Positions 1-64,000 of a stretch of DNA of 64,000 nt are shown piece after piece. The stretch is from contig CANGJI010000001.1 of NCBI GenBank assembly GCA_947454135.1, positions 1 to 64,000 of the forward strand. The letters run 5' to 3'. Source of the stretch: Sphingomonadaceae bacterium (GTDB lineage: Bacteria; Pseudomonadota; Alphaproteobacteria; Sphingomonadales; Sphingomonadaceae). The translations under genes and the position numbers were made by a program. The notes under the pieces were generated by a model. It was not told the DNA's origin and ran no database searches. It saw only the letters and a list, made by a program, of their open reading frames with translations. How positions within the stretch are numbered: the first letter of the stretch is position 1; the number at the start of each line of letters is the position of its first letter.

Positions 1-2612
<2,612 letters not shown>

Positions 2613-2836
2613 GAAAGGGTCAGCCTCTTGTCTGTACTCGGGCCGGCAGGAAGACCGGCGAAAACCACACGCGGCGTGTGGCGTCTGAGCATGAAACACG
2701 AAACGCCACCCATGGATTCCAACTGGATTCCCGGTGGCATTCGGCATCATCGCGTCAGACGAAACCCGGACCGCTTCCTTCCTGAGCCTTCCCCCGCGTA
2801 TGGGACGGCCTTGCTCGAAGTGGTGGGCGAGGTGGC

Positions 2837-2865
2837 CGGATAGGCGCAGAGGGCCGCATTGTCAA
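2837..2865 (-). promoter_or_regulatory. Candidate sigma70-type promoter for rpoB (TTGACA-N17-TATCCG)
   Basis: Minus strand: TTGACA (2865-2860), 17 nt spacer, TATCCG (2842-2837); about 220 nt upstream of the rpoB start. Confidence 0.5.
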
Positions 2866-2970
2866 CCGCGGCAGGCCTTGCCGAGCGGCGCGTTGCCTTG
2901 CTTTGCTTGACTCTTCTGCGCACTTGAGCCAATGCGCAGCCCGACCCGCGGGGCTTGCTTCGTGGTTCAT

Positions 2971-3021
2971 CCGTCCGAGACAGCTGGTGCAGGCTTCCTG
3001 CTTAATCTCCAGCCTAGACGG
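2971..3021 (+). ncRNA. Ribosomal protein L10 leader core
   Basis: Nested helices ccguc/gacgg (2971-2975/3017-3021), gcugg/ccagc (2983-2987/3009-3013), gcagg/ccugc (2989-2993/2997-3001) separated by GAGACA and UUAAUCU internal loops, upstream of rplJ. Confidence 0.75.
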
Positions 3022-3220
3022 GGAAAAGAGATTCCGGGCGCTTCGGCGCCCATGGCCTGATGGTCCGCTCCCGAGTGGAACACCATGGCCCGACGCGCAA
3101 ATCTGCGCGTTCTCCTTCCCCATTGTACGGACTCGCCCATGGTGCGCTTCGGTGCACCGTGGACATTGTAGCCGGCCGTTCGGGGTTTGCCCCGTCCGGT
3201 CACATGTGAAGGAGTATGGC

Positions 3221-3736
3221 ATGGATCGTTCGCAGAAAGCCGAATCGGTCGCCTTCCTGACCGAGGTGTTCAACGAGGCGGGCGCGGTGGTCATCACCCG
3301 CAACCTCGGCATGACGGTGGCCCAGTCCACCGCCCTGCGCATCAAGGTCCGCGAGGCGGGCGCTTCGTTCAAGGTTGCGAAGAACAGTCTGGCCAAGATT
3401 GCCGCCAAGGGCACCGCGTACGAGGGCGTTATCGACCTCTTCACCGGTCCCACCGGCATCGCCGCCTCGGCGGATCCGGTGGCGGCCGCCAAGGTCATCG
3501 TCGATTTCGCCAAGACCAACGACAAGCTCGAAATCGTTGGCGGTGCAATGGGCAGCGTCGTTCTCAACGCCGATGGTATCAAGGCTCTCGCCACGATGCC
3601 CTCGCTCGACGAGATGCGCGCCAAGCTCATCGGCCTCATTCAGGCTCCGGCGACCAAGATCGCCCAGCTCTCGACCGCTCCGGCGGCCAAGCTGGCCCGC
3701 GTCTTTGCTGCCTACGCCGAGAAGGACGCCGCGTAA
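3221..3736 (+). CDS. rplJ: 50S ribosomal protein L10
   Basis: [40 protein letters not shown]; precedes L7/L12. The longer ORF start at 2903 lies in the leader. Confidence 0.97.
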
Positions 3737-3823
3737 GCGCGACTGCAATCACAGACCTGTTTTTCCAAAACTGTCGCCCAAGAATTTTCGCATTTGGGCA
3801 AACCACATTGAGGAGTTATCATC

Positions 3824-4201
3824 ATGGCCGATATCGCCAATCTCGTCGCTGAACTTTCGAAGCTGACCGTTCTCGAAGCCGCTGACCTCGCCAAGGCCCT
3901 CGAAGAAGCATGGGGCGTCAGCGCCGCTGCTGCTGTTGCTGTTGCTGCCCCCGCGGGCGGCGGCGAAGCTGCTGCTCCGGTCGAAGAGAAGACCGAATTC
4001 GACGTCATCCTGACCGGCGACGGCGGCAAGAAGATCCAGGTCATCAAGGAAGTCCGCGCGATCACCAACCTCGGCCTCACCGAAGCCAAGGCCCTGGTGG
4101 AAGCCGCTCCGAAGGCGATCAAGGAAGGTGTCAACAAGGCCGAGGCCGAAGACATCAAGGCCAAGATCGAAGCCGCTGGCGGCACCGTCGAGATCAAGTA
4201 A
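3824..4201 (+). CDS. rplL: 50S ribosomal protein L7/L12
   Basis: [36 protein letters not shown], Ala-rich hinge, C-terminal [21 protein letters not shown]. Confidence 0.98.
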
Positions 4202-4245
4202 TCTCGAATTGCACTGTGGTGGGCTCCGGCTCACCACCATGCACG

Positions 4246-4277
4246 AAGAGGGCGGGCCGCAAGGTCCGCTCTTTTTC
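4246..4277 (+). terminator. Rho-independent terminator after rplJL
   Basis: agagggcgggcc-gcaa-ggtccgctct followed by TTTTT. Confidence 0.7.
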
Positions 4278-4322
4278 GTTGGCGCCCTCATTCATGGGCG
4301 CCCCCGCTCGCTTGAGGTTGTG

Positions 4323-5570
4323 TCAGGCCAGATCGATCTGCCGCACCGGTGGCAGCCCGAACTGGAACAGCAGAGCGCCGACGGTGCTCACCGCAGCCAC
4401 GAACACGAAGGCCCCGACATAGGAGCCGGTTGCATCGACAATCGCGCCCGTCACGATCGGTCCGAAGATGCCCGAAATACTGGCAATGCCGGTCTGCCAG
4501 CCGATCCAGCTCCCGGCGAGCCTCGGCCCGGCATAGATCTGGCCCAGCGCGAAGACCATGGTGGGGCCGATGCCCATCGCCGCACCTGTCAGCAGGAGCC
4601 AGGCGAGCACTGCGGCTGGCGACCCTGCATAAGCGATCCCGAGCACGCCGATCGCCATGCCGATCTGTCCGGCAATCGCGATCTGGCGGCGCACGGTGCC
4701 TTCGTCACGCCCCTGCCGGATCCAGTGATCCGAAAGCTGCCCCCAGCCCAGCGAAGATAGCGCCTGCACCACGTAAGTCGCGGTGGCGAACGCCGCCATG
4801 GTCGATATCGAAAGCCCTCGGCTGGTTATGAGATAGAGCGGAAGCCACACGATGACGAAGAAGGAACAGAAGTTCGCCGTCGCGTTGCATAGGCCCATCA
4901 GCCACAGCGCAGGTTGCGCCAGCAGGACGCGGTACGGGGTCGGCGCAGCGGTCTGTTCCGGATCGCTGCCTTGCGGCAAGTCGCGCACCACCACAAGCCA
5001 GGGCACCAGCCACAGCAGCGTGCCCGCGCCAAAGGCGATGAAGACGGCTCGCCAGCCCCAGCCGCCCAGGATCGCGCCGCCCGCCAGAGTGCCGACGGCC
5101 GGCCCCAGCGCGATGCCGGCCGCCACAACCGCGTTGGCAAGGCCTCTTCGCTCCGGCGGAACATGGCGCGCGATCATCTTGGAGCTGCCTGAAAAACCGC
5201 AGCTTTCCCCCACCCCCAGCATCATGCGCAGCACGATGAGGCCAGTGAGGCCCCCGACAAAGCCGGTCAGAAAGGTGCTGAGCGCCCACAGCGCGACGCC
5301 CATCGCAAACAGGCGGTAGACCGAAACCCGGTCCACCAGCCACCCGACAAGAGGGTGCGCGGGGCCGTATATCCAGAAGAACGCCGAAACGGCGACGCCG
5401 AACTGGGTGGCGGTGAGATGGAGGTCAGCCTTCATCAGCGGAGCCGCCACGCCGATCGCGCCGCGATCAACGAAATTGAGCAGTAGCGCGAGGCCGAGCA
5501 GCGCAACCAGCGCCGTCACTGCGCCGTTTCCGCTGCGCTTCCCCTGCATGCCTTGCGTCGCCATTCCCAC
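4323..5570 (-). CDS. MFS transporter
   Basis: About 12 hydrophobic segments; LNFVDRGAIGVAAPLMKADLHLTATQFGVAVSAFFWIYGPAHPLVGWLVDR typical of the ACS/hexuronate-type MFS family. Confidence 0.9.
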   Translation of the reverse strand: MGMATQGMQGKRSGNGAVTALVALLGLALLLNFVDRGAIGVAAPLMKADLHLTATQFGVAVSAFFWIYGPAHPLVGWLVDRVSVYRLFAMGVALWALSTFLTGFVGGLTGLIVLRMMLGVGESCGFSGSSKMIARHVPPERRGLANAVVAAGIALGPAVGTLAGGAILGGWGWRAVFIAFGAGTLLWLVPWLVVVRDLPQGSDPEQTAAPTPYRVLLAQPALWLMGLCNATANFCSFFVIVWLPLYLITSRGLSISTMAAFATATYVVQALSSLGWGQLSDHWIRQGRDEGTVRRQIAIAGQIGMAIGVLGIAYAGSPAAVLAWLLLTGAAMGIGPTMVFALGQIYAGPRLAGSWIGWQTGIASISGIFGPIVTGAIVDATGSYVGAFVFVAAVSTVGALLFQFGLPPVRQIDLA

Positions 5571-5661
5571 AGCCCTTCCCCGATCCGCGCCGAAGGGTAG
5601 GGGCGCAGCCTCGGACCGACAACACCTGTTCTTTGCGCGCCACTCCGCCTATGGCGCGGCA

Positions 5662-7038
5662 ATGTTCGAAAGCCCACCGACCCGCTGGAGCGATGAATGG
5701 CGCGCGACCATGCGCCTTGCTGCGCCGCTCGTGGGCGCCAACCTGCTGCAGATGGCAGTCTTCGCGGTCGACGTGATCTTCGTCGCCCGGCTGGGTCCGG
5801 TGGCACTGGCTGCCTCGGCGCTGTCGGTCTCGCTGTTCGGGCTCCTGATCTGGAGCCTAACCGGCCTTGTCGGAGCGGCCTCACCGCTGATCGCTGCGGA
5901 GATCGGCGCACGCAAACATGCGGTGCGCGAAGTGCGCCGCACGGTGCGCATGGCCGGCTGGGCCGGCGTCATCGCTGGTGTCGGGGCGATGGGCGTGTGC
6001 ATGCTGGGCGGCCCGCTGATGCGCCTGACCGGCCAGAGCGAGGACGTCATCGCGCTGGCTGTGCCGTTCCTCAGCGTGCTGATGTGGGCCTCGGTCCCCG
6101 CCGTGCTTGCCGCGCTGCTGCGCACGGTGGTTTCCACGCTGGGCCGCCCGATGATCGGCACCGCGATCAACGGCCTTGCCGTCGGCGTCAACGCGCTTGG
6201 GAACTACACTTTCGTCTTCGGCCACTTCGGCGCGCCCGCTCTGGGCCTGACCGGCTCGGCCATATCGAGCATCATCACCAGCGCGTGCATGCTTGCGGCC
6301 TATGTGATTGTCATCCGCCGTGACCGCCGCCTCCGGCGCTACCGGTTCGGCGGGCGCTGGTGGCGACCGGACTGGGTGCGCTTCGTCGATGTGCTGCGCA
6401 TCGGCCTGCCCATCACCGCGACGATCATCGCCGAGGCTGGCATGTTCAACGGCGCGGCCTTCCTCATGGGCCGCATCGGTGAAGTAGAGCTCGCCGCGCA
6501 CACCGTGGCGCTGCAGTTCGCCGCATTCACGTTCCAGGTGCCCTTCGGCATTGCCCAGGCGGCGACAATCCGCGTCGGCCTCGCCTTTGGTGCGCGCGAC
6601 AAGGGCGCCATCGCGCGGGCGGGTCAGGTCGCAATGGTGCTCGGCATCGGCTTCATGGCGCTGATGGCAACGCTGATGCTGGTCTTCCCGAACCTCATTC
6701 TCGCCGCCTATATCGATCCGGCGGACCCCGCCAACGCGCGGCTCGTCCAGCTTGCGACACAGTACATGGTCGTCGCCGCCGCGTTCCAGATCTTCGACGG
6801 TGCGCAGGCGGTTGGCGCGGCGCTCTTGCGCGGGCTTCAGGATACCCGCGTGCCGATGGGCATCGCCTTGTTCGGCTACTGGATTCCCGGCATCGGCACC
6901 GCGCTGTGGCTCGGGCTGATGACACCGCTCCAGGGCCTCGGCGTGTGGATCGGCCTCGCTGTCGGTCTCACCGTGGTGGCCGCACTTCTGCTGTGGCGCT
7001 GGCACCGCCGTGCCCGGTTGGGACTCCTCCCCGCATAA
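5662..7038 (+). CDS. MATE family efflux transporter
   Basis: MFESPPTRWSDEWRATMRLAAPLVGANLLQMAVFAVDVIFVARLG; typical MATE repeats. The ORF-track start at 5407 is too long. Confidence 0.9.
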   Translation: MFESPPTRWSDEWRATMRLAAPLVGANLLQMAVFAVDVIFVARLGPVALAASALSVSLFGLLIWSLTGLVGAASPLIAAEIGARKHAVREVRRTVRMAGWAGVIAGVGAMGVCMLGGPLMRLTGQSEDVIALAVPFLSVLMWASVPAVLAALLRTVVSTLGRPMIGTAINGLAVGVNALGNYTFVFGHFGAPALGLTGSAISSIITSACMLAAYVIVIRRDRRLRRYRFGGRWWRPDWVRFVDVLRIGLPITATIIAEAGMFNGAAFLMGRIGEVELAAHTVALQFAAFTFQVPFGIAQAATIRVGLAFGARDKGAIARAGQVAMVLGIGFMALMATLMLVFPNLILAAYIDPADPANARLVQLATQYMVVAAAFQIFDGAQAVGAALLRGLQDTRVPMGIALFGYWIPGIGTALWLGLMTPLQGLGVWIGLAVGLTVVAALLLWRWHRRARLGLLPA

Positions 7039-7057
7039 AAAACTTGCGGCCCCGAGG

Positions 7058-7086
7058 TTGACGCCCCCTCTGCCCCCACCCATATG
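7058..7086 (+). promoter_or_regulatory. Candidate groESL promoter (TTGACG-N17-CATATG)
   Basis: -35-like TTGACG 7058-7063, 17 nt spacer, CATATG 7081-7086, just upstream of CIRCE. Confidence 0.5.
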
Positions 7087-7093
7087 CGCGGTG

Positions 7094-7120
7094 CTGGCAC
7101 TCTCCCCCTGAGAGTGCCAA
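7094..7120 (+). promoter_or_regulatory. CIRCE element (HrcA operator)
   Basis: CTGGCACTC-N9-GAGTGCCAA; matches the CIRCE consensus TTAGCACTC-N9-GAGTGCTAA closely, upstream of groES. Confidence 0.9.
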
Positions 7121-7155
7121 GTGCCATTTCATATCATGGAACAAGGGAGATACCC

Positions 7156-9136
<1,981 letters not shown>

Positions 9137-9192
9137 GCCGCCTGAAGAGCGTCTCCGCGCAGGCGGGGACCTCCTGCAGACTCAAGGAAACG

Positions 9193-9223
9193 GGGCCGGA
9201 GGGGAAACCTTCCGGCCCTTTTT
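9193..9223 (+). terminator. Rho-independent terminator after groEL
   Basis: gggccgga...tccggccc stem followed by TTTTT. Confidence 0.8.
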
Positions 9224-9245
9224 CATGTCCAGTCGGAGGAGCTGG

Positions 9246-9830
9246 TCAGGACGCCGCGGTCCACATGGTTGATCCGTCGATCACCTGATCGATCAGGGCT
9301 TCGTCGGCAGGCAGTTGCTGATCCAGCATGAGCATCGCGAGGCCGTGCACCAGCGCCCATGATTGCAAGGCGAAGCGGCGTGCCGCCACCTTGTCGCCAC
9401 GGGTGAACCGCGCAGCGCTGTCCAGCAGCATGTCTGCGGCCAGATTTCCCTCCGGCAAACCATCTCCGCGCACGGGGCAGTGCGTGAAAACCAGGCGGAA
9501 CAAGTTCGGATTCACCAGCGCAAATCGCACATAGGCGCGCCCGGTGGCCGAGAAGGCCTTGTCTCCCGCCTCCATCGCCGCGCGCTGCTGCATCTGGCCA
9601 AGCTGCGCCAGCCCTTCCCGCGCCATGGCTTCCATCAGCGCGCGCTTGTCGGGGAAGTGGCGATAGACTGCCGTGGCGGACACCCCCACCTCGCGGGCCA
9701 GTCCCCGCAATGAAATATTCGATATATCAGTGCTTTCCAGAGCCCGCAGCCCCGCCGCCAGAAGAGCCGCGCGCAAATCGCCATGATGGTAGGCGCGCTG
9801 CTCCAGATTCGATGTTGACACTGTTACCAT
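9246..9830 (-). CDS. TetR/AcrR family transcriptional regulator
   Basis: [71 protein letters not shown]-terminal TetR HTH; WHG-type C-terminal region. The 822-aa ORF in the track is an antisense over-extension. Confidence 0.92.
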
Positions 9831-9837
9831 TGCCTCT

Positions 9838-9856
9838 ATGTTTACAGCATAAACAT
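9838..9856. promoter_or_regulatory. Candidate TetR operator palindrome ATGTTTA-N5-TAAACAT
   Basis: Perfect 7-bp inverted repeat between the divergent TetR and carotenoid oxygenase genes. Confidence 0.7.
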
Positions 9857-9875
9857 CTACGGGGAGTTCCGACAC

Positions 9876-11324
9876 GTGGCAAGCATCGTCGAAAACACCA
9901 TCCGCAGCGTGGTGACCAAGGGCGTGGAAACCGTCGCCGCCTTCAATCGCAAGCGCCAGCCGTCCGATCGCCGCCACACCTTCCTCTCGGGCCTCCACAC
10001 ACCGGTGACCGAAGAACGGACGATCACCGAGCTTGCCGTCACCGGCACGATCCCTGCAGAACTCTCGGGCCGCTACGTCCGCATCGGGCCCAACCCGTTC
10101 AAACCCGATCCACGCGGCCACCACTGGTTCGTCGGCGATGGCATGGTTCACGGCGTCTGCCTCAAGGGCGGCAAGGCCGAATGGTATCGCAATCGCTATG
10201 TCCGCTCGCAGAAGCTTGAAGCTGCGGGTGGCCCCGCCGCCGCTCCGGGCCCGCGCCTCTCGCCTGATTTCGACACGGTCAACACCAACGTGATCCAGCA
10301 CCGCGGCAAGACCTACGCACTCGTGGAGGCCGGCAGCTTCCCGGTCGAGCTGTCCTACGAGCTTGAAACCGTGACCTACACCGATCTCGAAGGCACCCTG
10401 CGCGTGCCTTTCACGGCTCATCCCCACGAGGACCCGCGAACCGGTGAGCTTCACGCCATCACCTATGCCGGCACGGTCCACGACAAAGTGTGGTACATCC
10501 GCGTCTCGCCCGAAGGCAAAGTCACCCGCGAAGTAGCAATCCCGGTCGAGCATGGCCCCTCGATCCACGAATGCAGCATCACCGCGAACCACACGCTGGT
10601 GTTCGACTTGCCCGTGACCTTCTCGATGAACGCAGTCATCGGCGGCGCCACCTTCCCGTACCGCTGGAACCCGGACCACAAGGCCCGCGTCGGCCTGCTG
10701 CCCCACGATGGCGGTGCGGATGACGTGATCTGGTGCGAGGTCGATCCAGTCTATGTGTTTCACGTCGCCAACAGCTTCGAGGCGGCGGATGGCACGGTCG
10801 TGGTCGATCTGTGCGTCTACGAAACGATGTTCGAACCCGGACAGGGCGGCCTCGTGGACGGTCCCGCCGGCAAGCCGCTCGGGCTGGAACGCTGGACGAT
10901 CGATCCCGAAGCCCGCACGGTGCATCGCCGGACCATCGATGCCGCGCCGCAGGAATTTCCCCGTCCGGACGAACGCTTCTTCGGTCAGCCCTATCGCTAT
11001 GTCTGGTCGATGGGCCTCGCGACCGCAAACCCCGAAAACTTCATCGGCGATGCGCCGATTTTCGCTCTCGATCTCGAAACAGGGGCGCGCACCATGCGCG
11101 ATTTCGGACCCGGGAAGGTGCCGGGCGAGTTCGTGTTCGTTCCCCGCAGCGCGGATGCGCCGGAAGGAGACGGCTGGCTGATGGGCTATGTCATCGATGC
11201 CGCTTCGCAAACCACCGATCTGGTGATTCTCGATGCGCAGGACATCGCGGCAGCGCCCGTTGCCACGGTTCATATCCCCTGCCGCATCCCGCCGGGCTTC
11301 CACGGCAACTGGCTCGCGGACTGA
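9876..11324 (+). CDS. Carotenoid oxygenase family protein (GTG start)
   Basis: [30 protein letters not shown] plus conserved metal-ligand His regions ([48 protein letters not shown]) of the carotenoid cleavage/RPE65 family. Confidence 0.93.
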
Positions 11325-11391
11325 CGTCCACTGGACAGAGCGAGGCGCATTGCTAACCTGCCGCACAAAGCAACAAGATGCGGGGGTTAGG

Positions 11392-12594
11392 ATGCGCAAA
11401 CGGACAATCGTGCTGGCAGTGGCGGCCTTGGCGGGCCTGGGCGGGCTTGGCTGGTACGCCAGTCTCGATGCCGAAACGCGGGGGCTCCTTGCCGCCCTGC
11501 CCACCAACCGCGACGTCCTGATGTGGACGGTCCCGCAGCGCGACGCCGCCTTCCGCGCGATGGACCGTCTGCCCATCCTCGCGCAGGCGCATGAAATCGC
11601 GCCTTCTGACAAGCCGCTCCCGCTGCCTGCAGGCAAGCCGCTCAATGTGCCGGGCATCGATGCATACATGGCGAGCCAGCGCGCGGCGGGGCTGGTGATC
11701 GTGCAGGACGGCAAGATCAGGTTGGAGCGCTATGGGCTTGGCTTCGATGCCAAGGGCCGCTGGACCAGCTTCTCGGTCGCCAAGTCCTTCACGTCCACGC
11801 TCGTCGGCGCTGCGATCAAGGATGGCTACATCAAGAGCCTTGACGACAAGGTGAGCCAGTACATCCCCGATCTGCGCGGCTCGGCCTATGACGACGTCAG
11901 CATCGCACAGCTGCTTACCATGAGCTCCGGCGTGCGCTGGAACGAGGACTACGAGGATCCCAAGTCCGACGTCGCCACGTTCAACAATGCCGAGCCCGAG
12001 AAGGGCATGGATGCGACTGTCAGCTACATGCGGAAGCTGCCCCGCGCCCATCCGCCGGGCACTGTGTGGCACTACAACACGGGCGAGACCAACCTGATCG
12101 GGGTGCTTGTCTCGTCGGCCACCCGGAAGCCCCTCGCGCAATATCTCGAGGAGAAGATCTGGAAGCCCGCCGGCATGGAAGCCAAGGCGACCTGGCTGCT
12201 CAGCAAGACCGGGCATGAAATCGCCGGGTGCTGCCTCCAGGCAGCGACGCGTGATTTTGCGCGCATGGGACTGTTCGTACTCGCGAATGGCCATGTTGGA
12301 GGAGAAGGGGCGGGCGGTCAGCAGATCGTGCCCGCTGACTGGTTTGCCGCCGCCACCCACAAGCAGAAGGACATCGGCGAGCCGGGCAAGGGCTATGGCT
12401 ATCAGTGGTGGACCTATGACGACGGCACAGTCGCCGCGCAGGGCATCTTCGGGCAGGGGATCTTCATCGACCCCAAACGGCGGCTGGTGATCGCCAGCAA
12501 CGCCGACTGGACCCGCGCCACCAAGGGCCCCGAGGGCGATGCGCGCGAGGCGTTCTACCGGAAGGTGCAGGCGCTGATCGACGCAGGGAACTGA
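11392..12594 (+). CDS. Serine hydrolase, beta-lactamase (class C-like) family
   Basis: SVAK (SxxK) and YNTGETN motifs; N-terminal signal anchor MRKRTIVLAVAALAGLGGLGW. Confidence 0.88.
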   Translation: MRKRTIVLAVAALAGLGGLGWYASLDAETRGLLAALPTNRDVLMWTVPQRDAAFRAMDRLPILAQAHEIAPSDKPLPLPAGKPLNVPGIDAYMASQRAAGLVIVQDGKIRLERYGLGFDAKGRWTSFSVAKSFTSTLVGAAIKDGYIKSLDDKVSQYIPDLRGSAYDDVSIAQLLTMSSGVRWNEDYEDPKSDVATFNNAEPEKGMDATVSYMRKLPRAHPPGTVWHYNTGETNLIGVLVSSATRKPLAQYLEEKIWKPAGMEAKATWLLSKTGHEIAGCCLQAATRDFARMGLFVLANGHVGGEGAGGQQIVPADWFAAATHKQKDIGEPGKGYGYQWWTYDDGTVAAQGIFGQGIFIDPKRRLVIASNADWTRATKGPEGDAREAFYRKVQALIDAGN

Positions 12595-12840
12595 TCGGTC
12601 CTGTCCTACAGGGGGCGGGCCGGGGTATGCTCAAGGCATGGCCCGGAACCCTGCCTGCCCCCCACCGTCGCCACTGCCATCCGCCCGTTTTTCGGCCTGC
12701 TCGCCGGGTTGCGCCGTATTCTCTCTGGACTGTGTCAACTGTGTCAACTTGACCTAAATTCGCAGCGACTCCCCCAAGGGCCAATGGACAAGGCGATCCG
12801 TTCGGTTCAACGGCCAGACACTCGTCGGGGGGGATCAGCT

Positions 12841-14499
12841 ATGCGCAAGGCGGCATGGGGCGCTGCACTTGGAATTCTGGGGTGGTCGGGCGCGGCATGT
12901 GCCGAAGCGCCCGGGCTCGCGCCAATTCCTTCCCCGCAGAAGGCAGGCTATGACAAGATCCGCGAGGCGGACTTGCGCGCAGATCTCACCTTCATCGCAT
13001 CCGACGCACTGGAAGGACGCATGTCGCTGCAACCGGGCGACGATGCCGCAGTCCAATGGATCGCCGCCGAATTCGCCAAGGCCGGGCTCCAGCCCGCCGC
13101 CACCGATGCGAAGGGCGCGGCCAGCTGGTACCAGACTGTTCCGCTGGTTGAATACCGCCCCAACCCGGCTGCCAATTCTCTCACCCTCCGCCTCGGCACG
13201 GCGGAGCAGAGCTGGAAGGCGCCTGAAGTGCTGGGCGGCTATCGCGACGATATCGACCTGTCCGCCCCGCTCGCCTTCGCCGGTTACGGGATTACTGCAC
13301 CAGGCGTCGGCTACGACGACTACCGTGGCATCGACGTGCGCGGGAAGATCGTTCTCGTCTTCGAGCACGAGCCGCAGGAGAATGACCCCGCCTCGCGCTT
13401 CAACGGCACCGGCAATACCCGCCATGCCACCAACCGCGTAAAGGCCCTCAACGCCCAGGCCCACGGCGCGCTCGCCGTGCTGGTAGTGGCGGAACCGAAC
13501 CGCAAGCACCCCTCGAACCTCGAGCGCTACACCCGCATTGGCGGCAGCGCCAAGCGCGTCCCGCCGCTGCCCGGTCAGGCGCTGCTCGATGACGAACTGC
13601 GCATTCCGGTGCTCACTGTGTCCGATACGGTCGGCGCAGCACTGCTCGCCAAGGCCGGCATGACGGCGTCGGCCCTGCAAACCGCGATCGACAGCACAGT
13701 CGCGCCGCAATCGCGCCTGCTCGCCGATACGACCGTCAGCCTGCACCACGAAAACACATCACGCACCCGCGGTGTTTCCGCGAACGTTGTCGGCCTGCTG
13801 CCGGGTTCGGACCCTGCGCTTGCTCCGGAAACAGTGATCATCAGCGCGCACCACGATCACGACGGCAGCAACGGGGCCGAAATCTGGCACGGCGCGGACG
13901 ACAACGGGTCGGGTACTGTCGGCGTCGTCGCGCTGGCGCGCGCCTTCATGGCCAATGCGGTGAAGCCCAAGCGCTCGATCCTCTTCACCGTGTTCGCGGC
14001 GGAGGAACGCGGGCTGCTAGGCAGCTACTACATGGCTGCTCACCCACTGCGCCCACTCGCGACGACTCGCGCGATGATCAATTTCGACATGATCGGACGC
14101 AACGAGGAACCCAGTGACCAGACCACCGGCCTGATCGAGATTCCGAAGGATACGACCAACCGGCTGAACCTGATCGGCGCAACCTACAGCCCGGACTTCA
14201 ACCGCACCGTTCAGGCCGCCAACCGCAGCGTCGGGCTCGATCTCGACGACCGGTTCGACCACGAGAACGCACTCAACGTATTCTTCCGCAGCGACCAGTT
14301 TCCCTTTGTTCTGAAAGACGTGCCGGCGATGTGGTTCAACACCGGTTTCCACCCCGATTACCACCACACCACCGATACCGCCGACCGGATCAACTACGTC
14401 AAGATGACGAAGATCGTGAAGCTGGCCTATCTCTCCGCCTGGCGCTTCGCCAGCGAGGCCGCGCCTCCGGCTTTCGTCCCGGATCCGTCAGGCCACTGA
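12841..14499 (+). CDS. M28 family peptidase with PA-like insert, secreted
   Basis: Signal peptide MRKAAWGAALGILGWSGAACA; zinc peptidase motifs SAHHDHDG, GADDNGSGTVG, FAAEERGLLGS, NFDMIGR. Confidence 0.9.
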   Translation: MRKAAWGAALGILGWSGAACAEAPGLAPIPSPQKAGYDKIREADLRADLTFIASDALEGRMSLQPGDDAAVQWIAAEFAKAGLQPAATDAKGAASWYQTVPLVEYRPNPAANSLTLRLGTAEQSWKAPEVLGGYRDDIDLSAPLAFAGYGITAPGVGYDDYRGIDVRGKIVLVFEHEPQENDPASRFNGTGNTRHATNRVKALNAQAHGALAVLVVAEPNRKHPSNLERYTRIGGSAKRVPPLPGQALLDDELRIPVLTVSDTVGAALLAKAGMTASALQTAIDSTVAPQSRLLADTTVSLHHENTSRTRGVSANVVGLLPGSDPALAPETVIISAHHDHDGSNGAEIWHGADDNGSGTVGVVALARAFMANAVKPKRSILFTVFAAEERGLLGSYYMAAHPLRPLATTRAMINFDMIGRNEEPSDQTTGLIEIPKDTTNRLNLIGATYSPDFNRTVQAANRSVGLDLDDRFDHENALNVFFRSDQFPFVLKDVPAMWFNTGFHPDYHHTTDTADRINYVKMTKIVKLAYLSAWRFASEAAPPAFVPDPSGH

Positions 14500-14620
14500 T
14501 CCTTCTCAATCGCCTCGCGCCTGCCCTCGGGTCGGGTGTGAAATCAATTTGACAGCCATTCTGTAAAGACGGATTGTCACCCATCCGGCAGCGCCGCTGC
14601 CCACCACGGAGGGCCGCAGC

Positions 14621-15427
14621 ATGCCCGACCACTTCCCCCTTGAGCCTACTGCCAGCCTTTCGGTCGAGACGGTTGTCTCAGTGCGTCACTGGAACGAGTT
14701 CCTGTTCTCGTTCACGATCACCCGCCCGCCAAGCTTCCGTTTCCGCTCGGGCGAATTCGTGATGATCGGGCTGATGGGCGATAATGGCCGTCCGCTGCTG
14801 CGCGCCTATTCGATGGCCTCACCGGCCTATGACGAGGTGCTGGAATTCCTCTCGATCAAGGTGCCGGATGGCCCGCTCACCTCGCGCCTCCAGAAAATCA
14901 AGGAAGGGGATCATATCTTCCTCGGGCGCAAACCCACGGGAACGCTGGTGGCCGACGCGCTGCTCCCGGGCCGCCGCCTCTTCCTGCTGGGCACGGGAAC
15001 CGGCCTTGCACCGTGGATGTCGCTGATCCGCGACCCCGATATCTATGACCGCTTCGAACAGATCGCGGTGGTCCATTCGGTGCGCGGCGTGTCCGACCTG
15101 GCCTATCGCGAAATGCTCGAGGCGCGCCTTGCCGATGATCCGCTGATCGGTGAAATGGCAGCCGAGCGCCTGACCTATATCCCGACCGTGACGCGCGAGA
15201 CCTTCCATACCAACAAGCGCATCGAGGGTCTGATGCTCGATGGGACGCTGTTCCAGGGCTCGCTCGGCGAACCCAAGAACTTCGACCCCGTGCACGACCG
15301 CGTCATGCTCTGCGGATCGATGACGATGATCAAGGAAGTCGCGGCAATGCTGGAAGGCTTCGGTTTCACCGAAGGCGCGAACTCGCACCCGGGCGAATAT
15401 GTGATCGAGCGCGCTTTCGTCGGCTAG
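14621..15427 (+). CDS. fpr: Ferredoxin--NADP reductase
   Basis: FRFRSGEFVMIGLMGDNGRPLLRAYSMASPAYDEVLEFLSIKVPDGPLTSRLQ; GTGTGLAPWMS; C-terminal GEYVIERAFVG. Confidence 0.92.
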   Translation: MPDHFPLEPTASLSVETVVSVRHWNEFLFSFTITRPPSFRFRSGEFVMIGLMGDNGRPLLRAYSMASPAYDEVLEFLSIKVPDGPLTSRLQKIKEGDHIFLGRKPTGTLVADALLPGRRLFLLGTGTGLAPWMSLIRDPDIYDRFEQIAVVHSVRGVSDLAYREMLEARLADDPLIGEMAAERLTYIPTVTRETFHTNKRIEGLMLDGTLFQGSLGEPKNFDPVHDRVMLCGSMTMIKEVAAMLEGFGFTEGANSHPGEYVIERAFVG

Positions 15428-15945
15428 GGAACGCGCTCCAGCAGGACGAGAGCAGTGCCGGCGTCCGGTTGCTCGTCGTAACGGACAAAGCCAAGCTTGT
15501 CCGCGACCGCAAGCGACGGCAGGTTCGTGTCATTGATCATGCAGGCGATGCGCCGACCCGGAAATGCCGCATCGAACCACGCAATCGAAGCCCGGGCCGC
15601 TTCTGTCGCAATGCCTTGCCCCCAAGTCTTGCGAGCAAAGATCCAGCCGATCTCGGGCGTATCGTCGAGGCCCTTGCCGAAACCGCGCCAGGAATGGAAC
15701 ACGCCGCAGATGCCCAGCACCTCGTCCGAACCCCGGGCGCGGCAGGTGAAGATGCCGTAGCCGAACAGTGCCCATGAGCCGGCATTGCGGCAAAGCCGGT
15801 TGAACTCCTCGACCGCGCCGGTTGGCCGGCTGCCAAGATGACGGCGTACTTCCTCGTCCGAAAGCAGATCGACGAGCGCGGCATGATCGCGCGCTGCAGG
15901 TCGCCAGAGATCGAGGCGGTCGGTCGAGAGTTCCGGTGCGTTCAT
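15424..15945 (-). CDS. GNAT family N-acetyltransferase (RimJ/RimL-type)
   Basis: MNAPELSTDRLDLWRPAARDHAALVDLLSDEEVRRHLG... EIGWIFARKTWGQGIATEAARASIAW; starts in an ATGA overlap with the DUF445 stop. Confidence 0.88.
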   Translation of the reverse strand: MNAPELSTDRLDLWRPAARDHAALVDLLSDEEVRRHLGSRPTGAVEEFNRLCRNAGSWALFGYGIFTCRARGSDEVLGICGVFHSWRGFGKGLDDTPEIGWIFARKTWGQGIATEAARASIAWFDAAFPGRRIACMINDTNLPSLAVADKLGFVRYDEQPDAGTALVLLERVP

Positions 15946-17243
15946 AGAGCGACATCTACTGCGTGGATTGCCACGCCGACAAGCCCGCCGACCAAAGTGC
16001 CGTTGATGCGGATGAACTGGAGATCCCGTCCCACCGCACCCTCGATCCGGTCCGTGACAGTGCGGGCATCCCATCGCCGCACCGTCTCCGAGACCAACCG
16101 GACGATCTCCTCGCCATAACGCGTCGCGATGCCGACCACCGTGCGCCGGGCAAAACGGTTCACCAGCAGTTGCAGCCGCGCATCGTGCTGCAGGGCGCGG
16201 CCAAGCTCCGCCAGCGAGGCACCGATGCGATCGCTGCCTCCGCTGTGCCCGCTGCCACTGTGGCGGACAGCCCCAAGCAGTTGCGCCCTGCCGCGCTCCC
16301 ACAGGCCGTCGAGCCAAGCGGCAAAGGCTGGGTTGGCCATCACATCGCGCTTCATCGCTTCCACCCGCCGATGCATGGCGGGGTCGTTCACCAGGGCCTC
16401 GGCGAGCGCTTCAAGGCTCTCCTCGATTTTGCGGCGAAGCGGGTGATCCTCGATGACGACGGTTTCGGCGAGGAGCTTGTAGAGCCCATCGAGAATGCCA
16501 TTGGCGAGCCGCCCATCGAGGCCTGTCCAGCGCACGATCGTGTTGGCCTTGTCATAGATGATCCGCCGAACGAGATCCTCGTTGGCCTCCAGCGCCTCGG
16601 CCGATCGGCGGATCAGCGCCTCGATCAGCGGCATGTGGCGCCCCTCGGCGATCATCGCCTGGAGCAGGTTTCCAAGCAGCGGCGCGAGTGCCAGTCGCTC
16701 GATTCTGGTGCGCAACGCTGCCTTGGCCAAGCCGCCAAGCTTTTCCTGATCGAGGGATTCAAGAACATCCGCAATAAGGCTGGCAGCGCCTGCGCCGAGA
16801 CGGCTTTCGCCCGGACGCGAATTGGCAAGATACTGGCCGGCAGCGTTCGCGGCATTGAGACCGCGGAGCCGGCGGGCGACGACAGGTGGCGTCAGAAAAT
16901 TGGCCTTGAGGAATGAGGCCATCGAGTCTGCGATGCGATCCTTGTTCTCCGGAATGATCGCGGTGTGCGGGATCGGCAATCCGAGCGGGCGGCGGAACAG
17001 CGCGGTTACCGCGAACCAGTCGGCGAGGCCGCCCACCATCGCCGCTTCAGCAAAGGCGCGCAGGAAGCCCCAGCCGGCATGGTGTACTTCAAGCTGCCTG
17101 GCTGCGAGGAACAGGGCAGCCATCAACAAGAGCAGTGCCGCGGCGATAAACCGCATACGGCGCGCCGGATCAGCAATCTGCCGCGCGATGGCCGATTGGA
17201 CGGCGGCAGGGCCGGTGGCTGATACCCTTGGCGTCGCGGTCAC
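15942..17243 (-). CDS. DUF445 family membrane protein
   Basis: GFLRAFAEAAMVGGLADWFAVTALFRRPLGLPIPHTAIIPENKDRIADSMASFLKANFL; C-terminal INGTLVGGLVGVAIHAV. GTG start overlapping the RND permease stop. Confidence 0.92.
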   Translation of the reverse strand: MTATPRVSATGPAAVQSAIARQIADPARRMRFIAAALLLLMAALFLAARQLEVHHAGWGFLRAFAEAAMVGGLADWFAVTALFRRPLGLPIPHTAIIPENKDRIADSMASFLKANFLTPPVVARRLRGLNAANAAGQYLANSRPGESRLGAGAASLIADVLESLDQEKLGGLAKAALRTRIERLALAPLLGNLLQAMIAEGRHMPLIEALIRRSAEALEANEDLVRRIIYDKANTIVRWTGLDGRLANGILDGLYKLLAETVVIEDHPLRRKIEESLEALAEALVNDPAMHRRVEAMKRDVMANPAFAAWLDGLWERGRAQLLGAVRHSGSGHSGGSDRIGASLAELGRALQHDARLQLLVNRFARRTVVGIATRYGEEIVRLVSETVRRWDARTVTDRIEGAVGRDLQFIRINGTLVGGLVGVAIHAVDVAL

Positions 17244-20200
17244 TCCGCCGGAAAGGCCTCGCCCGTCGCATGCCCGTGCTGTTCACGCGCTGCCTCGCGC
17301 GGGTCGTAGGACAGCACACGACGGCCGATCCATGGTCCCACGCGCTTCTCCAGTCCGTCCGCGAGGCTGAAGCCTGCCGGAACGAGCAGCAGCGTGAGCA
17401 AGGTCGAAAGCGCCAGACCACCGATCACGACGATACCCATGGGAGCGCGCCAACCGGCATCGCCGCCAAGAGAAACTGCTGTTGGCACCATACCCGCGAT
17501 CATTGCCACAGTGGTCATCACGATCGGCTGGGCGCGCTTGTGTCCGGCCTCGATGATCGCGTCGAGCTTGGGCGTGCCCTTTGCCATCTCCTCGATCGCG
17601 AAATCGATCAGCAGGATCGAGTTCTTGGCGACAATGCCGAACAGCATCAGCACGCCGATGAACACCGGCAGCGAAAGTGCCTGTCCGGTCGCCAGCAGGA
17701 GCAGCAGACCACCCAGCGGTGCCAGGAACAGCGAACCCATGTTCACCAGCGGCGAGATGAACCGGCGGTAAAGCAGCACGAGCACAGAGAACACGAGCAA
17801 CACGCCAGCAGCCAGTGCCACCAGGAAGTTGGTGAGCATTTCCTGCTGCCAGCGGTCTTCCCCGGCCGGGGCATTGGAGACGCCTTGCGGCAGGTTCTTC
17901 ATGATCGGCAGCGCCTTGATCGCGGCGTCCGCCGTGCCCTTCACCACACCCGGGGGCAGGTCAGCGCCGACAAACACCCGGCGATTCTGATTATAGCGCT
18001 GGATGCTGGTCGGTCCCGAACCGAACCCGATGGTCGCAACGCGCGACAGCGGGACGGAGCCACCAGAGATGGTCGGCACTGGCAGGTTCTCAAGCGTGGT
18101 CAGATCACGGCGCGAAGACACCGGCAGTTTGACGCGGATTGGGACCTGACGATCAGAAAGCGAGAACTTCGCGCTGTTCTGATCTATTTCGCCTTGCGTC
18201 GCGATGCGGATCACCTGGCTCAACTGCTGGGTTGTCACCCCGAGCGAGGCAGCCAGATCGAGGTGCGGCGTGATCACGATCTCGGGCCGGCGCAAGTCGG
18301 CGCTGATGCGCGGTGCGACGACTTCCTTCAGTTGGCTCATCTGTTCGACAAGCGTCTGCGCCGTCTTCTGCAGCAGTTCGGGATCGGAACCGGACAGCAT
18401 CACGCTGATCGCGCGGCCAGAACCGCCGCCAGGCCCGCCGCCATTCTGATTCATGAAGCTCACCCGTGCGTCGGCGACCTTCTGCAGGCGGGGGGTCATT
18501 GCACGTTCGAACTCGATGCTGGAACGCGCACGGTCACGTTTCAGTTCGAGGAAGACGCGGCCATTGCCTTCGTTGATGCGCTCCAGCGCAACATCGATCT
18601 CGGGTTCATCCTTTACCAGCGCGAGCACTTCGTCGACCTTCTTCTCGGTCTGCTCGATCGTGGTACCAGGCACCATCTCGATGACGATGCGGCTGAAGTC
18701 ACCATCCGTCTCCGGGAAGAACTGAGACGGAATGACCATGAAGAGCACGACCGTGAAGGCCAGCGCACCCGTGGCAACACCCATCATCCAGAGGCGGTGA
18801 TCAAGCAGCCGCGCACGAAACCAGCGCCGCGGGAAGCGCTCGCGGTAGGCTGTGACGGCGCGCGTATCGAGCGACCATTCCAGCACGCGCATGTAGCGCT
18901 GCATCCATGGCCCGTTGCCATGTTCAGCCTCGCCGTGAGCCTTGAGGAAATAGGCGGCGACCATCGGCGTGATCATGCGCGCGACCAGCAGCGAGAACAG
19001 CACGGCGATGACCACGGTCAGGCCGAAGTTCTTGAAGAACTGGCCCGAGACCCCCGGCATAAGCGCAACCGGCAGGAACACCGCAACGATCGAGAAGGTC
19101 GTGGCAACGACGGCAAGGCCGATCTCGTCGGCCGCATCGATGGCGGCCTGATAGGCCGATTTGCCCATTCGCATGTGCCTGACGATATTCTCGATCTCCA
19201 CGATGGCGTCATCGACGAGAACGCCGGCAACGAGACCGAGCGCGAGCAAAGACATCGTGTTGAGCGTGAAGCCGATGATGCTCATCAGCCAGAACGTCGG
19301 GATCGAGGACAGCGGAATGGCGATCGCCGAAACGATCGTCGCGCGCCAATCGCGCAGGAAGAAGAACACCACAATGACCGCGAGCACAGCCCCTTCGACC
19401 ATCGCGGACATCGATGACTTGTACTGATCCTTGGTGTAGCCTACGCTTGAGAAGAGCTGGATGAAATGGACGCGGCCACCTTGCTCCTTCTCGATCTTGC
19501 CGAGTTCCTTCACGGTATCATCGAACACGCTGACGTCCGACTGGCCGCGCGCGCGGGCGATGCTGAAAGTGACGACTGGCTTGCCGTTGTTCTTCGCGAT
19601 CGATGTGATCTCGCTGAAGCTGTCACGCACATCTGCAACGTCGGAAAGGCGAACTGTTCGGCCGCCCGAAATGCCGACCTGCATACGCGAAAGCTCGAAG
19701 GCACTCGCGGCGTTGCCAAGCACCCGGACCGCCTGACGCGAGCCGGCGACTTCTGCCCGGCCACCGGCCGCATTGAGATTGACCTGACGGAGCGCGGCAT
19801 TGATCTGCGTGGCCGTGACGCCTTGGGCCTTCATCCGCATCGGATCGAGCGTAACCGAAATCTCGCGGTTCACACCACCGTTGCGATCGACTGCGGCCAT
19901 GCCCGGCACCGATAGCAGGCGTTTACGCACCGTATCGTCAATGAACCACGAAAGCTGCTCGATGGTCATGTCATCGGCGGACACGGCAAAGTAAGCGATC
20001 GGTTCTGACGACGTCTGCGCCTTGACCACTTGTGGCTCGAGGATGCCTTCCGGAAGATCGCCACGGACCTGGTCAACCGCATTCTTGACCTCGTTCACGG
20101 CGGCATTGATGTCCGTGCCGATGGCGAACTGGACCATCGACTGGCTGGAACCCTCGGTGGCCGTCGAGGTCAGGGTATCGACACCTGCGATTGTTCGGAC

Positions 20201-20419
20201 TGCCGATTCAATACGCTGGGTAATCTGGTTCTCGATCTCGGTCGGAGCGGCGCCCGGCTGGGAAATGGTCACGATAACCAGCGGAAACTCGATATCCGGC
20301 TGGTCCTGCACCTTCATGCTCATGAACGCCACGATCCCCGCCAGCGTAAGGCCGAGGAACATGACAATCGGAACGACCGGATTGCGGATCGACCAAGCGG
20401 AGATGTTGCGAAAGTTCAT
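17240..20419 (-). CDS. Efflux RND transporter permease subunit
   Basis: 1059 aa; [61 protein letters not shown]; AcrB/MexF-like. Confidence 0.96.
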
Positions 20420-20435
20420 GCGCGCCGACCTCGGC

Positions 20436-21662
20436 TCAGGAGCCGGCGCGGCCGGCTGACGCCGCAGCGCTCGCCGTGACCGGACGGACTACATCGCCGG
20501 GGTTGAGGAAACCGCCCGCACGCAGCACGATGCGTTCGTTGCCCGCAAGGCCGTCCGACACGACAATGCCCTGCGCTGTCACCTCACCCGTCTTGATCGC
20601 TCGGCGCACGACCTTGTTGTCCTGCCCAACCACATAGACGAAGGGGCCCTGCTGATCGGAAAGGATCGCCGATTCCGGCAGTACTGGTGCGGTGACCGAG
20701 CCGCTGCGGATCTGTGCGCTTGCAAAGCCGCCAGGACGCAGGGCGCGATCATAGGCCAGTGCAATCCGCGCGATGCCTTCGCGTGTCTGTGCGTCGATCG
20801 TGGGCGAAAGCTGCCAGATTTGACCAGTGAATGCCTTGTCGGTGCCGACCGGCGTCACGTCAGCCGACTGGCCAACAGCCAGCCGGGCGAGATCGTTTTC
20901 GGCGAGACGTGCCTGCATTTCGAGCTGGCCGTCCTTGGCGATCCGAAACAGCACGCCGCTCCCCGGGCTTACGATCTGGCCGGGCTCAACCCCGCGAGTG
21001 AGCACAAGGCCTGCTGCGGGAGCGACAACATTCAGCCGCGCCGTGCTGGCACGAAGCTGATCGAGGGCGGCGGAAGCGACCCGGACCTGGGCAACGGCGG
21101 CATCGCGCGTTGCCATGAGGCGATCGACATCAGCCTTCGAAATGAAGCCGCGCTCGACAAGTTTGAGAGCGCGGTCGAGATTGGCCTGCGCAATCCGCGC
21201 ATTGGCACGCTGGACCTCGATGTTCGCAGCCTGACCCGCGATCTGCTGGGCTTGCACCGAGCGATCCACCACGGCGAGCACCTGTCCGGCCTGCACCCAA
21301 TCACCTGCATCAACGAGCACGCTGACCACACGGCCGCCTTCGCCGGCAACGCCAACCGGCATCTCACGCCGTGCCGCAATCGTGCCGCTGGCAGTGATCG
21401 ATCCGGTCACTCTGGTCTGGCCGGGAGTGATCACGCTGACGGACTGGGCCTGCGCGCTGCGGCCTGCGGCCGCATCGGTCGCCGTCGGAGACTTGTGCAT
21501 GAAGTACCAGCCGAGACCCAGCGCGAGCGCGATCAGCACCGCGACAATAACAAGCCGGCCGCGTCCGCCGCTCTGCTGCCCAAAATCACCATCGCCGATG
21601 GCCGGTTCGATGGCGGGCTGCAGCCCGGCTCTGATTGTCGTCTCGTAATTCATGTCGTTCAC
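20436..21662 (-). CDS. Efflux RND transporter periplasmic adaptor subunit
   Basis: Single N-terminal TM, biotinyl-lipoyl-like hairpin (GVAGEGGRVVSVLVDAGDWVQAGQVLAVVDRS), HlyD-like beta-barrel; directly upstream of the permease. Confidence 0.95.
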   Translation of the reverse strand: MNDMNYETTIRAGLQPAIEPAIGDGDFGQQSGGRGRLVIVAVLIALALGLGWYFMHKSPTATDAAAGRSAQAQSVSVITPGQTRVTGSITASGTIAARREMPVGVAGEGGRVVSVLVDAGDWVQAGQVLAVVDRSVQAQQIAGQAANIEVQRANARIAQANLDRALKLVERGFISKADVDRLMATRDAAVAQVRVASAALDQLRASTARLNVVAPAAGLVLTRGVEPGQIVSPGSGVLFRIAKDGQLEMQARLAENDLARLAVGQSADVTPVGTDKAFTGQIWQLSPTIDAQTREGIARIALAYDRALRPGGFASAQIRSGSVTAPVLPESAILSDQQGPFVYVVGQDNKVVRRAIKTGEVTAQGIVVSDGLAGNERIVLRAGGFLNPGDVVRPVTASAAASAGRAGS

Positions 21663-21721
21663 GTGCCTTAGTCCCGGTCGGGCGCCGAACAGCCGAGAGT
21701 GGGGCTGATCCCCACCCTGAC

Positions 21722-21751
21722 GGAAGTGTATTATCTAACTATATCACTTCC
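21722..21751. promoter_or_regulatory. Candidate operator upstream of the RND cluster (ggaagtg-N16-cacttcc, AT-rich spacer)
   Basis: Perfect 7-bp arms flanking tattatctaactatat, 60-90 bp upstream of the adaptor start. Confidence 0.4.
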
Positions 21752-21918
21752 CGCAAGCGCGGGGAGCCTCGCTGTGCCGCACGTCGTTCAAGACTTAGCG
21801 AAGCATCCGACGAGTGACAATTGCGGCTCGACGAAGCGCATGAACAAATGATTCCAACGTGGCGGGGATGCAACCCGAAACTCCGGAAAGCGCCAGCCTT
21901 TTCGGGCAAGCCAAAACA

Positions 21919-21949
21919 AATGGCCGCCCCGAATGCCGGGACGGCCATT
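21919..21949 (-). terminator. Candidate terminator of sciP
   Basis: AATGGCCG...CGGCCATT stem; T-rich tract TTTGTTTT on the minus strand. Confidence 0.6.
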
Positions 21950-21986
21950 GTGTTACATGTTCCAACGCCGCAACGCGGCCGGAAGA

Positions 21987-22286
21987 TCAGAACTTGAGCT
22001 GGCGCTCGTACAGATCGCGGTAGTGCTGGATGCGCGTGACGCGCAGACCCTGCATGCCAGAGCGATCAACGGCCCGCTGCCAGGAGGCGAACTCTTCGAG
22101 CGTCAGCCCGTAACGCTCGCAGACCTCGTCGATCGTGAGCAGGCCGCCGTTAACTGCGGCAACGACTTCCGCCTTTCGGCGCACGACCCAACGTGTGGTC
22201 GAGGGCGGCGGCAGGCTGTCGAGAGTCAGCGGCTCCCCGAGAGGGCCAATGACTTGCGAGGGCTTGATCTTCTGGTTTTCAATCAT
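21987..22286 (-). CDS. sciP: CtrA inhibitor SciP-like protein (DUF1153)
   Basis: VIGPLGEPLTLDSLPPPSTTRWVVRRKAEVVAAVNGGLLTIDEVCERYGLTLEEFASWQRAVDRSGMQGLRVTRIQHYR; the SciP/DUF1153 family. Confidence 0.92.
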   Translation of the reverse strand: MIENQKIKPSQVIGPLGEPLTLDSLPPPSTTRWVVRRKAEVVAAVNGGLLTIDEVCERYGLTLEEFASWQRAVDRSGMQGLRVTRIQHYRDLYERQLKF

Positions 22287-22795
22287 GACAATTCTCGTCT
22301 GGTCGACGTTGCGGGGCGACTTCGGGAGCTGGGCCCGGTGTGCCCCTTACGTCATTTCCAATCGCTGAAAGGGCGGGGTTAACAAGGCCTTCACCATCCG
22401 TTTCAACGCTGCGAAGCAACACTGCGGCTGATTCATGGAAGCTGAAGCCTTTTGCTGCGTTTGGGCCGGACACGCCGCCATCGAAACCCGAACTGCTGGC
22501 CATCACCAATCCTGCCGCTGCGCCCGGAAGCACGCGGCGCGTGTCGTGCGCAGCTACGAGCCGGGCACACAGCTCGCTCCAGCCAAGCGGACGAAGCCCG
22601 AGGCGCGAATCGCCCGGAACCTGCGGCCATGAATCGGGAAATCTCATCTCCATGGACGTCCCTCTAGCCCACAGTCCTATAAAGGAGGGTAAACCGCCCC
22701 TTCACCAAGAGTTAGGTTTTGAGCAGATCGGGATGCGACAATTGACCCAGCTTTTTGACCTGCCGCTTGCCCGCGAAAGGTCCTATGGGTCCGGA

Positions 22796-24016
22796 ATGCA
22801 AAGCAACTTGGGCACAAATGGAACTGCGCGGGCACCTGGTCAGGAGTCTGAAGCTGTGGCTGGGCTCCCGCTGAGCGAGCGCGAGGCTGCAAAACTTTTT
22901 TCGCTCCCGCAAGGAAAGGAGCCACGGCGAATCGTCGTCGCCATGTCCGGCGGCGTCGACAGTTCGGTGGTTGCCGGGCTGGCTGCGGCAAGCGGGGCCG
23001 AAGTGATCGGCGTGACCCTGCAACTCTATGACTATGGCGCCGCGACCGGCCGGAAGGGGGCGTGCTGTGCGGGCGACGATATCCGCGACGCGCGTGCCGT
23101 CGCGGATCGGCTCGGCATTGCACATTATGTGTTCGACCATGAATCGCGCTTTCGCGAGGACGTCGTCGAGCGATTTGCGGACGACTATCTTGTCGGGCGC
23201 ACCCCTATCCCCTGCATTCGCTGCAACATGGGGCCCAAGTTCACGGACTTGCTGACGATGGCCCGCGACCTTGGTGCGGACTGCCTCGCCACAGGGCACT
23301 ATGTTCGCCGGATCGCGACAGCAGACGGACCGCAACTCCACCGCGCGGTCGATCCTGCACGCGACCAGTCGTACTTTCTGTTCGGGACGACCGAGGAACA
23401 GCTCGACTTCCTGCGCTTTCCGCTGGGCGGTCTGCCCAAGCCCGAAGTACGCGCGATGGCCGCCGCGCTGGGGCTGGGCGTCGCAGCCAAGCCGGACAGC
23501 CAGGACATCTGCTTCGTGCCGGACGGTGATTACGCGGCGATCGTCACCAAGGTGCGGCCGGAAGGCTCGGCACCCGGTGAGATTGTTCACGCTGCGACCG
23601 GCGAAGTGCTCGGAGCCCATCGCGGTGTGATCCATTACACCGTGGGCCAGCGCCGCGGACTCGAGATCGGCGGACAAAGCGAACCGCTCTATGTCACCGC
23701 GCTGGATGCACCGGGGCGTCGGGTCATGGTGGGGCCAAGAGCCATGCTGGCAGTTGCATCGGCAAGGCTGGATGAAACCAATCGCATCGGAGCGATGCCG
23801 GGAGGCGCCTCGCTCCAGGCCAAGGTACGTTCACTTGCAAAGCCGGTACCTGTGACGATCGAGGGCACGCTCGGAGCGGGCGGCGCGTGCACGATCAGCT
23901 TCCTCAAACCCGAATACGGCGTCGCCCCAGGGCAAGCGGCCGTCATCTACGACGGGGAGAGGGTGATAGGCGGCGGCTGGATAGAAGACACATCGCCTTG
24001 GGCAGAAATGGCCTAG
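22796..24016 (+). CDS. mnmA: tRNA-specific 2-thiouridylase
   Basis: [18 protein letters not shown]-loop; [27 protein letters not shown]. Exact start uncertain (ORF open to 22340). Confidence 0.95.
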
Positions 24017-24020
24017 GGCA

Positions 24021-24392
24021 TCAATTGTCCCACGGCTCCAGTACGCAGCCCCAGCCCTGGCGGTAAGTTGCGGTCTGCCGCGCGATGAGCGGAAATCGGG
24101 CTGTGACGCTGCGAGCTGCCGGATCTTCCGACAAGGTGATGAGATCCATCCCCGTTTCGAAATCCTTGCGGCAATCGCCGAGCGACCTGCCACCGACAAA
24201 GCGGCAGGAGCAGGCAACGCGCGCGCCGTAGGCTGTCCCGGTTATCGCATAGCCGCGAACCTGCGGCCACATGAAGGCACCTGCGCCTGCAAGAACGGCC
24301 ATCACAAACAGGACCCAGTGCAGGTACCGCCGCCGCGGCTGCGTGGAGGAAGAGGCCGGATTGGACGAAGCTGGTGGTTTGGCCATTGCCAT
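24021..24392 (-). CDS. Uncharacterised membrane-anchored Cys-containing protein
   Basis: Single N-terminal TM (YLHWVLFVMAVLAGAGAFMWP) then VACSCRFVGGRSLGDCRKDFETGMDLITL; divergent from a serine hydrolase gene with a very short gap. Confidence 0.7.
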   Translation of the reverse strand: MAMAKPPASSNPASSSTQPRRRYLHWVLFVMAVLAGAGAFMWPQVRGYAITGTAYGARVACSCRFVGGRSLGDCRKDFETGMDLITLSEDPAARSVTARFPLIARQTATYRQGWGCVLEPWDN

Positions 24393-24425
24393 GCGGGGTC
24401 GATCTGGAGAAAAGCTGGCCGCCTG

Positions 24426-25556
24426 ATGGCCCGCCCTTTCCTAGCCCTTATCGCCCCGCTCACGCTTGTGCCAGCCCTGATCGGCTGCAGCCCTTCCACG
24501 CCGCCCGCACCGCCGCCCGTTTCGGCCGAAGCGCTGAAGGCAGTGGCAGCCAATCCCGGAGTGCCGCGCGAAGAACTTGCCCGCCGGGTCGATGCGCTGT
24601 TCAGCGACAAGGATTCCGAAGAGACCCGCTCGGTGATCGTCATGAAGGGCGGCCGCGTGATCGCCGAGCGCTATGCGCCGGGATATCATGAGAATACCCG
24701 CTTCGTGAGCTGGTCCATGGCGAAGTCGATAACCGGCGTGATGATCGGGATGCTGATTTCCGATGGCCGTCTGCGGCTGGACGAGCCCGCGCCGATCCCT
24801 GCCTGGCAGCGCCCGGGGGACCCGCGGGGCGAGATCACGCTGCGGCAGCTACTGCAGATGAGATCCGGCCTCCGCCATGCCGAAGCGATCTCGCCGCCGT
24901 GGAAGTCTGATGAAGTGCGGATGCTGTTCCTCGACGGGCGCGATGCCATGGCGCGCTATGCCGAGGATCAGCCGTTGCAGTTCGATCCGGGACGCAAGTG
25001 GGTCTATTCGACCGCAACCAGCGTGATCCTCGCCGATCTAGCCGCGCGCGTACTATCCCCCGCACCAGACCCCGAGAGCCGCCGCCGCGCCGTCGCGGAT
25101 TACCTGCGAACGCGCCTGTTCGATCCGGTCGGCATGCGCTCGATGGTGCCGGAGTTCGATGCGTCCGGTACGTTGATCGGTGGAAGTCTGATCCATGGTA
25201 CGGCCCGCGACTGGGCACGATTCGGCGAATTCCTGCGCAACCGGGGTGCAGTGGCAGGCGCGCAGCTGGTGCCACGCCAGTGGATCGACTTCATGGTCAC
25301 ACCTTCCCCGCGCGAGGCGCAGTATGGCGCGCAGATCTGGCTCAATCGCAAGCCGACGACTGGCAAGTCAGCTCTGTTCGCAGAGCGCGGCCCGCGCGAT
25401 CTCTTCGCCTGCCTCGGGCACCTCGGCCAGTATGTGCTGGTGTCGCCATCGCGGCAGCTTGTGGTGGTCCGGCTCGGAAAGACGCAGGAAGACCGTCTCG
25501 ATCCGGTGACCGCGCGACTGGGCGAGCTTGTCGCGCTGTTTCCCCGAACCAGCTAG
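24426..25556 (+). CDS. Serine hydrolase, beta-lactamase-related (putative lipoprotein)
   Basis: Signal/lipobox-like LTLVPALIGCS; SMAK (SxxK), YSTATS (YxN/S position), LRQLLQMRSGL. Confidence 0.88.
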   Translation: MARPFLALIAPLTLVPALIGCSPSTPPAPPPVSAEALKAVAANPGVPREELARRVDALFSDKDSEETRSVIVMKGGRVIAERYAPGYHENTRFVSWSMAKSITGVMIGMLISDGRLRLDEPAPIPAWQRPGDPRGEITLRQLLQMRSGLRHAEAISPPWKSDEVRMLFLDGRDAMARYAEDQPLQFDPGRKWVYSTATSVILADLAARVLSPAPDPESRRRAVADYLRTRLFDPVGMRSMVPEFDASGTLIGGSLIHGTARDWARFGEFLRNRGAVAGAQLVPRQWIDFMVTPSPREAQYGAQIWLNRKPTTGKSALFAERGPRDLFACLGHLGQYVLVSPSRQLVVVRLGKTQEDRLDPVTARLGELVALFPRTS

Positions 25557-25562
25557 ATCCGT

Positions 25563-26543
25563 TCAGCGCCTTGTCGGCGCACCCTGCGCCATCAGCGCAG
25601 GGCTTGTACCGTCTGGCGCTGGTGCAAGCAGATCGTGCGCACCAAGCGGCGCCTCGTCGACATGTCCGTCAGGATCAGGATGGATAAGGATTTCGACGCC
25701 CGGGAAGGCTTCGAGCAGCTTTGCCTCGATCTCGTCCATGACACGGTGTGCCTCGGTCACGGTCATTCGCCCGTCGACCCAGACGTGGAACTGCACGAAA
25801 TCGCGGTTACCACTGGTGCGAGTGCGTAAGTCATGCAGGCCCTTGAGCTCGGGGTGCTGGGCGACGACCGCCAGAAAGCGCTCGCGTTTATCAAGCGGCC
25901 ATTCGTGATCCATCAGCTGCTCGATCGCGGCCTGGGATGCGCTCCAGGCGCCCCAGCCGAGCCAGAGCGCAATGCCGAAGGCGAACAAGGCGTCCGCACC
26001 AGCAAGGCCCAACCAATGATCGAGCGCCAGAGCGGCAATGACCGCGAGATTGAGGACAAGATCCGAGGAGTAGTGCAGGTTGTCGGTTGCGATCGCGAGG
26101 CTTCCCGTCGCCCGGATCACGCGGCGCTGATAGCCAAGCAACAGGAACGTGGCAGCGATCGCAATGACCGAGACCACCATGCCGGCTTCCGCTTCGGCTG
26201 GGCGTCCACCGCCAAGGAACTCGTCCACCGCACGCCAGGCAAGCCCGAGCGCCGAGAGCGAAATCAGGACGACCTGGAACATGGCCGCCAGTGCTTCGGC
26301 CTTGCCATGGCCGAAGCGGTGATTGGCATCGGCTGGCTGCGCGCCGATCCAAACGCCCAGCAGCGTTGCGAGGCTAGCAACCAGATCAAGCACCGTGTCG
26401 GCAAGGCTGCCCAGCATTGCAGTGGAGCCGGTAGTGACAACTGCATAGCCCTTCATCGCCAGCAGCAATGTAGCGACTGCGATGCTGGCATAGGCCGCGC
26501 GGCGATTGAGATCGCCGTGGTCAGGACTGCGGGTCATATCCAT
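25563..26543 (-). CDS. Cation diffusion facilitator family transporter
   Basis: AMLGSLADTVLDLVASLATLLGVWIGAQPADANHRFGHGKAEALAAMFQ; CDF domain and cytosolic C-terminus. Confidence 0.93.
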   Translation of the reverse strand: MDMTRSPDHGDLNRRAAYASIAVATLLLAMKGYAVVTTGSTAMLGSLADTVLDLVASLATLLGVWIGAQPADANHRFGHGKAEALAAMFQVVLISLSALGLAWRAVDEFLGGGRPAEAEAGMVVSVIAIAATFLLLGYQRRVIRATGSLAIATDNLHYSSDLVLNLAVIAALALDHWLGLAGADALFAFGIALWLGWGAWSASQAAIEQLMDHEWPLDKRERFLAVVAQHPELKGLHDLRTRTSGNRDFVQFHVWVDGRMTVTEAHRVMDEIEAKLLEAFPGVEILIHPDPDGHVDEAPLGAHDLLAPAPDGTSPALMAQGAPTRR

Positions 26544-26551
26544 GGTGAGGC

Positions 26552-27181
26552 TCAGGGATAGAGCAGCGAGCTCGTCCACTCGCCGGAATTGAAACGTGTA
26601 AACCGGCGGCGTTCGTGGAGGCGATATTCACGGTCCTGCCAGAATTCGATGGCGTGGGGCGTGACGCGATAACCGGACCAGTGCGCGGGGCGAGGCACCG
26701 AGCCATCGGGATACCTTGCCCGCAGTGCCTCCACACGCTCCATGTACGCTTCGCGCGAGGGTAGCGGGCGCGATTGGTCCGATGCCGCGGAGCCAAGTCG
26801 CGATTCGGGATGACGACTGTCGAAATAGGCGTCTGCCTCTGCTGCCGTCACTTCCTTGATCGTGCCTTCGATCCGCACTTGCCGGCGCAAGCTCTTCCAA
26901 TGAAACAGCAGCGCGACCTGGGGATTGGCCGCCAGTTCCCCGCCCTTCCGGCTTTCGAAATTGGTGTAGAAGACAAAGCCGTCGGGGCCGTGCCCCTTGA
27001 GCAGGACCATGCGCACCGAAGGTGCCGCGCCCGGCGTTGCAGTAGCAAGCGCCATCGCGTTCGGATCGTTGGGCTCGCTGACCTTGGCCTCGGCAAACCA
27101 CGCTTCGAAAATGGCGAAAGGATCATGCGCGGGAATGGCGTTGTCGCTGGTATCGTCGGCCACGGCTGGGATCCTGTCCAT
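26552..27181 (-). CDS. pdxH: Pyridoxamine 5'-phosphate oxidase
   Basis: DPFAIFEAWFAEAKVSEPNDPNAMALATATPGAAPSVRMVLLKGHGPDGFVFYTNFESRKGGEL... RRRFTRFNSGEWTSSLLYP. Confidence 0.96.
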   Translation of the reverse strand: MDRIPAVADDTSDNAIPAHDPFAIFEAWFAEAKVSEPNDPNAMALATATPGAAPSVRMVLLKGHGPDGFVFYTNFESRKGGELAANPQVALLFHWKSLRRQVRIEGTIKEVTAAEADAYFDSRHPESRLGSAASDQSRPLPSREAYMERVEALRARYPDGSVPRPAHWSGYRVTPHAIEFWQDREYRLHERRRFTRFNSGEWTSSLLYP

Positions 27182-27281
27182 TCCTGATCACGTTCAAATT
27201 GCAGCCCATTGCCCTAGCCCAGTGCAGCGTCAGTGCAAAGCGAGCCTTGCGGGTAAGCCGGCGCGACCCTAGCTAGAGAAC

Positions 27282-28226
27282 ATGGCAGATCCCTATTCAA
27301 TCCTTGGAGTACCTCGCACCGCGAGCGAAAAGGACATCAAGTCCGCCTATCGCGCGCTCGCCAAGGAACTCCATCCAGATCGTAACGCCGAAAAGCCGAA
27401 CGCCGCAGAGCGTTTTGCGGAAGTTACGCGTGCGTACGATCTGCTTTCGGACAAGGACAAGCGCGCCCGGTTCGACCGGGGCGAGATCGATGCCGACGGC
27501 AATCCGACCGGCCCGTTCGGCTTTGGCGGTGGGCAGGGTGGCGGTTTTGCCGGGGCGCAGCGCGGCTATCGTCATGACGGCTTCGAAGGCTTTGGCGGTG
27601 GCAGCAGCGAGGGCATCGACCTGGGCGACATCTTCGAAGGCCTGTTCGGTGGACGCGGCGGCATGGGCGGCGGCGCTGGTGCAGGGGCCCGGCGGCGACC
27701 GGCTCCGCGAGGCGCTAACGTGACCTATTCGCTCAAGGTTCCCTTCAACGAAGCGGCCCGCCGCGAGCCACAGCGAGTAACGCTGGCCGATGGCAAGACA
27801 ATAGACCTCAAGCTCCCGCCCGGACTGGTCGATGGCCAGCAGGTCCGACTTGGCGGCAAAGGCGAACAGGGCCCCGGCGGCTTCGGCGATGCGATCGTGA
27901 CCATCGAGATTATGCCCAGCCCTTATTTCGAGCGGGATGGAGACAACATCCTGCTCGAGGTGCCGATCAGCCTGAACGAGGCGATCGAGGGCGCAAAAGT
28001 GCGCATTCCGACGGTGGAAGGGCCCGTGATGATGACCGTTGCACCGGGCAGCACCAGCGGCAAGACGCTTCGCCTCAAGGGTCGCGGCTTCACGCGCAAG
28101 AATGGCGAGCGCGGGGATCAGTTGGTCACGCTGATGGTGGATGTCCCCACTGAGGACCCCGAACTCAAGGCGCGCCTCGAGGGATGGCGCGATAGCCGCG
28201 ACTTGCGCGCCAGGTTTGCGGTCTAG
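27282..28226 (+). CDS. DnaJ-class molecular chaperone (J domain + C-terminal domain, no zinc finger; CbpA-like)
   Basis: MADPYSILGVPRTASEKDIKSAYRALAKELHPDRN (HPD), G/F-rich linker, DnaJ C-terminal substrate-binding domain. Confidence 0.94.
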   Translation: MADPYSILGVPRTASEKDIKSAYRALAKELHPDRNAEKPNAAERFAEVTRAYDLLSDKDKRARFDRGEIDADGNPTGPFGFGGGQGGGFAGAQRGYRHDGFEGFGGGSSEGIDLGDIFEGLFGGRGGMGGGAGAGARRRPAPRGANVTYSLKVPFNEAARREPQRVTLADGKTIDLKLPPGLVDGQQVRLGGKGEQGPGGFGDAIVTIEIMPSPYFERDGDNILLEVPISLNEAIEGAKVRIPTVEGPVMMTVAPGSTSGKTLRLKGRGFTRKNGERGDQLVTLMVDVPTEDPELKARLEGWRDSRDLRARFAV

Positions 28227-28230
28227 GTCC

Positions 28231-29265
28231 ATGGCCGGCGACGCCCCTGCGCGCACGCAGTCTGGCCAAGCCGAGCCGCTCCTCCCGGTCACAGACCTTT
28301 CTCCCGAGGCGCGGCGGTATGCCGCGCTGAGGCAGCCTGCCGGCCTTTCCGGCTTAGACACACGCCGCGCCTGGCGCCTGCGCTCGCTTGAAGTGCTGCG
28401 ACGGGTGTGGACTGGCGCGGTGCATGACGGCACGATCCATGCAGGCAACTTCGCTTACATGGTGCTCATTGCGCTGTTTCCGTTCTTCATAACGGGCGCA
28501 GCGCTGTTTTCGCTGGTCGGCGAAGCCAGGGACCGCACTGCGGCGGTGAACACCGTGCTGATGGCCCTGCCGCCCGAGGTGGCCAATGTGCTCTCGCCAG
28601 TGGCTCATGCCGTTATCGAAGCGCGGACGGGCGGGTTGCTCTGGATTGGCGGGCTCGTTGGCCTGTGGACTGTCGGAAGTCTGGTCGAGACGATCCGCGA
28701 TATCTTGCGGCGAGCCTATGGCACGCGGCTGGTTCACGCCTTCTGGCGCTACCGCCTGATGTCGACGGGCATCATCATCGGGTCCGTCATTCTCATCCTG
28801 CTTTCGATCACCGCGCAGGTAGCCATCGGCACAGTGATGGAAACAGTCACGGCATTCCTGCCCGAAGCGACCGGCCTGATCGATGTTCTAGCGATTTCGC
28901 GCTTCATTCCCGCGCTGGTCCTGTATGGCGCGCTTTGGCTTCTGTTCATTTCGCTGACCCCGGGGGCCTACAGCGCGCGAATCTATCCCAAATGGCCCGG
29001 CGCCCTGTTCGTCACGCTCTGGTGGCTGGTGGTGACGACAGTGCTGCCCAAGCTGCTCCGGCACCTGTTCCTCTACGATCTGACCTATGGAAGCCTTGCC
29101 GGGGTGATGATCACGCTTTTCTTTTTTTGGCTGATTGGCCTAGGGATGGTCATCGGGGCCGAACTCAACGCTGCTCTGGCCGAAACGCCGGAAGAGCAGG
29201 ATCTCGTTGGGCAGGCCGATAACCGGGCTCGCGCCGCGAAAGCCCGCATGCAACAGGACAAGTGA
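28231..29265 (+). CDS. YihY/virulence factor BrkB family membrane protein
   Basis: HAGNFAYMVLIALFPFFITGAALFSLVG; GALFVTLWWLVVTTVLPKLLRHLFLYDLTYGSLAGVMITLFFFWLIGLGMVIGAELNA. Confidence 0.92.
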   Translation: MAGDAPARTQSGQAEPLLPVTDLSPEARRYAALRQPAGLSGLDTRRAWRLRSLEVLRRVWTGAVHDGTIHAGNFAYMVLIALFPFFITGAALFSLVGEARDRTAAVNTVLMALPPEVANVLSPVAHAVIEARTGGLLWIGGLVGLWTVGSLVETIRDILRRAYGTRLVHAFWRYRLMSTGIIIGSVILILLSITAQVAIGTVMETVTAFLPEATGLIDVLAISRFIPALVLYGALWLLFISLTPGAYSARIYPKWPGALFVTLWWLVVTTVLPKLLRHLFLYDLTYGSLAGVMITLFFFWLIGLGMVIGAELNAALAETPEEQDLVGQADNRARAAKARMQQDK

Positions 29266-29278
29266 AGCAAGAGGGCGC

Positions 29279-30112
29279 ATGACAGGACTTATGGAAGGAA
29301 AGCGCGGCCTGATCATGGGCCTCGCCAATGACAAGTCGCTCGCATGGGGGATCGCCCGCAAGCTGCACGAGCAGGGTGCCGAGCTGGCATTTTCCTATCA
29401 GGGGGAAGCACTCGAGAAGCGGGTCCGCCCGCTCGCTGCAAGCCTTGGCAGCGATTTTCTCATCGAATGCGACGTCTCGGACATGGCGGCGCTCGATACT
29501 GCGTTCGATACGCTGGCCGCCCGTTGGCCGACGATTGACTTCCTGGTCCACGCCATCGGCTTCTCGGACAAGACCGAGTTGCGCGGGAAGTTCATGGACA
29601 CGTCGCTCGACAACTTCCTGATGACCATGAACATCTCTGTATACAGCATGGTGGCCGTAACCCGGCGCGCAGCTGCGATGATGCCGCTGGTGGAAGACGA
29701 AAACGGTGTGCAGAACGGCGGCGGTTCGATCCTGACGCTGACCTACTACGGCGCCGAGAAGGTGGTTCCGCACTATAATGTGATGGGCGTCGCCAAGGCC
29801 GCGCTTGAGGCCAGCGTGCGCTATCTTGCCAATGACTGCGGCCCGCAGGGCATTCGCGTGAACGCGCTGTCTGCTGGCCCGATCAAGACGCTGGCAGCCA
29901 GCGGGATCGGCGATTTCCGCTACATCCTCAAGTGGAATGAACTCAATTCGCCGCTGCGCCGCAATGTCACGATTGACGACGTGGGCGGTGCGGGGCTCTA
30001 CCTGCTGTCTGATCTGTCTTCAGGTGTGACGGGTGAAGTGCATCATGTCGATTCCGGGTACCACACCGTCGGCATGAAGCAGGAAGACGCGCCGGACATC
30101 GCGCTAGGCTGA
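29279..30112 (+). CDS. fabI: Enoyl-[acyl-carrier-protein] reductase (NADH)
   Basis: MTGLMEGKRGLIMGLANDKSLAWGIARKLHEQGAELAFSYQGEALEKRV; LTYYGAEKVVPHYNVMGVAKAALEASVRYLA. Confidence 0.97.
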   Translation: MTGLMEGKRGLIMGLANDKSLAWGIARKLHEQGAELAFSYQGEALEKRVRPLAASLGSDFLIECDVSDMAALDTAFDTLAARWPTIDFLVHAIGFSDKTELRGKFMDTSLDNFLMTMNISVYSMVAVTRRAAAMMPLVEDENGVQNGGGSILTLTYYGAEKVVPHYNVMGVAKAALEASVRYLANDCGPQGIRVNALSAGPIKTLAASGIGDFRYILKWNELNSPLRRNVTIDDVGGAGLYLLSDLSSGVTGEVHHVDSGYHTVGMKQEDAPDIALG

Positions 30113-30129
30113 CCGCAGCACGCCCGAAT

Positions 30130-30735
30130 TCAGGGCTGCGGCGGCGTTGAGAGCGGTGCGTTTGAGGTAGGGACAGCAGCCGGTGCAGCCGGCTGCGTGT
30201 CGCCTTCCCGTTCTCGCTTGAGCTTGGCCTCGTACTCCTTCTCGAGCACTTCGACACGAGCCTGTTCCGCAGCGGTATCAGCGTCGATTGTCTTGAGGCG
30301 TTTGGCGCGCTCTTCCTCGATGAGCTTGCCAAACTGGACGTCACTGCCCTGCTTCTTCTCGGCGTACGCGCTGTTGATCAGCTGGGACATGCAACCCGTA
30401 GCGCCGCCCGCTCCGACCGGTGAGCAAGAGTTGGTGCCGAACGCGCCCACGGTCTCATAGGCCTTCACCCGCTGCGTCCAGCCCTGGTTGACCGAATCAT
30501 TCGGGTTGTCACGCAGCGGCTTGGGAATGCGGAAGCGCTCGGACTCATCCTTGCGAGCACAGACGGTGATCGAGCCATCAGTCGACGCGGGGCACGGATC
30601 ATCACCGTACACGATCAGCTGATTGATCTTCTCCGGCGGACCGTCCTGAGACTGCGCAGCTGCTGGATGTGCCACGCCGAGCAGCGCAACAAGTGCCATT
30701 GCGCAGGCAAGGGCGGCGGTAGAACGGCGCTTCAT
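30130..30735 (-). CDS. Uncharacterised exported protein
   Basis: Signal peptide MKRRSTAALACAMALVALLGVAHPAAAQ; INQLIVYGDDPCPASTDGSITVCARKDESERFRIPKPLRDNP; coiled-coil, Pro-rich C-terminus. Confidence 0.75.
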   Translation of the reverse strand: MKRRSTAALACAMALVALLGVAHPAAAQSQDGPPEKINQLIVYGDDPCPASTDGSITVCARKDESERFRIPKPLRDNPNDSVNQGWTQRVKAYETVGAFGTNSCSPVGAGGATGCMSQLINSAYAEKKQGSDVQFGKLIEEERAKRLKTIDADTAAEQARVEVLEKEYEAKLKREREGDTQPAAPAAVPTSNAPLSTPPQP

Positions 30736-30837
30736 CGCGGGTAAGCTCCAACTGGGGGTCATGCCAAGTGCTATAAGCCCACGACTGCGTGAACGATAGC
30801 TGAAGTCAGCACCTTGCGTTGGATCAAGCCGATCGCA

Positions 30838-31350
30838 TCAGATCCGCTTCGAAACCGCAATCGCCACTCGGCAGCCCATCCGGATCGCATTGAAGAGCAG
30901 CGGGTAGGCCGGTGCCTTTTCCGCTCCTGATGCCAGCGCGGTATCGCGATGCTCACGCTCATCATCGCGAAACTCACGGATCATTCCGGCCAGTTCAGGA
31001 TCATCGTCCCCCAGCTGTTCGAGCTGCTCGGTATAGTGCCGGTCAATCTCTGTCTCGATTGCGGCGGTGCAGGCCATGGCGGCTTCAGGCCCGATCAACG
31101 CGGTCGCGGCACCAAGCGCGAAGCCAGCTGCCGACCACAGTGGTTGCAGCGCCGTTGGGCGAACACCTCGCTTCACCAGCAGCGCATCAAAGCGTTCGCG
31201 ATGTGCTGCTTCCTGCTGAGCCATGGTCGCGATTTCACCCGAGAGAGCGGTGCGATCACCCATCACCGCAAGTTGTCCGGCATAGATGCGGATCGCCCCA
31301 AACTCTCCAGCCTGATTGACCCGAAGCATCGCTTCCCGCGTCTCAGTCAT
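30838..31350 (-). CDS. coq7: Demethoxyubiquinone hydroxylase family protein (Coq7)
   Basis: LRVNQAGEFGAIRIYAGQLAVMG, QEAAHRERFD, EFRDDEREHRD; di-iron ExxH motifs. Confidence 0.93.
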   Translation of the reverse strand: MTETREAMLRVNQAGEFGAIRIYAGQLAVMGDRTALSGEIATMAQQEAAHRERFDALLVKRGVRPTALQPLWSAAGFALGAATALIGPEAAMACTAAIETEIDRHYTEQLEQLGDDDPELAGMIREFRDDEREHRDTALASGAEKAPAYPLLFNAIRMGCRVAIAVSKRI

Positions 31351-31841
31351 TATGAAAGTCCCTTGCTGCGGCGGCTGAGCAGCACCAGAATCAGCGCCGC
31401 GCTGGATATTGAAATCAGGAAATTGAATCCCGCAAGACTAACCCCGAACAAGGTCCAGGCGGGCGTATCGCACCGGATCAGCGGGGCATTCATGATCGAA
31501 GCCAGAGGGTCGTTGCCGAGGCTGGTCGAAGAACACGCTGTCGGCCCCTGCCACCAGCCGTACTCAACTCCGGCATGGAAAGCGCCGATGGCCCCGCTGA
31601 CGCCAATGCTGAGACCTGCCAGCAAGACCAACGCCCCACCAAGCCGGGTTCCGCGCGTGGCAAGCGCGCCGAGCGCAAGGACGATCGCCGCAAAGTGGGG
31701 GTAGCGCTGCCACCAGCACATATCGCACGGCGCGAGGCCGAAGCCATACTGCGCCACGTAAACGGCAGCGATCAGAGCGCTGGGGACGACAAGTGCGAGC
31801 AGGTATGCTGCCTGCGCAGAGCTGTTGGCCAACTTCGCCAT
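31350..31841 (-). CDS. dsbB: Disulfide bond formation protein B
   Basis: YGFGLAPCDMCWWQRYPH CxxC-type motif, four TM segments; TAATG overlap with coq7. Confidence 0.9.
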   Translation of the reverse strand: MAKLANSSAQAAYLLALVVPSALIAAVYVAQYGFGLAPCDMCWWQRYPHFAAIVLALGALATRGTRLGGALVLLAGLSIGVSGAIGAFHAGVEYGWWQGPTACSSTSLGNDPLASIMNAPLIRCDTPAWTLFGVSLAGFNFLISISSAALILVLLSRRSKGLS

Positions 31842-31845
31842 GGGA

Positions 31846-33186
31846 TCAACGCTTGCGCGCAGCCAGCGCCTGCGGAGCTGTCCGCCCGAGCGTCTGCAGC
31901 GCATAATACAGTTGGAAGTCGTCGATGCCCTTCGCCTTGAGTTCCTCGGGCGTCATCTTGAATCGCGGGTCCTGCACCTTGTCACGCTCGAGATCCTTGT
32001 CATCCTTGATCTCGTTGATCAGATGCCCGCGCAGATCGCTCTCGCGGTAGAAGCGCTGCGCGCGTTTGCGCAGGTCAGGGTCGGATATTTGCGGCACTGC
32101 GATGTCAGGATCGATCCCGCCTTCCTGGACCGAACGCCCGGATGGGGTGTAATACCGCGCAGTCGTGAGCTTGAGGGCGGTATCGCGGGTAAGCGGCATG
32201 AGCGTCTGGACGCTACCCTTGCCAAAGCTGCGCTGCCCCATCAGCACAGCGCGGTGCTGATCCTGCAGAGCACCGGCGACGATCTCGGACGCCGAGGCCG
32301 ACCCTTCGTTGATCAGGACGACCATCGGGATACCCTTGGCGATATCTCCCGGAGTCATCGATTCGGCACTGTAGGTCTCGCTGTCGCGCGCATAGCGACC
32401 ACGCTGAGAGACGATCACGCCATGATCAAGGAACAGGTCGGACAAGGCGACGGCCTGATCGAGCAGCCCGCCCGGATTGCCGCGCAGGTCGAGGATCAGC
32501 CCAGTAACCCGGCCGCCTGTCTTGGCCTTGATCTGCTTGAACGCATCGAGTGCTTCGCTGCCAACGTTGGCGCTGAAGCTCGAAACGGAGATTACGCCGA
32601 CACTACCCTCGACCTTCCAGTCGACCGGCTTCAGTTCGATGATCTGCCGTGTAATCTTGACTTCGATCGGCTCGTCACGGCCCGACCGGAACAGGGTAAG
32701 GCTGATGGTCGTGCCAGGAGGTCCGCGCATCTGGTCGACAGCTTCATCCAGCGTACCGCCGTAGATCAGCTTGCCGTTGATGTGTGTGATGTAGTCGCCA
32801 GCCTTTACCCCAGCGGCGTCAGCCGGGCTGCCCTTGGTAGGCGCAATCACCTTGACGGCGCCGTCGTCCATCGTGACCGAGAGGCCGAGGCCGCCGTAGG
32901 AACCGTCCGTCTGCGTACGCAGGTTCTCAAAATCGCGGGCATCGAGATAGGAACTGTGCGGATCAAGCGCGGCCAGCATCCCGTTGATAGCGCCCTTGAT
33001 CAGCTTGTCGTCATCGACTGGCTCGACGTAGCTCGTCTTGATCCGCTCATAGACTGCCATAAGCTTGCTGAACTCAGGTCCGGAGCGGGCATCGACGGCG
33101 GCGAGACAGGCGGTGGTCGCCGGCAGCAAGGCAACGGCACTGACCAACGCAGTGACACGCAGCAAGGGAACGAACTTCAACGCCAT
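31846..33186 (-). CDS. ctpA: S41 family C-terminal processing peptidase
   Basis: PDZ domain (GGLGLSVTMDDGAVKVIAPTKGSPADAAGVKAGDYITHINGK), catalytic region GSASASEIVAGALQDQHRAVLMGQRSFGKGSVQ. Confidence 0.95.
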   Translation of the reverse strand: MALKFVPLLRVTALVSAVALLPATTACLAAVDARSGPEFSKLMAVYERIKTSYVEPVDDDKLIKGAINGMLAALDPHSSYLDARDFENLRTQTDGSYGGLGLSVTMDDGAVKVIAPTKGSPADAAGVKAGDYITHINGKLIYGGTLDEAVDQMRGPPGTTISLTLFRSGRDEPIEVKITRQIIELKPVDWKVEGSVGVISVSSFSANVGSEALDAFKQIKAKTGGRVTGLILDLRGNPGGLLDQAVALSDLFLDHGVIVSQRGRYARDSETYSAESMTPGDIAKGIPMVVLINEGSASASEIVAGALQDQHRAVLMGQRSFGKGSVQTLMPLTRDTALKLTTARYYTPSGRSVQEGGIDPDIAVPQISDPDLRKRAQRFYRESDLRGHLINEIKDDKDLERDKVQDPRFKMTPEELKAKGIDDFQLYYALQTLGRTAPQALAARKR

Positions 33187-33282
33187 GATCGTCTTTCGGC
33201 AGTGGAGGCAGAGCCTTGAACTTGCTTCTATAGAGCCGCGACGATTAACGCCAGATGGGCCGGCGCCATGCCGAAAGGGCAA

Positions 33283-34503
33283 TCAGCGCCCGATCATGGC
33301 CAGCGGATTGACCGGAACTCCATCCTTGCGCAGTTCAATCGTAATGGTCGGCCGACCGGGGCCCGCAAGGCCGAGCGGTGATCCCTGCAGAACTTTTGCC
33401 GCGACGGTGACGTCAAGTCGCCCGAGATTGGTGATCAATGATGTCCAGCCGTCATCGTGATCGATGATGACAATGCGTCCGAAGCCCCGGTAATCGCCGG
33501 CAAAGGCAACACGGCCGGCTGCCGGTGCAACGACCTGCGCACCCGCCGCCGGCGCCAAGGTTACGCCAATCGAGCGTGTTGCACCCGTCGCATCGCCGAA
33601 GCCGCTTACGATGCGGCCACTGACCGGCATGATCCAAGCGAGGGCGCCTGCCACTGGACGTGAGGGCACCTTCTCGTCGACCACCAGCATTGATCCGGGG
33701 CGATCAGGGCGCGGGACCGGTCCGGGCAAGGCGGCGAGTTGGTTGCGCAAGGCGCCATCGGCCTGCAGGCGCTCCATGAGCGCAGCGATGTCCCGGGTGT
33801 CTTCAGCCAAGGCGAGGGCCCGATCGGCTTCCCGGCTGGCAACGCCTTGCGCACTGCGCGATGCGATGCGCTGACGGCTTTCGACCGCGATCAGTTGCTT
33901 ACGCCGGAGATTCAGACCCTCTTCGCTCGCCTTCAGCGTCGCAGCAGCGCGCCGCGCCTTGTCCTGCAGTTGTCGACCGCGCACGATTTCCGAACGTAGC
34001 CCGGCAGTCCGGCGCTGGACTTCGGGGAGCATCGTTTCAAGCACGGCGCGTAAGTAGACCGTCTCACGCAGCGTATCGGCACGCATCAGGCTAAAGACGA
34101 GCGGGCGGCGCGACATCAGTTGCAACGCAGCTGTCAGACGCACCACTGGCTCCTGGCGCTGCGCAATACGGAGCCGCAATGCCGCGCGTTGCCGGTCAAT
34201 CTCGCGCACACTCGCTTGCGCAATCGCGATTTCGGCCTCGGACTGCTGGATCCGCGCAGCGACTGCAGCAGCTTCGCTTGCGGTCCGGTCAGCGGCCGCG
34301 GTGGCGCGCCGCGCTGCCTCTTCCAAAGCATCGCCTCGATTGCGCGCTTCCGCCAAGGCCTGCGAGGCACGGCGCAGTGCATCCCCGGCCTGATCTGCGC
34401 TTTCGAACGGGGCGTCCTGCGCAAGGCTCTGCCAGCCCGCAAGGCAGGCAAGCGCCAAGAGCATGGCATAAAAAGCCATGCGTGGCGTCATGGCCTCAAC
34501 CAT
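33283..34503 (-). CDS. Murein hydrolase activator EnvC-like, M23/LytM-domain protein
   Basis: Long N-terminal coiled coil followed by a degenerate LytM domain GRIVSGFGDATGATRSIGVTLAPAAGAQVVAPAAGRVAFAGDYRGFGRIVIIDHDDGW. Confidence 0.88.
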   Translation of the reverse strand: MVEAMTPRMAFYAMLLALACLAGWQSLAQDAPFESADQAGDALRRASQALAEARNRGDALEEAARRATAAADRTASEAAAVAARIQQSEAEIAIAQASVREIDRQRAALRLRIAQRQEPVVRLTAALQLMSRRPLVFSLMRADTLRETVYLRAVLETMLPEVQRRTAGLRSEIVRGRQLQDKARRAAATLKASEEGLNLRRKQLIAVESRQRIASRSAQGVASREADRALALAEDTRDIAALMERLQADGALRNQLAALPGPVPRPDRPGSMLVVDEKVPSRPVAGALAWIMPVSGRIVSGFGDATGATRSIGVTLAPAAGAQVVAPAAGRVAFAGDYRGFGRIVIIDHDDGWTSLITNLGRLDVTVAAKVLQGSPLGLAGPGRPTITIELRKDGVPVNPLAMIGR

Positions 34504-34921
34504 CGCGATGGTAAGGGTGCCCGGAGAGGATGCTGGTGGCCCGCCAGAGCTGCTCGGCGAGCATTGCCCGCGCCAGCATGTGCGGCCACGTGGCAGCGCC
34601 AAATGCGAGCAAGAGATCCGCACCATCTCTTAATGCAGCGTCGTGACCGTCGGCGGCGCCGATCAGAAATCGAACCTCACGCACGCCTTCGTCGCGCCAC
34701 CGGCCCAGAATTTCAGAGAATGCGGTGGACGCCAACTGCCTGCCCCGCTCGTCCAGCGCCACGGTGCGCACCGGCGTGGCGGTAGGGATCGGCACTGAAC
34801 CCCCGCGATCCGGCAGTTCGGTTACCTTGAAGCCCCAGCTGATCCGACGCGCGTAGCGGTCAACGAGTTCGGCTTCGGGCGAACGACCGATCTTTCCTCG
34901 GGCAATCACATGGAGCAGCAT
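34496..34921 (-). CDS. rlmH: 23S rRNA (pseudouridine(1915)-N(3))-methyltransferase
   Basis: MLLHVIARGKIGRSPEAELVDRYARRISW; FLIGAADGHD; EQLWRATSILSGHPYHR. Confidence 0.95.
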   Translation of the reverse strand: MLLHVIARGKIGRSPEAELVDRYARRISWGFKVTELPDRGGSVPIPTATPVRTVALDERGRQLASTAFSEILGRWRDEGVREVRFLIGAADGHDAALRDGADLLLAFGAATWPHMLARAMLAEQLWRATSILSGHPYHRDG

Positions 34922-34995
34922 GGCGTTGCCCTAGCCCAGAAAAGCGACGCAATGAATCCCCGCATTTCCGGATCTGTGGAGGGCACAGCCTGAGG

Positions 34996-35424
34996 TCAGG
35001 CTGCTCCTTGGTCCCCAAACGCCCACATGCGCTCAAGATTGTAGAAGCTGCGCACTTCCGGACGGAACAGATGGACGACGATATCGCCAGCGTCGATCAA
35101 TACCCAGTCTGCCGCGGGCAGGCCTTCGATCCGGACAAGGCCGAACCCACCCTGCTTGATCCGCTCGGCCAGCTTTTGCGCCATGGAGGCCACCTGACGG
35201 GTTGAACGACCCGAAGCGATCACCATGTAATCAGCAACCGAGCTTTTCCCCTCGAGCGGGATCGTGACGATCTCCTGCGCCTGATCGTCGTCGAGCGAGC
35301 GCAGTACCAGTTCCAGAACGGATCCTGGCGCAGCATCCACCGATCCGGACGCGGAACTGGAGGCGATGCCGGAATCGACCGGCAGAGGCTGTGGGCTTGT
35401 CATCGGTGTGTAGATGGTCTCCAT
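34996..35424 (-). CDS. rsfS: Ribosome silencing factor
   Basis: LDDDQAQEIVTIPLEGKSSVADYMVIASGRSTRQVASMAQKLAERIK; ADWVLIDAGDIVVHLFRPEVRSFYNLERMW. Confidence 0.95.
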   Translation of the reverse strand: METIYTPMTSPQPLPVDSGIASSSASGSVDAAPGSVLELVLRSLDDDQAQEIVTIPLEGKSSVADYMVIASGRSTRQVASMAQKLAERIKQGGFGLVRIEGLPAADWVLIDAGDIVVHLFRPEVRSFYNLERMWAFGDQGAA

Positions 35425-35504
35425 GGCTTAAGGTTCAATCATCCTGAGTTGAGTGGTAGAGGCCGATCGATCGCGACCGATTGCAAGTAGGTTGAGGCAG
35501 ACGC

Positions 35505-36155
35505 TCAAAGCGTCCTCGTCCGGGCTGGCGCCACGACGGGGCGATTCGTCAGCATGTCGCGCTGATGTAGTGCTTCGGCGCGACGATACCACTCAGGATC
35601 AGCAGCACGGATCGCCGTGGCCGATCGGGCATCGGGGTCAAATCGCAGGATGACCAGCGCCGGGGCGCTCCGCTTTGCGCCGATGAAATCCTGACTGTGC
35701 CGCCGGCGCCAGCGGCGCAGCCACGCCATGGCGGGGCTCGCCAAGGCTGCGCCATCATACCCCGGACGCGCGACAACGGCAATCGGCATCTCGCGCGCGA
35801 TCTGCCGCCAACAGCGCCAGCGGTGGAACTGCGCAAGATTGTCGGTTCCCATGAGCCAGACAAACCGTCGCCGTGGGTAGCGTCGCTTCAGTTTGCGAAG
35901 GGTATCGATGGTATAGCGGGCCCGGAGCTCGGCTTCGATCGCCGTCACTCGGATAGGAGCACCACGCGCGACTTTTCGCGCCGAGGCAAAGCGTGCCTCG
36001 AGTGGTGCCATCCCGGCGACGGGCTTGAGCACATTGCCGGGAGATACCAGCCACCACACCTCGTCCAGCCCCAGCGCGCCGAGTGCAAAGAGACTGATTC
36101 GGCGATGCGCGCCGTGTGCAGGATTGAAGCTGCCACCAAGCAGGCCGGTAAGCAC
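35505..36155 (-). CDS. nadD: Nicotinate-nucleotide adenylyltransferase
   Basis: TGLLGGSFNPAHGAHRRIS nucleotidyltransferase motif; WLMGTDNLAQFHRW. GTG start at 36155 preferred because ATG at 36197 lies inside proA. Confidence 0.9.
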   Translation of the reverse strand: MLTGLLGGSFNPAHGAHRRISLFALGALGLDEVWWLVSPGNVLKPVAGMAPLEARFASARKVARGAPIRVTAIEAELRARYTIDTLRKLKRRYPRRRFVWLMGTDNLAQFHRWRCWRQIAREMPIAVVARPGYDGAALASPAMAWLRRWRRRHSQDFIGAKRSAPALVILRFDPDARSATAIRAADPEWYRRAEALHQRDMLTNRPVVAPARTRTL

Positions 36156-36160
36156 GGGGT

Positions 36161-37468
36161 TCAGGGGCGAATCTGCCCAGTGCCAAGGACGAGCCACTTG
36201 TAGGTGGTCAGACCTTCGAGAGCGACCGGGCCGCGCGCATGGAGCCGCCCAGTGGCAATACCGATTTCCGCGCCGAGTCCGAACTCGCCGCCATCGGCAA
36301 ACTGGCTTGAGGCGTTGTGAATCACGATGGCGCTGTCGACCTCGGACAGGAACCGCGCCGCAGCCTCCTCATCGGCAGTCACTATGGCATCGGTATGTCC
36401 GGAGGCATGGCGCGCTATGTGCGCCAGCGCGCCATCCAGCCCATCCACGATCGCGACCGAGAGTATCGCTTCAAGATACTCGGTATCCCAGTCGGACGCA
36501 TCGGCGGGCTTGATCCGGGGGTCGATTGCGCAAGCCCGAGCATCGCCGCGCAGTTCGCAGCCCGCTTCGAGCAATGGCGCAACCAACCCGTGCGGATCAG
36601 AAAACTGGGCATCGACCAGAAGGGTTTCCATTGAACCGCAAATCCCGGTCCGTCGCATTTTCGCGTTCAGCGCAATATCGCTCGCCATGGCGGGCTCTGC
36701 CTGGCGATCAATATAGGTGTGGTTGATCCCGTCGAGATGCGCGAGCACAGGCACGCGGGCATCGGCCTGGACGCGTGCGACCAGGCTCTTCCCGCCACGG
36801 GGGACGATCATGTCGATCAAACCGCTGGCTGCCAGCATGGCCCCGACAGCTGCGCGGTCCTGCGTGGGCATCAGTTGCACGACTTCGGCAGGGACACCGC
36901 CCTCCACAAGGCCTGCAACCAGCGCTGTGTGGATTGCGCGATTGGAACGCGCAGCCTCACTACCGCCCCGAAGCAGTGCGGCATTGCCTGAACGCACGCA
37001 GAGCGCAGCGGCATCAGCGGTCACGTTCGGGCGGCTTTCGTAAATGATCCCGATCAGACCGATCGGCACCCGCACGCGGCGCAGGACCATGCCATTTGGA
37101 CGCCGGGTTTCATCGATGATTTGGCCTACTGGGTCATCGAGATTGGCGACCTGCTCGACTGCATCAGCCATCGAATCGATCCGCGCCGGATCGAGCCTCA
37201 ACCGGTCCACCATGGCGGACGACAGGCCAGCTGCCTTGCCATCAACGACATCAAGGGCATTTGCTTCCAAAATCGCTGGTGCGGCGCGCCGAAGAGCGGC
37301 TGCGCCTAACCGAAGCGCCTGCGCACGCTGAGCGGACGGCATGGTTGCAAGCACGCGCTGCGCGGAGCGGCCTGCGCGGGCGAGGCCCAGCACAAGAGCC
37401 GGCACATCGAGAGCAGCTTCATCGACGGAAGGATCAACGGCTGATTCAGGCGAAACGAGTGCGTTCAT
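36161..37468 (-). CDS. proA: Glutamate-5-semialdehyde dehydrogenase (gamma-glutamyl phosphate reductase)
   Basis: [92 protein letters not shown]. Confidence 0.97.
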
Positions 37469-37706
37469 GGGCGGCCCTTACCACCACCGGCCAAACCTGT
37501 CAGCCGGAATGGCGCAGGAGCAAGATGGCCCGTCGATTCGCTAACAATTAACCCTTACCGAAGGGATTGATCGGTCCGATCTGCGGCAGTAACTCGGTCA
37601 AATATACAGCTCGTCTACGGCGAAGCACGATTCATCTTGCGACGAGGGCAATGGATTCGACCCTTATAGCCGGCGCGACTATGCGACGGCCTCCCACAAG
37701 ACGACA

Positions 37707-38957
37707 GTGCAGAGCGCAGGGACGGGGGTCGCTATCTTACCATTAACAACTCGGTCCAAGGCGGGTCCGCCGGGTGATGGCGGTCGTCCGTCATCCCGGT
37801 GGCAAGCGCTTGTCGAGCGAGTTCGCAACTGGTTCCCCGACCGCGAATTCTTCATGCGCTCAAATGGGCACGTCCGCTTCATCCGGGTTTCTGCACAACT
37901 GCAGATGCGCCTCGCGGGAGCCATTGCGGCAGCCGTTTTCGTATGGGTTCTGATGATGGGATGGATGCTCATCAGTCAGGCTATCGCTGTCTACAATCAG
38001 GCCTCGCTGCTTGAGCGTGAGGCGGCCGTCGCCACCGCAGAGAGCCGCGTTGCCCAATACAGATCCGGCCTCGGCTCAGTTGCTGCTGATCTCTCAAAGC
38101 GTCAGGATTTCATCGAAAAGAGCATACAAGGCGCTATCGGCCCACTGCCCAGTACGCTTCCTTCCGGCACAGTGTCAGACAGCACCGAAGAAGCTGGCAA
38201 GACCGTGCGCAAAATCTCCATGATCCTGCCCGAGGCGACCGGCCTCGCTCAGGTAGAGGCACGCCAATTGGCCTTCATTGAAGCGCTCACCCGCTATGCC
38301 GACATGCGTTCGGCCCGCGCGGAGATGGCCATGCGCCGCCTTGGTCTTAATCCTCAAGTCGTGACAGCAGCCGATCGCAGCGCGATGGGCGGCCCCCTGA
38401 TACCGATGTCCACCGGACCCGGCAGCAAACTGGACCCGCGGTTTGCCCGATTTGGAGCCAGCCTCGCCCGCATGAGCGCAATCGAGCAAGCGCTCGTCCG
38501 CATTCCCAATACGCTCCCGGCCAGCCTGGACTATATTTCCAGCGGGTTTGGCTATCGCGTCGATCCCTTCACCGGGGGCGGGGCCTTCCATGCTGGTCTC
38601 GATTTCCGCGGCCCGATCGGTGCGCCGATCCTCGCCGCAGCGGCTGGTACAGTGAGCTTCACAGGCGTTAAGCAGGGCTACGGCAACTGCGTTGAAATCA
38701 GCCATGGCAACGGATTGCTGACACGCTACGCCCACATGTCACGGATCGTCGCCCGAGTGGGGCAAGTCGTTGGTCCGGGTCGCATGATTGGCGCAATTGG
38801 CAGCACTGGCCGTTCGACCGGGCCCCATTTGCATTTCGAAGTGCGGATCGCCGATCGTCCGGTCGATCCGCGACCGTTTTTGGAGGCGATGCCGCATGTT
38901 TTCCAAAAAGCCAACGCCGGGCCCGGACGCGGTCACCCGGACAGCCGGGCAAGGTAA
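37707..38957 (+). CDS. M23 family metallopeptidase (membrane-anchored, bactofilin-associated)
   Basis: TM IAAAVFVWVLMMGWMLIS; LytM domain SGFGYRVDPFTGGGAFHAGLDFRGPIGAPILAAAAGTVSFTGVKQGYGNCVEISHGNGLLTRYAHMS... GPHLHFEV. Confidence 0.92.
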   Translation: MQSAGTGVAILPLTTRSKAGPPGDGGRPSSRWQALVERVRNWFPDREFFMRSNGHVRFIRVSAQLQMRLAGAIAAAVFVWVLMMGWMLISQAIAVYNQASLLEREAAVATAESRVAQYRSGLGSVAADLSKRQDFIEKSIQGAIGPLPSTLPSGTVSDSTEEAGKTVRKISMILPEATGLAQVEARQLAFIEALTRYADMRSARAEMAMRRLGLNPQVVTAADRSAMGGPLIPMSTGPGSKLDPRFARFGASLARMSAIEQALVRIPNTLPASLDYISSGFGYRVDPFTGGGAFHAGLDFRGPIGAPILAAAAGTVSFTGVKQGYGNCVEISHGNGLLTRYAHMSRIVARVGQVVGPGRMIGAIGSTGRSTGPHLHFEVRIADRPVDPRPFLEAMPHVFQKANAGPGRGHPDSRAR

Positions 38958-39318
38958 CCCGATGGCGACACCGACCTTCTCAGTGCTCGGGGCCGATCTC
39001 GCTGTGAAGGGCGACATCACCGCAAGCGCAGAGCTTCACATCGATGGCCATATCGAAGGCGACATAACCTGCGCCGGCCTCGTGCAAGGGGAAGCCAGCT
39101 CGATCCAAGGCGCGATTCGCGCGCAGAGCGCTCGCCTTGCCGGGACCGTTCGCGGCGGCATCGCAGTGAACCAACTCGTGGTGCTCAAGACCGCCCGGAT
39201 CCATGGCGACGTGACGTACGATATCCTGACGATCGAGCAGGGCGCACATATCGACGGCCTGCTGAGGCATGGGCTTGAGCCTGCGGAAAGCGAAACAACG
39301 CTGGAGTCTGCCAGCTGA
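38896..39318 (+). CDS. Bactofilin (polymer-forming cytoskeletal protein)
   Basis: MATPTFSVLGADLAVKGDITASAELHIDGHIEGDITCAGLVQGEASSIQGAIRAQSARLAGTVRGGIAVNQLVVLKTARIHGDVTYDILTIEQGAHIDG; beta-helical bactofilin repeats. Confidence 0.93.
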   Translation: MFSKKPTPGPDAVTRTAGQGNPMATPTFSVLGADLAVKGDITASAELHIDGHIEGDITCAGLVQGEASSIQGAIRAQSARLAGTVRGGIAVNQLVVLKTARIHGDVTYDILTIEQGAHIDGLLRHGLEPAESETTLESAS

Positions 39319-39319
39319 C

Positions 39320-39346
39320 AAAAAACCCCTCCCGCGAGGGAGGGGT
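39320..39346 (-). terminator. Rho-independent terminator of the DUF1013 gene
   Basis: aacccctccc-gcga-gggaggggtt, 10-bp stem, T-tract on the minus strand. Confidence 0.8.
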
Positions 39347-39393
39347 TCATGTAAGCCAATGCCGCCAATGAAATGGCGGCATGTGCGCCGCAA

Positions 39394-40101
39394 TCAGCTG
39401 TCGGACAGTCCTTCAGCCCGGCGCGCTTCTAGCCATGCGGCGGCTTCAGCCTCCTGCGCGGCCTGCGATGCAGCCTTGGCCTGTGCCTCACGCTCAGCGC
39501 GCAGTTCTTCGATCAGCGCTTCACGATCGCTGCCTAGACGCAGGTTGTTCGCAGTGTCGTCTTCCTCGATCCCGGCGCGTTTGGCTGCCTTGGCAACAAG
39601 CGCATCGAGCTCGCGCTGCGAGCACAGACCAAGCGTAACCGGGTCTTTCGGATTGATGTTGGAAATGTTCCAGTGGCTGCGGTCACGAATTGCAGCAATG
39701 GTATTGCGCGTGGTGCCGATTAGCTTGCCGATCTGCGCATCCGAGATTTCGGGGTGGTGGCGCAGGATCCAAGCGATTCCGTCGGGCTTGTCCTGGCGCT
39801 TGGAGACTGGCGTGTAGCGTGGGCCCTTGGTGCGGCTGACCGAGATCGGCGCCTTCTGCATGCGCAGACGATAATCGGGGTTGGCCTGCCCGCGCTCGAT
39901 CTCGCTCTGGGTCAATTCTCCAGAATGTACAGGATCGCGGCCAGTATACTTGGCGCCGGCAAGATCATCGGCCATGGCCTGCACTTCGAGAATATGCAGT
40001 CCACAGAACTCGGCAATCTGCTCGAAGGTCAGCGCGGTGTTGTCGACAAGCCACGACGCCGTGGCATGGGGCATCAGTGGAAAAGTTGACTGGTTGCTCA
40101 A
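39394..40101 (-). CDS. trcR: DUF1013 family cell-cycle transcriptional regulator (TrcR-type)
   Basis: LMPHATASWLVDNTALTFEQIAEFCGLHILEVQAMADDL...GIAWILRHHPEISDAQIGKLIGTTRNTIAAIRDRSHWN; two HTH-like segments. Confidence 0.82.
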   Translation of the reverse strand: MSNQSTFPLMPHATASWLVDNTALTFEQIAEFCGLHILEVQAMADDLAGAKYTGRDPVHSGELTQSEIERGQANPDYRLRMQKAPISVSRTKGPRYTPVSKRQDKPDGIAWILRHHPEISDAQIGKLIGTTRNTIAAIRDRSHWNISNINPKDPVTLGLCSQRELDALVAKAAKRAGIEEDDTANNLRLGSDREALIEELRAEREAQAKAASQAAQEAEAAAWLEARRAEGLSDS

Positions 40102-40120
40102 GGGGAGCCCCTCCGGACAG

Positions 40121-40155
40121 CGAAAACAATAAGGGCCGCCCCTTGCGGAGCGGCC
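40121..40155 (-). terminator. Candidate terminator of the quinone oxidoreductase gene
   Basis: Minus strand GGCCGCtcc-gcaa-gggGCGGCC followed by cttattgtttt. Confidence 0.5.
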
Positions 40156-40236
40156 ATCGTGCCCGCGATGTAGGCCACAGGGCTGCTTACGGCAAGCCCA
40201 TTCCCGTCGATTCGAATGCGAAGACCACCTCGCCGC

Positions 40237-41241
40237 CTATTGATCTGCCGCGAGCACAATCTTGCCGATATGCGCACCAGCCTCCATCCGGGCATGCGCC
40301 GCAGCCGCTTCGCGCAGCGGAAAAGCCATGTCCATAACGGGACGAAGCGACCCGTCAGCGACGAGTGGCCAGACTGTCGTGTGGATCTCGTCTGCGAGCA
40401 AGCCTTTGAATTCGTTTGATCGAGGCCGCAAGGTCGAACCAGTCAGCGTCAGCCTCCGACGCATCACGTCTGCCATGTTAAGCTCTGCACGCACACCACC
40501 TTGCACCGCGATGGTCACATGCCGGCCGTCATCGGCAAGGCACTTGAGGTTCCGTGCAACATAGTCCCCGGCAACCATGTCGAGCACGAGGTGCACCCCT
40601 GCACCATTGGTGATTCGTGCCACTTCCTCGACGAAATCATCGGCCTTGTAGTCGATCGCGTAAGCCGCGCCGAGCGCCAGTGCCGCAGCGCACTTGTCAG
40701 GCCCACCGCACGTCACGATGACTTCGAGACCGAACAGTTTGCCGAGCAGGATTGCCATGGTGCCAATCCCGCTGGTGCCACCATGGACCAGAACACGCTC
40801 GCCCTCGGTCGCCCAACCACGTTCGAAAACATTGTGCCAAACGGTAAATAACGTCTCTGGCAGGGCTGCCGCCTGATCAAGCGGAAGTCCTTCCGGCACC
40901 GGCAAGCACAAGGCAGCCTCGGCCAGGCAATATTCGGCGTACCCGCCGCCCGCGACGAGCGCACAGACCATCTGGCCGACAAATGGCGTCGTGACGCCAG
41001 GCCCCATCGCCACGACCTGACCGGAAATCTCGAGACCCGGGATCGGGGACGCGCCGGGTGGAGGCGGATAAAATCCTTGCCGTTGAATGACATCAGGCCG
41101 GTTCACCCCGGCATAATAGACACGCACAAGCACTTGCCCTGGGCCGGGAATGGGGACCGCCACGACTTCCGGGCGAAGCACCTCAGGCCCGCCTGGAGAA
41201 TCAAATCCCACTGCGGTCATTGTCGCTGGTATCGGCTTCAT
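40237..41241 (-). CDS. NAD(P)H-quinone oxidoreductase / zinc-type alcohol dehydrogenase-like (PIG3 family)
   Basis: MKPIPATMTAVGFDSPGGPEVLRPEVVAVPIPGPGQVLVRVYYAGVNRPDVIQRQGFYPPPPGASPIPGLEISGQVV; VLVHGGTSGIGTMAI. Confidence 0.93.
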   Translation of the reverse strand: MKPIPATMTAVGFDSPGGPEVLRPEVVAVPIPGPGQVLVRVYYAGVNRPDVIQRQGFYPPPPGASPIPGLEISGQVVAMGPGVTTPFVGQMVCALVAGGGYAEYCLAEAALCLPVPEGLPLDQAAALPETLFTVWHNVFERGWATEGERVLVHGGTSGIGTMAILLGKLFGLEVIVTCGGPDKCAAALALGAAYAIDYKADDFVEEVARITNGAGVHLVLDMVAGDYVARNLKCLADDGRHVTIAVQGGVRAELNMADVMRRRLTLTGSTLRPRSNEFKGLLADEIHTTVWPLVADGSLRPVMDMAFPLREAAAAHARMEAGAHIGKIVLAADQ

Positions 41242-41370
41242 GCCTTGCCCCCTGATCCGATGCTGCGGCCTCGTATCAGATTGCGCCGCGAATTGGTAAA
41301 CAGTTCGCTGCGTCAAGTACCTACGGAGCCGGTTGACAGCAAGGCTCCAGCAATCACAAAGTGTATCGCG

Positions 41371-41589
41371 ATGGAACTTGACGAGCGCCCGCGCCCGAAA
41401 GGCGACCTGGCCAGCCAGCTGGCCTCGGAGGCGCTCGACAGTTTTTCGCACCATGAACTCGATGAACGCGTCGCCTTGCTTGAGGCTGAGATCGCGCGTG
41501 TCATCGCGCATCGTGACAAGGCCGCAGCCCATCGACGTGCAGCGGAAGCACTTTTTGGAGCGCCCTCATCACAGGGCAGTGGATCGTGA
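41371..41589 (+). CDS. DUF1192 family protein
   Basis: LASQLASEALDSFSHHELDERVALLEAEIARVIAHRDKAAAHRRAAEALF, typical short DUF1192 coiled coil. Confidence 0.85.
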   Translation: MELDERPRPKGDLASQLASEALDSFSHHELDERVALLEAEIARVIAHRDKAAAHRRAAEALFGAPSSQGSGS

Positions 41590-41772
41590 TGCGGGCCGCC
41601 CTTCACGATGGCGGGCGGCGCACCCATATTGTCACTGTGGCAGGCCCCAAGCCTCGCCAGATGTCCCTTTTGCGCAGCTTCGGTTTAGCCCCGGTTAAGC
41701 GCAAGCATGTTCATCTCCCGCAAGGGAACCAGCAGAGATCGGCCTACCCATGGCCGACGAGAAAGAAGTGCC

Positions 41773-44148
41773 ATGCCCAGTTTCGCGCAAAGCCTTGAGA
41801 AGACGCTGCATTCTGCGCTCAGCAATGCATCGGAGCGCAGCCATGAGTATGCGACTCTGGAGCATCTCCTGCTCGCACTGATCGACGATCCCGACGCAGC
41901 GCAGGTGATGCAGGCCTGCGGCGTTGATCTGGGGGATCTCGGCGAGGTTGTGCGCCAGTACCTCGATCAGGAATATCAATCGCTGAAAACGCAGGACAAG
42001 GCCGATCCGCAGCCCACCGCCGGCTTCCAGCGCGTGATCCAGCGCGCCATCCTGCATGTCCAATCCTCCGGAAAGGACACGGTCACCGGCGCCAACGTGC
42101 TGGTTGCGCTGTTCTCCGAACGCGATTCCTACGCGGTCTATTTCCTGCAGCAGCAGGACATGAGCCGCCTCGATGCGGTCAGCTTCATCAGCCATGGCAT
42201 TGGCAAGGGTGGCCGCCAGGTCGAGAGCCGCAGCCCCAAGGGCAGCGAGGAAGCCCAGCCTCAGCAAGAGGAAAAGGCCGACGCCAAAAGCGGGGCAAAG
42301 AAAGATTCCGCACTCGACCAGTTCACCGTCAATCTCAACGAGAAGGCCCTGAACGGCAAGGTCGATCCCCTGATCGGCCGCGGTCCCGAAGTGGACCGCA
42401 CGATCCAGATTCTGTGCCGCCGTTCGAAAAACAACCCGCTTTATGTGGGCGATCCCGGCGTCGGCAAGACTGCGATTGCGGAGGGCCTCGCGCGCAAGAT
42501 CGTCGAGGGCGAAGTTCCCGAAGTGCTCAGCGAGGCGGTGATCTATTCGCTCGATATGGGCGCGCTCCTCGCTGGCACGCGCTATCGCGGCGATTTCGAG
42601 GAGCGCCTCAAGCAGGTCGTCTCTGAACTCGAAAAGATGCCGCACGCGATCCTGTTCATCGACGAAATCCATACGGTGATCGGCGCCGGTGCAACCAGTG
42701 GCGGCGCGATGGACGCCTCCAATCTTCTCAAGCCCGCGCTCTCGGGCGGTACGATCCGATGCATCGGTTCGACCACCTACAAGGAGTTCCGCAATCACTT
42801 CGAAAAGGACCGGGCCTTGCTGCGCCGGTTCCAGAAAATCGATGTGAACGAGCCGACAGTCGAGGACACTATCAAGATCCTCAAGGGCCTGCGCACGGCG
42901 TTCGAGGAACACCACAAGGTTCGCTACACCCCCGATGCGATCAAGACCGCAGTCGAGCTCTCGGCACGCTACATCAACGACCGCAAGCTGCCGGACAAGG
43001 CGATCGACGTGATTGACGAAGTCGGCGCAATGCAGATGCTCGTGCCGCCCTCGAAGCGCAAGAAGGTGATCACCGCGCGCGAGATCGAACAGGTCATCGC
43101 AACGATGGCACGCATTCCGCCCAAGTCCGTTTCGAGTGACGACAAGAAGGTGCTCGAGCATCTCGACCGCGACCTCAAGCGGTTGGTGTTCGGCCAGGAC
43201 AAGGCGATCGAGGTGCTGTCCTCGGCCATGAAGCTGAGCCGCGCGGGCCTGCGCGATCCGGACAAGCCAATCGGCTCGTTCCTGTTCTCGGGTCCAACCG
43301 GCGTGGGCAAGACCGAAGTGGCACGCAGCCTCGCCCAGATCATGGGCATCCCGCTGCAGCGCTTCGACATGTCCGAATACATGGAGCGCCATTCGGTGAG
43401 CCGCCTGATTGGCGCGCCTCCGGGCTATGTCGGCTTCGATCAGGGCGGTCTGCTTACCGATGCTATTGACCAGCAGCCGCATTGCGTCCTGCTGCTCGAC
43501 GAGATCGAGAAGGCTCATCCCGATCTGTTCAACATCCTGCTGCAGGTCATGGATAACGGCCGACTTACCGATCATCACGGCAAGACAGTCGATTTCCGCA
43601 ATGTTGTGCTGATCATGACGACCAATGCCGGCGCCAGCGACATGGCGCGGCAGGGGATCGGATTCGGCGACGTTTCGAAGGCCGACGCGGGCGACGAGGC
43701 GGTGAAGAAGATGTTCACCCCCGAGTTCCGCAACCGCCTCGATGCCATCGTGCCGTTCGCCTACCTGCCGCCCGAAGTCGTCAGCCGCGTGGTCGACAAG
43801 TTCATCCTCCAGCTGGAGCTCCAGTTGGCTGAGCAGAACGTCCATATCCAGTTCGACAGCGAGGCCCGCGCCTGGCTGGCCAAGCAGGGCTACGACCGGC
43901 TCTATGGCGCCCGCCCGATGGGCCGCGTGATCCAGGAGAAGGTCAAGAAGCCACTCGCGGAGGAGCTGCTCTTCGGCAAACTTGCCAATGGCGGCGAAGT
44001 TCACGTCAGCCTCAAGGAAGAGGAAGGCAAACCGACTGCGCTTTCCTTCGAACTGACCCCCGCCGCACCAAAGCTGATCAAGAAGAAGACGCGCAAGGCA
44101 AAGGGCGGCTCAGCGACAGCAGAAGAGCCGAACGCAGACGAAGCCTGA
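41773..44148 (+). CDS. clpA: ATP-dependent Clp protease ATP-binding subunit ClpA
   Basis: MPSFAQSLEKTLHSALSNASERSHEYATLEHLLLALIDD; two AAA modules (GDPGVGKTAIAEGLA, GPTGVGKTEVARSLA). Confidence 0.97.
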   Translation: MPSFAQSLEKTLHSALSNASERSHEYATLEHLLLALIDDPDAAQVMQACGVDLGDLGEVVRQYLDQEYQSLKTQDKADPQPTAGFQRVIQRAILHVQSSGKDTVTGANVLVALFSERDSYAVYFLQQQDMSRLDAVSFISHGIGKGGRQVESRSPKGSEEAQPQQEEKADAKSGAKKDSALDQFTVNLNEKALNGKVDPLIGRGPEVDRTIQILCRRSKNNPLYVGDPGVGKTAIAEGLARKIVEGEVPEVLSEAVIYSLDMGALLAGTRYRGDFEERLKQVVSELEKMPHAILFIDEIHTVIGAGATSGGAMDASNLLKPALSGGTIRCIGSTTYKEFRNHFEKDRALLRRFQKIDVNEPTVEDTIKILKGLRTAFEEHHKVRYTPDAIKTAVELSARYINDRKLPDKAIDVIDEVGAMQMLVPPSKRKKVITAREIEQVIATMARIPPKSVSSDDKKVLEHLDRDLKRLVFGQDKAIEVLSSAMKLSRAGLRDPDKPIGSFLFSGPTGVGKTEVARSLAQIMGIPLQRFDMSEYMERHSVSRLIGAPPGYVGFDQGGLLTDAIDQQPHCVLLLDEIEKAHPDLFNILLQVMDNGRLTDHHGKTVDFRNVVLIMTTNAGASDMARQGIGFGDVSKADAGDEAVKKMFTPEFRNRLDAIVPFAYLPPEVVSRVVDKFILQLELQLAEQNVHIQFDSEARAWLAKQGYDRLYGARPMGRVIQEKVKKPLAEELLFGKLANGGEVHVSLKEEEGKPTALSFELTPAAPKLIKKKTRKAKGGSATAEEPNADEA

Positions 44149-44171
44149 TTGCAGACAGGCTTTTTGGAACA

Positions 44172-44203
44172 AAGGGCGGAGCCTTCGGGTCTCCGCCCTT
44201 TTT
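44172..44203 (+). terminator. Rho-independent terminator after clpA
   Basis: aagggcggag-ccttcgggt-ctccgccctt TTT; perfect 10-bp stem. Confidence 0.85.
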
Positions 44204-44244
44204 GTCTCTGGCAACCGCACGCCGATAACGGCATTCCTCAGCGC

Positions 44245-45249
44245 ATGGCCGGTTGTTTCACGTGGATCAAAGCGGACCCGATGGGCATCCGCATCGTACC
44301 GGCAGACGCATGGATTGATCCTTCGCGTCCGGTGGAGCGGGCGCTGATTACCCACGGGCATGCCGACCACGCTCGCGGTGGACACGGAACGCCCCTGGCG
44401 ACAGCCCAGACACTTGCGATCATGGCGGTCCGGTATGGTGTAGCCAGGGGCACACAGGTCGCTGAGTATCACGACCCGATCGCGATTGGTGGAGGCGTCA
44501 CAGCGACCTTTCTGCCGGCCGGTCATGTTCTCGGCTCAGCGCAGATCCTGCTCGAGCATGCGGGCGAGCGCGTCATCATCACCGGCGATTACAAGCGCAG
44601 CCCCGATCCGACATGCGCGCCGTTTGCGGTTACGCCGTGCGACCTGTTCATCACCGAGGCAACGTTCGGACTTCCGGTGTTTCGTCACCCCCCGATCAGG
44701 GACGAGATCACCAAGCTGTTGGCCGCCCGCGCGGCCAATCAAGACCGCTGCGTGCTGGTGGGCGCCTATGCCCTCGGAAAAGCACAGCGGCTCATTGCAG
44801 AACTCCGGGCCGCGGGGTGGAACGAACCGATCTATCTCCACGGGGCGATGGAAACGATGTGCAGGCTCTACGAAACGCTGGGGATTGACCTTGGAGACTT
44901 GCGGCCGGTCGCTGGCGTACCCAAGGCAGCACTTGCTGGCGCAATCGTTATCTGCCCGCCGTCCGCACTTAACGACCGCTGGAGCCGCCGACTGCCCGAT
45001 CCGCTGACTGCCATGGCCAGCGGTTGGATGCGCGTACGCCAGAGAGTGCGTCAGCGCGGGGTAGAACTACCCCTCGTCATTTCTGATCATGCTGACTGGG
45101 AAGAACTCACCTCGACCATTTGCGAAGTGAACCCGGCGGAAATCTGGGTGACTCACGGGCGTGAGGAAGCGCTACTTCGCTGGTGCGAACTGAATCAGCG
45201 CAAGGCCCGAGCTCTTGCGCTGACTGGCTATGAGGACGAGGATGAGTGA
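44245..45249 (+). CDS. Ligase-associated DNA exonuclease (MBL-fold, beta-CASP-like)
   Basis: WIDPSRPVERALITHGHADHARGGHG; LPAGHVLGSAQILLEHAGERVIITGDYKRSPDPTCAPF; adjacent to an ATP-dependent DNA ligase. Confidence 0.9.
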   Translation: MAGCFTWIKADPMGIRIVPADAWIDPSRPVERALITHGHADHARGGHGTPLATAQTLAIMAVRYGVARGTQVAEYHDPIAIGGGVTATFLPAGHVLGSAQILLEHAGERVIITGDYKRSPDPTCAPFAVTPCDLFITEATFGLPVFRHPPIRDEITKLLAARAANQDRCVLVGAYALGKAQRLIAELRAAGWNEPIYLHGAMETMCRLYETLGIDLGDLRPVAGVPKAALAGAIVICPPSALNDRWSRRLPDPLTAMASGWMRVRQRVRQRGVELPLVISDHADWEELTSTICEVNPAEIWVTHGREEALLRWCELNQRKARALALTGYEDEDE

Positions 45250-45279
45250 TCTCGCGCGCCTCCGCGTCCGGAGGAGATA

Positions 45280-46875
45280 ATGGAGCGGTTTGCCGGCCTC
45301 CTCGACAGCCTGCTCCTGACGCCGTCTCGCAACGGAAAGCTTGAGCTGATCGCCAGCTATCTGCGCGAGACACCTGATCCGGATCGGGGCTGGGCTTTGG
45401 CGGCGCTTACTGGGGCGATTGATTTTCCCGTAATCAAGGCGAGCACGGTGCGCGGTCTGATGGCGGATCGCGTCGATCCCGTGCTGTGGTCACTCTCACG
45501 TGACTTCGTTGGCGATACCGCAGAAACGGCGAGCCTGCTTTGGCCAGAGCCCCAAGCGGCGCGAAACGAACCGCCCCCTACGCTGGGTGAAGTCGTGACC
45601 ATCCTATCCCGAGCTACGCGAGCAAGCGCACCGATAGTGCTTTCCAGCTTGCTCGATCAGTTCGATACAGCTGGCCGTTATGCCCTCATCAAGTTTGCCA
45701 CGGGCGCTCTGCGGATCGGCATATCGGCTCGGCTCGCCAAGGTCGCCTTTGCGCAGGCATTTGGCGTACCGGTCGATGATGTCGAAGAGTACTGGCACGG
45801 CCAGCAGCCGCCATATTCAGATCTATTTGCCTGGGCCATCGGGACTGCACCTGCGCCGCGCACAGACCAGCTGCCCCTGTTCCGCCCATTCATGCTTGCT
45901 CATCCGCTGGAAGACCTGACGATCGATCTCACCGACTACGTGGCTGAATGGAAATGGGATGGGATTCGTGTCCAGATCGTCAACGTCGGTGGCGATACCA
46001 GGGTCTATTCGCGAGGCGGCGATGAAATCTCGATAAGCTTTCCCGAAATCGCTGGCGCGCTGAATATTCCAGCGGTCCTGGACGGCGAACTGCTGGTTCG
46101 CGGAACAGTGCAGGGCGGCGAGGCGGGGGGAGCCGCAAGTTTCAATGCGCTACAGCAGCGGCTCGGACGCAAGGCTGTTTCAAAGGCGATGCTGAATGAG
46201 GCACCAGCTTTTGTGCGGCTGTATGATCTTCTCATTCTGGACGGAGAGGACCTGCGCGAACTGCCTTGGTCAGAGCGGCGCAGGCGACTGGAAGGCCTGA
46301 TGCCGCAACTTGATCCTGAGCGGTTCGACCTTTCACAGATAATCGCGGTAAAGGACATGGACGCACTCGGCGAAATCCGCGCCGTGGCGCGGGACTCAGC
46401 GATCGAAGGGGTCATGCTTAAGCATCGCCAATCGCCTTATGTGGCAGGGCGAAGGGCCGGGCTCTGGTACAAGTGGAAACGAGAACCACTGCTGATCGAC
46501 TGCGTGCTGATGTACGCGCAGCGAGGCTCGGGCAAGCGTTCGTCGTTCTACTCAGACTTCACGTTCGGGTGCTGGAACGGCGATCCGGATGCAGGCGCAG
46601 AACTGCTGCCGGTAGGCAAAGCCTACTTCGGGTTTACAGATGAGGAACTCCGGTTCCTTGATCGCCATGTCCGGCAGCATACCGTGGCGAAGTATGGTCC
46701 GGTTCGGGAAACAGACCGAAGCCTCGTGTTCGAGGTGGCATTCGATTCGGTACACATCAGCAAGCGCCACAAGTCGGGCGTTGCCATGCGCTTTCCGCGG
46801 ATCCACCGCATCAGGCAGGACAAACCGGCGCACGAAGCAGAACGGCTCGAGACGCTGCGCGCATTGATAACTTGA
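45280..46875 (+). CDS. ATP-dependent DNA ligase (cisplatin damage response type)
   Basis: EWKWDGIRVQIVN (adenylation motif KxDGxR), VLDGELLVRG, GVMLKHRQSPYVAGRRAGLWYKWKREPLLIDCVLMYAQRGSGKRSSFYSDFTFGCW. Confidence 0.94.
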   Translation: MERFAGLLDSLLLTPSRNGKLELIASYLRETPDPDRGWALAALTGAIDFPVIKASTVRGLMADRVDPVLWSLSRDFVGDTAETASLLWPEPQAARNEPPPTLGEVVTILSRATRASAPIVLSSLLDQFDTAGRYALIKFATGALRIGISARLAKVAFAQAFGVPVDDVEEYWHGQQPPYSDLFAWAIGTAPAPRTDQLPLFRPFMLAHPLEDLTIDLTDYVAEWKWDGIRVQIVNVGGDTRVYSRGGDEISISFPEIAGALNIPAVLDGELLVRGTVQGGEAGGAASFNALQQRLGRKAVSKAMLNEAPAFVRLYDLLILDGEDLRELPWSERRRRLEGLMPQLDPERFDLSQIIAVKDMDALGEIRAVARDSAIEGVMLKHRQSPYVAGRRAGLWYKWKREPLLIDCVLMYAQRGSGKRSSFYSDFTFGCWNGDPDAGAELLPVGKAYFGFTDEELRFLDRHVRQHTVAKYGPVRETDRSLVFEVAFDSVHISKRHKSGVAMRFPRIHRIRQDKPAHEAERLETLRALIT

Positions 46876-46949
46876 TCTCCATCAAGGCAGGTCGTGCGAG
46901 GGGCTGGCAGAGATCAGCTTGCCCCACCGTGCCTTGGGAGTGAACAGTC

Positions 46950-47351
46950 TTGGCCACGACGACCGAAACTTCTGCCGCAAGCCCCTATGACCGGATTGGC
47001 GGCCTTGCCACTCTTCGCCAGATCACCGACCGCTTCTACGACCTGATGGAGACCGAACCTGCATTCAAGACGCTGAGGGCCATGCACGCGCCCGATCTCG
47101 GACCAATGCGCGAATCACTGCCACTATTCCTGGCTGGCTGGAGCGGTGGCCCCCGGACATGGTGGGAAGCCAATCCTGGCAAATGCATGGTGAGCATGCA
47201 TTCCCCGTTCGGTATTGACGCTACGACTGCCGGACAATGGGCCGACGCGATGCGGCAGGCGATCAGCGATGTCGCACCAAGCGACACTGCAATTGCCGGG
47301 GCGCTGGCGGACGTGCTGGACCGCATGGCGCGAGGGATGGCGAAAGCCTGA
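46950..47351 (+). CDS. Group II truncated haemoglobin (TTG start)
   Basis: YDRIGGLATLRQITDRFYDLMETEPAFKTLRAMHAPDLGPMRESLPLFLAGWSGGPRTWWE. Confidence 0.88.
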   Translation: MATTTETSAASPYDRIGGLATLRQITDRFYDLMETEPAFKTLRAMHAPDLGPMRESLPLFLAGWSGGPRTWWEANPGKCMVSMHSPFGIDATTAGQWADAMRQAISDVAPSDTAIAGALADVLDRMARGMAKA

Positions 47352-47386
47352 TTTGCCAGGGTCGGGCAAGGCGCTAGGATGGTGGA

Positions 47387-48025
47387 ATGCTGCGCTATGA
47401 TCCGGGCCGACGCAAACTGGCGATAGCACTTTCCGGTCTAGCGGGATTTGTCGATGCAGTCGGATTTCTCTCGGCCAACGGCTACTTCGTGTCGTTTATG
47501 TCGGGTAACTCGACACGGCTCGGCGTGGCGCTGAGTTCGGGAAGCGATAGGGCACTGATCCCGGCCCTCCTGATCGTGTTGTTTGTGTGCGGGGTGACGC
47601 TAGGCGCGCTCGTAGCCCTAATGGCTGGTAGCCGGAGAAAACCAGTGATCCTCGGCATGGTCACTGCGCTTCTGCTCCTTGGTGCGACAGCGCGTTCGCT
47701 TGGCTCTGAAACGGCCATGCTGACGGCTATCGTGCTTGCGATGGGGACGATCAACAACACGTTCCAGCGCGACGGCGAAGTGACTTTGGGACTGACCTAC
47801 ATGACGGGCGCACTCGTTCGTCTTGGGCAGAGTCTGGCATTGTGGCTTGCGGGCAAGACAGCGCCGGGCTGGATCCAGTGGGGCCTTCTCTGGGCCGGCC
47901 TGCTCTCGGGCGCAGTGCTGGGCGCATTCTTCCAAAGCCGCTTGCCATCAGGCTGCCTGTGGATCGCAGCCGCGTGGGCGGCCACGATGGCGCTCGTTGC
48001 GATCAGGCTTCCGGCGGAATCCTGA
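47387..48025 (+). CDS. YoaK/DUF1275 family membrane protein
   Basis: ALSGLAGFVDAVGFLSANGYFVSFMSGNSTRLGVAL; AMGTINNTFQRDGEVTLGLTYMTGALVRLGQ. Confidence 0.92.
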   Translation: MLRYDPGRRKLAIALSGLAGFVDAVGFLSANGYFVSFMSGNSTRLGVALSSGSDRALIPALLIVLFVCGVTLGALVALMAGSRRKPVILGMVTALLLLGATARSLGSETAMLTAIVLAMGTINNTFQRDGEVTLGLTYMTGALVRLGQSLALWLAGKTAPGWIQWGLLWAGLLSGAVLGAFFQSRLPSGCLWIAAAWAATMALVAIRLPAES

Positions 48026-48290
48026 ACAGCTTCTCGCGCGAAGTTGCGCCGCGCAACAAGGCAATCTGAGATGAAGGAATGGCAAGCGCCTGCCCCAGCA
48101 TATTGATAACAGCGGCTGTCGCCTTGCCATCCTCAGGCTTGGTTCGCACCTTGACGAGCACACGCCCTGAGTCGATCTCGACGCCCTCCCTTCGGGCACC
48201 TGGCGTCACGCGGACGGAAAGCCGCCCGTCAGTATCGGCCAGAGCCCTCAACGCCTGCGCAGAGGGAAAATCAGCCTTCGGACGCGCCAT
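48003..48290 (-). CDS. DUF167 family protein
   Basis: GRLSVRVTPGARREGVEIDSGRVLVKVRTKPEDGKATAAVINMLGQALAIPSSQIALLRGATSREKLFRI. Confidence 0.9.
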   Translation of the reverse strand: MARPKADFPSAQALRALADTDGRLSVRVTPGARREGVEIDSGRVLVKVRTKPEDGKATAAVINMLGQALAIPSSQIALLRGATSREKLFRIPPEA

Positions 48291-48840
48291 TGCTGGCCAG
48301 TGCTTCACGGTGTGCGCGTGCGTTGCCGACATAATGCCTGACACCAAGCTGCATCTCGGCGATCGCCATATCTGTGAGGTCACGCATGTAGGCAGCAGGG
48401 CGGCCGCCCCATAGCTGGCGTGATGCAATGCGCTTGCCCGGGGTAAGCAGCGCGCCTGCCGCCAGCATGCCATCCCCCTCGATGACCGCGCCGTTCATCA
48501 CGACCGCACCAAGGCCGACAAACGCGCGATCTTCCAAGGTGCAACCGTGAAGCATAACCATGTGCCCGACGAGCACGTCCTCACCGATCAGGGTAGGAAA
48601 GCCTTGCGGATGGCGCGGATCGGGGCTGTCGCAGTGGATCACCGTACCGTCCTGAATGTTGCTGCGGGCGCCGATCACGATCCGGTTTACATCGCCCCGG
48701 AGCACGCAGTTGTACCAGATTGAAGCGTCTGGCCCGATCTCGACATCGCCGATAATCCGGCACCCCGGCGCAATGAAAGCGCTCGAATGGATGCGCGGTG
48801 CCTTGCCGTGGATGGCGGCTATGGTGACGGCCTCATGCAT
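48271..48840 (-). CDS. Gamma carbonic anhydrase family protein
   Basis: Left-handed beta-helix hexapeptide repeats: APGCRIIGDVEIGPDASIWYNCVLRGDVNRIVIGARSNIQDGTVIH...GHMVMLHGCTLEDRAFVGLGAVVMNGAVIEG. Confidence 0.93.
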   Translation of the reverse strand: MHEAVTIAAIHGKAPRIHSSAFIAPGCRIIGDVEIGPDASIWYNCVLRGDVNRIVIGARSNIQDGTVIHCDSPDPRHPQGFPTLIGEDVLVGHMVMLHGCTLEDRAFVGLGAVVMNGAVIEGDGMLAAGALLTPGKRIASRQLWGGRPAAYMRDLTDMAIAEMQLGVRHYVGNARAHREALASNGASEG

Positions 48841-48850
48841 GACGCTTCCT

Positions 48851-49384
48851 TCAATCAGCCTCCGGCTCGGGCCGGTGAATGCGGTAGAGAATGTGCGGCC
48901 GGAGTGGATCGCCTTCGTCCAGCTCGGGATGATCGAAATCCTCGTCGGGATAGCGGATCATTCCCAGACGCTCCATCAAACCCCAACTGCGCACATTGGC
49001 GAGGTTGGTGATAGCCATGATAGCCGGCACTTCCAGATTGGCCCAAGCCCAGGCCAGGGAAGCCTCGGCAGCTTCCCGCGCCAGGCCTTGCCCCCACGCA
49101 TGGTGCGCTAGACGCCAGCCGATCTCGTGCTCGAAGATGGGTGACCGGGGCGGCAGGATTCCGCAGAATCCAATGAAATCCCCCTCGGCTTTGCGCTCAA
49201 GGGCCCAGAAAACGTGGCCGTGCTCGCGTTCTGTCGCGATCATTCGATCGACTGCGGCATCGCTGTCTGCACGCGTCAATGGAGGAAGGTAGGCCATGAC
49301 GCGCGGATCACAGGCCATTGCCCAGAATGGCTCGCGGTCAGCATCGCGCCATGGGCGCAAGATAAGCCGCTCGGTTTCGATCAT
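48851..49384 (-). CDS. GNAT family N-acetyltransferase (RimJ/RimL-type)
   Basis: MIETERLILRPWRDADREPFWAMACDPRVMAYLPP...EIGWRLAHHAWGQGLAREAAEASLAWAW. Confidence 0.9.
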   Translation of the reverse strand: MIETERLILRPWRDADREPFWAMACDPRVMAYLPPLTRADSDAAVDRMIATEREHGHVFWALERKAEGDFIGFCGILPPRSPIFEHEIGWRLAHHAWGQGLAREAAEASLAWAWANLEVPAIMAITNLANVRSWGLMERLGMIRYPDEDFDHPELDEGDPLRPHILYRIHRPEPEAD

Positions 49385-49391
49385 CCGAGCT

Positions 49392-50387
49392 TCAGGCACC
49401 CATCAGTCGCGCAGCGTGCAGCGCGTGGTACGTGAGGACGCCGGAGCAACCCGCACGTTTGAACGCGAGCAAGGTTTCCAGCACCAACGCATCCCGATCC
49501 CCAGCCCCGACTGCCGCAGCCGCTTCGATCATCGCGTACTCGCCGCTCACCTGATAGGCGAAGACGGGCACCTGAAACGCCTCTTTCACGCGCAGTGCGA
49601 TGTCGAGGTAGGGCAGACCGGGCTTGACCATCACGCTGTCCGCGCCCTCGGCAATATCGAGTTCGACCTCACGCAGCGCTTCCTCGGCGTTGCCCGGATC
49701 CATCTGGTAGGTCTTCTTGTTGCCCTTGAGCAGGCCGCGCGATCCGACGGCATCACGGAACGGGCCATAGAAGGCAGACGCATATTTCGCCGCGTAGGCC
49801 ATGATCTGCACATTGATATGGCCACCCTCTTCGAGGGCCTCGCGGATCGAACCGATCCGGCCGTCCATCATGTCGGAAGGGGCGATGATGTCAGCGCCAG
49901 CTGCTGCCTGGTTAAGGCTTTGGCCGACCAGCACATCGACTGTTGCATCGTTGAGAACATAGCCCTCATCATCGATCAGGCCGTCTTGCCCATGACTGGT
50001 GTACGGGTCGAGCGCGACGTCGGTCAGAACACCAAGCGATTCACCGCAGGCATCCTTGATGGCCTTGATGGCCCGGCACATCAGATTGTCTGGATTGAGC
50101 GCTTCGGCCCCGTCCTCGCTACGGCGATTCGGTTGCGTGTTCGGGAACAATGCAATGCATGGAATACCAGCCGCGGCGGCCTCCTTGGCGCGCTGTGCCA
50201 CGAGATCGACTGACCATCGCGACACGCCTGGCAAAGAACCGATCGGGTCTTCAATTCCGTGCCCATCGGTCACGAACAGAGGCCAGATCAGATCGGCAGG
50301 GGTGACAAGCACTTCACGGTGAAGGGCGCGGCTCCACGCGGTGGCGCGGGTGCGGCGGAGGCGGACGTTGGGGTAGCCAGCAGACAT
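49392..50387 (-). CDS. hemB: Porphobilinogen synthase (delta-aminolevulinic acid dehydratase)
   Basis: MSAGYPNVRLRRTRATAWSRALHREVLVTPADLIWPLFVTDG; ADIIAPSDMMDGRIGSIREAL; MVKPGLPYLDI. Confidence 0.97.
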   Translation of the reverse strand: MSAGYPNVRLRRTRATAWSRALHREVLVTPADLIWPLFVTDGHGIEDPIGSLPGVSRWSVDLVAQRAKEAAAAGIPCIALFPNTQPNRRSEDGAEALNPDNLMCRAIKAIKDACGESLGVLTDVALDPYTSHGQDGLIDDEGYVLNDATVDVLVGQSLNQAAAGADIIAPSDMMDGRIGSIREALEEGGHINVQIMAYAAKYASAFYGPFRDAVGSRGLLKGNKKTYQMDPGNAEEALREVELDIAEGADSVMVKPGLPYLDIALRVKEAFQVPVFAYQVSGEYAMIEAAAAVGAGDRDALVLETLLAFKRAGCSGVLTYHALHAARLMGA

Positions 50388-50438
50388 GATGGTTGTTCTA
50401 GGCGCTGCAGCACCTTTGGGCAACCAGGTCGGGCCTTG

Positions 50439-51860
50439 CTAGCGCTGCGCCCCGACGATGGCACCTGGCCTAACGGAGAGGAGGGCATGCAACCGCGCCT
50501 TGAAGGCTGCGATTTGCTTCGGATCGACGGCCTGCCGTCTTTGAATCATGCGCACCGAAAGAGGATCGACAGTCTGCCCACCACGATACACTTCGTAGTG
50601 CAGGTGGGCGCCGGTTGAAAGGCCGGTTGATCCCACGTAGCCGATGATTTGCCCACGGCGGACCGTCATCCCCGGTCCGACCGCGATCCGGCTCATATGA
50701 CCATAGCCCGTCGCAATGCCGCCGCCATGGTCGAGGCGCACATAGTTGCCATGTCCGCCATGCCAGCCAGCATATTCGACGCGGCCATCAGTCGCGGCAT
50801 AGATCGGCGAGCCCCATGAGGCTGCGAAGTCGATGCCGGCATGCATCCGGACATAGCCGAGAATGGGATGGCGCCGCATGCCGTAGCCCGATGTGATATG
50901 ACCATTGACCGGCGCTCCGAAGAACCCCTGATCCGTCTGGCCGGATCCGGTAAGGTCGGCCAGCGAGGTGAAGCTGCCATCCGCCCCCCAGCGCAGCAAT
51001 TGTGCTCGGGGCTGACCGGAGCGCACAACGCCTGCGTAGAGCAGATTCCCAGCTTCACCTTGGCCATCTGCCGCGTGCTTGTAGTCAACAATAAGGTCGA
51101 ACATGTCGGTCGGCGCGATCTCGTCAAATGGCATCGCCTGATCGATCGCGCGCAGATAGTCCTGAACAGCGCCGGGAGGCGCCCCAGCAGCGCGTGCCGA
51201 ACGATAGAGGCTGGAGCCGACGAAGCCTTGAACGCGCAATGGCGTCACATCGACCGCGATCGCTTTGCGAGCCAGTGTCAGGCCGCCGCCTTGTCGGTTG
51301 ATCGAAAGCCCAAGGTCAAACCGCGGGCGGAACTCGATAGCCTGTAGCGGTCGGGGATCGGCTGCATTGCTGCGTGCGCCAAGCGTTATTGCAAAGCGAG
51401 TACCCGGCGTAATGTCAGTAAGTGGAATGGCGCTGGCAACCATGGCCGCGACTTGTCCAGCATCGCCCGATCCAACACCTGCGCGCTGCAGCATGCGCGG
51501 CAGGCTGTCGTTCTCCCCGATCGTCGCCGCAAGCTGGATCAGCGGGCGCTCTGGAGCAGCTGCGAGCCGCGTTACTGCGTCTGTTGCCGCAAAGTGCCGG
51601 CCCTGCATTGAGCCGCTTGCGAATGGACGCATCGATTGTGCGCGAAATTCCACCAGCGATGCTTCGTCCAGCGACACCATTGGCGCAGCCTCGAGCGGCG
51701 CGAAACGGGGCCAGAACATCAAGACAAGCACAACCAGACCGACCAGCAGGCCAAGACCGCGAAACCATCCGGCACTACCGACGTTTTCAGCAAGATCGGG
51801 CACAAGCATGCGCCGATCCGTCCAGCGCTCGACGCTCTGGCAAACGCGGGTCCAGCGCAT
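50439..51860 (-). CDS. M23 family metallopeptidase
   Basis: TM LGLLVGLVVLVLMFWP; LytM domain GHITSGYGMRRHPILGYVRMHAGIDFAASWGSPIYAATDGRVEYAGWHGGHGNYVRLDHGGGIATGYGHMS...GAHLHYEV. Start uncertain (ORF open to 52106). Confidence 0.92.
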   Translation of the reverse strand: MRWTRVCQSVERWTDRRMLVPDLAENVGSAGWFRGLGLLVGLVVLVLMFWPRFAPLEAAPMVSLDEASLVEFRAQSMRPFASGSMQGRHFAATDAVTRLAAAPERPLIQLAATIGENDSLPRMLQRAGVGSGDAGQVAAMVASAIPLTDITPGTRFAITLGARSNAADPRPLQAIEFRPRFDLGLSINRQGGGLTLARKAIAVDVTPLRVQGFVGSSLYRSARAAGAPPGAVQDYLRAIDQAMPFDEIAPTDMFDLIVDYKHAADGQGEAGNLLYAGVVRSGQPRAQLLRWGADGSFTSLADLTGSGQTDQGFFGAPVNGHITSGYGMRRHPILGYVRMHAGIDFAASWGSPIYAATDGRVEYAGWHGGHGNYVRLDHGGGIATGYGHMSRIAVGPGMTVRRGQIIGYVGSTGLSTGAHLHYEVYRGGQTVDPLSVRMIQRRQAVDPKQIAAFKARLHALLSVRPGAIVGAQR

Positions 51861-52269
51861 TGCCAGGGGGTGGCTGCTCTCTCGGAATGTCACACGAGGG
51901 GGAAGGGGAGTTGACTGCGCTGCTATAGGCAGGATGGGCGCCCGGCGTGCAGGCGCCATGCCTGAGCGCGCGCGACCGAAGGTCACGTGGCCAGCAAGCC
52001 CCAACTCCTCACGCGGGCCCAACACCCAGGTTGCTTCCCTTTCCAGTGCAAGAGCCGATCGGTCGCTCCGGCTCAGCGCAATGCAAACACTGCACAAATC
52101 CTGCACTTGGAAGGTTAATTCGGCGTAAACCCCTGCCTAAACGCTGCGCTACCCGAGCACGGCGAATTCCGGTCCATCCCTGGCAGTCGAGTCTCGCAGC
52201 ATGGTCACCACGCTATGGATTGGGTAACATGCGCAGCGAATTGAACTGAACGAAGCAGGATAGCGGGGC

Positions 52270-53304
52270 ATGAGCGAAGCACAGACACTAGGCGATGCCA
52301 TTGGCGCGGGGCTGACAGTGCGTGCGCTCGAGCCCCAGGCAGGCGGTGAGAGCGACCGCGGACATACGCATGAAAGCGCGTGCCTCAACTGCGGCACACC
52401 CTTGACCGGCAGTCATTGTCACAATTGTGGGCAGGCGGCGCATGTCCATCGCACGCTTGGCGCGTTCTTTCACGATCTGCTTCACGGCGTATTCCATTTC
52501 GAAGGCAAGGTCTGGCACACATTGCCGATGCTGATCTTCCGGCCCGGGAAGCTGACGCGCGAATACATCGACGGACGCCGGGCACGCTACGTGTCACCGC
52601 TCGCCTTGTTCCTCTTCAGCGTCTTCATCATGTTTGCGGTGATCCAGCGTACTGCGGGCGAACTGGATGTGGGCAAGGACGGCCAGGCTGCAATCAATGC
52701 AGGGATGTCCAAGGGGTCCGAGGAAGTCGAGAAGTCGCTCAAGGTCGCGCGAGCGAAACGCGCTGAAATCAAGGCACGCGGTGGCAACGCCGACGATCTC
52801 GACACGGAGATCGACCGGCAGGAGCGTGCGCTGGCAGCTATGCAGCGACTAGGGGGTGAGAAGCTAGCCTCGACCGGCTTTTCCATCCTCGATGAGGTTA
52901 TCGACCAGACAAAGAGCAACCCGAAATTGGTCCTCTACAAGATGCAGAGCCACGCCTACAAATACAGCTGGGCACTGGTTCCAATCTCAGTGCCGTTCCT
53001 CTGGCTATTGTTCCCGTTCAGCAGACGGTTCCACCTGTACGACCATACTGTTTTTGTGACGTACTCGCTGAGCTTCATGACTCTGCTGTTCACGGCCGGC
53101 ATGATCGCCGAAGCATTGGGCGTCGACATTGTAGCTGTCCTGCTCGCCCTCGTTCCGCCTATCCACATGTACAAGCAGTTGCGGGGAACATACGGCGCTT
53201 CACGGTTTGGAGCGTTGGTCCGTACATCTGGGCTTCTGGTCTTCGCCTTGGTGGCGCTGACAATCTATCTGATCTCGATCGCGGCGGAAGCAGGCGCTGG
53301 TTAG
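52270..53304 (+). CDS. DUF3667 domain-containing membrane protein with N-terminal zinc ribbon
   Basis: ACLNCGTPLTGSHCHNCGQAAHVHRTLGAFFHDLLHGVFHFEGKVWHTLPMLIFRPGKLTREYIDGRRARYVSPLALFLF; several TMs. Confidence 0.88.
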   Translation: MSEAQTLGDAIGAGLTVRALEPQAGGESDRGHTHESACLNCGTPLTGSHCHNCGQAAHVHRTLGAFFHDLLHGVFHFEGKVWHTLPMLIFRPGKLTREYIDGRRARYVSPLALFLFSVFIMFAVIQRTAGELDVGKDGQAAINAGMSKGSEEVEKSLKVARAKRAEIKARGGNADDLDTEIDRQERALAAMQRLGGEKLASTGFSILDEVIDQTKSNPKLVLYKMQSHAYKYSWALVPISVPFLWLLFPFSRRFHLYDHTVFVTYSLSFMTLLFTAGMIAEALGVDIVAVLLALVPPIHMYKQLRGTYGASRFGALVRTSGLLVFALVALTIYLISIAAEAGAG

Positions 53305-53317
53305 AACGAACGCCGGG

Positions 53318-54298
53318 TCAGCAGTCGAGTGTGAAAGGCCCCGCCGCCCGCGCTTCAAGTGCGGCATGAGCTTCACCTGCGTCGCCCAGCGCAAAGCGGC
53401 CACCAAGTGTCATTGGCAGCGCGCCTTCAGCCATCGCGGCAAAGAGCTTTTCCGATGCTGCAAGAAGCGTTGCCCGGGTAGAAATGTACGGCCAAAGGAA
53501 GGGCCGAGAGACCTTGGCCGATTTGGCACCAAGGCGGGAAAGGTCGAACGGGGGAATGGGACCAGAAGCCTGCCCGTAATGGACAAGATGGCCCTTCACC
53601 GCCAGCGACGCCAAGGAACCTTCGAACGTATCGGCTCCAACTGCATCGTATACCGCACCAACGCCTGCGCCGTCGGTGAAGGCCATGACACGTTTGACAA
53701 CGTCCTCTTCGCGGTAGAGGATCACCTCGTCACAACCGGCGGCTTGCGCGATCGCAGCCTTCTCAGGCGACCCGGCCGTACCGATCACACGCCCCCCTTT
53801 GAGCCGTGCCATCCTGGCCACGAGCTGACCGACCCCGCCACCCGCTGCTTGAACAAGGACAGGCATTCCCGGCAGGACCGGTTCGACTTCTTCCACCAAT
53901 GCCTGCGCCGTAAGACCCTTTAGAAACCACGCCGCTGCAACCCCGTGGTCGATACCCGTAGGCACCGGCACGGCCAGTGCGGCGCTTATCACACGCATCC
54001 GCGCATACCCGCCGTAATTGCGGGCAATGTACGCAATGTGATCGCCGGGCACGAAATCAGTGACGCCTTCCCCGACCGCTTCGACCGTGGCGACAGCTTC
54101 AAGGCCCGGAATGCCCGGGAGGTCGAGCGTACGGTAAGCGCCCGACCGTACATAGATGTCGTGGAAGTTTACTGAAGCAGCATGCTGCCGGATCAGTAAC
54201 TCGCCAGCTCCAGGGGCCGGGACCTCGACGGATTCGAGTTTCATGACGTCCGGGCCACCGTATGCCCGGATGACGACAGCCTCGCTGGTGATACTCAT
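53318..54298 (-). CDS. Quinone oxidoreductase (MDR superfamily, Qor-like)
   Basis: MSITSEAVVIRAYGGPDVMKLESVEVPAPGAGELLIRQHAASVNFHDIYVRSGAY; VLVQAAGGGVGQLVARMARLKG. Confidence 0.93.
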   Translation of the reverse strand: MSITSEAVVIRAYGGPDVMKLESVEVPAPGAGELLIRQHAASVNFHDIYVRSGAYRTLDLPGIPGLEAVATVEAVGEGVTDFVPGDHIAYIARNYGGYARMRVISAALAVPVPTGIDHGVAAAWFLKGLTAQALVEEVEPVLPGMPVLVQAAGGGVGQLVARMARLKGGRVIGTAGSPEKAAIAQAAGCDEVILYREEDVVKRVMAFTDGAGVGAVYDAVGADTFEGSLASLAVKGHLVHYGQASGPIPPFDLSRLGAKSAKVSRPFLWPYISTRATLLAASEKLFAAMAEGALPMTLGGRFALGDAGEAHAALEARAAGPFTLDC

Positions 54299-54317
54299 GG
54301 CGGCAGAGCTGCTCCGC

Positions 54318-56258
<1,941 letters not shown>

Positions 56259-56350
56259 GGCGCGGCTTTCGATCCGGGGATGATTTTGCCCTTCCAATGT
56301 AGGACGGCCTCGGGGAATCGCAATATAACCTTGGCGGCGAATTTCGGGTA

Positions 56351-57355
56351 CTAGGGACTTCCCATCGGGGAATCAGGATTGCGTCGGGGTCTGGGAGCCA
56401 AGGCAAAGCACCATTCCGCTTTCCGCCCATCGCCGCGTACGCCGGCAAGTGTCGCGATTTCGCCGGCCACAAGACGATCATGCCAGCGCGCGAGCGCATT
56501 CCCGCGGAGCCTTGAGCCTCCAAGCCTTGCGATGATCCGCTCGAGTACGCGGAGCGCAACAACCCTTGGAACGCCGCCCGCATGCCAGAACAGTCTATCA
56601 CCCTGCATTCTGAGGGTACCAAGGCAGCGCTCGGCAGCCCATTCAATGGCTGCATCCGCTTCAGCAAGATGGCGGGCGCTCGCAGCGATAGCCATTGGGT
56701 CGAGATCAATCGCATGGCTCAGTTGTTTGCGAATCCGCGCCCGCTCAAAGCGCATGTCCGTGTTCGAGGCATCGAGCACAGGTTCAAGTCCGGCTGCTGC
56801 GACAATCCCGGCCAGTTCGCTTCTGCGCCAACCGAGAAGAGGGCGCAGCAACTGGCATTCGTGCATGCCGGGCAGGTTCGATCGCGCCCTCATTGCAGCC
56901 AGACCGCGCACACCGGCCCCGCGCGCAAGCCGCATCAGGAGTGTTTCCGCCTGATCGTCCGCGTGGTGGGCCGTGGCGATCGCCTTCAGGCCAGTGCGCA
57001 GGGCCCACGCGCCCAAGGCCGCGTAGCGCGCTTCCCGCGCGCGCTCCTGCAAGGCTGAGCCCGGCTCCAATGCGATGCTCAGTATTTCGTGAGAAATTCC
57101 AAGATCACCGCACAGTCCGGCAACGTACTGTGCCTCAGCGGCGCTTTCGGGCCGAAGCCCATGGTCGACTGTCGCGACCATGAAGCCGCCCGGTAGCGCT
57201 GCCTGCGCCAGTAGCAGCAAGCCAAGACTGTCTGGCCCGCCAGAAACAGCCAAGCCTACCGGCGTGTTCTCAGGCCAGATTGCTAGCCAATCCGCAGCGA
57301 AGCGGGATTGCAGCAGGCTATCAATTGCAGGCCACCGGTTTGGTCGCAGCCTCAT
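56351..57355 (-). CDS. tilS: tRNA lysidine(34) synthetase
   Basis: [19 protein letters not shown]-loop; [50 protein letters not shown]. Confidence 0.95.
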
Positions 57356-58313
57356 ATTGCGACTTCAGGCGCCCGGCCAACTCGGTTGGATACGTCTGAC
57401 GAAACTCCGCGAACGCCACACAGGCCCGCTTCTCTTCCTTGAGCCGGCTCATGGCAACACCGAGATAGAGCAGGCTATCCGCAGCGCGGTCACCTTTGCG
57501 ATCGGCCTGATAATTCTGAAGGAAATACTGCGCAGCAGTGCCTGGCTTGCCATCGTCAAGATAAGCTCGCCCGAGGAGATTGCGGGCATAACTGATCCGG
57601 GAATGGCGCGGGTACTGCTGGACGAAACGAAGCAATTGCTGCTGCGCCTCTGGGAAGAACTTGGCTTCCCACAAGCGATAGCCGTAGGTGTACTCATCCT
57701 CTCCCTTGTCGTTGGTCGAGGGCTTCTCGATTGCCATCACAGCCGCCACACGATCAGGAGAGGCTTCTGCCTTCGTGGCATCAGGTTTGCTGGCAGCCGG
57801 TTTCGCCGCTGGCTTGGCGGGCGGAGCCGGTTCCGCAGCTGGGACCGGCACAGAGGCAGGAGGGTTTACCGGCGCTGCCTGGGCGGGAGCTGGTGCAGTG
57901 GTTGCGGCACCCGAAGCCGCCGCTTCGAGCGTCACCAGTCGTGCCTCGAGCTTGGCGATATGGTTCTGGTTTTCCTCGCTGGCAGCCGTCAGTCGCTGCA
58001 ATTGAGATTCAACTGCGTCCATCCGCGAGAGCAGGTCAGTCACTGCTGTTGGCGTTGGCGCAGGCGGTGCCGCTCCGGAAACGGGAGGAGTGATTTCGGG
58101 ACCGAAAGTCTTGCCGGCGCCATCAGGGAAAACCTTGCGCTGCACGGCCCGCAGTTCCGCCTCGATTCGCCGCAAACGGAGATCTGTGGTTTCTTGAGCG
58201 GCTTGCGCATGCGCAGCCGGAGCATATTCCATCGGCAGCAAAGTTACCGAAAGAGCAGCGAGGGTGAGGGCCATTGCCGAACTATTGCGGCCAGAGCCAA
58301 ACATCATCTTCAT
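57321..58313 (-). CDS. cpoB: Tol-Pal system-associated protein YbgF/CpoB-like, TPR
   Basis: Signal peptide, coiled coil, then GEDEYTYGYRLWEAKFFPEAQQQLLRFVQQYPRHSRISYARNLLGRAYLDDGKPGTAAQYFLQNYQ; adjacent to tilS-ftsH. Confidence 0.85.
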   Translation of the reverse strand: MKMMFGSGRNSSAMALTLAALSVTLLPMEYAPAAHAQAAQETTDLRLRRIEAELRAVQRKVFPDGAGKTFGPEITPPVSGAAPPAPTPTAVTDLLSRMDAVESQLQRLTAASEENQNHIAKLEARLVTLEAAASGAATTAPAPAQAAPVNPPASVPVPAAEPAPPAKPAAKPAASKPDATKAEASPDRVAAVMAIEKPSTNDKGEDEYTYGYRLWEAKFFPEAQQQLLRFVQQYPRHSRISYARNLLGRAYLDDGKPGTAAQYFLQNYQADRKGDRAADSLLYLGVAMSRLKEEKRACVAFAEFRQTYPTELAGRLKSQYEAATKPVACN

Positions 58314-58436
58314 TGTCACTCCCGTCGGATCACAGCTGCTTCCATGCGCTCGCTTTAGGCCAGCGCGCAAGCATCTGGGAAAAATTTGCGAGACTGATCA
58401 CTGTGTTTCACACAGCTCACCGCCATTTTCGGAAGC

Positions 58437-59348
58437 TTAGCCGACTGATGGTGCAACGCCCCGTGTTGGTCCCGCAACCGGCGTGGTCGGACGAGCCCGC
58501 AGGCTTGCCGCGTCGATTGGCACGTCCTTCATAACCTTCTCGGCTTCACCAAGGCGCGGCACGGGCTGACCACCGATCGTGATCGAAAGCGCATCGGGCC
58601 TGCCGGTCCAGAGTTTGGGACTGATGGCGTCTGCCGGCACGGTGTAACTTTCGCCCTTGGCAAGCTGTTTCTGCATCAACTGCTTGCCTTGCCCATCGTA
58701 GAACTTGACCCAGATGCCATCTTCCAGCGCGGTGAAAATCACAGGGTAATTCGCGGAAGTCTGCGGAACAGCAGGCTGTGCGAGGCGCACCTGCGCAGGC
58801 CGCGGTGCTGGCGGAGCCGGTTCGGCGGCCTGCACCAGCGGCGGCAGCGAAACGGCAGGGGCGTAGTAGCTGCGCCAGAATATGCCACCCATGGCCAGAA
58901 TGGCGCCAACCAGCAGCAACGCAAGCCAGCCGATAAGTCTGGATGGTGTCTTAGCCGGGTCCCCGACTTCGAACTGGTTGAGCACGCGGGGCTCGGGCCG
59001 TGGCGCGCGGCCCTGAAGCTCCTGGCGGACCGCATCGGCAATCTCATCGTCGTCAAGGCCAACGGCTCGTGCATAAGCCTTGGCAAAGCCGATTGCGTAC
59101 GGCCTACCCGGCAGAACGCTGTAATCACCCGACTCCAACGCCTCGATATGTCGAATGGTTACACGGGTCCGACGCGCGATCTCGTCGGCATTCAGGCCAA
59201 GTACGTGACGGGCCGCGACCAGACGCGCTGAAACGCTTGCAGGCGCATCGTCAGAACCTCCACCCGAACCGGATAGATCAAAGGCGTTGTCGGTGCTGAC
59301 CGTATTGCGTTCGCCGTCCTCGGCCACGGCGTAGTTCCCGTCGTTCAT
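58437..59348 (-). CDS. RodZ-like HTH membrane protein (DUF4115)
   Basis: VSARLVAARHVLGLNADEIARRTRVTIRHIEALESGDYSVLPGRPYAIGFAKAYARAVGLD; central TM; C-terminal DGIWVKFYDGQGKQLMQKQLAKGESYTVP. Confidence 0.88.
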   Translation of the reverse strand: MNDGNYAVAEDGERNTVSTDNAFDLSGSGGGSDDAPASVSARLVAARHVLGLNADEIARRTRVTIRHIEALESGDYSVLPGRPYAIGFAKAYARAVGLDDDEIADAVRQELQGRAPRPEPRVLNQFEVGDPAKTPSRLIGWLALLLVGAILAMGGIFWRSYYAPAVSLPPLVQAAEPAPPAPRPAQVRLAQPAVPQTSANYPVIFTALEDGIWVKFYDGQGKQLMQKQLAKGESYTVPADAISPKLWTGRPDALSITIGGQPVPRLGEAEKVMKDVPIDAASLRARPTTPVAGPTRGVAPSVG

Positions 59349-59467
59349 CGTTGTTCCGGGCATTCTCTGCTTGGTTGCGAACCCAAGTGGACGCAGCATG
59401 CCCCGACCCGAAAAGTCAATGTCTTTGAGTCAGTAACGGCATGATGTGACACGCCAGTGCGACGAGA

Positions 59468-61741
59468 TCAGTCGTAGTCGATCCCGCGCGCGGTGGCCCA
59501 TGCCGCAATTGCAGCCCGAAGATCTGCAGGAGGCTGGGCAAGCCAACCTTCCATCGCGGCCTGGATGGCCGGAAGTTCGACCTTGCGGACGAGTTCCTTG
59601 ATCGGGCCTACAGCTGCGGGGGTGATCGAAAGACGCCTTATGCCGATACCCAGTAGAGCAAGGGCCTCAAGCCGGCGGCCACCCATCTCGCCGCAGACTG
59701 TAACGTCAGTCCCCGATGGTGCCACGGCAAGCACGACCCTGCGCAGGAACCGCAAGATCGCGGGCGAGAGCCAGTCATACCGCTCGGCAAGCTTCGGGTT
59801 CGCGCGGTCGGCTGCAAACAGGAACTGCGTCAGGTCGTTCGTTCCGATCGACAGGAACGAGAGGCGCGGCGCGAGCACATCGAGGCATTCCGCCAGCGCT
59901 GGCACTTCGAGCATCGCACCATATCGAATCGCATCTGGCAGCTGCTTCTTTTGCTTTTTGAGGAACGCGAGCTGACTTTCGAACACGGCGCGAGCAGCAT
60001 CGAATTCCCACGGTTCGGTCACCATCGGGAACATGACATTGAGCGTACGCCCACCCGCGGCTTCCAGCAGAGCGCGCGCCTGAACCTTTAGCAGGCCGTC
60101 TCGCTCAAGCGCCACGCGCAGTGCGCGCCAGCCCATGGCCGGGTTCTCTTCAGTCTCACCGTCGTTGTGACGAAGGTAGGGCAGAACTTTGTCACCGCCG
60201 ATATCGACCGTGCGAAACACGACCGGACGATCGCCAGCCGCATCGAGCACATCGCGGTAAAGCCTCGTCTGGCGTTCACGCGCAGGAAGGGTTGCCGAAA
60301 CGAGGAACTGGAACTCGGTACGGAACAGCCCAATTCCGTCCGCACCGGTCAGGTTCAGCATAGGCATGTCATCGCGCAGGCCCGCGTTGATCATGACCCG
60401 TATACGCTGACCGTCGGCCGAAACCGGCTCAACATCGCGCATAGCAGCATAGAGCGCTTGCCGTTCACGATTGCGTGCGAAACGCGCTTCAAACGCCTCG
60501 ACCAGACTTGGCGCCGGGCGAACATCGACTACGCCCTGATCACCATCGAGGAGCAACTGGTCGCCCTCGCGAACCTTGGCCCGCAGCCCTCGGACGCGCC
60601 CAACGACAGGAACGCCCATAGCGCGCGCGACGATAACCACGTGCGCCGTGAGTGAACCTTCTTCAAGAATCACGCCCTTGAGGCGCCGACGATCATACTC
60701 GAGCAATTCGGCAGGGCCGAGATTGCGCGCAATCAGGATCGCATCGCCCTTGAGCCCCAGACTCGCCGCCGTTCCGAGCTGGCCGGAAACGATGCGCAGG
60801 AGGCGGTTCGAAAGATCCTCCAGATCGTGCATGCGGTCAGCGAGCAGCGGGTCATCGATCTGCCGCATGCGCATCCGCGTACGCTGCTGCACCCGCTCAA
60901 TCGCTGCTTCGGCAGTGAGGCCTGAATCGATCGCTTCGTTGATCCGCCGGCTCCATCCTTCGTCATAGGCAAACATGCGGTAGGTCTCGAGGACCTCCTC
61001 ATGTTCTCCGCCCATGCCGAATTCGGCCTGACTCGCCATCCGGTCGATCTGTTCGCGCATCTTGTCGAAGGCCAGATAGACTCGTTGGCGCTCGGCCTCC
61101 GTGTCTTCTGCGACGACATGCTCGATGGTTACTCGCGGCTGGTGAAAAACGGCCACACCATTGGCGAGGCCCTTGACCAGCGTCAGTCCCTGAATCCGCT
61201 CGTGCCCGGTCAGGTGCGCATCGGCGCCAAGTGCATCCTCTTCGTCGATCAGGTCCGCGTTGGCGATGAGCTCCGAGAGCACCATCGCGACAGTCTGGAG
61301 CGCCTCGATCTCGACTTCTTCATAGCGCCGCGGTTCGACATGCTGGACGCCCAGCACGCCCACCGCCCGCGCGCGCCGAACGATCGGCACGCCAGCGAAC
61401 GAGTGGAAGCGTTCTTCGCCGGTCTCAGGGAAAAAGGCGAAGTCGGGATGGGCCGCCGCTTCTGCCAGGTTCAGGGTTTCGATATTGGCTGCAATGGTGC
61501 CGACAAGGCCTTCGCCTACCGCCATCCTCGTCACGTGGACCGCCGCCTGATTCAGACCGCGCGTCGCGAAAAGCTCGAGCATTCCTTCGCGCAACAGGTA
61601 GATCGAGCAGACCTCACTGTTGAGTTTGTCACCGATAATGTCGACGATCTGATTGAGCTTGGCCTGCGCACCGGCGCGGGATGCCATAACCTCGTGAAGC
61701 GAGGTCAAGATCGCGCGGGCAGCGGCAGCGGCTGTGATCAT
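59468..61741 (-). CDS. ptsP: Phosphoenolpyruvate--protein phosphotransferase PtsP (GAF domain, nitrogen PTS)
   Basis: N-terminal GAF domain; EI domain with TAHVVIVARAMGVPVVGRVRGL, GLFRTEFQFL, TVDIGGDKVLPYL, CGEMGG. Confidence 0.96.
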   Translation of the reverse strand: MITAAAAARAILTSLHEVMASRAGAQAKLNQIVDIIGDKLNSEVCSIYLLREGMLELFATRGLNQAAVHVTRMAVGEGLVGTIAANIETLNLAEAAAHPDFAFFPETGEERFHSFAGVPIVRRARAVGVLGVQHVEPRRYEEVEIEALQTVAMVLSELIANADLIDEEDALGADAHLTGHERIQGLTLVKGLANGVAVFHQPRVTIEHVVAEDTEAERQRVYLAFDKMREQIDRMASQAEFGMGGEHEEVLETYRMFAYDEGWSRRINEAIDSGLTAEAAIERVQQRTRMRMRQIDDPLLADRMHDLEDLSNRLLRIVSGQLGTAASLGLKGDAILIARNLGPAELLEYDRRRLKGVILEEGSLTAHVVIVARAMGVPVVGRVRGLRAKVREGDQLLLDGDQGVVDVRPAPSLVEAFEARFARNRERQALYAAMRDVEPVSADGQRIRVMINAGLRDDMPMLNLTGADGIGLFRTEFQFLVSATLPARERQTRLYRDVLDAAGDRPVVFRTVDIGGDKVLPYLRHNDGETEENPAMGWRALRVALERDGLLKVQARALLEAAGGRTLNVMFPMVTEPWEFDAARAVFESQLAFLKKQKKQLPDAIRYGAMLEVPALAECLDVLAPRLSFLSIGTNDLTQFLFAADRANPKLAERYDWLSPAILRFLRRVVLAVAPSGTDVTVCGEMGGRRLEALALLGIGIRRLSITPAAVGPIKELVRKVELPAIQAAMEGWLAQPPADLRAAIAAWATARGIDYD

Positions 61742-61876
61742 GTCGAACGGCGTAGCGCAGACAGGAACGTTTGCAAACTGCGGTGCGGATGTCGTTGATG
61801 AATTCGTATCCGCTTGAGCCGCGATCTTCGAGGAATAGCCCCTCGGCAGCGAGTGGAGATGGATGTGTAGGAGTGC

Positions 61877-61905
61877 AAAAGGCTGGCCGGTATCCCCGGC
61901 CAGCC
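61877..61905 (-). terminator. Rho-independent terminator for the 55-aa DUF465 gene
   Basis: GGCTGGCCGG-loop-CCGGCCAGCC, perfect 10-bp stem, TTTT on the minus strand. Confidence 0.85.
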
Positions 61906-61931
61906 TGCAGCGATCGAGGGGTATGTCGGCG

Positions 61932-62099
61932 TCAGTGCACCTGCTGGAACTGCGCCAGCTCTTCCTTGATTCGCAACTTTCGGCGCTTCAATTCCCTGAT
62001 CAGCGCGTCGTTGCGCGACGGACGTCCCTGTTCTTCGGCGATGCGCCGTTCAAGACCAGCATGTTTGGATTCAAGAGCGCTGATATGCGACAGTTCCAT
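61932..62099 (-). CDS. DUF465 (YdcH-like) small protein, 55 aa, not in ORF track
   Basis: Manual translation: MELSHISALESKHAGLERRIAEEQGRPSRNDALIRELKRRKLRIKEELAQFQQVH*; RELKRRKLRIKEEL matches DUF465; own terminator downstream. Confidence 0.88.
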   Translation of the reverse strand: MELSHISALESKHAGLERRIAEEQGRPSRNDALIRELKRRKLRIKEELAQFQQVH

Positions 62100-62389
62100 G
62101 CGGCAACCTCCTCAAGGACACCAGCTTCGACCCACTCCAGCAGCAGGATCGCCGCAAGAGCAGAAAGGCCGAAGTTTTGCGCCGGCATGGACGTGTCGGC
62201 CTCGACTCGTTCGAGCGGGCGCGTTGTCATGCTCCCACAATCACCGTATCTTGCAAGCCAATCTGCGCCGGGATGTCCAAATCGCGCGTTTGTGCGTATT
62301 CCGGTTGCAGCTAAGCGTTAACGCGCTGCGGCCTGCAAACACGCGGCAGGGCACAACGCGATCTCGTCGGCGCAGGGCAATATCTGGGA

Positions 62390-62596
62390 GTGGCGCGGTT
62401 GACCGAAGACGAAATGCGCAAGCGGCTCGAAATGCTGCGGATCGAGCATCGCGATCTCGACGCGGCCATCGATGCACTGTCTGGCACCGGCGCGCATGAT
62501 CAATTGCAAGTCGCGCGGCTCAAAAAGCGGAAGTTACGCCTCAAGGATCAAATCACGTTGCTCGAGGACTATCTGATTCCGGACATTATTGCCTGA
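62390..62596 (+). CDS. DUF465 (YdcH-like) small protein (GTG start)
   Basis: MARLTEDEMRKRLEMLRIEHRDLDAAIDALSGTGAHDQLQVARLKKRKLRLKDQITLLEDYLIPDIIA. Confidence 0.9.
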   Translation: MARLTEDEMRKRLEMLRIEHRDLDAAIDALSGTGAHDQLQVARLKKRKLRLKDQITLLEDYLIPDIIA

Positions 62597-62735
62597 TTAC
62601 AGATTCTTGACTCACGCTGAACAGCAACCGTGCCGCATCGGCGAACGTATCGTTCCGGCACAGTTTTCAAATCGTGGTGAACGCACCGGCAGCGATGTGT
62701 TGAGTGGGGGATATGGATAGGCTTATGCGCATCTG

Positions 62736-63230
62736 ATGGCCCTCATGCCCAATCTCAATCCGCGCATCATAGAGGCGCTTTACGCGGAGGCACTTGTACT
62801 CTCCGAGGAAGCGCGCGCGGTATTCGACCGGTTGCGCCAGGGGCATGACAGGCGCGCGCTCGTGGGTGCAAATGACGATCCCGACGCAGATCTCGCGCAC
62901 GTTCAGGTGAGCTGCGAAGCACTGCGCACAACGACACGGATCATGCATTGCCTCGCGTGGCTGCTCAATCATCGGGCCTATTTTGCAGGCGAGCTCAGCG
63001 AATTGCAGCTGCGCCGACATGGAAGATTGATCGCCAACTTCCCGCTCAGCGATGCCCTGCAGGTCATGGCCCTTCCGGCTGAAGCCCAGCGCTGCGTGCA
63101 GGAAAGCGAGCGGCTTTATGCCCGCATCCAGCGCCTCGAACGCGCATGGCGAGGCGATGTCGAGTTCCCCGGCAGCGCGGTCGAGCGCCTGCGCCAAAGA
63201 TTGTCGGTGGCCATTCCGGCAGCACTCTGA
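62736..63230 (+). CDS. rcdA: DUF1465 family protein, RcdA-like (regulator of CtrA degradation)
   Basis: RIIEALYAEALVLSEEARAVFDRLRQ...VQVSCEALRTTTRIMHCLAWLLNHRAYFAGELSELQLRRHGRL; DUF1465 is the RcdA family. Confidence 0.85.
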   Translation: MALMPNLNPRIIEALYAEALVLSEEARAVFDRLRQGHDRRALVGANDDPDADLAHVQVSCEALRTTTRIMHCLAWLLNHRAYFAGELSELQLRRHGRLIANFPLSDALQVMALPAEAQRCVQESERLYARIQRLERAWRGDVEFPGSAVERLRQRLSVAIPAAL

Positions 63231-63296
63231 TCTTCCCAGGCCATAGCCAATCGACGCGTCGTTGCGTCGCCCTCCGAAAATCCCCATATCCCGCCC

Positions 63297-64000
63297 ATGG
63301 CTTCCACCAATCCTCCGCCGGGCGTCTCCATCCCCGATCGATCCGAATGGAACACCGGCATTGCCGTGCCGCTGGAGCCGCAAGTGCGGCGGGTGCTGGC
63401 GCCCAATCCTTCGCCCTACACCTTCAATGGCACCCAGACCTATCTGGTGGGGAGTGGCAGCGATGTGGCGGTGATCGACCCCGGCCCGACTGGCACCGGT
63501 GTCTCAGGACACGCCGATACGAACGGTGAAGGCCATGTCGACGCCATCCTCAAGGCGATTGCGGGCCAGCGACTGGTTGCGATTGTGTGCACCCACACGC
63601 ACCGGGATCACAGCCCCGCCGCCCTGCCTCTCAAGGCCGCTACCGGCGCTCCCATCATCGGCTGTGCGGCGCTTGCCATTGACGACAGCGGCGCCGGCAT
63701 CGGCGTGAGGGCGGATGCTGAATTCGATCCGCTGTACAAGCCGGACCGGGTGCTGGGCGATGGCGACCTGCTTTCGGGCGACGGCTGGACCCTTCAGGCG
63801 GTCGCGACACCTGGCCATACGAGCAACCACTTGTGCTTCGCACTTCTGGAATCCGGCGCACTGTTCACCGGCGATCATGTCATGGGTTGGTCGACGACCG
63901 TCGTCTCCCCGCCGGACGGAGACATGAACGCCTACATGCTGTCGCTTCAGAAACTGCAGGGCCGCGAGGATCGGGTATACTACCCGGCGCATGGCCCGGC
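63297..64000 (+). CDS. MBL-fold metallo-hydrolase (partial, runs off right edge)
   Basis: NGTQTYLVGSGSDVAVIDPGPTG; THTHRDHSPAA; TPGHTSNHLCF; FTGDHVMGW; no stop before the window end. Confidence 0.9.
   Translation, partial: MASTNPPPGVSIPDRSEWNTGIAVPLEPQVRRVLAPNPSPYTFNGTQTYLVGSGSDVAVIDPGPTGTGVSGHADTNGEGHVDAILKAIAGQRLVAIVCTHTHRDHSPAALPLKAATGAPIIGCAALAIDDSGAGIGVRADAEFDPLYKPDRVLGDGDLLSGDGWTLQAVATPGHTSNHLCFALLESGALFTGDHVMGWSTTVVSPPDGDMNAYMLSLQKLQGREDRVYYPAHGP

Follow-up and report, generated by a model that had tools for sequence, protein, structure and literature searches.

A structured RNA leader of rpoB, typical of Sphingomonadaceae, that probably acts by conditional termination

The Lacto-rpoB RNA motif is located 5' of rpoB. 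The motif (Rfam RF01709), listed by Weinberg et al. (2010, PMC2864571), is a structured RNA named for rpoB, found in Lactobacillales only and unsettled in function. The rplL-rpoB attenuator of E. coli (cited in PMC4670729) is supposed to act by partial termination, which separates expression of rpoBC from that of the genes for ribosomal proteins. Two further systems are the L10(L12)4 leader of rplJL (Rfam RF00557), for which attenuation is described in B. subtilis (PMC4538822), and the put RNA of HK022 (PMC9378689), which is about 70 nt long, promoter-proximal, composed of two stem-loops, and situated upstream of terminators; put suppresses termination and binds the zinc-binding domain of beta'.

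Herein, we describe a leader of rpoB in the window, i.e., the whole 64,000-nt stretch of DNA that was analysed (contig CANGJI010000001.1 of a Sphingomonadaceae bacterium whose closest named relatives are Novosphingobium). The whole analysis is computation on sequence, and its covariance-model E-values are rough. Like Lacto-rpoB, the leader is a structured RNA associated with rpoB in one bacterial group; like the L10 leader, it is structured and contains an intrinsic terminator, and the genes that the two leaders precede come from one ancestral operon. No resemblance to L10 sites, to the Lacto-rpoB motif, or to put held up in a test. The RF01709 covariance model (cmscan, also at permissive thresholds) and the RF00557 model gave no match in the window or in 32 related loci, a conserved UAA, which in L10-type sites is unpaired and bound by L10(L12)4, is absent from the core loops, and a kink-turn, looked for by eye, was not found. 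Rfam covariance models as a whole, permissive thresholds included, returned only chance matches elsewhere in the window and these 32 loci. The literature searched held no prior description of this leader, and rpoB is absent from the main text of a Zymomonas transcriptome paper. The core of the leader is found neither in Rfam nor in the literature searched. The features of the locus are the following.

1 to 2612, minus strand: rpoB coding sequence, with its ATG start at 2612, continuing beyond the window edge
2624 to 2629, minus strand: Shine-Dalgarno sequence AAGAGG of rpoB (AAGAGGC is almost invariant among relatives)
2642 to 2659, minus strand: hairpin 3, GCCGG (2659-2655) with CCGGC (2646-2642), just 5' of the ribosome-binding site
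2665 to 2681, minus strand: hairpin 2, stem CCAC/GUGG; in the window, UUUU (2664-2661) comes next; the hairpin's loop (2674-2669) is complementary to the core loop (2799-2794)
2683 to 2760, minus strand: long hairpin, homologous to the intrinsic terminator of the family, as judged from its fold and comparison with relatives
2766 to 2823, minus strand: core RNA domain, matched by covariance model R1 with 68 bits (E 1.6e-15)
2772 to 2777, minus strand: 3' arm of helix P1
2778 to 2784, minus strand: internal-loop strand CAGGAAG, conserved; of ACGAAUG type in Sphingomonas relatives
2785 to 2810, minus strand: helix P2 (2810-2802 with 2793-2785) and apical loop AUACGCGG (2801-2794)
2811 to 2816, minus strand: internal-loop strand GAGCAA, invariant alignment columns; of CGGGACA type in Sphingomonas relatives
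2817 to 2822, minus strand: 5' arm of helix P1, pairing with 2777-2772 with one A-C mismatch in the window
2837 to 2865, minus strand: rpoB promoter as read from the sequence, TTGACA (2865-2860), a 17-nt spacer, and TATCCG (2842-2837)

The original prediction, made from this one sequence, was of a long and structured rpoB leader transcribed from a promoter of its own. Comparison bears this out; a leader of about 220 nt is typical of Sphingomonadaceae. The promoter it had named, TTGACA-N17-TATCCG, is present at 2865-2837 (minus strand), and relatives have the consensus TTTGACA-N16-18-CCTATAT at the same place, of which the window's −10 element TATCCG is a weaker variant. Across the family, TTGAC-N17-20-YTAYA occurs 5' of rpoB in 104 of 138 leaders vs 0.1% of shuffles, a control that ignores relatedness. 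Transcription of rpoB would start near 2830 on the minus strand. The smaller elements that had been pointed out are likewise in place on this strand, namely CCACACGC-C-GCGTGTGG (2681-2665) followed by TTTT (2664-2661), the GCCGG/CCGGC stem (2659-2642), and GCCACC (2738-2733) with GGTGGC (2710-2705), enclosing a repeat that reads GGAATCC on the minus and GGATTCC on the plus strand. The leader stems are kept in close relatives, a comparison on which the claim could have failed.

Taken alone, the window gives a modest signal (fold stability z −2.1, with 5 of 200 shuffles equally stable), and a consensus scan of the window reported neither the rpoB promoter nor any terminator in the leader; the case thus rests on comparison. 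Searching 61 related genomes brought up the rpoB leader in relatives of the same genus. Thirty Novosphingobium leaders were easily aligned, with the consensus order of a TTTGACA-N17-CCTATA promoter followed by CGCTTC-GAGCAA-GGC...CCCATGCGCGGGG...GCC-nnGGAAG-GAAGCG. In some relatives, genes are inserted between rplJ and rpoB, and the leader remains attached to rpoB. Comparison shows that the leader is conserved far outside the window.

The window also has an open frame running from an ATG at 2750 into rpoB (2750-2613, minus strand), so that the leader could be coding and rpoB could begin there with an N-terminal extension. Such a start is extremely improbable: in 90 of 138 relatives (e.g., L003, L011, and L018) in-frame stops lie at most 138 nt 5' of rpoB, which refutes the extension, and the Shine-Dalgarno sequence and the ATGGC start of rpoB are almost invariant. 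The open frame is not conserved and so extends rpoB only by chance; automated gene calling could annotate it wrongly.

The core exists in two forms, each with its own covariance model, R1 for the Novosphingobium-type and R2 for the Sphingomonas-type core. In the genome of the window, R1 has a single full-strength match, at 2823-2766. Counted on an alignment made from sequence only, P1 and P2 of the Novosphingobium leaders reach a covariation score of 0.366 vs 0.166 in shuffles (0 of 500 shuffles reach it; relatedness ignored), and both sides have changed in 48 cells vs 17 in shuffles; within P2, six of the nine pairs covary. As a control, sliding the structure by 1-3 columns yields scores of 0.08-0.11 (maximum 0.105). 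Sphingomonas, Sphingopyxis, Sphingobium, and others have a diverged homologous core, YCGGGACAYG-P2-UnGCGCa-P2'-ACGAAUG. This form scores 0.569 vs 0.257 shuffled (0 of 500, again ignoring relatedness), with double changes in 14 of 15 pairs (118 cells vs 38 shuffled) and covariation in all eight pairs of the homologous P2. The R2 model locates the exact homologous site in two leaders of the other type, L052 and L012, but with E-values of 0.9 and 3.9. Since the two models barely detect each other, the homology of both forms is supported chiefly by position, architecture, and the common promoter/terminator frame. The invariant loops of the core look like a putative binding site. Separately, two resemblances were considered and rejected, namely mimicry of 23S rRNA, for which the shared words (ACGAATGG, TCGAGCAAG) are short only and were judged coincidence, and GGAAGGAAGC as the SRP RNA loop, for which an Rfam SRP match is absent and the helix context is different.

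In the family sample, R1 finds the core in 69 and R2 in 68 of 151 genomes; five are on both lists, which places it in about 132 of 151. In the order sample the two models match 62 and 45 of 201 genomes, respectively, and a class sample of 385 Alphaproteobacteria held no credible core outside the family, with one weak match located in reading frames. The core is tied exclusively to rpoB, which follows directly 3' of it in all 60 credible loci fetched from the two order scans. The remaining three loci (L113, L114, and L145) were rejected as core copies elsewhere owing to their weak scores and their location inside reading frames; they are without rpoB. A promoter at the 5' edge of a structured RNA and a terminator at its end would also fit the anatomy of a small-RNA gene, whose RNA of roughly 110-130 nt acts in trans while rpoB is served merely on read-through. 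Against this, the core is single-copy and always adjoins rpoB upstream, and the distance from the U-run to the ATG is often just 40-60 nt, so short that rpoB could hardly have a second promoter there; the terminator is therefore bound to influence rpoB in cis. A purely trans-acting RNA is thus quite improbable, although a dual role as cis leader and small RNA is conceivable.

The terminator itself is recognized by structure. Between the core and rpoB, a hairpin of −8 kcal/mol or below followed by TTTT is found in 119 of 138 leaders vs 26% of shuffles (relatedness ignored), and at a stricter cut-off of −18 in 63% vs 6%. Its arms vary by genus (AAGGCUGC/GCGGCCUU, AAGCCGA/UCGGCUU, and AGUGCGG/CCGCACU), and thus structure, not sequence, is maintained. 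A hairpin with a U-run between promoter and start codon, the mark of an attenuator, is therefore found across the family; it is weak in the window. There, the U-tract of the long hairpin is degraded (UUUCGUGUUU, with UUU at 2703-2701 and 2696-2694), relatives read AGGCUGC..GCGGCCUUUU or an equivalent at the same place, and U-tracts are better in the close relatives L005, L032, and L117. A terminator-type hairpin before rpoB had thus been rightly foreseen, but the hairpin taken for the attenuator, 2665-2681 with its TTTT, is another than the one conserved as terminator in the family, which is the larger hairpin just 5' of it at 2760-2683. In the species of the window, termination at the long hairpin may be weak, or it may be partly shifted to hairpin 2 and its UUUU, which is a guess. 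In one relative, L021 (1130-1464), the terminator hairpin occurs twice in tandem and its first copy contains an N, which probably reflects faulty assembly.

Downstream of the terminator, hairpin 3 is kept in Novosphingobium relatives, and hairpin 2 reads GCCAC..CCGCGC..GUGGC in many of them, mostly without a U-run right at the stem. The loop and 3' arm of hairpin 2 are complementary to the core apical loop CCAUGCGCGG. With hairpin 2 delimited independently of this complementarity, 20 of 34 leaders pair at 10 of 10 positions and 11 at 9 of 10; the sum of 321/340 compares with 310 for permuted partners, and 0 of 10000 permutations reach it (relatedness ignored). A G-to-A change in the core goes together with C-to-U in the hairpin at separate places of the rpoB tree (L121, L120, L009, and L119/L125), as counted by eye on an RpoB N-terminal tree from a short alignment, and the loop-loop pair that is A-U in the window is G-C in its sister L004. 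These repeated independent compensatory changes point to a kissing-loop contact that links hairpin 2 to the core. Hairpin 2 is, on this evidence, an element at the level of the genus and pairs through its loop with that of the core. In a UUUGG subgroup, the hairpin 2 stem is preserved while one core pair is lost, so that a 6-bp kissing of loops is the simplest form of the contact. Most Erythrobacter-like leaders tested have CTCA-CGCGCA-TGAG in the same role. Loop-loop pairing sought in Sphingomonas-type leaders gave no signal, and in one Novosphingobium subclade the contact is absent in this form. Leaders of this subclade (L014, L015, L018, L021, L026, L027, L046, and L115) are without the usual hairpin 2 and carry a core-loop complement, CCGCGCGUGC and variants, within the terminator's 3' arm; pairing of this segment with the core loop would compete with termination.

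In the common form, the kissing partner lies 3' of the terminator and thus cannot alone decide termination. The leader might instead act post-transcriptionally, the core binding a protein, such as RNA polymerase or one of the ribosomal proteins, and altering rpoB translation or mRNA stability, e.g., through RNase III cutting the long hairpin, with the terminator-like hairpin a stability or processing element only. The kissing contact and hairpin 3 fit this, as both are situated 3' of the terminator and 5' of the Shine-Dalgarno sequence and are present only in read-through RNA; so do the long hairpin, which in relatives reaches beyond the U-run as in a processing site, and the failure to find an antiterminator. 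However, the U-runs 3' of the hairpin, needless for a processing site, are conserved well above chance, and no hairpin was observed masking the Shine-Dalgarno sequence. We regard this possibility as doubtful, albeit one to be taken seriously.

Conditional termination by a cis-acting leader of rpoBC, typical of Sphingomonadaceae, is what we consider probable. As 40-60 nt can be all that remains between terminator and rpoB, without an evident promoter, rpoB transcripts must read through, and with read-through obligatory, conditional termination with the core as sensor is the most economical reading. The dedicated promoter would have the compact core hairpin transcribed first, followed by the hairpin that would serve as an intrinsic terminator in most members, and rpoB would be reached solely by read-through. 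Depending on whether a factor is bound to the core, a larger or smaller share of polymerases would pass the terminator; we infer the regulation, the binding of the factor, and the direction in which the leader responds. In the Novosphingobium/Erythrobacter clade, the contact between core and hairpin 2 would tie the leader together after read-through and, formed only in read-through RNA, may serve stability or translation.

How the core would act is narrowed by the search for a competing antiterminator: complementarity of core and linker to either terminator arm is at shuffle level, and none is conserved. Unlike in the L10 leader, an antiterminator/anti-antiterminator set was thus not found. 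This speaks against a switch of the textbook kind; what remains is factor-dependent read-through or a direct effect on the polymerase. Like put, the core is a promoter-proximal structured RNA before a terminator, of a kind able to act on the polymerase directly; unlike the two stem-loops of put, it is one hairpin with two stacked helices around an internal loop. It seems unlikely that the core is an aptamer reporting RNA polymerase availability, bound by the polymerase in a put-like manner or by a nucleotide signal and setting terminator read-through directly. Were this so, the beta/beta' subunits would be under feedback control by RNA alone, kept through an entire bacterial family.

The gene order around rpoB bears on the origin of the leader. 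Other Alphaproteobacteria and basal Sphingomonadales have rplJ-rplL-rpoB co-directional, and in Sphingomonas-type genomes with rplJL in reach these genes are co-directional with rpoB but farther off. In the Novosphingobium/Erythrobacter clade, rplJL is inverted relative to rpoB (window 2612-4201; L032, L033, L046, L052, L055, L058, L059, L067, and L083); in the window, rplJ (start about 3221) and rplL (3824-4201) are divergent from rpoB. The stretch of about 250 nt 5' of rplJ (window 2967-3223, plus strand) is kept in relatives with strong hairpins and is probably a separate rplJL leader; the Rfam L10-leader has no match in it. The original prediction also suggested that termination in the leader could replace the rplL-rpoB attenuator of the classic operon. 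An origin of the leader as such a replacement after the separation is contradicted by the basal relatives L079 and L080, where rplL, promoter, core, terminator, and rpoB follow each other on one strand: the element predates the operon split and moved along with rpoB. In these two genomes the leader has the genetic place, the rplL-rpoB spacer, and the supposed role of the E. coli attenuator. It differs from the latter in its dedicated promoter, its conserved core 5' of the terminator, and its loop-loop contact, and in the window also in that rplJL is not co-directional with rpoB, leaving no classic attenuator position.

How bacteria balance the synthesis of RNA polymerase subunits is not fully understood, not even in E. 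coli. In the present case, a well-defined and strongly covarying RNA precedes rpoBC across most of a large family, for which exact helices, loops, and compensatory mutations are now available. Its position in the rplL-rpoB spacer of basal relatives traces a regulatory element that stayed with rpoB as an ancient operon broke up.
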